A stretch of 64,000 nucleotides of DNA, from assembly GCF_035083965.1 (NCBI RefSeq), contig NC_089722.1, forward strand, positions 24,047,142-24,111,141, written 5' to 3'. The notes beneath the pieces were generated by a model. The model saw only the letters and a list, made by a program, of their open reading frames with translations. It searched no databases and was not told the origin of the DNA. Positions within the stretch are counted from its first letter, which is position 1. Each line of letters starts with the position of its first letter. Of this stretch, positions 1-64,000 are shown one piece after another. Both the position numbers and the translations under genes were made by a program. The stretch comes from Branchiostoma lanceolatum. Its lineage: Eukaryota; Chordata; Leptocardii; Amphioxiformes; Branchiostomatidae.

Positions 1-2575
1 GCGTTGACAGAGTTTCGGGATTTTGAGCACAAAACTGTGTATTCTGTCTCAACTCCGTTGCCCAACACCCGTAAAGACTGTCAGGCGCCGTAAACACTTT
101 GACAATCACAATGACACCTAGAGATGCGACGGATAAGAATGGAGATACAGCGGCAGCTCTTCACAATCTGGAGTCATTGTTGCGACTCTAGTAAGCGGTT
201 TATTTCTCCCCCGGTTGAGGTTGGACCCCTCGGGTTCTGTACAAGAGTGCTACAGAAGTGTCCCGGCGACATTTTTTCGGCCGGTGGCCCCTCTGATGTG
301 GTGCTGCGCTATGTGCTCTTGAGCAATTAATAGCGTGTAGACCGTGTTGTTTTACGTGCTTCAAACGGATACACAATTTTGATAGCTTGTGTAAATTGTG
401 AAGGGGCTCAAAAATGTCGGCCATAAGCATGTTTTGTGGCGCGTTTCTAATGACAACAAATACGAGGACACTGTTGAATTTTATCATAACTGATTCCATA
501 TCAAATTCAATGTGCATGGTCGAGTAACCGTACAAGTGGTGGGTCAAGATGACAACTCCGACTAGCCTGAAGTTATATAACAAAAGTAGAGGCGTCCTGT
601 AGGGTGAAATGAACAACACCGAAGTTGAGGATAGGCAGGGGATATACTAGAACAAGTGTATATCGGAAACCTTTTGGATAACTTTCAACGAAATACACTA
701 TCTTGAAAAAATATTTGTGATCTTCCTTTGCGATGAATGCTAATGAACGAATGTTACTCAAAACCGTGCATTTCAGAGGTCTGAACAATTCTTATACTTA
801 TTTCTTTTAAGATTAGCTAATCACAGATGATTATCTTTTTATAGAAACTGTGAAGCAAGTCAACACTACTTATACCTGCTATGCTGCAGTTATAAGAGAT
901 CAAAATACAAATGTCCATTTGAAAAATTCAATGGTGATGGCAAGTCAAGTTTAGACGAGAATAGGACATCTACTTAATACGTGTTGACGCCTTTTTTTCA
1001 GAAAGAAACAGTTTCCCGTGATTTCGATAACGTTTACACTTTTCATCCAGACACAATAATCGTTTGGTTTCTTCCTCCTTGTCTAACTGTCTAACTTTGT
1101 CACGATTATATGAATGGTTGTCAAAAATCAAGTCGGGTAAAACAGAGTAAAAATCAGCAATCTTAAGCGAATTTCAAAAAAATATAAGTCATTAAAAAAT
1201 ACGCTACACCAGAATCTAGAAATAACGATAGATTCACAAAATACAACGTACCTCACAAGATGCAAATTGCCTAGAACAGCGGCCGTCAAAATGACAAAGG
1301 TGGGGATGTTTTAGAAACTTTTCCTCGTCTCCGGTCTCTTAGTACTGCCGTGTGACGTGTACCGTTCCTTTCCTCAGGACGGGACCAAGGCGCACCAGGT
1401 GTCAGCCAAAATGATCTAATTCGTCGGAAAGTTTTGTTTTTCTTTTTGTTGTGAAGAAAACAATAAGGAAGATCCATTTTTAACAGGGGTCGGTTTTTTT
1501 TCATTACAGATATACTAACTCTTCATACCTTACAGTTACACATCCGCGAAACATACTATGAAAAGTGAAATATCTTTTCACTATTTACAATTTTAGAAAA
1601 AAAAGACAAACAGATGTTCTTAAAATTAAGATCTTACGTATATACTAAAGTAAAGGTCATGAAAATAATGTAATTAGCCTCTTAGCCAAACTGACCAACA
1701 TCACAGAATTTTTACGTTTGCAAACATGAGAATGATATCACCATCCAGATGCTTGCTCAAAAAGACATGCATGATGTTGATCGTCCTGTTTCGACATTAT
1801 AGGACAATATTAGCATATTTAGGACTATGACAACATAAATGTTTCATCCTGTACACCCCCCACATCTCGCTAAACTTGGTCTCGACCAAGAGGGCGATGT
1901 AAACACCCCTTCAAAGCACCTGCTCGGTTCCCTCGTCTCGTGTTGCCCTCCAGCACTCCTAACTAAACCCTTGACGACCCAGGTCTATTCAGGTAGCACG
2001 CCCGCCCGGGTAGCTTACTGTACAAGTACAATGGACACTTCTGACTACCTATACAGACTTAGACTTCGGCAAACACATTATAGTTCTCATGTCTTTTTTG
2101 GGAAAGCTGAAATGCGATGCTGCTGAAACATGACGGTTTTCAAGAAATTCTTGCATCTCTGTTTTCACTCCAAGGCAGTGTAGCATTTTTGGGTCTGTCT
2201 ACCCATGTGCGTAACATGTGTCTGTTTGTGTTTCCGCAATTCCCAACATACACAATGCAGCGTTCACATACATCCCCAGTGCCACTATGCTTGTCTATGG
2301 GACTTTCTACTTTGTCACGTTTTTTTATAATCTCGCCAACCCACACCTCTGCCGGCACTTACCCCTTGAGATAAAAAACAGAACAAGACAAAATAGAAAG
2401 CCCGACAAAACTGCGCCTAAAACACGTCAAAATCCAGCCGGACTCACTCCTCTGCTTGAAGAGTATACAATGTACTTGTCGTACGATGTATGTGACAGGG
2501 CCTTTATTGATAAATTTAAAATCTCCTATTCCCGAAACTTAACAAAGAGAAGAACCCCCAAATTTCGAGAGCCAA
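1..2575. other. gene-poor stretch, nothing recognised
   Basis: I find no conserved protein, RNA gene or clear mobile element here. Open frames are short and do not read like known families. Composition is mostly AT-rich with a short GC-rich patch near 180-320. Diverged unique or old repeat DNA is the simplest reading. Confidence 0.5.
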
Positions 2576-2638
2576 AGATTTCGACTTGCAGACGACAGGT
2601 GCAGGTGCGGGTACCTGACGCGGCGGCGAGAGGCGCTC

Positions 2639-2758
2639 TCAGGGCGGTGAGGGGACATGTGGCGGGTGGATTGTGCCCTCCACACGGTTGTTCAAGTCGC
2701 GAAGTACCGGTAGCGAGGTCGAGATGTGGTCCTTCCAGATGTTACCGTTTCTGAACCG
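2639..2758 (-). CDS. possible orphan terminal coding exon, unknown protein
   Basis: On the minus strand an AG acceptor at 2760-2759 is followed by 39 open codons with GC-rich third positions (RFRNGNIWKDHIS... ending HPPHVPSPP) and a TGA at 2639-2641. The surroundings are AT-rich, so this compact GC-rich block stands out. I do not recognise the peptide. I found no convincing upstream exon before the oxygenase gene, and the acceptor has a poor pyrimidine tract. It could be the last exon of an unknown gene, a pseudogene relic, or chance. No start codon lies in the block. Confidence 0.22.
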   Translation of the reverse strand, partial: RFRNGNIWKDHISTSLPVLRDLNNRVEGTIHPPHVPSPP

Positions 2759-2821
2759 CTACAACAGATGTATCATATGTCTTACGTTGTTTCTTTTCAT
2801 ATTTCGCTCGTATTCATATTG

Positions 2822-3056
2822 CTTTAAAAGGGTAGAGGTAGTCCCATAGCCCTTTTGAGGCCGTAGGGGCAGACCCTCTCCATCCACTGCCTTACCTCCC
2901 CAACCTAAGTCAGGTACCCATTTTATACCTGGGTTGAGTAAGGAAAGTCGCGTAAAGTGCATTTCCTGATGACACAAAATCGGTGGCATGTCAGGGATTC
3001 GAACCCAGGACCTCTGGATTCTGGGCTAAACACCTTAACCGTTACGCCAACACGAA
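2822..3056 (-). mobile_element. tRNA-derived SINE
   Basis: Read on the minus strand, the element starts with a tRNA-like head. It has a box A-like segment (GGCGTAACGGTTAAGGTG) and a box B (GGTTCGAATCC) with T-arm pairing. A body follows that contains CAGGTATAAAATGGGTACCT and a TTGGGGAGGTAA segment. The body continues well past the tRNA end, so this is a SINE rather than a tRNA gene. The 3' boundary is approximate and I did not identify target duplications. Confidence 0.65.
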
Positions 3057-6000
3057 GTCACACTTTGCTTTGCCATGGGAAAATATCAGCGTCAGTAACG
3101 TTATCGCTAAGGATCGTATCCAAATTTCCGTTTACAAAATCTATCCGCAGTGCTTGATTAACTCTTGCATTGTGCATCTCATTACATGGATGTCTCGGCT
3201 TCATCGACGTATCGAACATCAAAATGAAATTTGAGAAGGGATGAGTATAGTCGATGATTAAAGAGAATTGACAAGACATGGAACGGAATTACCTTTACTG
3301 GACATTGCGTTTGTCAGAAAGTCCATTGTTGTCGCGCTCAAAAAGCAACTAATGCAGCCATATATGGCACTGGGAAATATTCTAATTCGTCATCTAACAC
3401 GATGACAACTTAAGCTGCAATGAGCTAAGAATAACCCAATTGCAAGGAGACCGTGTTGTTCACTCTGGTGTACAGTTCACACATCATAAGTAGAACGGAA
3501 GTACTAAGGGATTAACATTACCATTCCAACTATAGGCAAACTTTACCTTGATTCTTACACCTGCCTCTACAGGTGTGTCCAAGCGTTACACTTCTTACCA
3601 CACCTGTCGTACAGGGTGTAAAATAACAGCGTCTACAGAGGACAAAGGGAGTGTAACGGTGCAGTTTTTGAACGCTCGGACGAGCTGACTTCAAAGCCCG
3701 GCAGCGCGCCGTACACCGGTGACAAGAACACTCGGGCCCACTCTACCACTCGGACCGCACGCGTATCTCCCTCTCACGGTTAAATGGTGCGTGGAGGACT
3801 TATAACTCTGAACAATATCGCCGGAGTCAACCGTGTTTAGGATATTTGTGCTAATAAACAAGATTCAGCTTGTTCTGGACGTCTTGTGACGTTTTCTTAA
3901 ACGTTTCTCAATGGGTTACATTTCTGATGTGTTTGTAACAGCATCACTCAAAAGATATGTAGAAACAAGCAAAAAATGTACGCAAAGCCGAAAGCGCACA
4001 CCTACTTGAAAAATAACAGTATGGCCCCTTTCAGAAAAACAAAGCAAGCAATTTTGGGTGAAGATAGTTCCAAGATGAACAAATTAAGTGGTAATGTACC
4101 TGCCCCGTTTAGGAAACAATGCCGACGTAACCATAACGATATAAATGTTTTTCGGCTTCGCTCAAATCGGGACTTAAAACTAAAGAAAATGACACAAACG
4201 AAAATGTCAAAGGCAAACCTTGCTTACTTTTTTCTTGGCTGTGAATTAACTTTGATTCCGCTTTTTTAGTTGCCGTCCATAAAAGGAATGTAATGAAATG
4301 CGTCCGACGGAATCTCAAACGTGTTGAGTGTGTATGTTGATGTCGTTATAGTGATTGTTATTACTGAGATTCAAAAACTAAATATTTTGAGAAATCATCT
4401 TGGATACATCACTCAAGCAACGACATCACAGCGAACAAATCCATTGTGGCGTTCTATATAGTGAACACAATTAGAAACGGGTCACATCATAAACGTGTCA
4501 AGTTTCCGTCGCTTTGAAAAGAAAGAGCAGTCCAGAATAGAAGTAGTAACATGGTGAAGTATTGCTTATACCACAGTGAAGAGGTTATTTGATGCTGGGC
4601 ACCAGGGCAACACGAGGCAACTGTTTTCCTCTTTGGACACATAGTACCACAACAAACGGGTTGGAGGGCGTTTCAAAAGGTACTGGAAACGCGTTCTAAA
4701 AGTGCTCTAGAGCCACGTGCAACATGTCCCGGGTCAGTAATGTTGTAGGGCAGACGCCTCGCATGATCTGTGCCCTTCCGCCGGTCAGGGTTGCCTTGCG
4801 CTAGAGTTGTCCTCGTAACGTTACCACATTCTTGCCCCATGGAACCGTTTCCAACCCACAAAGACATGCCAGTATGTCTCAAATAGAACAGTCAAGAACA
4901 TCTTCAGCAAAGCTACACACAGCACACGCTGTCTTAAGAACTACAGGAGCCGGGAGCCTTTCCTTTACATGCAACTCTTTAAGAAAAGTGCAAGAAAACG
5001 TCTAAAGAATTTCATCCCCGTGGCTCAAGCAAGGAGTACCACTAATGACACACATAAAGGGATATTAATATTGTTCCGATACCTGATTATGTTGGCACAC
5101 ACAACATACTAATGTGAGCGATACGGGCCCAATATGTATACAGCTGGCAAATCATGCTAATGAAGATAAGCATCAGTCTGTGAGGAAGTGGACCTGTGAA
5201 GCTGTAGGGGGGAGGGATTAGGGGGTGTATATCTACAGAGGAATTGTGCCAGGTAATACGGCAGTTGCTGGACAGCACACCTATCCCGACCTTGGAGACT
5301 GCGCACCTGGTTCATGTACAACATTGTACTCTCCAAGCAGAGGTTCGGCTCCGGCTTGTTTTTTTGGGCGCTTTTTAAATCGGGATTTCTAGTTGATAGG
5401 TTTTCATTTTGTCTGGTTGACAAAAAAGAAAACCTGACAAAGCGGAGAGCTCAATAAAACGCCTAAAAAGATGTCAAAAGCAAGTAGGGCCGAACCTCTG
5501 GTTGGAGAGGAAAAAAACTGAACTGAAGTCCAGCCGCACAGAGTCGTGTATGTCAGGCAATCATGGCAAAAATAGCCGAAATGTTACAAAGAGTTTAATT
5601 TGCTTTGGCAATCACTGCTACAATGTATGATAAATAAAGATATTATGAAAAGACGAGTTCTCACTAGAATTGTTTCGACAGCAGTTACATAATATCATTT
5701 TGTAATATCATTGATAATTACATGTATGATCATATCAAAAGTGGCCCACTTTTACCACTAGATATGCATTCTGCCTAAGCAGTTTAATTAATGTGTACAT
5801 TATATTGCCTTCAGAACTTATCATTTCGCATAGAAAATATTCAAAGGGGTATTCAAGAAGACTAATATATAAATGAAAAAGGGACTTAGAAACAATAAAA
5901 AAGGATGGAAGACAGTTCAAGATCATCTTGAAATATTATACAACTTATTGTGGTTGTGTATTCACTTATATCAGTACTAAAATTGTCTATTTCCTTATCA

Positions 6001-6909
6001 TCAAGACAAGTACATAGTTCAACTGTCTCAAAGAAAGACTTAACCTCATCTATGTCCATGATGCAACAATTCCTGTATCTTTACAAGTTACCAATGAGCT
6101 AGCATAACTTTTTTTTTTTTTAATCGATTCATCTAAGCCTGATGTTGCCAACGATTTACGAAGAAAGGCGGCTCAATTGTTACTGTAGCAGCATCTCTTC
6201 ACCCTAGGCCAGAAACATCAATGCTCAAGACAAGCATGACTTCACTGACCCATTAGGAGAAGCAGGGGTTACGAAGGCTGCTCGGGAAATTCCCTACCCC
6301 ATTTAAACTTCCTTTTGTGTAACAAACCGACTGGCACTTAAACATGTCAGCACTCATGGTTTCCCTGTGATTCTTTGAAATCTCTTTGATAATGATATAC
6401 AATGTAGATTCCTATGGTTGGCTCTCGATGGTGTTTCATTTCTCTTCATGGTTCCCCTAGGTTTTGCATCATTAGCAACAAAACTAATTTGGAAGGAAAA
6501 GAACTCCTCTCTGCAATGAACGACAAGAAGTTCTGGAGAGCAAACTTCACTTGCTACACCTCGTAAGAGGAGGACCGATGATGATGATGAGCAACAAAAC
6601 TGATGCAGTCAAGGGACTGCTATGGCCAAGGCTGTCTCCTGCTTGTGAATTTTTTTCCGTCAAACTCATTGTTTGGGAGCCCATGCTGTAAAAATTTGTT
6701 GTTAAATCTGTAATCTTAAACTTGTGAAATTACATTTGCCTCAATTTCATGTCATATTTTGTGGAACAAGAAGCATATTTCCATCCTGGGATGGATGGAG
6801 GGACGGGACCTGGAGACAGCCCTGGCTATGGCTCTGAAAATCTGGAGTCTGTGTAACACTGTTGTGTAACACAGTTGACTGTAGCCTGACTACATGGACT
6901 GTAGCCAGC
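3057..6909. other. intergenic region with no supported gene
   Basis: There is no recognisable gene. GC-richer islands occur at about 3660-3780 and 4670-4880. The second contains a roughly 69-codon minus-strand open frame with no recognised family. A diverged sequence pair (about 2395-2440 and 5420-5490, both containing GCCTAAAA and GTCAAAA blocks) suggests an old shared repeat. The right end may include the 3' UTR of the oxygenase gene. Confidence 0.4.
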
Positions 6910-9900
6910 CTACATGTTGGCCACATAGATCCCGTGGGTCTGCATGGGGACTTTGTTGGGTTGGGAGAGCTCTGCCCGGCCCAGCTCGGTGAAGGTCTTC
7001 CCATCCAGGACCAGCAGGAAACAGGTGGACTTCCCCTCATCCGCCCTCACCACAGCAGACAGGACCACACCTGAGAGAGCAGAGAAGTGCACCCTGGAGG
7101 ATTTTGCTGGAACTGCAGTCTTGTATTACCCTTGCCTCAACCCCAAACCTAGCAGACTGTACTACACCTGAGAGGTGCATGGTCTCCTAAGTGTTGGACT
7201 GTCACCTGGTGGAGTTTCCTGGAACTGCAGTCCTGGATGTCTACTTCAGATCTTTTCATACACATATCACAGGCTACCCATTGGGGGGCCAATTCTCTGT
7301 CTAGACTCCCCTAGTATGAAGATACTATATTGTTCTACTGTATAATCTGTTGATAGACAGTGAATTTTCTCCCCTTTAGATTTTATAGCGTGTTATTTTA
7401 AGAATGTACATGTATATTGCTTGTAAGAGTTTGTATGATTGTATACCTGTATGATTTTATATTGTTAACTGATGTAACCATCTTATTCTATTATGTATTG
7501 TGGAGCAAGGTTAGCCCCTTACAATAGCTACCGCTAGTTGGGCAACCTTAGCTGTTGTACCGTGCACACGTCAAATGAATAAATAAAAAAATAAATCACA
7601 GGCTACTTGAAATGTTTCGGTAATGCACACTTTTCAAGTACAACCAATGATGAATAAACTGAATTATACATTGCTCAACACAAGTACTGACTGTTGACTG
7701 TTGCTATATTCTCTAGATCCAAATGCAATACAATTATAACTACCATCATCCTCTGAGGTTGGGTTTGGTGCCTCCACAAAGACAGGCTCTGAAGTGTAAC
7801 AGTTCTCCTCAGACCAGTATATGTTCTCTTTAGTCTGGGCATCCACCTTCACTAGCTAGGAAAATTGTAATAAAGTTAGCAATCTGGAAAGTAAAGATAC
7901 CCCACACAAACATTTAAAACTTAATTTCATAGTCTAATACACAGTGTAAGTATTACCACAATGTTTTCATGACCCAGATTTTATTACTGTTTAAAACTTA
8001 TACAATGTGGTGCATACTAGTAAGTTGCATGTCAACAAATGTTGTTTTGTAAATGAATTATATACTTATGTCACTTACTCTGAATGGCGTACGGTAAACA
8101 TCTACTGCGTAGATGTAGCGGTACTTCCTCCCATTGTACTTTTCATTAACCCTGGGCAGATCAAAGTTGGCTACAACAAAAAACATGGACAGTACAGGTT
8201 ATTGTACAGGATATTGTACTCTATTGAACAGTGAACGTTATTGTGTGGAAATAGACATGAAAAAGTGACTTCAATTAAAACTAAACTGAAAGATACTACG
8301 GAACTGTTTGAACTATGACAGAGCGAAGAAAAGTGAATTAAGTGAAGAAAAGTCTTCTGTTCCAAGTGTATTGTGATAAGCTGGTAAAATACATATCAAG
8401 AATCAATAAGGTCCACAGTTAACATGAAGATGCATCAGTAATACATAATATTAGTCATAGCAGGTAACTAATTGATCTATTAGACTAATAGTATTTTTTA
8501 CAAAGAAGCAAAATAGATTAATTGCAGTTCCAAGGCAACCTGTTTTGATAGGAAGTGCAAATTGAGTGTGGAAGTGCAAATGAGTGTTGTTCAGCACCAA
8601 GGACAGGTGCGGAATTGTTACTGTACAGTAACTGGCAAAAACTGAAATTCTGTCACCGTAAGCACAGCCTACTTCAACAGAAAAGTAAAATGTGTTCTAT
8701 TCAGCACCAAGGACAGGCATGTTATTGCTTACCACCGATAAGCAATAACGCTGTTGTAAGGCCAAGGAAAAATATGTTGTGTTTCTGCTTACCCCAAAAT
8801 CGGTTACCGACATCCAAAGACAAAAGAAAAAACCTTCCAACCATACTTTTTTCAGGACTGTAATCAGAAAGAAATTTAATCTAATTTTCCTAGACTTTGC
8901 GAAGAACTGTTGTTACCATCAGTGAGGATCTCTGGCACACAGTAGATGGAGTCGTCCTTCCTGATAGCCGAGGCCAGGGTGTCGGACAGCTTCACTAGGT
9001 TCTCATCATCAGGGACGTCCTGTAGGTCACAAATAAACAAGATTATGGGGATAGTTCATCGACTAGTGAGGTTTCACATGCTGCCTGAGGCAAAATTCTT
9101 CACTCTACATCTTCTTTTTGGTCATATCTTTCATTAGTTATTGAGATATTTGCCTCTAAAGTTAGTTAAATTTCCCAAACCCAAGTATTATTCCAGATTG
9201 ATGGGATCATTGATCAGTAGCTTACACCTCTATGTTCTGACACACCTATGTTCCTGTACCCGTGTTCCGACACCCCCTAGCCCTAGCCTTCGCCCTTGTC
9301 CTAGTCTTAGCCCTAAGCCCTAGCCCTAGTCCTAGATTTGTAGCAATGACCTATAACATAGGGGCGTTGGAATGTAGGGGTGTTAGAACATAGGGGCATC
9401 CCCGTTCAGTATTGTAAAAGTCAAGCAAACATTAATATTAATCAACACAATCTACCTCTGGAACATCAAGAGGCAGGACAAATCTAGCAATGTAGTTGTC
9501 CGTGTCTCCGAGCTTCTCGTTGGCCTCCTCCTTGGACCAGGTGCGGAGGTTGTGCAGGTAGAACTGGAAGACGGCATCCATCTTGGCAAAGGCACACAGG
9601 TCCATGACCAGGTGTCCGTTGTCTTCGTACGCGTTGATGTGGTGGAATGTCATCATCGCGTCTGCTGTGTACTTGGTGGTCCAGACCTTCCCTGTGGCCT
9701 TCTCTATAACATGGAACTGGGTCTGGTAAAACAAGGTGAAGAAGACAAAGAAACAACATAAGAAAACAATGGATGATTCAAACATTTTGTCCCAGATTTG
9801 ACTTTTGCTGACCTCGTGTGTTTCTGCATATCCCAATATAGACATTAGCATATATCCTCAGTGTTGCTATTTTTGTCTGTGAAATGAAGGATTGCAAAGC

Positions 9901-12900
9901 GGTATGGGTAATGAGGTAAAGTTTGTCCTCTCTGATTGCCTTGTGTAGTAATTTGGTAGTGAACACGTTTTGGGAATAATGGAAGTTTCTTAATTACTGG
10001 TACGGTCAAACTGATGTACACATGTCCTAATATCTAGAGACAGTGCATTGCACAAAAATTAAAATAATGACAATAATACTAAAGCCTTGAGAGGGATAAT
10101 GCACCAAGCATCTTTGTTAAGTTGCCTGGGGACTTAATTCCAGACCTTAAAAAAATGATGAAGATGGCCAACAACATCTTATGATTCCAGACTCACAGGA
10201 ATCTCCTTGTGAAACTGGAAGGCCCAGTCCACACCCTTGCCCAACAGGGGGCCTGCCATGATCTTCAACACGTTCAGAAAAAATGGCTGCTCCACGAAGA
10301 CAATGTAGTTCTCGGTCATGGCAAAACTGTGGAAGTAGTTCGGGAAGGCACCATACTTCTGGGGGATCTTGGCAATGATGGAGGCTTTCTGGAGGGGGTT
10401 CTCCACTTCACCTGGATTGTCATAAAAAGATATGAACATCAGCTGGATAATCATGATCCCCTCGCTGTTAAGGAGTTCCTTCTTTGTGTTGGATCAAAGC
10501 TCAAAACTTTACAAAATATTTTTCATAAGATTCGTAACTTCTCAGATAGTGCGCCAAAAATAATTACTCAAGCAACTGGATAAAGTTTTGAAAACTTTAT
10601 CCAGTTGCTTGAGTAATTATTTTTGGCATATCTTACTACCTTGATGTCTAACTTTCATCAACGTTTTCAGATAGTGCTTTGTGCATTTTTCATAAAATTT
10701 GTACATTTTGTATCGTACAGTGAGTCACTACTTCATGCCTTTTTCATAAAAGTCCTACCCATTTCATCAAATTTGTAGAAAAATTGCTTAGACACCCTTG
10801 ACTATTGCTACAGTGTCAATCAAACTTCCCCCTACCCTTATCCGGCGGAGGGATCTTGATCAGGCAGTACCCCCCGTTCTTGCCGTAGGTCGTTCCCATG
10901 TTGTACGTGGTTCCGTCTGTGTCGTTCTGAGCATGTGCAGTGGCTCCGTTCACCGCAACATACTTCTCATAGTCTACCTAGAAATATGATCATAATAAAC
11001 AATTTCGACGACGACGAGCGGTGCTCAGGCCAGAATGGTCAAAATGAAATTGCAATATCGCATAGTTTGGATATTGTATAACTTGAAAAGCAGGACTGGT
11101 GCATTTTAGAAGTCTAATCAAAATTTTGAACACTATTCAATGTGAAAGGAAGTCAGAACTTTTGATGAATGAATGATAAGTACTGTACACCATTAATGTT
11201 TCTGTGTTGCATCTATTGACAACTTCTGTTTTGCATTCAGATTTTTCTTCAGCTGACTCAATTCTGAAAGTTTTCCATACATAACTGCTTAATATACATA
11301 AACTGGGAAATATCCCCAATAGAAAAAATGATAATGGTATCTTCACCTTCAATTTGCCGGAGTCCAGGGTTCTGGGGTCGACCTTGCGGATGAAGGGGAG
11401 CTCCGTGTGTGCGTAATATTCCTCCCCCACCTGCATGAGATGGACGTTCCCATTGTCAGTCCTGGGCCTGGACATGGGAGTGAAATAAGCGAACATCCTG
11501 CAGGGAACAGAAAGGTCAACAATTTTGGGGTTATTTCAAGAAATATTAGCAACATTTTCTAAATAAAGTATAGGCTAGTACAGGTGCTTAACAACAGGCA
11601 TCATGAGTTCTTGACTTCTACACTCAAGAACTGACCCTTACCAAACGGTAATGGACATAATGACTTGACCAACTATTATTTGTTATTATTGTTTATTCAT
11701 TATTTATCTATTCTTTGTATCATTGTTACAATTTGAGTCACCTTGGTTCTGACCAAGCTTTAGTTATTTATTGTTATGTTGACCCCTTGACATGCCCTCA
11801 TCTTGACGTCTATGAAAAGCGGCCAAGATGGCCGATTAGAGCTTTTTTCGAGAATAAATAAAGGCACAAACAAACTTAAGAATTTGCATAAGACCAAGAC
11901 ACTGACATTTAAAACTGTAACTTTCCTGACAGAAAAACAGGAACACATGATGTTCTCACAAATGCCCATTTCTCAACTGATTAGAATCTTGAGAGGGATG
12001 TTGGAATAGATTGAATCTAAGTTACATCTACTCAGGCCAATCTGATGCCTGTTCTGCTATATTGAAATTCTGAATCATCAAAACCATTCTTGTATCATGT
12101 TGATGAAGGTTGAGACATCCAGATAGTATTACACAAGATACAGTTAAAAAAATAACTGGATACAATGTTGATCCAGTTCAACTTCAACTTTAGTAACACC
12201 CCCAAATGACCCCATCAGGGGCATAGCAGGGGAGAGGAGGCCCCGGGCTAGGGTGGGCAGGCCTGCAGCCTGGCCCAGAACATCTCAACTGTGGGAGACA
12301 GTTGCTCGAGGAACTGTTATCTTGTGCATTCTTGTACCACAGAAAAGGTACACTCAAGTACCATCAGGAAAGTAAGGAAAGTGATCTCGAACCAGTTTTG
12401 CTCAAATATAATGAACAGATGAGCTAATCTTCCACTGGTCGTGTCAGAGAAGACAGACGCTTTATACAGTATTTTACAGGTTCATTGTACTGGGGAAATT
12501 CCCCTAGCTCTTTTCGACAAGCACAATGAACAGTGGACCACGGCTTAACGTCCCGTCCTAAGGACTGCGGCCCTTTCTGTAAGCGCATGTCGGGATCGAA
12601 CCCGGGGCTTCTAGTTCCAGAGGCAGGGCCGCTAACCACTGGACTACACACGCTACCATAATTTCAGGAATTTTTTCACCTGGAAAAGATGCTCTTGCAG
12701 GGATCAGGGTAGGCGGAGGTGCCGAACTCTGACATGACGATCCTCTTCTGCTCCAGTCCCTGCACATACGCATCACTGCGCAGAAACTTACTCTGGTACC
12801 TCACATCTCCATTCTGTAGATAAGAAGAACTCAATTGGACAACAGTTGCAACAGGTATGGATACCAACTCGTAAATACAACATTGCTCAATCCTTGGCCA

Positions 12901-15153
12901 TAGCATTCTTTTATCATAATCATCCCTTAAGAATGTAGAAAAGTCTTTAATTATTTCTGCACCAGTTTATATGACCATCCTCAGCTTTAGGGCTATGGTT
13001 GACATGATCAACAGGTGTTTTTCATGATCATTAATCATTCACAAATCACAAGACCAACAAAGGCATTTTTCCGTAAATTAGTGCCAAAAAATTAGTAAAT
13101 TAGTAAATTAGTAAATTAGTGCCAAAAAATTCCTATTCCCTTTCCTCAAACTTTACTAACTTAAATTCTTTGAAAAGATAGAAACCATCACTCAGCATGC
13201 AGGTGTTACTTCCCTGTCCCTACCTGAATGTGGAACTTGTGGATGAGAGCCATGCCATCGAACCAGTGTCTGTACTTCTGTTCCCCCTGTTCAAACTTCC
13301 CAGGACTGTTCCTCAGCAGGGACCCAGACAGCCACTTGGGGATCTGGCCTGTAAACAACAACAACAATAAAAACAACAACAACAATAATGATTCAAAAGG
13401 AGAAAGAAAGGATATAAGTGAAACATGGAAACTTAAAGAAAGAAGACAATTTCTTTATTCAGACGACACATGAGGGTGAAACCATGTCTGCATTTTCAAT
13501 GTTTCAATATTTGCAAATTCCTACCCTTATGTTGATTGCAAGTGAAAAGAAATAGTTGTTAGGAATAGAAACAGAAAAAAATAGAGCATACTATTCAGTG
13601 TTTTAAATCTACTCTATGGTTCTATTTAGCATTTACAAACACACTTCAAGATACAGTTACACAGGCACAGCATTTGTCAACTCAAAGCATTCAATATAGT
13701 ATATTATCAAGTTTTCTTTTCTGATTGTGACCATTACTTGTAGCCTGAGTACCAACCTCCGTAGTGACCGCTGGCTCAAAAGAATTCGCTTGCTAACCAC
13801 GGAGTCTGACCCTGCGCGTATCCGTAACGGCTGTTATTCAGATATTCGTTTAGATTTTGAACGAGCTCGCTGATTGGCCCCATTCGTCTAAGCCCTCCCC
13901 ATGCCACACTGTTCTTCGTAACGGGTAGGTTCTAAGAACTGAATAGAGACACCTTGGAATGAAAAATGGCACTACGCAAATGAGGCCCCGCCCACCGAAC
14001 GCAGCTCGAATTCCCCTCATTACGTTATAATGAGACAGCCGTTACGGATACGCGCAGGGTCAGACTCCGTGGTTAGCAAGCGAATTCTTTTGAGCCAGCG
14101 GTCACTACGGAGGTTGGTACTCAGGCTACATTACTTGTCCTTACTGCAGCTAAATTTCACAGCAATGAATCTCAGGCTCTCAGCTAATCTTTTTTATTAC
14201 TATTGAGTCTTTTCAATTGATGATTTGATTGATATGTAAAAATCACTAGGAGTGACTGTCTTAGACCCAGTTGTTAGACCATGATGGTTTAAATGTTCAC
14301 AGTTTGATAATTCGTTTGTTTCTTTTCTACAAGTGTCTGCTTGCTGGTGAAAACTTTTTTATGGTCCTGCTGTTCACATCATTGATTTTTGCTTTGTTAT
14401 CATTGTTGTTCTCCTAGTCATAATGCACAGACCCAATTTCCTTATCATTGTGCAAACTGTTGCCTGACTAGTGCAGGTCTAGAGTACAAAAAACATGCAC
14501 CTTGATCAGATGGCCAGGCAGTGGTTTGTCAGGGACAGAATACACAATGCAGGGCTCAAAATACTGGGTGCATGTGCATTTCTATGCATGCAAAATTGAA
14601 GCTGTGCATCTAATTTTTGACAGTGGATGCACCATTGCACCTATATATTTTTGTAGGCCATAGAATAAAGGTACAATTATACACTAGTATGCAGCATATC
14701 ATTGAAATTTTAGTATCAGAAAAAGCAATATAACCTCTGTTGTATTTTGATGTATAACTTGAAAAGTTACATGTAGCTAAAATAGAATTACATATTGAAG
14801 AGAGGCAGTAAGGTTAAACTTAAAAGTTCGTAATTACGTTTTGCTGTCATTCTATTTCATTCTAATATAACGTTGTTTATTTTATTAAGATCTCCAAAAT
14901 TATTTCTGTGTATCTAACTTTTAGGTTAAATGTACCAGTGCACCTATTCAAAAAAATGAATTCCGAATCTGAGCCCTGTATTGAAATGTGACAATTGTAC
15001 TTTGATCAGTGGCCTAGTTGGCCAACACCACCCTCGTGACAAGCCCCATCACGTGTAAAACCTCCTTGGTGTAATGTACAACTCACCTGTAACTTTTGTA
15101 GGTATTGGGTCTGGAGTCTCCTCACAGGTTTTAAAGACCTCTTTCATAGCCAT
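6910..15153 (-). CDS. carotenoid cleavage oxygenase, BCO1/BCO2/RPE65 family
   Basis: Eleven exons: 15153-15087, 13348-13224, 12813-12680, 11497-11347, 10977-10836, 10411-10197, 9722-9456, 9019-8917, 8170-8079, 7855-7744, 7070-6910. Every junction is GT-AG and the joined frame is open for 522 residues, near the family's usual 530-580. Enzymes of this family are seven-bladed propellers that cleave or isomerise carotenoids or retinyl esters at a ferrous iron held by four histidines. All four are present: His174 (NGATAH), His234 (NYFHSF), His305 (TFHHIN) and His515 (THGIY). Family motifs [27 protein letters not shown] and SEPVF are visible. The start is the ATG in GCCATGG at 15153, and the N-terminus lacks an obvious targeting peptide. 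[10 protein letters not shown] and [16 protein letters not shown] lean towards BCO2, but orthology to BCO1, BCO2 or RPE65 is not resolved. A further upstream 5' exon cannot be excluded. Confidence 0.93.
7278..7594 (+). mobile_element. 5'-truncated retroposon (LINE-like 3' end) in the last oxygenase intron
   Basis: About 317 bp end in an AATAAATAAAAAAATAA tail. They are bounded by a 12-bp direct repeat ATCACAGGCTAC, at 7266-7277 and again at 7595-7606. An A-rich tail next to a variable-length target duplication is the signature of target-primed reverse transcription. No coding sequence remains, so the family is unknown; a CR1/L2-like LINE 3' UTR is a guess. Confidence 0.7.
8590..8716. repeat. 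two RE1/NRSE-like motifs with local palindromes, in an oxygenase intron
   Basis: The 17-mer TTCAGCACCAAGGACAG occurs at 8590-8606 and again at 8700-8716. It is the same motif that recurs in the minisatellite near 19.8-20.1 kb. A palindrome GTTACTGTACAGTAAC lies just after the first copy, and a hairpin (TTATTGCTTA ... TAAGCAATAA) just after the second. Confidence 0.7.
10553..10627. mobile_element. perfect 75-bp palindrome, foldback element remnant
   Basis: Two perfectly complementary 37-bp arms (starting GCCAAAAATAATTACTCAAG) flank a single central base. The downstream flank (TGTCTAACTTTCATCAACG, about 10647-10665) matches the right flank of the related element at 37065-37261. The palindrome is therefore the core of a dispersed family, here without the internal hairpin seen at 37 kb. 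It lies in an oxygenase intron. Confidence 0.75.
12465..12658 (-). mobile_element. tRNA-derived SINE in an oxygenase intron
   Basis: On the minus strand the head carries a box A-like segment (GTCCAGTGGTTAGCGG) and a box B (GGGTTCGATCCCGAC). An unrelated body follows, with GACGGGACGTTAAGCCGTGG and a segment ending near CTGTAAAATACTGTA. It ends a few bases before the exon at 12680-12813. A fragment with the same head occurs at 32771-32816, so this is a family. The 3' end is approximate. Confidence 0.72.
13741..14128. mobile_element. MITE with perfect 94-bp terminal inverted repeats and 9-bp target duplication
   Basis: Arms 13741-13834 and 14035-14128 are identical reverse complements over 94 bp, ending TAGCCTGAGT. 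Both sides are flanked by CATTACTTG (13732-13740 and 14129-14137). The 200-bp interior has no coding potential. A 9-bp duplication fits Mutator-like or Merlin-like transposases. Perfect arms suggest a young copy or arm conversion. It is in intron 1 of the oxygenase. Confidence 0.9.
14550..14978. mobile_element. candidate hAT-like non-autonomous element
   Basis: Short terminal repeats CAGGGCTCA at the left and TGAGCCCTG at the right bound about 430 bp of AT-rich DNA. Weaker complementarity sits inside (GGGTGCA versus TGCACC). CAGGG ends are common in hAT elements. I could not find a clean 8-bp target duplication, so this stays tentative. Confidence 0.4.
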
Positions 15154-15380
15154 GGCTACAGAATAGGGGCTTGCGAACAGCTGTAGAATATATCTGAAAA
15201 GGGGTGTATCAAGAAAGAAAAAGGGATAAGATTTGAGGACAAAGGTGATCATTCAGTGACGTTGTGAGAGAGAAAAAACGACCAAACAAAAATGCACAAA
15301 TTGCTGACATTAGAAAATACAAATTAAAAGACCTTTCAAACAAGACAATCAATCTAGGCCTTCTCGAGTTGTCGTGTTCA

Positions 15381-15414
15381 CAGACAGGCAGGCAGACAGA
15401 CAGACAGACAGACA

Positions 15415-15448
<34 letters not shown>
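15381..15448. repeat. compound microsatellite (GACA)n(CA)n
   Basis: A run of CAGG/CAGA repeats passes directly into about 15 CA dinucleotides. It lies just upstream of the first oxygenase exon and is simple-sequence DNA with no open frame of interest. Confidence 0.9.
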
Positions 15449-15449
<1 letters not shown>

Positions 15450-16388
15450 CAGCTCCCGAAAACAAAACCTTCTTAGCGAAGGTAACCTTCACCTCTTGCA
15501 ACCCTAGATAGAATGGTCCGTCTGAAATTACGACTTACGTTTCTTGCGGGAATAATGTAAAAAGAACTGTCAGACAAAAAACAACAACACAATTTTCCGT
15601 AAAAAATACACAATTTTCTTGAGCCTTGGCCATTCCTAGACAAATCGCGCGTTTCATAACCTGTGGTCATCCGAAACCAGGCTGCTAGTTAAGCAGGGTT
15701 GACGGTGCAAATTATACAGACACGTTGCAACAGTCCTCAGACGGCTGTTGGTAGCGACTTCAGGAGAACTTTTTTTGAGCAAAACGTGTCCTTGCCTGAT
15801 CTCAGGCACTTTTGATTCACTCACGATGTACGACAAAATTGGATTCAGAGTACCAATGCTACGTGTGAGAAAGCACACAGTACGTTAACGTACCCATGGC
15901 CCAATCAAGTTGTCTCAGAGCGTTTTTAAGTTCTGTGAGTAACAATATGCACCATACTTACTAGTCCCAAAAACACTCCTTGTCGAGACTTCTGGCACAG
16001 TAGATTTTAGGCAAAAGTTGTAAAAGTAAAAGGCAGGGGAGCCTGGAGACGTTCAGTTAGCTCCGGATAGAACAGCCCTGCGGATGGAACAAACCTCTTT
16101 GCTGGAACCAAGGACATTGCTGGAACAGGTCAAAGTCTCACGGCAATCCATCAGTGCGTTACCATAGCGATGACAGGTAGGTTGGAGGGCGGGCTATGGG
16201 CGTTCGTGCGCGTATCTCGAGAATAAAAGTCACAAATTTGATTGTTTTCATCTTTGACGCGACAAGTTCATTGTTTTTTTGTGAAGTGCAGTTTTGTCTC
16301 ATATAGATTTGTTGATACGAAACACACTGAAATCATGAACGGAGAAGCACATGAAGGCATAAAACCTCTTTCACACCCCCAGGTCAGC

Positions 16389-16500
16389 TAGCCTGGGTGC
16401 CATCCTATTTCTACCGAGACTCCTACACTCGCTACCCTAAAAAAATTTTTAGGGTAGCGAGTGTAGGAGCCCCTGTAGAAATAGGATGGCACCCAGGCTA
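16389..16500. mobile_element. 112-bp near-perfect palindromic MITE with 9-bp target duplication
   Basis: Both ends are TAGCCTGGGTGCCATCC in inverted orientation, and the arms meet at the centre with only a few mismatches (around CCGAGA versus CCCCTG). The flanks are CAGGTCAGC on both sides (16380-16388 and 16501-16509). TAGCCTG ends plus a 9-bp duplication link it to the larger element at 13741-14128. Confidence 0.88.
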
Positions 16501-17312
16501 CAGGTCAGCGACCCTATTAAAATTTAAAGGACGTTGCACACTTTGAATACACTCTTCTCTTCTTGCATGTCGCTGCTGTTCAAAACATACCAAAACAATT
16601 TGGGAAAGTGAATTTGGTCGAAGTCTCCCTTGTTCTTAAATGATTAGCGGTGGGTTTAATATCTTTAACGTTAGAGAGTTTTTCTTTATTTCTTTCTATA
16701 ATTGATACCTTATTTGTAATGCTGATGTGTGTGTGCAATGAATAGCAAGGCTGAGTTGATTTATGTTATGTCTCAGATAAAGTGTCCAATTTCCCCACTT
16801 TGTTGAAATTGGGGTAAAGTGAGGAACTTGGGTATTAAAGTGAGAAACATCAATTCCCTTGTACATACAGGGTAGTGTTTCAGACTTATAGTTATACATG
16901 ACATTGTATGGATGAGATGAAAAATATTTTATTCACAGAATACTATTATACAAATGTCGACAACTGATAGACTATTGAAATACATAGCAGGCATGCCAAA
17001 GCTTCTTAACACTTTGATCAATTTGAGTAATTCTTACAAGCTGTGCTTTAGGCAGATGTGGACAGTAATGTTGGGATAATGATGTTTTAATAATACAATT
17101 GAATATATAAATCTGCACAAAATATTAATCCAAATATTTACATCTAGAATAAAATCAATACACAACTTTGACAGTTTCCATTTTGTTTCTTGTGTTCCAA
17201 ATACAGAATAGTATATCAGTCAGCTCATCTACATGTGCTGCTCCAAGGTGACATTCAACACATCTGACATGAACAGTAGGCCTCAACTTGAAACTAACTG
17301 ACATCACAGCAG

Positions 17313-20300
17313 CTATGCTGCCCCCATGGTGCTTGCCAAATTTTCCCTGGCACTCTGCATCCTCTTCCTGGCCTTCTGGAAGGCATCTGGGATAAAGAAA
17401 ACAAACAAACCTAGCATCACAAACTAAATACATGTAGTGCTTAAAAACTGACTTCTGCACTACTAAATTTATAAATCCAACTTTTGTGACTTCTTTCTTT
17501 TTTTTCTCCAAACTTTCTTTAACAACATATGGACAACAGTGGAGGGAAAATAAAGTGAATTCAGATGTACAATGTAGTCACTTACCCAACACATTCATGA
17601 TGTTACTCTGTGCACTCATGCCACTGCAAGAATACAACATGGAATTCAGTACATCTTACGTCTCACTTCATCAGTGCAACAGGACAGAATACACCCTGGC
17701 CAGAATATACCCGGGTATGTTCTAGCCAATGTATAGTCTGGCTTGTTACACTGGTAGTACTGCTTACCATACAGATTTAACAGCCATCAACAAGTGTCCA
17801 GAATAACTATAACAGGAAGCAAGCATAGAGTAATATTTCCTGCACTATCTCGACATGGATAACTTTGTGTGTGTAAACATACTTACCCCAGTCTGTCCAG
17901 TAGAGTGGCTGTCTTCCTCTTCTTTGTCGTAGTCTCCAAAAACGCCCTAGGATGGGAAAAGAGATCACAGCTGTTCTAAACTCTGTAGATATTGAAGATT
18001 CTTAACATGCTGAGGTGCGGCTCTCCTTGGACTAAGAACCTCTATTGTTCCTAATTCTATACAAATAATGGTGCACAAGGCATCATAAAGTACAGAATAC
18101 AGATAGCTAGTCTGTGGTCCAGAAACATTTTCCATACAGCTCAACAAAGACAGAGGACTGAAAATAAAGGTAGCAGAACCTAGAGCCCTGGACTGTGCGA
18201 CACAGAGGAACATTATGGAGAGGAGCAAGGAGTCAGTCCTTGGTCTAGGCATTTAGCCAGTAGACAGGAAGCAAATCGTAGGAAGAAATCTTTCAATTTT
18301 TCTGTTCAATGAAAACATCTTGAAACTATCCCTGACACAACACCCCAGCCCCTACTTACTGGCTCTGCTGTACACAGTACAGCTTAATCTGAATACTGCC
18401 AGACGATTCTGTACGGAAGCCGAACTTGCTGAGTCTCTGTCCGTCGAACGTGGTTGGTACTGCGGTGTACGTCGGATCCTCCAACTCCGGTGATCCCCCG
18501 ACGAAAAATCTCCTCATGGGATCTACCAGGCTGTTACCCACTGGTCTCCAGGTGTGAGTGATCTTATGGTGAACACCTAGCAACAATGACAGGTATCTCA
18601 TAAATGGAAATCTTTAAGGATACCAAAATACTACACACTCTCACATAACTGTTTTTACTACTAAAAAGGAGCTAATGTTTTCATTAGAGTTGGTTTGTCA
18701 GTTCGCTGATTGATTGGTTGATCAATCGATTGATTGATTGGTGAAGTAGGTGAGTAGACAACTTGGAATGGATTTGTGGGTAGATCTTGATCTAATGATG
18801 AAGACGGAAGTTGCATTTTGGCAAAGGCATTGGTCCAAACTTATGAATTCTTCTAATTTCTAACCATTGTAAGACACTGTTATGCCACCTTGCTTGAGGT
18901 TTGCATGTCCCAAGTACTGACTGCTTAGCGGTATTAAATTTTTTTCTTCCCGTCTTTTCTCCACTATACATGTCCATACCTGGGGCTGAGGGAATACTGC
19001 AGTACCCGTACCCCTCTGTACGGTACCTCTGCCAGGAGTCCACAGACAGGACTTGGAGGAAAAGTAGCGGCCACTGGGGCATGTCATCTGCAAGTCAGCA
19101 AAGATCGTGTCAAGGGCAAGAAAAATATTTCTATTTAGTAAAGCATGTGATTGATATCAAACTTTGGAAAAGTTTATGTTTGGCAAAACAAATATATGCT
19201 AAACCACAGGTTCTTAATTCACAACCAAAACATACAATCACTGTGAATAAAGAACCTTGCTATCCAGTGATTCTCCAACCTGATGAAATTATTCTCGGAT
19301 ATACTAAATCACAATGTACTAAATCATACCTTCTGTTTCATTTCTGAAGAAAATCTCATACTCAAAAGGATAGGAGAAATAGGCCACATTATCCTGTGGA
19401 AAAAAAAGTAGATTTGAGGTTAGTTAATCAATGAATACTTCATCTCAAACTGACTCAGAGGTCTTCAAAGTGCAGGGCATCTTTGAAAAGTCATAGAAAG
19501 AGACATCACAAGCGGATTGTTCTTACCTTGTCCTCCACTTTAGTGGCAGCTGTGTGTGTGACTCCTGATAACTGCTGTCCGTGGTCTGAGGTCCAATCTG
19601 GGATGAGGAAAAAGTGGGATTGTTTAGCCAAATAGTGCAAGGGTTAGGTTTCTTGACATTTACGAAAAAAAGGTTTCTGACTTTTCTGTAAATTATCTTA
19701 ATTGCATTAGAAAACATGTATCAGTCTATTAGGACAAGCAATTGCAGATGGTGTTCTGGACTAGGAACAGGTGCTAGAGGCAGGTGTACTTACCAGTGTG
19801 TGGATGCTGTGTTCAGCACCAAGGACAGTTATGTGGGTGGATGGTGTTCAGGGACAGCTGTGTTTGCCTGTGTGTGGATGGTGTTGAGCATCAAGGACAG
19901 GTATGTATGTGGATGGTGTTTAGGGACAGGTGTATATATTTGCCAATGTGTGGATGCTGTGTTCAGCGCCAAGGACAGGTGTGTGTGTGTGTGTGGCTGG
20001 TGTTCAGGGACTGTATGTTTGCCTGTGTATGGATGGTGTTCAGCACCAAGGACAGATATGTTTGTGTTCAGAGACAGGTGTGTTTGCCTGTGTGTGGAAG
20101 GTGTTTTCAGCACCAAGGACATTTGCATGGATGGGTTGGGTGTGGTACTAGAGCATTCATCATGTCAGCACAGGCACAGTCTTTGTACAATTCGATGCCA
20201 ACTGCAAAATAGACTTTTCTTTAGATGATTTTCAAGTAAAGGCTAAGGGTCTAACTTACTTCTTGGCAGTTCGAGGAAGAAGTTGATGTGTAGGTTGTCA

Positions 20301-23300
20301 TACTCAAAGTTCCTGGCTGAAACTGTAACAGAAACAACAAAACATGATAAACGATTGAAGGTTTGCTCCAGCTACATTAATGTTTCATGCAGAATACTTC
20401 AGGCTATAGAAGGGGAATGGGAGACCAGAGAGGATTGCAGGGTGTGTGTGAAGATTGGCAACTTTTTTTAGGTGCATGTTTGTTTTTAATGTAATTTTTC
20501 TTAAAACCTATGATTTCTATTTCTATTTCCACACACCCTGCAGCTGATCCTTCCTGGTTTAGCCATTAAAGGTGCTTAAAGGTGTACAAAATGGTTGTTT
20601 TTAGTCACCTACTCACCTATTTCTCCATAAAGATTCAACCTCAGGATGCCCGGAGGAGGCTGAAACAATGAAAGATACAAGGTATATCAGTCTCCAGTGG
20701 AATGTATCATTCTGATAACGTGTGAAAAGTATGGGGAAAGAATGTTTCACTCTTGAGGTACAGAATGATACAAAATGTGCGATGATGATATATATACAAA
20801 CCATTTCAAACTGCTCCCCAACACTGGCTGCTAGAGTCTCAATATGTTTGGCATACAGCTGTAAGAAAATAAGTAAACAGACATTACAGCATTGGTTGTG
20901 CACTGGCAATAAATATTAGTATCCTCTCAAGTGCCTTTGTTGATTCATTAAAACAAAAATAATAGGTATATTCTACAACCAAAATTAATTGTTAGGTAGC
21001 AATACATCTGACTGAAGTATGTACGATGATGCAATACTAGTTCACCTCACCTCTTTATACATCTTATGTTCTCTATCTTGTTCTTGGCTGCAAAAAACAA
21101 ACAAGCTTGTTTGTAAAAGAAATGTTGCATATCATTCAAAGCTGATGGGAGCTATAAAAATTGTCAATGTATTCCAATTAACATATCCATGTACATTAAG
21201 ATTAGCAAAGGCATGTATTCTACTCACCTGCTCATAGCCTTTGACACATGCTGTAGCGTGTATTCATAGATTTCTGAAAGAGAAAGTCAAACCCGATCAT
21301 GTTGACACTGTAAGATCCATTGAATTTTTAAATGGGACAATAAAAAATTTAATAATGTATTAGTACTAGATTCGATAAGAATTTTACACAATGAAAAATC
21401 ATTCTCTTACATAGAGCCTTGCCTGCAGCCCATGTAATGCACAAATGTATTTTGGGTTTCCTCTTTTGTGGGCGTGGCCTGTAATTAGGTGTCAGCTAAT
21501 CAGAGAATCATCTAAATGTTTTATTGAGGTAAAGCCAATTTTCTGATTGGCTGACAGCATGTTAAAAGCCACGCCCTCAAAAGTGGGAACCTTAGCCTGG
21601 CTTACCAGAGCCTTCCCTAAGTATATTGCAAAGGCCACAAGCAAGGCTGTGTGTAGGATATTTCCAGAAATAGGCATCATAGAAAGGTCATATTGATGAG
21701 AAGCAACCATGTGATCACTGTGGTACAAATGTTAGTTTTGCCATCCTGACCTCGTCTCTCTCCCTCTGTCTCCAGCCTGTAGGGGCCTCGACTGCGGTTG
21801 AAGTCTGGCTTGATACTGATGACACCATTGTTGTCCACCTGTGGAAGAGTTTAGTAAATCAAGTTGGCAATTTGCAATATAAAAAGGCATTTATCAAAAC
21901 AAATTGCCAAGATTTGGAAAATTGCCAAGAATTGGAAAACACTTGTGAAAGAGAAACATACCTGTATTGTGCAGAGGACATATTCATCTGACAGCTCAGG
22001 AGTCCTGTGAAAGATGTGAAAGGGGATATGATTTATTTGAAAGTTGATGACAGTAATTTCTTGAATCAGTGAAGTATGGTGCAAGTTTATGAGTCACAGA
22101 AGAACTGAAAAAAAACGTACACAGTATGATACACATCAGGAAAATTGATAGGGTGCCGAGTTTGCATGCTTTAAAATGGCATTTTTGGTAGTACATGTAA
22201 TACGCTTGGTGTTCTCTCAAACATTGCGTGATTAAAGATGGACCAATGTTTGAAGGTCCCCGAGCCCCATGCAATGTGATGGGGTGGATTTTCAGGTGAA
22301 AAATATGCTTGAGTCTGGCGATCTTTCTATTCAGCGACCTTCTGGCAATCAACAAATACAGCCAACGGTCAATGACTGTGTGACAGGGACATATGAAGGA
22401 CATATATTTATTTCTAAATAAAAGTGTTCAGGACATGGTCATCCTCAAGTCTAACTCATCTTCCTTGTAGGCATACTTCTTACACCTGTTCCTTGCTACC
22501 CTGGAACAGTCAGACTGACCTGTTCCTGGCACTGAGATCCGCCATGATGTACATGGTCTGCTGCGGTGTGTTGATGACGTGGTTGTTACGGATGAAGTCT
22601 TCTGTCGGCTTCATGTTCACCAGGTTCTTGTTCCTTGGAATGTTTCCTCCTCTTCAACATCAACATAAACAGTAAAATAATGTAACAACTTTTTATGATG
22701 TTAAATTCCATAGAGATTAAGAGTTTTCAATATGACTATAAACTGATCATGAACCTGTTCAACTTAGTAATATGTTGATATTGGTCACCTAAACATGTAT
22801 TACATCATAGGTTGTGTTGGAAAACTTTTCCTTCATTGCAATAGATTTGGAAGGCAAAGCCTGCATTCTGAATAGTTTACATCTCTTCTGATATTTAATA
22901 CCAGCAGCAACTATTTGAATATACTCCAATAAACCACACAATGTAATTCAGACAAAAACAAAAGCAGCATTGTAGAGGTATGAGTATGTTATGCCAGCTA
23001 GTGTGTTACGCCGAACAGCGGTTATATCGGCTATATAGATACAGATACAGATGAGGATGTTCTGTGTCACCTGTCAGCCTGTCTGCGCCTGCGCACCTGG
23101 CTCATCCTCTCCACCAGAAACGACTGGTCCTCATTGGGCGACGTCGTCATGGTGTCATACTGAGGACAGGACAACAATCATTGTACCCTCACTAACAGTT
23201 TTTGGGCAATGTGTTTCCTACATAATGAATATAAAAACCTGACTACAGTAAGTGATAATTGAATAACCCAGTGCAGTGCTCTAGTACAATTACAGCAAGA

Positions 23301-25014
23301 AAATGTAAATCATGAAAACAGCTTCCCCAGCAAGAAAATGCAAATCAGGAAAACAGCTTTCCATATGTGAACAATAAATCTTTATTCGATTTTACTGAAG
23401 ACTGAAAAAAAACACAACGCAAGCAGCAGACTCAATCAAACAAACTCCTGGAAATGAACTATTGAGCTGTATGTTTTGACCGTTTGAATAGTTTTTTTCT
23501 GCATTTTATGTATTGTTTTGTAATGTACTTTTTTCTCCTAGTCTGTATAAACTGACTGACAGTAGTACACGTAGTAGTACCTCCTCCAGGTTAGTAAACC
23601 TGTCGTGATCCACGTAGGAGAAGATGCGTTTGTTGGGGCGACCTCCCTTCTGTTCTAATGACGTCACCTCGTGGTTGTACTTCTCATCTAGGTATGTCAG
23701 GACATTGCTCTTGTTGCTGTACTCTGTCATTTCTCTCTGGAATTACAAACCATGAAAATGCTTGAAGCAGACAAGGACTAATCATGTACAAGAAGACTCA
23801 CTTACAAGGTATAGGATAGACATTTGCTATAGAATAAGACTTAATTTTTTTTTCTGGAGAAATTTGCGATAATGATATAGGTCTCCAGCTAAGTTGTATA
23901 TTTAAAGAAACGTAAACACACATAACATTACATGTGCAAGTGTTGCTTATAAGTTTTTGCCATTTGTTATACCTGCTATATCAATACAGATACAAAATGT
24001 ACATATAAAGCTAGTGATGTACACGGGACCGTTACATGAGTTCAGATGTACATGTTTTACACCTGGTAGGTTCATATATTACAATACCTGGCTGAACAGC
24101 TTCTGTTGCCACTGAAACGTAAACTCCTCTCTGTCATCTGGGCGTGGTCCTGTGACACAGAAAGGTATTCTCATTAATACCCAGGTAGATATCATACATT
24201 TCAAAAGAGTTGTCATTATAAGACGTTACAATACAACAGTGTGGTTCAAGCACCACTTACTGACCAGTCTATTAAACTGGTCCGGACCTTTTAGCCTAGT
24301 GGTAAGTGCACTGGGTTTGAGCACTGGCTAGCCTGGGTTCAATTCCTGGGAGCCAGGAGCTCTAGACTGACACTGCTCGCCCTGTGTGTTTCATCATCAA
24401 ATTTTACAGATACAAAAAAATGGCTGCATGAGATTTGCTCTGTGTGGATGATACCGACCCATGGAGGCTTTGCTGCCCATGTCTCCCATCTCCACATGAC
24501 TATGGCCCTCCTGCTGGACCACGTTGTGCTGGGGGATGATGGTGGCAGAGGTGATGCGATGGAGGGTCACTCTGGGAGAAACAACAAGGCAAATCACTAA
24601 TCAGTGATGGCAGACTTCACCCCTTGCACATATTGGGAAGGGTATTTTGAATGTGTACTTCCAGTACCATATAAATTTCACATGCATTTCCTTCGTTCAA
24701 TGTACCAGTGTCAACACCCAATGTCATACAGTGTATCACTATACAATATTCAGAATTCAATGTGAGAAATATGCTACACTATTCTCATCTGGGGGATAGA
24801 GTATCCGTAACCATGGACGCCATCCACTTGTACTATCCTGAAAGACAGTCCCCTATTTTACTTTAATGTGAGCTTTTAAACACATAAAATCGACATCATA
24901 ATGCACTTTGTATTCTGATGTTTTTGTCTAAGTGACTCACTTGATCCTGAAGTTGTTAATGGGGTCTCTGGAGCGGTAATACGCCGTGCTCTTGTCAGTC
25001 GACCAGTTGTCCAT
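17313..25014 (-). CDS. MKS1: Meckel syndrome type 1 protein, B9-domain ciliary transition-zone component
   Basis: Twenty exons: 25014-24941, 24571-24459, 24149-24088, 23736-23581, 23159-23071, 22651-22520, 22004-21962, 21838-21751, 21273-21228, 21087-21051, 20858-20802, 20659-20617, 20316-20260, 19597-19527, 19393-19330, 19087-18980, 18576-18360, 17946-17887, 17623-17586, 17386-17313. All junctions keep one open frame, giving 542 residues (human MKS1 has 559). Recognisable blocks include [15 protein letters not shown] at the N-terminus, [36 protein letters not shown] and [14 protein letters not shown]. The B9 domain runs from about residue 300 ([10 protein letters not shown]) through [14 protein letters not shown] to the FGFRTE segment. 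It ends in a basic helix ([16 protein letters not shown]). With B9D1 and B9D2 it forms the B9 module of the transition zone that gates ciliary membrane entry. Stop TAG is at 17313-17315. The start is the first ATG, opening a conserved N-terminus. Confidence 0.97.
19801..20140. repeat. minisatellite in an MKS1 intron carrying five RE1/NRSE-like motifs
   Basis: Irregular tandem units combine GTGTGGATGGTG blocks with TTCAGCACCAAGGACAG or its shortened form TTCAGGGACAG. Full-length copies sit at 19812-19828, 19884-19900 (two changes), 19962-19978 (one change), 20039-20055 and 20106-20122 (last base changed). Apparent open frames here are products of the repeat. The array lies between MKS1 exons 19597-19527 and 20316-20260. 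Confidence 0.85.
21460..21585. repeat. degenerate inverted repeat, old MITE remnant
   Basis: CTTTTGTGGGCGTGGCCTG, with GTCAGCTAATCAGAGAA further in, is matched in reverse complement by TTTTCTGATTGGCTGAC and GCCACGCCCTCAAAAG about 50-100 bp away. The arms have many mismatches and no clear duplication was found. It lies in an MKS1 intron. Confidence 0.5.
24279..24356 (+). mobile_element. tRNA-like SINE head in an MKS1 intron
   Basis: A box A-like TAGCCTAGTGGTAAGTG and a box B-like GGTTCAATTCC are at tRNA spacing on the plus strand. The acceptor-stem pairing is poor and non-tRNA sequence follows, so a SINE fragment is more likely than a functional tRNA. Confidence 0.5.
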
Positions 25015-25277
25015 TTTTCAAGTTTGGTGAAAAAATGTACCCATGATGCATCACGATTATTGATTATTCCAATACAGAATAGGTTTATTGTTTATTTATA
25101 AATAATGCACAAAAGATAATTTCAGTTACGTAGTTTCTCTTTTTTTATGTGAAATAGTATATATTCTGTTTCTTAGATATCATACGGTAATGTGCTTTAG
25201 ATATGTAAGAGTCAAGTACATGATCTGGTCTCATGTGTTTGACCGACGCCCCCTTCACCTAATGGTACTGGCCCAAG
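25015..25277. promoter_or_regulatory. shared intergenic region of divergent MKS1 and TPGS1
   Basis: The two start codons face away from each other with 263 bp between them, so both promoters must sit here or within the 5' UTRs. A forkhead-type site (TTGTTTATTT, about 25090) and an inverted CCAAT context (ATTCCAATAC, about 25067) are visible. I see no convincing RFX X-box. There is no obvious TATA box for either gene. The plus-side start context is CAAGATGGCGG. Confidence 0.6.
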
Positions 25278-28200
25278 ATGGCGGAGAAAAGGAAGCCTGC
25301 CTCGGCTGAAGAGAAGATGCCTGAGTCAAACCGCGATTTTCTCGGTATGTGGGACAGTTTAGTAGAGATGACACGTAGGATAGGACTCCTGGTATCACAC
25401 AGTTAGTGTTGCTGTGTCAAAATATCCAGTATGTTGTTTTAACAGTGCGTTGTTCCGAACAGAAGTTGGGGTTTTGTAGTTTGGGGAGGGGTGTAAACAT
25501 CGATCCAACCGGTTTGTTATGAATCAAGGAGGTGAAAAAGTCCCTTTTTAATCTCCTTGTTATGATTTAAGATAAAATAACGTTACACTGAAGAAATCAA
25601 ATAGTCTGTGCCAATCTTTGTACATATTTTATGGTACACGTGATTTTAGTTAAAGGTTTGGATGAATATCCGATATCAAAGAGTTCAATCAACCAGTTTT
25701 TTATTGATTTACTTTTTGCAGAAAAGTCAGCGGTTCGAGGCCTAATGAGAGGTGCTATATCCAAGCTGATAGAAAACCGACCAGAGGACCCAATAGCATT
25801 CCTGGCAGAGTAGTAAGTACCTTCACTCTCAGAAATGGTTGACTGTTCCCAATACGATATCTGTCTTAGGTGTATTTTGATTATTCAATTCACTCACTCA
25901 CTCACTCACTCACTCACTCACTCACTCACTCACTCACTCACTCACTCACTATCCGGTTTAACGTCTTCTTTTCCCCATCATATGTCATGATATTAAGGTA
26001 CTGAGATGATTGATAGTAATAACTAGTCACTACTTTTGCTTCACATTGTATATTGGTTTGTGATGTTAGTATGCATGATATTCAGAACTACTAGCCATAC
26101 ACGTGATTTGTTTATGCATTTTTCCTTGGTATCTTTAGCAATCAACAAATACATGTACCTTGTATAGTAGCCTCAAAGATATAAACAAAATGTAGTGTCC
26201 TTTCAAGATGAACCACAAGCCATTTCCATTGTGTTTTATGGTAAAAGGTTGGCATCATTTATACATTTGAGTGTTTTACCTTCTTTTCTTTTCATTTTAT
26301 TTTGATTCTATTTTCTCATCCCCCAGTTTTGACTCAGCAGACAACAAGCCAGGCAGTAACAAAGTGGCCAAGGCACACCAGGAGCTGCTACTCACCCACC
26401 ACAGTCGGCCCGCCTTTGAGTCCAACATGCTGCTGGCCTACCAGATACTCAGTGCACCCAAAAGTCAGTCATGTCTGAAACATAGCTTAGTACCACACAA
26501 AAACCTCACCATTCCACCTCTCATCTTATATATACATGTACATGTCTATCAAAATAACATCAATGCCATTCAAAGATCAGCAGTACATTTTGGTGTTAGA
26601 TCAAGCTTCAAATGTTTTTGTAGAATCAATCTTGAAACGAATTAGATCAGATGAATATAGAAATGTTGACTCTACTACTAAGATAAGAGTGGAGTCATTG
26701 ATTTTTGTGTCATTTCCATTCTCAGATGCAAAAGGCAAAGCTGGTCTGAAGGGGGATCTGTTTACAGAGCTGCTTACAAAGATACTCAGGTAGGTTTTCT
26801 CACCATTCATCTCTTCTTCATGACATGATGTTTGTTTGTTGATAGTTTGCTGCTCTTTCATGTGCAAGCACTAGGGGGCAGCTGTGCATGCCGATAGTAT
26901 ATCCTCAGAACCTTGATTGTAAGATACATGTATATTGTAGCCCTGTGTACAATTGACAATAAACAGAGTAACAACAAAGATTCATGAATACCTTTGATTG
27001 TAACAGATTTGATATCAATCTTGACAATATGTATAATTTCTTTAAGTTCGTCCATGGTTTGTTCTTACAGGGAGGTGCCCAGTGAGGTCTCAGATGTGCT
27101 GTTGAAGAAGCTTCTCTGCTACGAGAATGAGGTCATCCCATATGACATCTTCCACTCTGGGGTTATGACCTGCTTCATTTTTTTAGGTGTGCAAGAGTGT
27201 CAATGTTTGTGTGGATTTTATCAAGTAGAAATACACTTACTTCTGCTAATTACTTTACATTGGTGTAACTTTGCTGTGGTTTGATTTTACAGTAGAAGGG
27301 GATAGGAGATTTTTGCGATGTTTTAGATTCAAGGTTGATACAGTTCTGTAGTACAGTAGTCACACAAGGGAGACATATCGCAGTGTCATGCAGTCCGGGT
27401 GGAGAGGTGACACCATGAAGACCAAAAAAATGAAACCACAGCAAAAATGTCCAGATTTACAGTACCACAAAATTTTACCTGATAAATTTCTACAATCGAT
27501 ATGAAAGCTCATTCTACATATCGATCTTTAAACAATCTGAATGGTGTATTGCACTTGGTTTAACGTTTTTCTGTTTTTCCTTTCAGACTACTATGCCGAG
27601 GCCGAGGGGTTGTTTACTGTTCTGGACACTTCGGGCAAAAAGGAAGTTGACAAGGAGCTGTGTGATGTAGCATTAAACCAGCTGAGTGCTGCCATGACTG
27701 TCACTAAGGATGACCCTAAAAGGTATACATGAGAATATAATACACAATGTAGTTAACATAAGAAAGAGACAGTTATTTCTCAGCTTTATTTAAGACTATC
27801 CACTGTTGCCTTTATTTCATGCTGGTGTGATATACTATGGCAGTATGGTTACTTGATATTTCCATTTATTGAGACAGATCATTGTATTTAGCAATGGACT
27901 GTTTATAAGTCAGATGTTATCTCTGTTGCTTTTCAGTATTCTAGAGGGGGCTTCAAAACTACGACCTGATGCTCTGGCTATTGCCCTCGATAATGTGAGT
28001 GTTATCAGCTTATTGTTTAGAGATGTATGTGTCACATGTACTAACCTGCCTATCTCAATAAGAGTTGTGCATGATACAAATGCTGGGTCATATTTATCAA
28101 CAGCTGTAAGCGACTGGAATTGTAATCACTTGGGAGATAATCTTGACAGCTTCACTGCACAGGAAGTACACTATGAGATTATTCCAAACCTTTGCAAAAA

Positions 28201-28710
28201 TGGACTTTGTAATATATGTATAAAAATAGCTTTGAATTGTATGTGTACACACACTAGATCATGTTCCTACTTTTCAAAAAGTTCAAAGTCAAAACCTTTC
28301 AATGTTGTTTACTAACCCTTACATTTTTGTTTTTTTTAGGCTTTTGACAGTGTGGTTTATGATGAAACCATGGCAAAGGATGAGTTTGTCATGACTGCTG
28401 TAGTGATGTTCATTGCCAAGGTAGTATCTCTGCTTGTCTATAGTTTAGTTAAGTTGCTTCCCAGACTGTTTTTGCTTCTCTGCTATTCTTTGTACCAGAA
28501 TGTAAAGTGAGCTATGTAGTTGAAATGCTGGTGGTTAAACACATTTAGCCAAGGTGTCGGAGATAATTTATAGAGAGAGCTTACTTGAATACCCCTGCTT
28601 GAATACATACTGAAAATGAAGTACATGTACATGTCATTTAATGATTCATTTTGCTGGAGACTCTGTCATTTACAATTCTTTTTATTTCACAGGTGAAGCC
28701 AATGAGATAG
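25278..28710 (+). CDS. TPGS1: tubulin polyglutamylase complex subunit 1
   Basis: Nine exons: 25278-25344, 25722-25812, 26327-26463, 26726-26789, 27071-27186, 27587-27722, 27937-27994, 28340-28420, 28693-28710. The joined frame is open for 255 residues (human TPGS1 about 290). Conserved family segments include LMRGAISKLIENRPEDPIAF, AKAHQELLLTHHSRPAF, the VIPYDIFHSGVMTCF segment and EGASKLRPDALAIALD. TPGS1 is a non-catalytic subunit of the complex that adds glutamate chains to tubulin tails with TTLL1, acting on axonemes, centrioles and neuronal microtubules. The last exon codes only VKPMR and a TAG. ATTAAA at 29367-29372 is a plausible polyadenylation signal. It is transcribed divergently from MKS1. 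Confidence 0.94.
25890..25950. repeat. (CACT)n microsatellite
   Basis: About fifteen CACT units in TPGS1 intron 2 are followed by ATCCGGTTTAACGTC. The GACGTTAA core, read in reverse, also occurs in the body of the SINE at 12.5 kb. The microsatellite may therefore be the tail of a degraded SINE. Confidence 0.85.
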
Positions 28711-30420
28711 TTTGATTTGACACATCATTGCATCGGGGATCATTGGCTGCCTGTGTCTGCAAAACTAGAATGGGTGTTGTTATGCTGAATCACCTCTAGA
28801 TTGTTCAAGACAGCCATTATGATGTCTGCATGCCATACTTCTATAATGTGTAACAAATCTACCTTACCTTTAAGAACCCAAATCTCTTAAGTTCACAGCA
28901 GGCACCATCTCTTAAGATTTGAGACGGCACCATGTTATTATGAAATAGAAAATGTAACAGTTAACATTTAAGGCGTCTACAGGTCCATCTGCAAAAGAAT
29001 CATACTTTGATTTTATAAATCAAAGGGACTATGTACTCTAGTCTAGTACCCCCTGTAAACTTTTCCCTGCTTTAGGCAACAGTTTTGTTTCTTACCGACT
29101 CAACAGTAGTAGAAGTCATACTTGCACAATGGTAAATCTATTACCTACATATGTGAATGTATTGTTTCTGCAGTGCAGTTTGTTTGTTTTATGGTCAATG
29201 TCATATAGTGTACATTTGGTGCAGTCATACATATCAGATAAAATAGATACAACGATTGATTAAATTATAATTTTGAATTTAAAATTGTAAATTATATGTT
29301 GGTTGTGAGAAGTTGTTGCTGGAATGTTAGTTTGTACATTTTGCTGTGTCATGACTCATGAGGTCTATTAAACACTATTTTTGTATGAATATGACAGAGC
29401 AAGGAGTTTGAGTTTATGATTATTTCTTTGTGACAAAAGATTGTACAGTATAGGATTTATCAATGCATTAATATGGCATGCGACTAATCTCCAAGCAGAT
29501 TTCTATGGGGCCAAATCGTATCAAGCCGGCCAGAATCTACAGCCGCCCCCAGGACAATCAAAAGACAATGGGAAAACAACTACACATTTCATTATCATAC
29601 TACATTTGTTCACTGTATTTTAACCCAGACCCATGCATTTTAAAAATCAATGAAGACTGAATGCTTTCATATGTTCAAGAATCACTATATATAATACACT
29701 TAATCACTTTGGTCAAGTTCCAGGCAAAGTTTCAAACTTGAAACTTGAAAGCATCCTCCACGTCACCTTATCCTCCAAGTGACATATATTTTGCTAGTCA
29801 CTGTAGCAATGTAGTTGGGCCACACTTGACTTAGTTTTATCAAGGACATTAATATATATGATAGGTCTATAATGTCCTTGGTTTTATGATGAATGACTGG
29901 ACCACCCAAAACTGATGGGAGCATGGAAAAAAAATAGATGGGATATAAAGAGAGACAACATTTTTATTTGTAAGTAACTATGAAGGTTGAAAATAATAAT
30001 TGAAAACGTATTAAACTGTTGTATACATGCATGCAAGGAGGTTTTATCAGATGAAACCTTGATGCATGCTTCCAAGGAGGTAAGCATTTTACATTATCTT
30101 CTTAAAGAATTATGATGATGAAAGAAGAAATAGAGGGCCTTATTTTTTCTTTGCCCATATTTTGTTCGCATTTTTCATCAGTTTTGGGGTGTCCAGAAAA
30201 AAGTGTGGCCTTCAAGTAATAACAGTGATGTCCCCACGAAGATAGTGGACGAGTCCATTCGCAGTGCCTGGTGGGTAGAATTGGGCCAGTGTTCTTGAGT
30301 GCGCATGCGCAGATAGTGGTGTAGGAGTCCGAGCAGCTGAAGTGTTGGGAGAAGAGAGTTTCTCAGTGTCTTTGCAGTTTTCTTTTGTATTTTGACGTCT
30401 CTACGCTATAGTTTCCGTCC
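28711..30420. other. TPGS1 3' UTR and spacer before UBE2G1
   Basis: No coding exon is recognised. The first roughly 660 bp are the probable TPGS1 3' UTR, up to ATTAAA at 29367. The final roughly 200 bp are GC-richer and lead into the UBE2G1 start, with no clear TATA box. A small hairpin (CAAGGACATT ... AATGTCCTTG) lies near 29840-29880. Confidence 0.5.
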
Positions 30421-33400
30421 ATGTCAGAGGCACAGGCCGCTCTTTTGCTTAGGAAACAGCTTGGAGGTACTTATAACAGCGATGTTCTATCCGTTCTCGA
30501 AAAAAACTTTGGCAAAAGTGAGCTCGACGTTGCGTGTGTGTAAGCATATCCGGGTGGGAATTCCACTTCTTGTGTTGACGTCTGACCGAAATCAGCCAAA
30601 TTTTCTCAGATTTCAGCAAAATCTTCAACATTGTTAGCTAGAATATGAACTGGTACATTGATGTGTGTGAAATTTGACCAAGAATCGGGGTGGAGGAGGG
30701 GTATGGGGATGGGAAAAGTGAGTGGAATGTTTTCAGGGACAATGCGTGGTGTGGTGCACTTGCCGATGACAAATGTCTGTGTTTCCTGTCCCCTTCCCAC
30801 AGACCTGAGCAAAAGTCCGGTCGAGGGGTTCTCCGCCGGGCTCATAGACGACTGCGATGTTTTCAAGTGGGAAGTCCTTATTATAGGGCCGGCAGACACG
30901 TTCTTGTGAGTGCAGATTTTATCTTACTTGTGTGTGTGTGTGAATGTGGCAGGCTACTGCGCAATGTTTTTATTTGGAAGTGCCTGAGACTGGTGGCCTG
31001 CTGCCCAGTTGATATACATTTGTGCCCATTTTTGGCACGTAACACCACAAAAACACGACCTATGCACTATTATGCAAAATTAACCACCGTTAGGATACGA
31101 TGATATGTAGATTTTAGGCATAAAAATGGCCACATATTCCATAGGTGGTATATACACCTTTGTTATACCTGAATACAGGTGACTCAGGTGCGCTACCAAT
31201 TATGTAGGTGTGGTGCAAATGTTGGGTGGTTGAATTACTTGTTGTTTATATAGCTTTGTTCATACCCGTTAATTTTGAATTGTTCCATCACAATAAAATA
31301 AAACTGTACAGTAAACAGCATTATTGCATAATTAATTAATTTCTGCCAGCTGATATTTAAGGTGTAATCACACTGTATTATTTAGTTAATATTGCTATAA
31401 TAGACATATTATCTACACCCTATTATGTACAGTAAGTTATAACTTATACGTTAACAATAATACATGTGCTATTTTTTAACACCCTCTGTTTATATATATG
31501 AGTACTGATAAACTTTGACTTTGATAGAATGTTTGTTGTTAGTTATGAATTATGCAATGGTTTCTGTAGAGAACAACTGAAACTGTTTTCTTTTGCCTTT
31601 GTCAATCTGCAAGACTTAAATGCCAGAATTCATTCATGAGAGAGTTAATAATTTTTCATAGTGGTTGCATTTCTCTTTTTTTGCTGTGCATTTTGAAATA
31701 AATGTTCTCTGAATTCATAGCTTATCATTGGAATATTTCTATATTAGCATTCTGAAAAAAATCATGTTAACAGTGGTCTTTGTTATTGAGTGCTTAGAAT
31801 GGGTCTATGCATGCAAGGATTTTTTTCTTCATTTTGACCAATGAAGATCAGAAGCAAGCCTCTGGCAAAACATTGTGTTAGACTTTGATGCCACCAGAAG
31901 TTGTGTCTCACCAGGAGACACATACATGCACATGAAGGGGTACAGGCACTGCATATAGATCATAGGGCACAGTCCTGTCCTTTGGGCCCCGTTATGAATT
32001 TCCCCTGGGAAAATACCATGATGCAAGTAATTATGATCAGTCTCATGATGGATGACTTCATTATCCAAGTCTGGTAACCTTGGTCCGTTCATTGCCAGAC
32101 AAAGTATAATTGTGAAAGAACACCTGTTTTTTTGTGTTTTTTCTGTGCTTTTTGTATCATACCACAAGAGAAGAAATTGTCATGCTGATTGCAGAAGTAT
32201 TAAGCCATTTAATGTCAGTTATATATTTACTGTGTGGAAAAGTGATTTGGCCATGTTCACAATGTATCTTCACAGTGCTTGCTGGTATTTTGCCAGAAAC
32301 GCATTAACTAGTCAATACTGGTAACATAAAGCTATGAATCATACCTTATACATGTAGGTAAGATCAAGAATCTACTCAGCATGCACCTTGAAGTAAATGT
32401 GTTATGATTGCTGAAAGCTACTTATAGATATGTTTAGTACTGCTGTGATCGTTTCCTGGTAATTGTGTGTCGTAAATGTTGTGATGTCCTCAAATGAACT
32501 TGACTGCAAGCATGACAAGTTTGCTGTCATGTACTGGAGACGAGCGATATATTACTATGGTAAAATGTCTGCCATTAATTGCACGGGTGTCAGACAAGCT
32601 GGCTTTGTGTCAAGTTCATTATAAAAGGAATAGTCAATTTGGATTTGTTTTTTATCATCAAAGTTTGCTGCCCATAGAAATTGAGCCTGTTTGCTAGCTA
32701 ACTTGTGCTATCGTATAGGTTACAGCATTTGATATTGTCACCACTATATTTCAAAATGTATATGTAGATATTGAACTCCCGACCTGTTGTCCTGACTACT
32801 GGACTACATATGCTACTCTTCTGTGCCTTCACATTGCGTACTGGTTAGGACTATAATTGTTTAAGTACGTAGTTTTGCTGCAAGTATACTTAATGTATGA
32901 TCAGTCCTCAGAGAATTGTAGGGATTGTATGAAGAGGAATTTTTTTATTGCCGGTAGCTTCAGTCATCAATGCTATGGTCATTGATGATAAGGGCCCTTG
33001 ATCATGACCTATTGGTTAAGTATATTCAACCTTAGCCCATGTCTCTGTAGTATAACCTCTAAGTTCACCTTGGTGGGTTTGCAAAGTACTTGTAATTCCA
33101 GGAAACAGCATGATGCATATGTAGTTTTAGAAGGCTTCTTGGAAGAAAGAAGGTAGTGGAAAAGTAGACCTTGATTATGATAAATGAACCACAAAAGAAC
33201 TGAAGCTATCAGAATCCACTCAACTTAAAACAGCACCTTGTGTACAGGAATAGCATGTGAAATCTTTGTAATGTCAATTACTGTCACTGATGAACTTTCA
33301 GTCAAACATAAGCTTGGAAGATTTGAGTTTAGAAAAGGCTAATTCAAATTTCTAGTGTTTGAACCAAAGAGATTTACCCACAAAGGAGCAAAAAAAATCC

Positions 33401-36400
33401 ATACTATTGTCAGCCATATAAATAGTATGACAACATTCATATCGATTTAGTGCAAGTGCAATGTTGTTGTTTTCCTCAACATAGACCAGTTACTGTAGCA
33501 TATTATTTGTTTGAAATAAGTCAAGGACCTGTGAGTATTACTAGTATACACATTAATGTTACCAGATATTGTCACAATGCACCCGTCTTTGAAATATAGA
33601 ACAATGTGCATGTATAGTATACTAAAACCTACAAAATTATATACATTTTGTACATGTAATTTTGATTCTCATAGATGTCATGTCTACATATTTTCTCGTA
33701 TAGTGTATGGTGTGGATTGATTACTTGACATGATTTACAAATCAGGGCTACAGTAAGATGTTAACTCACTTCCAAGATATAAACCAATTAAGATGCCATT
33801 TAACAACAGATAGAATGGGTGGGGTAGTCATTCTGATAGTGACAGTTAATTTGTATGATTTATATATTCCTGAAACTAATGATTAATCATAATGGTGAAT
33901 TTGAACTGCATTTTACCCTTGTGATAATGGTGTCTGATCATATTGTTCTCAAAATGATGTTCAACCCAGAGACAAAAATGCTATAAGATATGAGAATTCT
34001 AGCTTTACATTTACATTTCTGCTTAACCTTTAACACAGTGAAGTAGCCATTTGTCACCTCGTTTTCTATTGGTAACAGAGTTAGGCAGCAGGGAAATGGT
34101 TAAAAATACCTCTTTGGTGCCAAAAGGCATCCACAGTTGGAAGAAAGCTATTGGCATGGGAAAACCAGTAAATGCAGTTATTTCTTTCACATAGAAAACA
34201 TTTATTTCTTTAATTTTTGCATATTGGTACATGTACATATTAGATCTATATCAGAATCATTTCAATTTCCATTCAAGCAAACGTGTGTCTTCATGCAAAT
34301 GCGACAAGAAAGAAATATATCAAAACAATACGGCAGAGACCTCAGAAGACCTCTACTTGCCAGGAAAAATATCAGCGGGGCCAAAAGACCACACCACTGG
34401 GTACATTATACACTGTGGCTTTTATCCTACTGTTCTATCTTAGATCAACCAAGATAACAGGCATCAGAATTATCCCAGATGACATGTCAATCTGAAGTGA
34501 TGGCATGGGCTGTTAATATTAATATTGATATCAGTATGGCAACATCTAGAGCACTGTGAATTGTAAGTGAACACTGACAACAGCTCTGTGTCAATGTGGG
34601 GATCAATACAATATCATGCTGCTTTCATGCCTGTGTGCCTGTAGCAAGGCACGTAGAACAGGCTTTGCCATGATCATTCGTGGTTACTGTTGTGTACCAC
34701 TGAAAATGCTGACATCATCAATTATTATTATTATTATACCGTACTCTTAAATGACTGACAATACTCCATGCATGATGCATGTATGTATTGAAAATAAGAT
34801 ATTAGTAAACTTGGATAAAGTCTCAGATTTATAGGCCAATTTTGGTACTGGTGACAAAATTTGGTATTTTAAGCTTTAATCATTGGAGGCAATCCAGGCT
34901 ATGCCATCATAAGCATAAAGCTTATGACTATGGAAGTTGATATTACTTATGTTATGATGAACACTTAAAATGATGGAGGCCTTGCATGAAAGCAATTCTT
35001 TTTTTCTGTCAAGTTTGGAAAAAATTTGGAATCAAGATTATAATATGCATCAAATTTCCTGCTAAATCTGCAATTCCTTTGCTATGCCCTCCCTATTTCA
35101 TTGATGATTTATTGGTATAGCCCCAGTGTGAATGGAGTGTCCTTGATCATAATTATGGTGGGACTCTTGGGGAGGGGGATGTGTTTGTGGCCCAGGGCCA
35201 GTACACTAGGTCTCAGATACGTTTGTACTTACTTGGAATAGATGGAAAATGCATGTTCCTTGGAAGTAACACACTGTTCTCTATTTACAGCACCAACTTA
35301 GGCTTGACAAAAGTGAATAAACTGGAGTAACCGTTTGTTTTGAATCATTTTCTTGTGCTTGGTTTGGCGGCGTTTCCTTTGTTTACCAGTGCATGTCCTT
35401 GGATAGATTGGATGGAAGCCATCCTACCATATTATTATGTCAGCGATGGTATATTTCTGTTATTCATAGAAGCTGAGCCTATAAAGAAAAGTTCAAAAGA
35501 GGAAAAAAAACACTTGTTTTTCTTGATATTGATAATCCAGAATGTTGATTAAAGGTTTTTTTTAAAAATAGCGTCCTCCATTTTTGTCCCAGTAGGTTGT
35601 ATATTACATCACAGCTGGTCCCAGCTGATACAACAATATCTGGTTCATATATCATTTATCATACCCCTCAGGCCTTTTGGCCTGTTGAAAGGACTGTAAC
35701 ATGAATGGGAGCTGTGAAAAGTGTTTCTCTATGATAATAAATATAGAGTTGCTGTGTGATAATCAATCTAAGAGTTGATTCTTTAGTTTTTATCTGTTGA
35801 CTAGGTGTAATCTCTTCCCAATACATTGTATATTGATAATATTGATATTGATAATCAATTGGTACTGAAAAACTATCTCAGCAGTGAATAAGGCTTTACT
35901 CTATATGATTACCAGGTATAAAGTATCCAATTATCCAAGGTTGTGTTCAAATTGGATATAAAGTTTTGATATAGGTAATGCTTATATTTCTTTCCCTTTT
36001 GTGGACAAGATTTGCAAATGTATCATGTTTGGGTTCTTTCGATTCTAAAATATGTTGAAATTCATCACGAGTCGGACCAAAAGATTGCATTATACATACA
36101 ATTTTTTATGTACAATTTATGTGTACATGTAATATGGAATGGTCTAGTCTAGTATGATTTTCCTAAGTCTGTTGTTTGACTCCAGTTGATTTGGTAGACT
36201 CCGAGTGTCAAGTCCTAGTTGTACCAATCAGTATTTCCATTTAGCCGACATGTAGCAATCATGTTTAACCACCAGGACAGGGACCTCATTACTCACTGTG
36301 GTCACTAAGGAGCATGGATATGGAATAACTGGACTGTCATGATGAAACTTAGTCACTGGTTAGGTTGGGTACAGGTGAAGTTTTGTAGTGTTTCTGCATA

Positions 36401-39400
36401 CAGTGTGGTATATTCATCATCATGATGGTATATCATCATAATTGTATTTGAACTCTATTTCTAATTTCTGTTTAATTGAATCCTTGATTAAACTACTGTT
36501 AATCATGGTGGTTTTATATTTACAGTAACCTTTCCATCACGAATCAACTGTACTACAGAATGGTCTCCATTGCGAACTTAAAACACGGCAAAAACTTCAA
36601 ATTCCTTACCCCTTCTACCGCAAGATTATGTCCCTGCGAAATAAATGAATTCACAAACACATCGCAGTATGGTCTCATTTCCATATAGCATGTGGTGTTA
36701 AGTGCAAGAGCAGTGAACTATCAATCTTAAGATTATGACATACTTGTTGAACTAGAGAATCTGCCCCCCCCCCACTTGAACCAGACTTGAGAATGAACAA
36801 CAAACCACTTAGTCCTTGCTGTTGTGACTCACAGTGGCAAGTAGTCTGTGTCTCCTTCCGTCCTGAAGGACTTGTTTCTTCCTGTTCACAGTGACAGGTT
36901 ATGTCTACATTTGTACCATTGTGTCCTCCCATGATGTTGTCATCCTGTGTGTAGCAAGATATCATTTATTCATGGCAGCTAGATATGATCATTTGTCAGA
37001 CTTATCACAGACAAGACACACAAACATTGATGAAAAAGAATATGTCAGGGACTAAAGGAGATACGCCAAAAATAATTACTGGATAAAATTTTGAAACAGT
37101 CAGACATTTCAGACAGCATTCGCTGTCATTCTTAACCAAAAATAATTGCTCAAGCAACTGGATAAAATTTTGAAACAGTGAGACATTTCAGACAGCATTC
37201 GCTGTCATTCGTCTGACTGTTTCAAAATTTTTATCCAGTTGCTTGGGTAATTATTTTTGGTGTATCGTATTCCCTGGATGTCTAACCTTCATCAACGTAC
37301 TAAAGGACATTGTTTTCTTGTTTATTATGACTCTTGGTATAGCGTGTATATTTTTTCCAAAATGTATTGATTTAAAATCAAAAGTCAGCATTATCTGCTT
37401 TATCATCTTTTTTTACAATGTTGCTCATGCATAAGTGTAAATCAGTTTTCTGCAAGCCCCTTTTGTACCCTCTTTTGATACTAAGTCCTTTGGTACGACC
37501 TGAAGTTGGAGCGACCATGGGGTGATCCATGCCAATGGCTTTTCCTTGTAAGGATTAGTTTTGATTTATGGTAAACTTTGAGTCAGTCAGAGTCTAATTA
37601 ATGACTTGGACTCTAGGCCCTCCTTTAGAAGTTTCTCAATAGTAAAGGTTGTACATTAATCATAGAGGCTATCTGACATAATAGTTAACTGTCAGTGCCA
37701 AACTGACTCAAAGTATTAGAATCTTGACACTCAGGTGGAAACTATCTATCCATTAGCAAATTGGATGGGGAACAGTAAAGATTAGGTTACGGCTTTCTTT
37801 GTGTTCTTTATTTATGAGATTGTCAGTGTTGATTGATTGTCACAAGTAGTAAGGAAATAGATACTTTAAGATAATGGTTTCATTTTATCAAAATTTGGTG
37901 AGCTTGCATCTTTTTGCATTTCTAGTGCTGTAGTGTAGTACATCCTTAAGTACCTTTTAAGAGAATTTTGTGTGACTGAAATCTGCTGATGTTTTTTTTA
38001 TTGAAGTGGAAATGAGATTGGGGCTGTTTGCATATTTCAATTTATATGATGTAACTTTAAAGTTTCACTTTCAGCATGTTTTATCACCCAACAATTAAAT
38101 TTTCCATCTCCTTTTTGTTTTCCAGTGAGGGTGGCTTCTTCAAGGCCCACCTGTACTTCCCCAAGGAGTACCCCCAGAAACCACCCAAGATGAAATTCAT
38201 CTCAGAGATCTGGCATCCAAATGGTCTGTAGTCTTCTCATGAGTCATGTTCTCATTCAGCTCATTCCTAATATTTAGCCTATATATACACAGCTTTTTGA
38301 TGTATGTAAACAAGTATATATATTTTCAAAACACAATCTGTAATTTACAATTGAAGAAAATTTTATAAAAGATTACGTATGTATTGAACAACAATGAGGT
38401 CTCTTGCTGCTTATGGATTGTCTGACATGACATTGTTTTATACATTTGGATGTGGTCGTTATTGTAATAAACAGACTGCAGTACTTCCTGCTAAAGCCAG
38501 GTGGCACTACTGGGTGGTGTCCATGAACAAGTTCATGTTTTGTTAATCTATATGAGTCCCCATAGATGGATCTTACTTAGTCCTTAGATCCTCCTGTAAC
38601 TTTGTTGCATAGGTCGACTTGGCAAACTGTTTTCCTCTAGGGGTTGTGGTTTTGTGTTGCCACTGCCATTTCCTCCAGTGAACTTGATATAAATGGAGGG
38701 AATCACCCTGTATTTCCACACAAACGTTGACGTTCTAGTTTTAACGCTGTAACCAATGCTACCATATTCCTGTCATAACTCATGTTACCATATTCCTCTT
38801 ACAGTTGAAAAGAACGGGGAGGTGTGCATTTCCATCCTGCACGAGCCGGGGGAGGACAAGTACGGTTACGAGAGCGCCAGCGAGCGGTGGCTGCCCATCC
38901 ACACAGTAGAGTCCATCATCATGAGCGTCATCTCCATGCTCGCAGACCCCAACGACGAGTCACCAGCCAACGTTGATGCTGCTGTGAGTACCTCTGCAAG
39001 TTTGTAGTCATCAGTTTGATATGCGGAATACAACACTCTTCTCTTGTGCCCTTAACTTATCACTTGGTAATATTCAATTTAGCATTGTTTTTAAAAAAAT
39101 CCGAGAATCAACAAATGAAATTGTTGTGGCCTTATGCTGCGTTCTTTAAGGTATTGTTGAAGGGTGGCTGAGGAATTTTGGGATGTTTTTGAAAAAACCC
39201 TTTCTTAAGCTTTCTAAACCTTCCTCAACCTTAATCTTTTTTCAGGTAGTACCTTATAGCAAAGTGATAATCTATGCAAATTAGTATGATGTCATGATTA
39301 CGTCATCAAGATTTATAAGGCCACGCCCCTTTTTTAGAAGAAACGCTCTCCTTGGCTTGTGCTTGGATGTTCATCAATATAACTTTGCAGGAATGTACAT

Positions 39401-39921
39401 GATAGTAATACTTAAAGAATGACGCGTGTCTATGCGAATATTTTGAAATATCGATTTTTGGCGAATTTTTTTTGTTTGATAACAAGAAATAAAGCTTAAG
39501 AAAGGGTTTTTTCAAAAACATCCCAAAATTCCTCAGCCACCCTTCAACAATACCTTAAGTGTAACTGTGTATATCGCAAATGGACTTTCTATCCAATCAC
39601 TTATTACAATGACTGGACCTGTATATGGAGAACTAAAAAAAATACAGTCAACCATTTCCTTTACCAGGCAGCCTCACTGCACAATTTGGTTTGATAAACT
39701 ATTTGTTTTGTAAGTTTAGAACAAATGTATAGATAGCTGATAGTATATGTTTCGGGTGTGCATGTACTTACTTAATTTGTACAACATTAACCTTCAATGA
39801 TTAGCCCTATTTTTATTGTGTTTTTGATTGCCCTCCACAGAAAGACTGGCGGGAAGACTACAATGGAGAATTCAAGAAGAAGGTCAGGCGCTGTGTGAGG
39901 AAAAGTCAAGAGAGTGTTTAG
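30421..39921 (+). CDS. UBE2G1: ubiquitin-conjugating enzyme E2 G1
   Basis: Five exons: 30421-30466, 30803-30905, 38126-38223, 38805-38983, 39841-39921. The frame is open for 168 residues (human 170). The whole protein is one UBC domain. The N-terminal helix is [12 protein letters not shown], and [13 protein letters not shown]-like and KWEVLIIGP strands follow. [18 protein letters not shown] contains the catalytic Cys90 and the start of the acidic insertion typical of the Ubc7/UBE2G class. The C-terminal helix includes [14 protein letters not shown]. It accepts ubiquitin from E1 and transfers it, with Lys48-type chains known for this class. The insertion, intact catalytic cysteine and length match UBE2G1 better than UBE2G2. 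Intron 2 is unusually long (7.2 kb). Confidence 0.96.
32771..32816 (-). mobile_element. SINE head fragment
   Basis: On the minus strand GTAGCATATGTAGTCCAGTA closely matches the head of the SINE at 12465-12658 (GTAGCGTGTGTAGTCCAGTG). A degraded box B region follows. Only about 45 bp are recognisable. Confidence 0.5.
37065..37261. mobile_element. foldback element with nested hairpins
   Basis: Outer arms GCCAAAAATAATTACT and AATTATTTTTGG enclose two diverged direct copies of a CAACTGGATAAAATTTTGAA segment. An inner block, GACATTTCAGACAGCATTCG, is repeated about 100 bp apart. Reverse-complement sequence folds as TGACAGC-GAAT-GCTGTC followed by TGAAATGTC. The right flank TGTCTAACCTTCATCAACG matches the flank of the palindrome at 10553-10627. 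It lies in UBE2G1 intron 2. Confidence 0.8.
39150..39554. mobile_element. MITE with perfect 61-bp inverted repeats at a TTAA target
   Basis: Arms 39150-39210 and 39494-39554 are exact reverse complements over 61 bp and begin GGTATTGTTGAAGGGTGGCT. TTAA flanks both ends (39146-39149 and 39555-39558). TTAA duplication is typical of Kolobok and piggyBac families. The 283-bp interior is non-coding. It lies in UBE2G1 intron 4. Confidence 0.9.
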
Positions 39922-42900
39922 GTCGATCTCCATCTTTTTAACATTGTGAAGGTAAGGACACAACAAACTGTTCAATACTCAGATTTCTGTTTGCTTTAAG
40001 AATCCCACATCTTGGAGGTAAAGAAAGATACTTAAATTGTCGTCTAGTTAGCATAACGAACGGTCCTAGACACACACTAGGGGGGGCAAGCGGCACTTAT
40101 TCGTAACACACCGGTGCAGCCAGCTCACTCTTGGCTAGAGCCTTCTTGTTGGTGGCCACAAAAACATCTTTGATGGGGGAAAAAGCATGATAATATGTAC
40201 CAATGAAGCAAGGGCGTAGAAACGGAGGAATTTTGTCATTTTTGGACATCTCTGGTTTTGGAAGAAGTGTGTACATTTTCCTTAGGAGAAGTAGTAAGAT
40301 TCGTTGGATACTACATGCATGCTGTTAGAATGTTGTCAGTGTGATTTTCCAGTGCTGAATATTGTCGTCCTGTTCTCTCTCCGTGTTAGGTAATGCAGGG
40401 GGACTGTTGCAGCTCTGATGAAGGCATGGCTTCCGGCTCTTACACCAACATGTACCTGTATATCGTCTGGACAACTCTAGCTGTACTGCCATCCCATGCA
40501 GCTCAACAGCTAGCACCATCATATAAACCTACAAACGGAACTTCCGCAAAAATGTAGCTCTGGCATTATCACCAGGAGTACAATATACGCCTGCATGGGA
40601 TGGCAGTATAATGTTAGGTATGGAGTATGTTTTAGTCTGTGAATCAAATAATAATTATCAACCATCGACGCATCCTTCCTTCTTCTGATCTCAGGGAAAT
40701 CTCTCTCAGCATTCGGGGGAAGATGTCTGGTCTGTACGTGGTGTACCTTCTACTTGTAGTGTTGGAAAAATAATGATTAAAAAAAAAACATGTTAGTTTA
40801 GCTGGAATCACCCTGGAATGCAGAGGGGATGTTCGTTGAGGTCTGGCACTTTCAGGCTTGTGTAACTATACTGATACTTACATTGCTGGGAATTTACAGC
40901 ACTGTGAACTAGAATTCAATGCTGTTAGTTGGACACATTGGGTAAAATCTATATAAAGTTGATGTTCTCTGCAGAAAAGTTGGCAGTCTGTACCCTGCTT
41001 TTAAGGAAACCTAAACAGCCATCCGGGTCATAGTATCCAGGAAAATAAAAGATATGATCAAACTGTCATATTCTGTGCAGAAAGCATCTAATTTTGATTT
41101 GAGTACAGTGTAACTCTTGAATTGTACGAGAAGCAGTGAATTCTCTGTCACACGTTACAAATTCTAAAGCAGATGGTACAGATACTTACCTGGGTCTTTG
41201 AGGAGATAGACTTTGCTGTGGCTGTGCATGATTTAAACAGTTACAATAGCCTGGCACGCTTCTGCCACTTGGAAAAGGGGAAAGTAAAGTCCTAAAACCG
41301 CAGGAAGGGAAGGTTGGACTGTTTTAAAGACCACGTTAGATGTAGACCTGTATGAAAACCCTGGTGAGATACCCATCTCCACCAGGAACCCTGGTGAGAT
41401 ACCCATCCCACCAGGAACTGGTCTGTACGATCAACTATACAGCAACTCTGATACTAACTGTTCGTCGTACTTGTAAACAAAGTGCTCGATTTATACGACC
41501 TATGTATGTACATAATGCGACATCGCAGAGTGTCTTCATTTACCTTCTCTTTCTTTCCCTCTCTGTCAGGTAACTTTTACATTTCTTTGGTTTTTTTTGC
41601 ACCTCTTCACTTTTGCTTTCTGCAAGCTGCCTACTTTGTTGCACTGATAGGAAAATGGTTCTCAAACATAAACGGTTGCAAGCAGAGAGAGTTTTCATGA
41701 CACACAACTATGCAACTATCCAACAACAGTATGGTACACCAACACTCTTCTGCGAGGAAATGTCTCAAAAAAAGAACAGTTCTCATTGACATTGCTGAGG
41801 CATTTGAGCTATGAGGAGGAGAATGGCAGCAAGTATACAACATCACAGCCGAGAGTTTTTCATCTTTTCTTTTTGCAGTCTACTTTGCCAGCTTGCACCA
41901 TATCTTGCTGTATAAAGTGCACTTGATCAAGTTTGATTCCTGTTTTGCTCTTTTCTTGCTTTATAATCAAAACTGAGCTCATTTGATATGCACCATGTAT
42001 TATTATATGACTATAGATGTTTCCTGCAAGTGGTAAACAGTGTTAGCTAGCTTTGTAGTTTCTAGCATCCACTCCAGATCAACTTAAACTGCGCTTCCAA
42101 CCCGAGGAATGATCTTAGCTATAGTGCATATTCTAGGGGTGACTTGGTTACCACTTGCAGAAAACGTTGGCAGCGTCTGTGTAGCTGTGTTAGTGGATCT
42201 AGTGTTAGTACTTCCAGCAGAATAGATGTTACACTACAAACTGTGTTCACTAGATGATAAAATTGGGTGTGTTATGATGCATCTTAAAAAAAAAAGTCAA
42301 ATCAACCTTGTTACAACCAAGTTTTTTTGTTGTCGTTATTTCTGATGAAGCATTCCTTAAACTATATGTTTATAAATAGATTATAGTGCATACAAAGAAG
42401 CCACTAGGTGATCCTAAGGAAGGAGTTTTTATTTCCAAAAGACACAAAAACATCACACCATGGTGTCCCCCAGCGTGACAAAGCCACTCAAACATCTTTT
42501 TCTTGGTATATGAACATCTTATGCAATATCCAAATCAGAACAGTTAAAGTTAAGATTATTTGGTACATGGTACTTTTTTCCAAGTCGTAAGACTTATCTC
42601 TCAGGCACAGGTGAAATCCATACATGTAGAACGTTTGAGAGTATGTTTTATGATTATCAGTGAGCAATTTCTGAAGATAAAGCAGCACTGGCATAAGATA
42701 TTTCACTTTTTACAAAATCAAGTCGAAGCTGCATTGCGACTGAATGTTGTGTAGTTGATAAATTTTCCCTTAACCGAAAAGTGCTTTTTTGAGGTATTCT
42801 AATGCTTCGTCCATGAATATATACGAAAAATGTCAGTAACATGAAGGTGATTTTAACCAATCTTCTGGCAGTTTTTTAGTTTAAAGCACGTCAACAACAA

Positions 42901-43206
42901 AAATCAGCTCCTTTCTACACTATTTTCATGTTTACAAAAAAGTAGCAAAAGAAGAGCTTTTCATGCCAAGAGAAGTGTTTCCTATGGCTTTCATATGCTC
43001 CTATTTTCTGTTAAACACACACAAACGACTGTACTGAAGTAGTGAAGATTGTCAACACCGTTCTCATCCACACATGGCGTTATGTCAAACTTGCTGTACT
43101 ACAGATATTAGCGGGAGCTCCAGGCACCAAACGAACATCTTTCCACTGCAGGCGGACTGCAGCTACACAATATGTCCGCTAGGCGGCGCTGTTGTCGTGG
43201 CAGCTC
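39922..43206. other. UBE2G1 3' flank, no further gene recognised
   Basis: Probable UBE2G1 3' UTR followed by AT-rich spacer. It contains an 18-bp inverted repeat (40484-40501 and 40591-40608) and a two-copy 30-bp direct repeat (41359-41388 and 41389-41417, CCCTGGTGAGATACCCATC). No coding exon is supported. Confidence 0.5.
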
Positions 43207-46200
43207 TCACCAGCCAAGGGCCTCGCGAGCGGCGTTGAAGAGGAGGGCCCCCATCAGCAGAGTGGTCGCACCCACAGCGGTTTCTGCACCACCTGTGTAG
43301 AAAGATAGACATTAGCTGTGTTTTGTTGCGCGGTAAACAACGCAAACGTGCAGATAAACATTGAGTGGTGTGCTCCTTTTCCGTTTTGCCAGGACAACCC
43401 CCATGGCCCCAGCCGAGTTGTACGTGTCCTACTCTCCAAGCCTAGAGAGTACTGTCGTCCCAAACGCCTCTTCAGTCTAGACTTAAGGTTACGTCATGAC
43501 AAAGCCAGGACAGTTTTTGTGCCACCTGGGACGCTGAATACGGTCCATTACTCCGTTAAGTGCTCGGTTGATGGAGTCTCTTGAACTGGCAGCTCAAAAA
43601 GTCGTCTGTATAGGTCAGACGGATAGCGTGTTGTGATTGTCACCAATATCAGGCCGCCGGGAGTACAAACAGTGCCATTAGAAACTGACGGATCAAAATA
43701 TTTTTTAAAGCGCTAGAGCGCACAGTATGTTCAATGTTTGTTTTTGATCAGGTTGAAGAATCACACAAAAGTTCAAGGTATTTCTTTTTGTCTCACGTCG
43801 ACGTCCCATTCACCCGTTCGCTTCCTTCTGCTCTTTTATTCCGCCTTTGTTCACTCCCCCCTTCCTTCGTTATATATCTCTTAACTTTATCATCTCAAAC
43901 GCTGAACCGACGTGCACATTTCGAACTCTACCACGGCGGGTTTGCTGTCTCAAAGATTATTGCTGTCTTTTCCCTTCTCCTCTCCCAATAAGTTCGACAG
44001 TCCAGACATATTTCAATAAAGAAAGACAAAACCAGCACACTTACTTGGCGTGGTGGTTGATTGGGTCGTCGCCGCTGCCGCTAAAAAGACAAAAGCAATA
44101 TCTTAGAAACTTTATCTATCTACAGTTGCTATCTTAGTTGCTGACCATTTTTGTGTGTGTATGCTACATCACATTAAAGCACTCAAAATCACATCAATGC
44201 GGCTTTTCACGCATTTACTACACAAACGCCACAAGCTCTTGAGAAAGTGTTTCTTGTTGCTTTAAACCATAAGATGTACTTAAACATCCTTGTGGTCGCC
44301 ATAGACACGACAAAACACGATGTCATATTGAGTCACATAAAGATTGGCTTCTAATGCCTCTTAAGGATGCTTAAGATTCAAGGTGTACACAGTAGAAAGC
44401 GTATGTTACAATGTGAAATGAGTTTTCGATCACGACTGGTATCTACACTGAAACATCGATCCCTTATCACAATGGAAAATTGTTTCTTTATTAACTCTTA
44501 ATTTCGATACAAGACGATCTCGTTATAAAATCATACAATGGTATGCGCGACAAAGGATCGTCTACTACGCAGAGCTAACATACCGGTCGTGTTCTGCGCA
44601 TGTGCAGTCCAGGCCATCAGGATTACAACAGCTAGACCCAAAATCACCACGGCAACCTGAAGGAAAACAAAATACTTCCATAAGTGACGTATGACATGAA
44701 TAGGTTGTAATTGATAACCACCCTGTCCTATTAATAGATAAATTGGTTGATCGCCTTATTGTTTCCGTTGTTACAGATCGGGCCATTGATTTCCGAGTTC
44801 AACTTGACTTTGTGATATTCTAATTTCACCAAGTGTGTAACCCAATGCCCAAAGTGGGACAGTTCAGCCCTTCGTATTTCCGTTGCCCGGACAATACGCG
44901 ATACTTGAGTTGTTACAAGCGTTCAGACCGTTGTTCGTTTGAATGGCCACGTTGTAGTAACAAGATGGTGAACAATGTTGCACAAGCCCCATTAGGAATC
45001 CGGCCGGACAATGCGACGTATTGAAGTGTTTTCTAGTCCTTCTATTTAGTAACTAACAACGCAAATACAGTTGATCAACGACGTATTCAGGCCGGATGAA
45101 GAGGGTGTGAGAGGGGGAGCGTGGTCCGCTGGACAGGTGATAGAGAGGGGGAGAAGTGCGCAGCTGCCAACACATCACACTGACGGGTCCTTCTGGCGGA
45201 ACGTTTTGAGACACAATGTCATCCCTAACGTACGGATACAAATCAACAAACTGATCTGTCCTATACATTGATGCATTTGTGACGACTTTTTTTTTAATCT
45301 TAAGAAATGTAACCGCCATGCTTATCAAAACCTGTTTTTAAGAAAATGTACGGAAGAAATCACACCATTCTCTACCTGTCATATTTATTCATCTTTACTT
45401 TTTAATTTTAAGAAATGTAACCGCCATGCTTATCAAATGTAGTATTGAGGAAAGCTTACGGAAAAAATACACCTTTTTCTGCCTTTCATATTTCTTCATC
45501 ATCCTTTTTTTAACGCAAAATAATGCACATGCATAAAGAGCTGGAACTACTGACACCTGTTCTCCTTTTAGCTTCGGCAGTGTACAGAATAAATCGGTGA
45601 AACATTGTAGTTCTCCAAGCGAAGCTTTCAGTGCGAACTGGGTCGTAAGTATTGACAGAGTGCCTCACGCGACAGACTAATCACGACATGCATTGTCTGA
45701 ACCATATCGCTCGCTTCGACGTTTCTAAGCAACACTCGTATGATGTGTCGTCGGGCCAAAGATATGCTGTACACTAGAAGCAGCTTGGGTATAGTCATAG
45801 GGCGTTTACCCCTCGGTAATTCACGTGTTAAAATCTTCTCTGAGAGTCTTTTCCTCACGTTTGCTTTCAGCTTTCTAGTGTAAACTGCCAAGATTACGAT
45901 CTCACGGGTGCGTGTCCAAAAAATGGTACACCATAGACGTATGTACGAGACGCCGCCCTAAAGTATGCTGCAAATATTAGGTGGGAGCAAAAATCTTATT
46001 GTAGACCCTCTGAAATCCAGCAACTAGTTTTTAGCTCCTGAATATTGATAGGTTGAGCTTGCGTGCGCTCCGCACGTGCAGATCTTGTGACTTTGTGAGA
46101 CAAAAATAGGTCGTGTAGGCTGGACAATCATGCAAACAGAACGGCCCAGACTGAGGGCGTAAACCAGATCTAGACTCACGACTTGTTCCATGCTGACGTC

Positions 46201-47607
46201 GCTTGAAAGAATCATAAATTTCTTATTTCTGAAGTTGAACAGAAATATAAGGAACTACAGAAAAAAGGAACTACGGAAGTTCAAATATCCAAACAGAGCA
46301 AGGGTTGTCTTACAGAAAAGCCCTCCATATAGATATAGTGAACACTTGAGATGCTATTGTTGAGACTGTGCACATACTGTACCTGGCACGGCCACAGAAG
46401 GAGGTTATAAAGCTGATAAATGATGGCCATAACCCGCCGCACAAAATGCCTCCTACACCGTTGCGCATGCCTTTTACTAAGTATCACCAATGGTGGCCTC
46501 TCGTTACATTCCTTGAACAGGGACAGTTTTTTTCAGTACGCTTTCCACGGTTTTCCTTTAAAGTACCTTTCACAAATAAGCAGACATATCTTATGGCAAG
46601 GATGACTAATCCTCCATTTTTATCAAAAATAGAAACACTTTCATTAATATTCAAGAGGGCCTGACAGCGAGCACTTCAGAAATTATTTGCGAGCCTAAGC
46701 CAGCAAGTGGCTGTAGTGAAATATTCTTCCGCGCAGTAACTCCATATTGCAAACAACGATAGGATTATGTTCAATTTATTGTTATTTTATCGCGACATCT
46801 AATCTTCTGATCAATCACAAATATGGAATCAGCGCAATGCAATACGTCAGGTGAAGACGTCGTGGTCAAATTGATGATGAAAATTACAATATGACGCATG
46901 AAAGATGATACCTGTCTGACACTGGTAAGCGACGGGGAAAGTGCCAAATTTGCGAAATCATCCTTTTAAAAATCTAACAATGCACGAGGAAATAAAGCGC
47001 ATTTTCACTGTATCGGAGCTAGTTGTTCAGGTTGGGATACGCGAATGTAGTACCATTTTTTCACGTGGACTTTTTTCTAGCGCTCTGTATGTGTGTCTGC
47101 TCCGCGCACAAATACGAACTTTGAATCGCACGTACTAGATCGATAAATCCTATATCACTTGGATCAACAAGTGGTTCTCTGTAGGGGATGTTTTCTACGA
47201 AGTGAGTTCCGCTCTCAGACGTATTTCCGCCTCCCGCGCAGAAAAAAAATGCTGAACCATTGTTATGTAAGACAGCAGTCTGCCGTGGCGGCTTCAAAAA
47301 TATGCATGTACAAATTAAATTTATGGAGACCGCCGAAAAAAATGCAACGAATTCGATGAAGATTAGCAAATTTGAGGGAGCAAGGCGTGTATACAATGAT
47401 GTTTTCGTTCTATTGCATGGCTAGAAGTAAATGTATTTCCTGGAGCTACAAAAATAAAGGTTATCGTTTCTCTGTCGTCGACAGCTACTATACGATACGC
47501 GACGTCAATTCGAGTACACACGCACGGCGACTAGGAGAAAGTCGTACGTGCCGCGTCTCAGATTGACAGACATTAATGTATTTACCAGAGAGAAGTCTTA
47601 CCTTCAT
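43207..47607 (-). CDS. 66-residue secreted or membrane-anchored Ala/Thr-rich peptide, unknown function
   Basis: Four coding exons: 47607-47602 (ATGAAG only), 44656-44584, 44080-44045, 43292-43207. All junctions are GT-AG and the frame closes at TGA 43207-43209. The start is chosen because ATGAAG sits exactly at a GTAAGA donor and supplies MK to a signal-peptide core (VAVVILGLAVVILMAW). A predicted cleavage follows at AHA-QN. The mature part is QNTT, then a short Ala/Thr stretch (AAAATTQSTTTPSG), then a hydrophobic segment (AVGATTLLMGALLF) and a short tail NAAREALGW. This resembles a GPI-anchored or type I membrane microprotein with an O-glycosylated spacer. The residues after the hydrophobic run make a GPI signal less standard. 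I do not recognise a family. Introns are 2.9 kb, 0.5 kb and 0.75 kb. No neighbour suggests a role. Confidence 0.68.
45301..45520. repeat. two-copy degenerate tandem duplication
   Basis: TAAGAAATGTAACCGCCATG starts at 45301 and again at 45409, a 108-bp period. The sequence after each copy aligns loosely (ACGGAAGAAAT versus ACGGAAAAAAT). It lies in intron 1 of the small-peptide gene. Confidence 0.75.
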
Positions 47608-49887
47608 TTTGAAGCGTGTGTTCCTGTTCTGTGTCTGTAGAAGAGAATGAAAATGAGAACCACCCCGGGTCTTGTGTGTCGTTCGTCGCTGCTGTCACTC
47701 CACCACGGTAGACCTGAAATGTGCTCCCAGCCGCGCGTTTGCTCAACCGCCAGAAACACGTCACCTGGCCGGATTTTAGGGGGCGAACCAAAACGATGGA
47801 GGGAGGGGGAACTGTGTAAATAGAATATTGGGGCAAAATCTTCACTTCGAGTGAAAGCTGCGTTTGGAAAATCTATTTTGCATTTTAAACTTGTGTATTC
47901 AAACTGATGACCGTCAAAGTTGTCCCTTTTTACTGGATACGTATATCTCTGCTGCATTTATTTGTCAAATCCCACCCCTCATCCTTTTTGGTCTGCCCGA
48001 CTGTTTAATCATTGGGCGTCCGTCAATCTGCTTAAGAGCACTGTCTCTATGGCAACCGTGTAGTGCTTTGATTGGAGGTTGTTTTAGTTGGTCGTACTGA
48101 CGTCATACTTTTGATGGTAGCTTTTAGCGCGCGATCGTCACGCCTCGAACAGCTCACTAGTCCTAGCGGATTTCTGCCATCTTTAGTTTTGAAAACAAGC
48201 ACAGGTGGTCGCGTGAACGGGAAGTTCAACGGGATTAAGGTTAATATTTGAAGGGCTGTAATGCGCATGCGTGTGCTGAACCATGCTCCCGACAGTATTG
48301 TCAAAACCGTTAACATTGTCCTTCATGTGTATGCACGTCAATGGCACGGCTGGACTTAATCCCTTCATACATAGGATTATTTCCTGGAACAGTTTATCCC
48401 CATGGCAACACGCATATGTTAAAAACCAAGAGTGGCCGGGAAATTTTCCACGGATTAAGTCTTTAAATAGGAATGACGTCTTTTCCCGCCAAACAAGGTC
48501 ATATGCTTCATATAGTGTATGTAAAGAAATACACAAGAAAGAATCGGGTTGAGAAGTACTCTTTGCGCGGTGCTTTGCAAGTGTGGACGTGAAGGGCTAG
48601 CTTATGCGTTCAGAATAACTACATTTCTACTTAACCTGAAGTGAAAACTTTACCAAGGTATCTTTAATTCAATTATCACTCCTTCCGTTTCCTATGGTGT
48701 AGCTCTAATCGCTACCAATGCAAGACACTGAATTACAAATACACTTTGTACACAACAAAGTGTCTTATAAAGCGGGCGTAATTCAGCCGACGTTTCGGCG
48801 ACCGTCTGTCACCTTAATCAGGGCAGGCCACTGTCCGGTGGGTGCCTGATAGCTTGCCGGTTCGTGTCTCTATCTACTTCCTCCATCCCGTCTTCCTTCT
48901 CTCCACACTCGGAAGACGTTGGACGAGGGCCAATATGGTTCCTGTGTGATAAATACCTAAGGGCAAGTACAGGCAAACTTCCGCGGGAATTCACGCGGCG
49001 GTTTTACAGATGTGTACCGGCTGAAAGCACGGTAGGCACGGTTGTGTTCTGGTCGTATGAAAAGAGACACCGGTTCTAGATAATAGCTTTACCACTTTTA
49101 TTGTTAGGCATGAGTACAGAGAGACGTACCCAAAATAGTCACGGCAAATGTAAGATATCTCTTATATATACACATGGTAATATATGATTTTGACCGGTGC
49201 AGTGGATGTTACGATATCATGTACTACAAAACGGGAGACGCACCAAATAACCGTTGAAGCGGAATACGCACCGTTTTCTTGAAGCCATACTTCGTTGAGC
49301 ACGGGCCCAATAGATAACATAAGATCACTGGGCAAGGTTGGGGCGATCTGCAACTTTTTCCCACAACATATCAAACGTTCAAGATCTTAACGTATGACGC
49401 AGTCACATGTATATTTCTTTTGTTCGGACTGATCGATTTTGACGTGAATTGGCGCCACAAGCAGCTCTTATGGCTGCCTTTTGCAGCACGAAGACCAACT
49501 TTTGTATTAGATAAGAGTCCATTCGTGCTTTGATGGTGTTTCTCACAAGCTTAGATATTGATGTAGTGTCCTCACGCCAGTACTGGTACGTGCTTTTCCG
49601 CTTCTCCAGTACTTTGAAATGACATCATTGTTCCTGTTTATGGTCATCTGAGATCCCCCTCAAAGCACGTTAGATTTGTTTGGACATGACATATCTTACG
49701 TGTATGTACCTGGGCTGATTTTACACATTTAAATTGTAAATGCCTAGCTAGGCCTAGAGAAGCATGCACGATCGACCATTTTGACCAACCGCCGGTGGAA
49801 TAGATTCCACAATATTAACAGCCACGAAAATGCGTGTTGGAAATTCGAAAGCATTCATACAATATCCAATGTTACATAGTAACAGTA
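47608..49887. other. small-peptide gene 5' region and spacer
   Basis: The bases upstream of 47607 are presumably 5' UTR and promoter of the small-peptide gene. They stay open on the minus strand for some 70 codons, but with no recognised domain. The rest is spacer containing the retroelement-like block near 48.7-48.85 kb. No other gene is supported. Confidence 0.45.
48738..48840 (-). mobile_element. Penelope-like or related retroelement terminal fragment with hammerhead-like core
   Basis: On the minus strand CTGATTA (48821-48815) is followed by a six-base-pair hairpin (GGTGAC ... GTCGCC, loop about five bases) and then GAAA (48796-48793) and CGTC. The order CUGANGA, helix II, GAAA is the hammerhead ribozyme core, here with one core change (G to U). 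The hairpin pairs fully only as minus-strand RNA, through a G-U pair; the plus strand has a C-A mismatch. Such motifs are known in Penelope-like element terminal repeats. No reverse transcriptase is present. Confidence 0.4.
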
Positions 49888-52800
49888 TCACAGTAGGGTG
49901 CACTTGGATTGTCCTATGTCTGGCTGTGGAAGAACAGGGAGCCTTGCACTTGCAGTGTCCTTGGGCGGCCCTTCAAAGTAGATTCTCAGCATGACCAGGT
50001 ACAGCTCCCCTAGCGACTTGTTGCGGCACCATAGGGACTCGTTGCCCACCAGGTGAGCCCAGCCGCGAGGGATGTTGGGCGGGATTTTGACGGTCAGAGT
50101 TTCAGCAGAGATGACGCGGCAATCTGGGGGAAAGAAACAATGTGAGGAAGGGGCCACTTGGTACCATGAGAACATCAGCTCATACCAACATGGCAAAAAG
50201 CGCAGGTCAATTGAGAAAAATAACTTTCCCCTGAACATTTACTTGTATATTTCCATCAAATGTGATACCTGCGATTCGAAGCCACTGCACTGCCTCCTCC
50301 ATGGTTTTTAGGACCGTTTGAAACTGAGTTTTGGTTCGGTAGCCGTCCTCATTGAGCTGCAACGGTGCGAAGGTTCTTGCACAAGGCTGCACTTCTCCTA
50401 CGTCCCGGGAGGGGGCGCGTTTGACGTAAACCAGTCTGAGAGTCCGTACGAAGAGCACGCTTCCACTTCCCTCGATGTAGAACGATCTTTGGGAATCTGT
50501 GAGAATAGTTAATTAACCGATAAGAAACGTCCTTGAAATACCCACCGACTAGTTAATCCCATTACAGTTGTGGGGAGGGGGGCACTGACAACGATTAACG
50601 GTAAATTCAGTAAGTCAAGCAACGCTTAACGATAAGTTGACGCGTATTGCTATACGCGCTACATTGCATTCGGGTATCTCAATTGGTAAGACCAGACTAT
50701 GAACATCGACACAACCGGGCGCTCCCTTGTGAATTTTGGGGAATCTTGCGTTCGACTACGCGATACAAAGAATTTGCAAATGTAGCGCTTAAACCAGTTA
50801 AGGATAGGTTCTGAATAACAAATAACGTGATACGTAGAATATAAAGCGCTTCACGAAGAATTTACGAACGCTTAACGTTGAAGTAGAGGGGACCGGCTAC
50901 GATTAACGATGCATTGAAATAGCTAATTATAGTATACGGGAAAATACATGGAATACATGGAAAAATACATGCAAACCCTCTTAATCTTGAAAGAGTCTCG
51001 TGGTGATTTTGAGAATACTAGTACTACATTTGCCCCGTGCGTACCTGCCATGCCGTGCCGGGTGGCCTTCACGCTGACCGTCTGCAGGTTGGTGACCCGG
51101 CCGCCCCGGTCCAGGTGGTGCCGGACCCAGCCCCGCGCCTGGGACGTCAGTTTGGGGAAGGTCTCCAGAATGGGGTCGTCGATAAAGGACGTAGCAGGAT
51201 GGACCACACGGGGGACAAAATCCACCATAGCTGAGGCACGGGAAAGAACAAGACTGTCAATCATGACGTCATTTAGTGTCCGCCACGCTGACAGATCAAT
51301 GTTATGAGAAATGATCCAATTGATTTTCCACTACTAATATCATGTGCTATTACATGTATCGTTCACTACTAATATCTAGTATTTAGTATTCATTCATAAT
51401 GATAACAAGTCATTACACTGGGTCAGCCTAGCTAGGCAGCTCTCGCTGGTACATGGTAACGGCTGACCCACAATAATACAGACGACCTTACAACTTGTAT
51501 ACATAACCTACAGTGAATGGAGTAAAAATAATTTCAATACTAGTATACACACAATGCAGTACAAAATAATCATAAGAATATTTCAACATACTGTGCCAGA
51601 CAATGAGCAATTTCTTACTTAAAATCATTATTGTCCATCCGTTCCAAAATTACCCGAGAGCCATCTTGGATCCATGCACTCCACCATGGCGATCAACAAC
51701 AAGCGTAAGGCTATGTACATCGACACGTACTTATCTCCTCCCCAACAGGTGGCCCCTCCAGATAGAACACCCTGATGACGTACAGGTGGGTTGTTCTGTG
51801 CAGACAGCTGCAGCAGCAGGTGCACACAGCCTCGTTCTCGTGCCAGCTGCAGGAGTCAGGGTCAGTCCCGTCCGTAGAACATTCCATGTCCAACGTCTCC
51901 ACTGTCAGGACTTCACCTGTGTAAAGCGTATCTTATTCCTCTTACCACACAGAGTTTAGAGCAATCGATATATCGTACGTTTTATTTCAGATGATAAACA
52001 TGTACAACGTCTCTACTGTCAGGACTTCATCTATACAAGGTGTATTGTAGTTTGTTTCACCAAGATCTTAAAGGGGGCATATCTTTTTATACGATATATG
52101 AAATATGTTTGATAAATGAATACATTGAATACATGAATATTTGAAAACAAATACCTGGTATGGGGTCCTGCCTGAATGACTCGTTCATCCTCCCCAACAG
52201 CTCACCAAGTGACTCGAACTGGTTCGAACCGGATTGTGCCTGATCGTCTGGCAGCTCCCTCGGAACAAAATCGACCTTTCTTATACGAGGAGCTCCGGAG
52301 GTCGGACTTTTGGCCCCAGACGATACAAGCCATAGTCTGAAAAGATACGTCAAATAGAATGCGGTGCCTACTAGTAAAACACAGGGAAAAGATCAGTAAA
52401 AGACCTAAGATAACACGACAGAAACAGTTACTAGTATCTGTATTGTTAACTTACCGGAGTCCCCTGATGTAAGGGTCATTGCTCCTCCTGCCACTGACCA
52501 GCGACACGTCCGTGCACGCCACCTGTCGGTCCCCTGAGTACTGCACCTCTAATGTCTCGCACGTCCTGACGTCATACTGACGGTGGTCTTCAAGGAACGC
52601 GTTTGCTCTGTCTACGAGAGTTCTGTAGGATGTGCACGAAATTATTCATTCATATCCTCCCATATCAATGTTGATCCCCACTCCCGTTTGGATCTACCAT
52701 CCCCCTTTTGATCAAACGTGATCCGTCCCCAAATGAACTTTACTTTAGAACCCGTCCAAAGTTCACCAATTGTAGATATATGTAACGTCATATATCAAGC

Positions 52801-53228
52801 ATTTACTTCGTACAATATTTCAGAAACAATGTCTAACTACCGACCCCAAAAAAGAAAGACTTCTAGCGATGGCTAGACCGAATTTATAAAAGTGAATTAC
52901 ACTGAAAGAGGGCAAAAATTCAAGAAAAAGAAGCAAGGCTATAGCAGAACGGCATTGTTTAGTGCAGAAACTGTACATGTCAATTGACATATCAACTATA
53001 CACAGGGCCCTATAGTCGTCATACTGAGGAGAAGAACACTCACCCGAATCTCTCATATTCAGAGCTCACGTGTTCTCCTATCAGCCTGGGTAGGAAGTCT
53101 TTGAAGGACAGAGGGCTGACTGACAGTGGGTCTTCAGATTGTTCCTCTGACGTGTTGTCACTCAGACGTGTAAAAACGGGCTCCTCCTCTGGTGTTTCCT
53201 CCCGTGTATCTTCACTACTCTCACTCAT
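49888..53228 (-). CDS. uncharacterised 456-residue protein with four internal domain repeats
   Basis: Seven exons: 53228-53044, 52622-52455, 52336-52155, 51916-51731, 51230-51045, 50496-50269, 50123-49888. All junctions are GT-AG, and one frame runs from ATG to a stop at 49888. There is no signal peptide or membrane segment. The first 40 residues are acidic and Ser/Glu-rich. The rest reads as four copies of a roughly 85-100-residue unit, at about 43-125, 137-235, 241-330 and 345-433. Each unit begins with a (V)DFxPR-like segment (KDFLPR, VDFVPR, VDFVPR, TFAP). A helix-like stretch follows (LVDRANAFLEDH, LLGRMNESF, GWVRHHLD, AVQWLRIA). Then come a CETLEVQ / VETLDME / LQTVSVKA / AETLTVK strand and a closing LRLWLV / IRVFYLEG / LRLVYVK / LRIYFEG strand. 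Repeat 2 has a Cys cluster (CTCCCSC). I do not recognise the family; a cytosolic modular protein is an inference. Confidence 0.8.
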
Positions 53229-54549
53229 GATTGCATGACACCTAGTCTAACATTGACACTGTTACAGACCTACAACTCTGTCCCATGTTGTCACGCTGCC
53301 AGTCCTTTGTATATCTCCCGTCTAGATCTGCCTTGTCAGTCTCAGTATGTTATACCATCCAACATTTGACTTGAACAACATTCAGTTTGTGTAATTACGC
53401 TCAATTACCTTTGCCTTTTAGCCTAGTGTTACAGCAGGAACATTCCAAAGTCTGTCGTAAACAACTGCGCTTGTACGTGTGCCGTCGCAAATTCTTTCGA
53501 CCTTTTAATGATTAAAAATAGAATGGCTGGATTACACTCTCCTGTAGGTAGGTGAACACGTATAATTTTAAACGTCCCGCAATATTTCTTTTAAGTAACA
53601 CAATTATGTTTTCTTTTCCAGAAAAAAAACCTCACGTACTTGACATACCGATTTTCTGGGCTGAAGATCCTTTGGTATCAACTTGCCAGGCAAGTCTGAA
53701 GTGCTACAAATGTGTAGCAAGAACTTGTTTGTTTTCCCACGTACACCGCCCCCTGTTCCCATGTCTCGGCAATGTGGACTTTCTAACATATTGATTTAAC
53801 CTGTACTGACCTCTAACACCGCCCCCTGTTTATTTGTAGTCTGGTTTAATCATTACGTTTAACCACCTGTTAATATTAACAGATCAGTACGCGTTAGTAC
53901 ACTTAGTACATGCAGAAGGGGAAAGTGTCAGAACTAGCCGGTGGTTTACCTACGGTTACGTACAAATATATATGTACATGTACATGTTCAATGTGTTACC
54001 TTCAATAGTAATTTATTGTGTCAAATCTCTCCAAAATAAGAAAAGATCGAGTCTCTCAGGCAAACAAAAGTATCAGGGTCGATTAGAATATGTAGGTTAT
54101 ATATGTATTAATCCGGCTCGTGACATTAGGCTCTTTTGAGACAATAAGAAATGACGTACAGAAACTGACGTTTTTTACGCATAACTTTATTGTTCACATT
54201 CTTAATCCCAAGTCAGGATCTAGCAGCTCGACTCATCAAGAATTCTTGCACATAATTTACTTTAGCCCGTTACCATGCAGAGGACAAAATGAGCGACTCG
54301 AGCTCTTGCTTACCAGTCTATTTGCGTGACAACAGAGTAAAACGTTACAGCAACAAAACCATTACAAGTCTATATCAAAGCACGAGTTTATGAACGAGAA
54401 GATGTTCGTTTCCACAATGGCTTTAGCATTATGATGAAATACAAAGTAATGTTTAGTGTCAGTGGAGCTCGGCTCTCACGTTCTGCAGCTAGTGCCTTCG
54501 CTAGGTGGCGCTAGTTAGTCATGTCCTGCAGTGTCTCCTCTAGGGGGAG
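53229..54549. other. spacer between the four-repeat gene and the LRR-DD gene
   Basis: No recognised exon. The part just above 53228 is the presumed 5' UTR and promoter of the four-repeat gene, and the part just below 54550 is the 3' UTR of the LRR-DD gene. No clear repeat was found. Confidence 0.5.
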
Positions 54550-57308
54550 CTACTCCCTCATGTCCTGTAGTGTCTCCGCTAGATGGTGCAGTCGGATGGA
54601 TCTCAGGTGCTCCACCAGGCGGTCCAGCGTGGCGCATTCCCCCGCCTGCTCCCGCCAGGCCATCAGCACCTTGTATGTCTGCTCCTGCAAGTTGTCCTGT
54701 GCGTTCTCCTAAAATGCACGAGAAATACGAAGTTTAGCTAACAGTGTAAAGAAATGCGCTGCAAAGAGTGTACTAAAACATGTATACTACAACAACCTTT
54801 GTCACAGATTGTAAAAAACGAACAAATGTCTATCTGAACCTGTGTTGATAAATAACATTGGGGAAAAGTCATATGTGCCGTGTTCATAAGGTCACGTGTC
54901 CAAATCAATGGCTCATGCTTTCTGAAGAAGATTATGCAGACAGCTTACACTTTGTCTGATTTTTTTCATGACGTGCAAATCAAAGTTGAATTTACAATTG
55001 TGACCATTTTTTGAAATACTTGAAATGCCAAAGAATATGTTATAGGTATAGGATGGATAGCTTCAGTGGTTGAGACTATCTACACATCCTAATAGACTGT
55101 CAGAACGTACCTGTATGGCGTGCAGCTCCAGGTCCGTCAGCCCAAGCTCCCGGCCGATCCACCGCCACTCAGCCCGCTCCACCTCCGCGGACAGCGCGTT
55201 CATCAGCCGGCTGAACTCACGGTCTGAACAAAAACACAAGCCGCACGCTTCGTCAAGACACACGTCATCGATCAGTGATCAAATCTTGACAAACAAACCC
55301 TCTTATGTCAATCTGAAACAGTAACCTATCAAAGGCGCACACTTAGTCACTAACTTTTTGTTTCTTTGTCAGTACTTGTTTGTTTTCTTGTGTATATCTA
55401 TATACACATGCATATTCATGCCAAGCAGTGTTATTGATATAAGTTGAAATACTTGAGTGTAGCGCCACTTTGTCTTAAGTTTGTTTCCTGAAGAGTGAAA
55501 GACATTGTTGAATTTGTATACCACTGTTATTCGACTTTTTACTTGGTTATCTGTTACTCCGTACGTTTCATGACATCTTAATCTTTCGCAATATCACATA
55601 CATTCCAAAGCAGTCAAATGTGACTCTCTGTGTTATATACTGAGTAAGCCGAACACTTCATCTAAAGTGTGTACTTGAAATTGGTCCTGAAATTGTGCAT
55701 TTGGTCACGAACGCTCCGTTCTGTTAGTTTTTTAATCAGCCGAAAGGGTTGAAGAAACACTTCAGCACTCAACGCATTCCCATGTTAAGCCAAGTTTGTG
55801 CATATAGTTGAGTGCGTTTCCCTGTTTTGTTAATACAGGTTGTGCTAGAGAGACGTCTACAGACGTTTCAATCTACTGGCATGGAGCAAGTCATAGTTAG
55901 CGGGAGAAGGCTTGTCCCTTCAAACAATTGTTCAACTGCATGTAGTCAGTGGTATTCACTTATGCAATGTGAATGTGATAGAATGTAAAAGAACTGTGGG
56001 ATGACTTGAATGATAGAGTGACTTTTTGAGAAGAATTCTAGTACATTTAATCTTAACATCAATTGGAATATATTGGTATTTTACAGACTACGAGACAAAA
56101 AGATAAACCTAGAAGAAATATGGCATAATTTATAACTTACCTTCTCTCTCCCTTCTGATCCTCTCCAGTCGTGCCTCCTCCGTGAGGAAGGCCATGATGT
56201 CGGCAACTCCCCCATTCAGCACCTCGGCAGGAGGGTATGTCAGGGGGTTACCGGATACATCGATCTGCTCGATGTTGGCGAGTTTGTGCATGGCCGGGGG
56301 AAGACTCGTGATGCCGTTGTTCTTCAGCTTCAGAACCTTCAGGTTGGTGAGAGTCAGGATCTGCGGTGGGAGGTACGAGAGGCGGTTGTAGCTCAGGCTG
56401 AGGTACTCCAGCTTAGTGAGCGCACCGACCCCGTCCGGGAGGGCCTCCAGCCCGCACACATCCACAGCCAGGCGCTTCAGGTTCCTCAGCATCGCGATGT
56501 CCTTGGGTACGAAGGACCGTCGACCCTGCCCGGACCACCGCCCCATGTACAGCTCCTCCAGAGCCCACAGGTGCAGCACCTGGGCGGGGAACACTTTGAA
56601 GTGGGACGCGCTGATGCTCAGCACCCTGAGTTTGGTCAGTTTGATGATGTTCTCCGGCAGTTCGTGTATGACGTTATCACCCACGTGTAGCACCTGCAGG
56701 TGACACAGTTTGCAGATATCGGCCGGAAGTGACGTGAAGCGGTTGCTCTGGATGCTGAGCATCTTGAGTGACTGTAGGTTAGCTATCCCCGGAGGCAGCG
56801 ACGATAGCTTGTTCTTGTACAGACTTAGAGTTTGCAGATTCGACAGCATGCATAGCGTCCCCGGCAGTGATTCGATCTCGTTCTCTCCTAGCCAGATTTC
56901 TTTCAAATTGTACAACTTGTCTACGTCTTCACTCAGCGTGGTTATCTTGTTTCCAGGTGCGACGAGGACCTCTAGCGTCTGCAGGTTGTACAGCTCCTCG
57001 GGCAGTTTCTCAATCCCACACCTCTGAACTCTCAGCTCCCGAAGTTTCACCAGAAGCCCAATCTGGCGAGGCAGGTGTCCGAGATTCGTGTTGTTTCCCA
57101 AGTCTAAGATAACTAACGAAGCGAGGTTAGCGGCTTCCCGTGGTACTACAGCCGTACAGATGTTATTGTCCTGAAGATCTAACCTCTCTAGATCAATATG
57201 TTCGAAGATCGCAGGAGGAATGACCAACAACTTTTGATTGCTAAGATCTAGAGTCTTCCAACCGTCCTTCACACAGCGGTAGGAACTTATATTCCTCGGA
57301 GACGCCAT
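54550..57308 (-). CDS. leucine-rich repeat plus death-domain protein
   Basis: Three coding exons: 57308-56141, 55223-55111, 54708-54550, giving 479 residues. Residues about 15-375, all in one exon, form about 14 LRRs of the short intracellular type (LxxLxxLxLxxNxLxxLP, for example LQTLSLYKNKLSSLPPGIAN). A basic linker (LERIRRERE) leads to a C-terminal death domain split over two exons. The first half contains WRWIGRELGLTDLELHAIQ. The second contains TYKVLMAWREQ and ATLDRLVEHLRSI. Death domains dimerise homotypically to build signalling platforms. The LRR plus DD pairing is known in PIDD1, but PIDD1's ZU5 and self-cleaving regions are absent. This is therefore a minimal adaptor of the kind expanded in amphioxus, not a clear PIDD1 orthologue. 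The ATG lies a few bases after an acceptor, so a 5' UTR exon lies upstream. Confidence 0.93.
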
Positions 57309-58262
57309 GTTGTGTCTTCAGCACTCCTTCAAGACCTGCAAATGAAAACAAAATACCATTAGCCCACTTTCCACCCCCTTTCAGTGAGCCATTAATCTTA
57401 ACTACTCCTTTAGTGAACGTCAGAGTCAAGCTCAAGAGGCCTGTGGAATAAACAATAGACTTGGTCAACATTGTGGTACAAAATAATAAAATAAACTCTG
57501 ATTACGATTTGATGGGGGGTCTTTAGCTTGTAATTTTTAACAAAAGACTTGGTAAACAATGTGGTAAAAATAGCTCTGGTTACGATTTGATGGGGTTCTA
57601 AGCTTGTAATTCTTGATTTTCCCTCATTTGATCTGACAAAAAATCTATTTCTTAGTACAACAAATCAGTTTGATAAGCCTTCGATTTAATCATAAGCTAC
57701 ATATTCTTGCTAGTTACGCCGAGTATAGTAAAAGAGAACACAAAGAATCCAATGCGCGACGACATCCTATATAAAGTGATACATGCCGATCAATTCAATC
57801 TGTTCTGTATCACCGTTTAAGAGCATTTGCTTGTACAAATAGAACTGTGTATGTGTTTGTCATCAGTACAAAAGCTGGCCTGAACTCTGGGCTGTGCAAT
57901 CAGTTCAACTTGTTGTCGTATCAACACGATTACAATGCTTCAAGTATCCAGTTTCACCATTTATACTGTAAATCTGTGTCAGTGGAGACTTGAAATAAAG
58001 TGAAAACATAGCGGAGTGGGAAAGATAATTATGACAAGGTAACTACGATTAGAAAGCCTCTGTTTATGAGCATTTTAGTTCCCTCGACCTTCGATGTAAC
58101 TGATATTTGTTATTCTGCCACCCTTGATGATTGTATGTGCACAAACGGCACGTAAGCACCAGGTCTCTTTGTTTTACAACTTGTACGCACATTAATGAGC
58201 TATAAATGCCAAAGTCAGCAATTCCACATCTCTTAATGCATTGACGCTGTAAAAACACTCAC

Positions 58263-58391
58263 CTCTGCGTGGCAGCTACAAAAGACATTCGGAGGGGAAG
58301 TGCTTTACGTCCTTGTCTGAAGTTGTGTGATTGGAGCTCGCTCCCAATTGAAAGATCCGTTCTTTCGACTCTTGAAACAGCAGGGTTTATA
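58263..58391 (-). promoter_or_regulatory. probable 5' UTR exon and TATA box of the LRR-DD gene
   Basis: A strong donor (CAGAG followed by GTGAGTG) ends a candidate 5' UTR exon at 58263. It could splice to the acceptor just before the ATG at 57308. On the same strand TATAAA lies at 58391-58386, about 125 bp upstream of the donor, which would place transcription start near 58360. This rests on sequence signals only. Confidence 0.45.
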
Positions 58392-58697
58392 TCGTTGGAC
58401 TTAATACATACACAGTGAGTCCCTCCAAGTCAAGGCGTTTCTCTGCTGTTGCCATGTACGCGCACACACTAACAAATCCTCTGTATAGATAACAGTAAAA
58501 ACCTTAACAGGTCCTTACACCACGCCTAGTATACCGAGTCTGGGGGGTTATATTGTCAACAGTATATCATACACAAGTAAACACAATAGCGCCGTCATCC
58601 GGTTTCACCTAGGCGAACACAAAAAACACTTGATACGTGAGAGCGCTTTGACGAGAGTCAACAACCGGAGAACGACTGTTAGGCTCGCTGTACGTGC

Positions 58698-58883
58698 GGC
58701 ACGTTGGCGACCTCGCTGCAACCGAGCGATTTGACAGAGCGGTCAACGAATTCCATTGATACAAAACGAATCCTTTTGTTGTCTTTTTTAATAGTCATAC
58801 ATGTACATTTTGCATGATATTTCCAATGTAAAATCAAGGGTAATACAATCCAATTCAGGTCGCAGCGAGGTCGCCAACGTGCC
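58698..58883. mobile_element. candidate 186-bp inverted-repeat element
   Basis: GGCACGTTGGCGACCTCGCT at 58698 is matched in reverse complement by AGCGAGGTCGCCAACGTGCC ending at 58883. The arms are 26 bp with one mismatch, and the interior is AT-rich. I could not identify a target-site duplication, so the exact ends are uncertain. It lies upstream of the LRR-DD gene. Confidence 0.6.
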
Positions 58884-59814
58884 CTAGTCCTATGAGATAC
58901 CCGCTATAGTCAGCATACATGTGAACACAGCCAGAACCGCGACAGGAAAGCACTTTTACACCATTTCATGCTAAGTAAATACTAACGGGAAGTCCGATTG
59001 GTCGGATAGATGTTTACATCGTCATCTAATCCCTGAGTTATGTAGGAGACTGAAACCAGTCTTTTGAGACGTTTCACCGTTGATTGATTGACAAGAGTGT
59101 CATTTACTCAGTAACAGATACTGTTACGTGTAATATTGTCCTCAGTGCATAACTCATAGGAAGTCTAGCGTTATGTACTTTTGTACTATTGTCCTCTTCT
59201 TGCCCCTTGATAGTTCAAGGTAAATTTCTTATTTGTAAGCTGACTGCTTGAGTGTACATTTTTTGCAAGAAACGGGGGAACGCAAAATGAAAAGTATGTG
59301 TTATTGTGGGCTCTAGCGATCTCTTTCTCTCTTCTACCTGTTTCAATTCTGCAAGACATGCATTCGTACAAAAACACTGACCATAACCAAAACACATACA
59401 TCTATATGGTTTATTGACATAGAATACCATATTCTGTACTGGTTATATGTACCATACATATGCTGAATACAAAAATAATTGTTAATGTAAGTAAATGACA
59501 TTCCTTCATTTTGAACATTTTGAACTATTGAAGAAAACTCAAAACATTTTTCAGTTGCTAATAAAACTATAATATGATACCAGCTTCCGCATGAAGTTTA
59601 AACAAAATATGAGTTTTATTCATGAATGGCCAATGTATGAATAAGATGTATTACCAAGAAAACAACTTTTGGAGATCTGAACAAAAGTCCATAAAAAATA
59701 CCTGGTGTTCTCCCCTCCCCCATATCTAATTTTTCAACATTTAGTTTCTTGCTGTTCCTTGGCACTTCACATGTAACAACTCTACCATCCATACAAAGTA
59801 AATTTTCTATATCA
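58884..59814. other. spacer downstream of GTF2H3
   Basis: No gene or repeat is recognised. The right part is the presumed GTF2H3 3' UTR (minus strand). AT-rich. Confidence 0.5.
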
Positions 59815-62800
59815 CTACAGTAATGACGTCGATGGTCCTCCATTCTGTAAGGATCTTTTCTTCTTCTTCGACTTAAACATGGGAGGTTTGGCTAGTTTGA
59901 ATGCAGTCCTGTAAAACAAATAAACACAACCAACCAATGTATGAATCAAAAACAAACATATAGCTCTGAGTAGAACACTCAATACCACAGGCCTGAAAAT
60001 GCACCACAGCCGATGTCATCTACAAAATGAAATATATACCACATGCATAAACTTATAAAGGGAATACCGAATTAGTTTATCAGCAATTGATGATGATGAA
60101 TATGATGTATGTCAGTAATTGCATATATGATACCGGAGAAAGTCAGAAAAACTTGCAGCGTTTATTTCATGTCTACAACTGTTTTGGCATTTGGCAAGAA
60201 TTTGGTGACCGTTAAGAATATACAATGTATCAGTAGTTGTATAACATAGCACAATCATTTCTAAGAAAGTAAAGTGGGTACTTACTCGCATGTGGAACAG
60301 ATGGGGCTGAAGGAACAGAAAACTGGAGGGAAAAAATGTGGACTGTAAAATGCATCAAACATAATTTTCTTATACACAGTCTAATGAATCATACTCTTTT
60401 GCAAACAAGTTAAGATGATTTACTGTACAACAAAAATTAAAAATCATTGTCAATGGAATTGTTTAACAACAACAACCTGAAAATCAATGAGTATAGAAAT
60501 GCTTGTTTGTAGATTTTCTTTATCCAAATTGTGTTAAGATACACAAGAAATCTAAACTACATTATAACATCCTGATGTCTTTACTCACTTGACAGACAGA
60601 CAGAGCAGACGTAGCCTATGTCGATGAGAGTCCTGTGACAGAAACACGCGGCCCTGTAGTCTACCTGTACTTTAGGTGGGAGTGCCATGACTTCGCGCAT
60701 GGCCAGGTCAGGGAGGAACACCCACTGTAGAAGAACATGGGAAACATATTATTGCTTAATATACATGTACAGTATCATACGATCCAGACTTGCAACAAGA
60801 TTACAACTTTAGGGGGGTCAAACAAGAACAAAGAGTCCGCATGAGTTGCGTATTGACATTTTTTTGTATCAGGTTAAGTTTTCGGCCAAAGTAGTTTTTC
60901 GGTTCGATAACTAGGCTGCACGACGGTGGGTCAAAGTGAAAAACAACTTCTTCCCCGCAAACTTTACCTACATCCCAAAATGTCAATATGGAACTACATG
61001 TAATACCGACTTAAATATACGCAGAACCCCTCCCTAAGAAAGAGCTATCAAGTAACCAAACATTGTGACAATAGAACTTTCAGAACACAAAGCTACAACC
61101 TCTAAGCTACCAACCAAACTCCCAGCCACCTGTGAATTATCATTTCCCACACTGAAGAAGTCAGTAACTACTGAGTAACTAGCTTATCTTCTTCTACTGA
61201 TGTCTCTTATGATAAAATTTTCTTCTAAAACCTACCAGTAAATATTGCAGAAGTCCTGACATCTGTGGTATTTTCAGGTAAACGCCCCCTGTGATGTCAC
61301 AGGCCTTTGTGGGGAGGTAAAAAAATGAACTTCTAGTCAGTTCAAAATACATAAAAAAAGAAGAGAAAAAAACACATTTCCAACTCAAAATAAAGAAGGT
61401 TGAAATCAAAGCATGAATGCAGTCCAGAGAAGCAGTGCTAGCACCATACTTGTTGTAGTAGTCCAGACTCCTTGTCAAGTATACAGGCATCTATGACGAC
61501 ATTCTGAAAGGAACATGACAACAAACTAGTTGGCATCACTGTTTGTTTGTTTGTTTTGCATACCCATAACTGCCTAATGGCGTAACACATCAGTTTTTTT
61601 GAAATTCAATCACACTGGGAAGGACCCCTACTCGTTTCGATAAGTGTGGTGGGTTCTTGAACATGCTCGAGGTGTGGCTCTCCTCAAGCATGTTCCCTCC
61701 ATTCTTGCTAAGGTAGCAGTAATAGTAAGTTGCTGAAAGTCGTACCTGTTTCTGTGCAGTGAAGATGATGTTCATGAGGTTCATGTACTGGGAGGGGCTG
61801 TCTTCCGCTGCCTTGATAACCTACAAAAAGATTTGATTTTGAATGTTTCAGAGTTATCATGTTTTGCTGCTATGGTTCCCAATGCATACAAACTATGACA
61901 GCTATTACTAAATACGTGTAACAAGTCATATGGTCACATGTTTTGCACAAACATTAATAGTACAAGCCTGAAAAGCCTTACCAAAATTCTGGAATTCAGT
62001 TGTTGCCCCGCTGAAAAAAAGAAAATGGAATTTGAGCCTCTTTCAAGAAAGACTGTCACGGTCAAATTATGGAAAGTGTGCCATACAATATAAACCTCTT
62101 AGGAAGTGGGTAATGTTATAGTATTACTATCATCAAAGTTTCTAGGCATTTACATACTTTATTTCAATAGGTTATGGAACGTAGAAATAGTTGTTGATAA
62201 GACTTACTTTGATACTCCTTTTCTAACCTGTGAATATCTGTAAGGTCAGAGTCAAGGGAACACAGCCTATACAAAGTTGTGTTCATTGTCAATGTGTACA
62301 TTCAGGTGTCTGTCTCTCTTTCATTTCATTTCAAACCGTAGTCCACTTATATAATTAGTGCTCTATTGTCCTTTACACGCATATGCAATGAACAGTCTGT
62401 TATTTCCTGAAGGAAAAAAAAAACAAGTAGAGAGGATACAGCAGAGGGCGACTGCAAGGGACCCAGCCAGGAGTGTGTCTGTCTTAAGCTCACTAGTGGC
62501 CGTATCTGTGTGAGGACATAATAAAGAAGGTATATGTATGTAAACAAAGGAAAATGAAACATATGAAAAACTGCTTCTAGCCTGTTGAAGGCTGAAACAT
62601 AATTTCATAGAGACATAAAACAGAGCGGAAAATGAACTAAGATGTACAATGTATAAGATAAACAAGTACATCATCTAACAAATACAATATAGAACTAGAT
62701 TATCTACATAGAAGTCTCCCTACCTGATGTCATTAATTGTTTGATCTCTTCCACAACAGTGTCGTCTACAGTAGCGAACTGTTCATACCTCCCATCCTCC

Positions 62801-62854
62801 CCTCTCCTCTGGTCTAACCTGGGGTCTGGCACGTTCTTTGGGTACAGGAAATGT
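59815..62854 (-). CDS. GTF2H3: TFIIH subunit 3 (p34), 5' part outside the window
   Basis: Ten exons are visible: 62854-62724, 62505-62440, 62237-62208, 62010-61982, 61820-61746, 61503-61450, 61304-61236, 60724-60589, 60322-60286, 59908-59815. Together they code 239 residues plus stop, matching human p34 (308 residues) from its FLYP segment to the end. Diagnostic blocks are [24 protein letters not shown] and NIIFTAQKQ, then [15 protein letters not shown] and WVFLPD. The C-terminal zinc-binding region has [25 protein letters not shown] and FSPICSTC. It ends in a lysine-rich tail (FKSKKKKRS). p34 is a vWA-fold core subunit of TFIIH that pairs with p44 in transcription initiation and nucleotide excision repair. 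About 70 N-terminal residues, including the start, must lie beyond 64,000; I found none of them in 62,855-64,000. Confidence 0.95.
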
Positions 62855-63399
62855 CTGTGTGGGGGAGGAGAAGTTGTTCCAGATGTTATTCTTGTTGGTC
62901 TGCCTTTGATGCTTTACAAGTCAAAAAACGATTCCTGTCCTTGTGTATGGAATGTTTTGGGGTACAGTTCACAGTACAATGGTTCATGTCCCCTTCATGA
63001 TTGGTGTGTCCCTTTCAGGCGGAACATTAAAAGAAAGCAATCATCATTCATATAAGGAAAGAGTTTTGCAATCAGTTTGATTCCAGAAAAAGGATCAATT
63101 TAATGTCCTTTTCTACATGTCATCACTTTTGTATTCTAATATAAGGTGTAGTGATAACTATTTCAGCTTCTACATCAAAAGGTTGGGAGACAAATCCAGT
63201 CTACTTCTCAGGGTTCTGTATCCAGTTTACATTGTTTGGTTTAGTAAAAGCCCTTCTCCATTTAGCCCATCCAGATACGGCCATCTGGCCCGTGCCCTTA
63301 GTGCATGCATTTTTTGGGCACATCCAATCATTACTATAAACTTTTCCAAAGATAAAACTATCAACAAAAATCAATTAATACATAATGCAATTAATACAT

Positions 63400-63850
63400 A
63401 TCTGTGACAGGACTTCTCCTTGGAACTTAACTCAGTATCACTATATAAAACCTCCTTGGTATCACCAAATATTATATATCTGTGACAGGATCTCTCCTTG
63501 GTACTGAACTGAGTATCACCAACTATTACATGTCTGTGACAGGATCTCTCCTTGGTACTGAACTGAGTATCACCAACTATTACATATCTGTGACAGGACC
63601 TCTCCTTGGTACTGAACTAAGTATCACCAACTATTACATATCAGAGACAGTACCTCTCCTTGGTACTAAACTCAGTATCACCAACTATTACATATCTGTA
63701 ACAGGACCTCTCCTTGGTACTGAACTAAGTATCACCAACTATTACATATCAGAGACAGGACCTCTCCTTGGTACTAAACTCAGTATCACCAACTATTACA
63801 TATCTGTAACAGGACCTCTCCTTGGTACTGAATTCAGTATCACCAGCTAA
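63400..63850. repeat. 54-bp tandem repeat (minisatellite)
   Basis: Seven units with period 54 bp (core TCTCCTTGGTACTGAACT and CAGTATCACCAACTATTACA) follow one diverged unit at the left. Units alternate between TCTGTGAC/TCTGTAAC and TCAGAGAC starts, giving a 108-bp higher-order pattern in the right half. Because 54 is a multiple of three, one frame stays open for 122 codons with an 18-residue repeat. Its position inside a likely GTF2H3 intron argues against coding. Confidence 0.9.
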
Positions 63851-63931
63851 TTGGGTATAGAATTACAGATTGAAGTTCTTAAGAGGGGCAGTAGAGTTGG
63901 TAATTATGTCTTGCTGATATTCTACTTTATT

Positions 63932-64000
63932 AGCCTGGAATCCAGGAATCCTGGAATCCTATTTGCGGAGAGAGACTCGGGAGCTATAATAGGTCTGGAT
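63932..64000. mobile_element. possible left end of another TAGCCTG element, cut by the window
   Basis: TAGCCTGGAATCCAGGAATC starts here, sharing the TAGCCTG terminus of the elements at 13741 and 16389. The other end is outside the window, so no duplication can be checked. Confidence 0.35.

Follow-up and report, generated by a model that had tools for sequence, protein, structure and literature searches.

Evidence for an old four-fold internal duplication in an uncharacterised amphioxus protein

What kind of protein is encoded on the minus strand between positions 53228 and 49888 of the 64,000-nucleotide stretch of Branchiostoma lanceolatum DNA analysed here (the window), and is it built, as the original prediction proposed, from four copies of an undescribed-looking domain? 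We find that the locus is a functional-looking protein-coding gene whose product carries four tandem, anciently duplicated units of about 90 residues behind a short acidic N-terminus. How securely each copy can be recognised, whether the unit belongs to a family already named, and what the protein might do are taken up in turn below.

An intact seven-exon gene

The gene runs on the minus strand from an ATG at 53228 to a stop codon ending at 49888, with an in-frame stop upstream of the ATG (open reading frame 53040..53246). Joining the following seven exons yields the intact frame of 456 residues that had been predicted, and the nearest candidate polyadenylation signal 3' of the stop is listed with them.

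53044..53228, minus strand: exon 1, acidic N-terminus (residues 1-37) and entry segment of unit 1; ATG at 53228, donor gtgagt
52455..52622, minus strand: exon 2, helix, ETL strand and part of the closing strand of unit 1; acceptor acag, donor gtaagt, phase 2 in
52155..52336, minus strand: exon 3, end of the unit 1 closing strand, then the entry (VDFVPR) and helix of unit 2; acceptor tcag, donor gtattt
51731..51916, minus strand: exon 4, ETL strand, Cys-rich loop (CTCCCSC) and closing strand of unit 2; acceptor acag, donor gtacgt
51045..51230, minus strand: exon 5, entry (VDFVPR), helix and ETL-type (QTV) strand of unit 3; acceptor tcag, donor gtacgc
50269..50496, minus strand: exon 6, closing strand of unit 3, then the entry (TFAPL) and helix of unit 4; acceptor acag, donor gtatca
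49888..50123, minus strand: exon 7, ETL and closing strands of unit 4, C-terminal tail and stop; acceptor ccag
49097..49102, minus strand: candidate polyadenylation signal AATAAA, from a scan of 48000-49888 (1.9 kb)

All six introns (421, 118, 238, 500, 548, and 145 nt) begin with GT and end with AG. Coding scores, computed with the codon usage of the LRR exon next to the gene as the training set and compared across the three frames of each exon, are best in the frame used here for every one of the seven exons; exon 1 scores 0.13, against -0.01 and -0.36 in its other frames, and exon 7 has the highest score of the set (0.43). Third-codon-position GC is 0.65 in the exons versus an intron GC content of 0.39. 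A chance assembly of exons or a decayed gene is very improbable and can be set aside: the chain is known here from genomic DNA alone and intron 3 holds a partial exon copy, as such a reading would allow, but the unbroken 456-codon frame with canonical splice sites, the coding signal, and the resemblance of the exons to one another at the protein level speak against a pseudogene or gene-model artefact.

Four diverged copies of one unit

Downstream of the acidic N-terminus, the same order of predicted elements recurs: a D-F-x-P-R entry, an amphipathic helix, an E-T-L strand, a variable loop, and a closing strand. The four units, with the comparisons by which each is recognised, are as follows.

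52318..53117 (span with introns), minus strand: unit 1, residues 38-124; pairwise comparison, leave-one-out profile, self-alignment, motifs
51753..52287 (span with intron 3), minus strand: unit 2, residues 135-233; pairwise comparison, leave-one-out profile, self-alignment, motifs
50417..51743 (span with introns), minus strand: unit 3, residues 237-329; pairwise comparison, leave-one-out profile, self-alignment, motifs
49963..50395 (span with intron 6), minus strand: unit 4, residues 337-432, the weakest copy; leave-one-out profile, position of intron 6

Self-alignment of residues 38-456 of the spliced protein, with no units preset, returned a top match of 44-144 with 140-248 (score 72) and a second match of 40-235 with 240-432 (score 55 over 183 aligned pairs). 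Both exceed anything obtained from 60 shuffles of residues 38-432 (mean 31.4, maximum 46), whereas the next four self-matches, at 25 to 29, score no higher than shuffles. The protein thus has the self-similarity at repeated offsets of a tandem intragenic repeat, and each copy is also recognisable from the others by profile, although unit 4 is missed by plain pairwise comparison. Profiles built from the other three units score units 1 to 4 at 15.8, 14.5, 6.8, and 5.7 bits, values matched by 0, 0, 4, and 2 of 1,000 shuffles, respectively (only 847 to 934 shuffles per 1,000 being reported at all). When the units are split into two-unit profiles and aligned with hhalign, the three possible pairings give E values of 4.6e-4, 1.9e-3, and 5.7e-5, at modest probabilities of 33, 14, and 66 percent.

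Pairwise tests are more uneven. Local alignment scores for units 1-2, 1-3, and 2-3 are attained by 0, 6, and 12 of 1,000 shuffles, the last of these matches being just nine residues around VDFVPR, and the local scores of unit 4 against units 1, 2, and 3 are not significant (370, 114, and 85 of 1,000 shuffles). Global tests on the two halves of each unit show that most of the signal comes from the first half of units 1 to 3, where the entry and helix lie; the second half is significant in one of six pairs (2-3, 9 of 1,000 shuffles), and unit 4 has no significant global pairwise test. Three sequence motifs occur four times each and in strict rotation (at residues 44, 84, and 117; 140, 185, and 226; 244, 290, and 322; and 344, 386, and 424, by unit), and none of 20,000 shuffles contained three occurrences of any one motif, a test made optimistic by the patterns having been composed after the copies were seen.

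Taken at the level of the sequence, the reading of units 1 to 3 as copies of one unit is solid. Unit 4 is a probable fourth copy, on the grounds of its leave-one-out profile score, its motif order, and an intron placed near that of unit 2. We hold the four-unit duplication as a whole with high confidence, and the four-times repeated order that had been claimed is borne out by self-alignment, profiles, and motif rotation, strongly for units 1 to 3 and moderately for unit 4; the divergence of the copies likewise supports the proposed age of the duplication.

Intron positions bear on how the copies arose. Introns 3 and 6 share phase 1, splitting a codon 6 and 7 residues, respectively, before the E of ETL, and they sit at the helix/strand borders of units 2 and 4. 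Such near-equivalent introns support common descent of these two units, even though their sequences alone hardly show it. Intron 4, also phase 1, lies between units 2 and 3, and for introns 1, 2, and 5 inspection by eye shows no equivalent in other units; because the introns within units 1 and 3 occupy different positions, simple duplication of one module encoded by two exons does not explain the whole gene. We also considered that units 3 and 4 arose by duplication of a block composed of units 1 and 2. The second self-alignment, which pairs 40-235 with 240-432, is what such a history would leave behind, as are the intron common to units 2 and 4 and the EGPP with which both units end, but units 2 and 4 do not match significantly in either half, and unit 1 resembles unit 2 most.

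Within intron 3 lies a further short duplicate.

51999..52045, minus strand: partial copy of the head of exon 4, 83 percent identity over 47 nt

This copy lies 114 nt from its source, takes in the acceptor of the exon 4 head (and so carries a possible acceptor of its own), and reads DEVLTVETLYMFII before reaching a stop (open reading frame 51987..52067). To judge from its sequence, it is probably what remains of a duplication, within this gene, of part of an exon.

Known families and the predicted fold of the unit

The original prediction recognised no named domain in the protein, and in the libraries searched (Pfam, NCBIfam, PHROGs, PADLOC, and PDB) the description "undescribed-looking" holds at the sequence level. 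The HMM search that it had proposed, of the whole protein against Pfam, returned no row at E values up to 10, and hence no match to a single known domain; nor was there a row in NCBIfam 20.0. The four single units yielded only two rows from Pfam-A, I-set (E 0.077, unit 2) and LonB_AAA-LID (E 0.096, unit 4), both below their curated cut-offs, and three consensus-like strings yielded one, TdIF1_2nd (E 0.11), also below cut-off. We reject all three: the Pfam rows have the look of chance hits and are not shared between units, and the I-set match reaches 13.5 bits, in unit 2 alone of the four, against a curated cut-off of 23.7 bits. A titin-like identity is rejected as well, since PDB sequences searched with the whole protein and the consensus-like strings produced only titin fragments at E 0.096 to 0.28, covering 39-41 query residues, and the four-unit profile produced no PDB row.

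Collections of viral and prokaryotic sequences were similarly unproductive. PHROGs 4 returned four families, each in one of the four units (best E 0.21), and PADLOC-DB 2 a single weak row, CARF7 (E 0.0092), rejected as confined to one unit of four. Whole-protein scans of viral contigs and prokaryote genome contigs gave 97 and 194 pattern matches, respectively, none confirmed as a relative; these scans were seeded by six exact eight-residue peptides and so reach only close relatives. A tblastn search of phages with the whole protein had no match at E up to 1, and a search of plasmids with one consensus-like string gave only rows at E 0.9 (eight Prescottella records with the same short match), which we discount. 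With viral, phage, plasmid, and prokaryote sequences and the PDB as the collections covered, these negatives say little about other animals. Inside the window, the unit profile detects no second gene with the unit among 2,908 stop-to-stop frames, the rows with E below 0.5 all coming from the seven exons of this gene, where a match is inevitable. Peptide strings in full-text literature retrieved only papers unrelated by title, and literature on amphioxus domains held no description of the protein in the titles and abstract beginnings among the matches listed. Some uncharacterised animal proteins may have a comparable helix (A-N-x-W-L) and comparable strands (E-T/S-V and G-L-R-L-W), a resemblance to which we give no weight as evidence.

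The order of the conserved elements suggests that each unit may be arranged as beta-alpha-beta-beta, and we lean moderately toward the view that it is a small alpha+beta module. In all four units, the hydrophobic moment of the helix segment is greater at 100 than at 170 degrees (0.40-0.52 versus 0.07-0.41), and that of the ETL segment is greater at 170 than at 100 degrees. The entry and closing segments each have moments favouring helix (100 degrees) in three of four units, against a strand reading. Predicted models are of poor quality: that of exon 5 with three other exon pieces (mean pLDDT 57.2) has a long helix at 19-40, which we count toward the alpha+beta reading because it falls where a helix is expected, and that of exon 2 alone (mean pLDDT 45.5) has a helix at 2-12; both single-exon models contain no strands.

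Two accounts of the unit's affinities follow, and we give them equal credence, somewhat short of an even chance in each case. By the first, the units would be highly diverged members of a known fold or family (of the dodecin/SHS2 class with its strand-helix-strand-strand order, for example, or of another small alpha+beta class), from which their function would follow. The proposed element order is common to several known folds, and profile searches with one to four fast-evolving sequences, such as those against Pfam and the PDB here, have little reach, but no convincing match to Pfam, NCBIfam, or the PDB emerged. Among fold leads, dodecin looked the best. The dodecin/SHS2-like class consists of strand, helix, strand, and strand, the same order as proposed for the amphioxus unit, which by eye has longer entry-to-helix and beta2-beta3 loops; dodecin chains (20 listed for a dodecin query) are 62-79 residues long, in contrast to four units per chain here. 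No Pfam row was found for the dodecin family (PF07311), and hhalign of the unit profile against one dodecin gave a probability of 0.13 percent and a score of 9.15 over 10 columns, below that of at least 10 of 100 shuffled dodecins, so we reject this candidate.

The TRADD-N domain is a second point of comparison: PMC8195603 describes it as RRM-like alpha+beta, expanded in amphioxus, and gives it two helices. The likeness lies in a small alpha+beta domain (as proposed for the unit) in an animal with many copies. The differences are the two helices described there as opposed to the one predicted here, the absence of any TRADD-N-type Pfam row, and the absence of a DED or other adaptor domain beside the amphioxus units.

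By the second account, the unit would represent a domain family uncatalogued in Pfam and the PDB, in which the core is conserved and a hypervariable loop turns every copy into a separate binding module. Lineage-specific domains that still lack a name are frequent in the genomes of invertebrate chordates.

Possible function and gene neighbourhood

The loops between the E-T-L and closing strands are the part of the unit that varies most between copies, in both length and sequence. Net charge is -11 in residues 1-37, -10 in unit 2, and +4 in unit 3, and unit 2 has seven cysteines and the CTCCCSC loop (51732-51914, minus strand). Read by eye, the sequence has no obvious signal peptide or membrane segment, and we therefore take the protein to be soluble and cytosolic or nuclear. 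Our best overall guess, a tentative one, is that the protein is a soluble scaffold inside the cell, made up of four small alpha+beta modules. The mechanism that we can offer for it is more doubtful still, and we infer every functional step: the protein might act as a non-enzymatic scaffold or adaptor whose four modules share their core but would differ in the binding surface formed by the loop before the closing strand; the Cys-rich loop in unit 2 is a possible metal site; and the charge contrast between units 2 and 3 could let neighbouring modules pack against each other. The CTCCCSC loop is partly encoded by a TGC run and may accordingly be a microsatellite product rather than a selected metal site. 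Against an enzyme, the sole argument is that no family match was found.

The original prediction also hinted at a shared immune role with an LRR death-domain gene beside it. That gene is real: it lies upstream on the same strand, about 1.3 kb away (54553-57305, minus), and matches the Pfam families LRR (PF13855, E 6.2e-39) and Death (PF00531, E 1.1e-9). One of its stretches, 55117-55275, has no Pfam row when searched alone, though by position it should be the first half of the Death domain. The hint itself did not hold up, as nothing was found that links the two genes. It is improbable that the four-unit protein is a cytosolic immune component acting with this neighbour, despite their proximity and shared strand, the neighbour's domain content, and the expansion and rearrangement of amphioxus innate immune genes described in PMC2575513. 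Adjacency in an animal genome is weak evidence, and the neighbour's last frame stops at 54550, just after the Death match (open reading frame 54550..54708), so the two genes look separate. The four-unit protein has no LRR, Death, CARD, NACHT, or TIR domain (Pfam, whole protein, E up to 10), and its sole PADLOC row is the weak CARF7 match noted above. Other neighbours, from a Pfam scan of ten stretches picked from the coding-score list, are unrelated: the TFIIH subunit Tfb4, a ubiquitin-conjugating enzyme, TPGS1 (two stretches), and RPE65 (two stretches), with two stretches lacking a row. The gene's company suggests no shared role, and its position says nothing about immunity.

Of the RPE65-type stretches (PF03055, minus strand), 9456-9704 is a carotenoid oxygenase-type exon with an E value of 2.7e-11, and 11341-11478 (E 0.0022) falls below the curated cut-off. 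At the far end of the window, a 54-nt minisatellite (63459-63849; 7.2 copies, 91 percent matches), its unit a multiple of three, lies inside an open plus-strand frame of 133 amino acids (63449..63850). ARAGORN found no tRNA in the window, and Rfam gave no row other than mir-2060 (19981-20067; 56.3 bits against a cut-off of 54.5), which falls within a tandem array (19781-20121) made up of 4.6 copies of a 72-nt unit. The first 19 of the 20 letters of Branchiostoma belcheri miR-2060c-3p, as published in PMC5650284, occur exactly at 8589-8607, and the mature-like sequence recurs with one mismatch at 8699 (region 8589-8717). The Rfam row and the exact miR-2060c-3p match agree with an amphioxus origin of the window. 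The mir-2060 "family" in the window looks repeat-derived.

The four-unit protein is uncharacterised and internally duplicated, and nothing yet points to a major function. Genome annotation is blind to domains that the family libraries lack, and four diverged copies in one chordate protein are enough to start a profile and to seek the unit in other animals; the protein is likewise a clear target for structure determination. If it has no vertebrate relatives, the gene would be one of many lineage-restricted genes; if such relatives are found, the amphioxus gene would help to date and interpret them.
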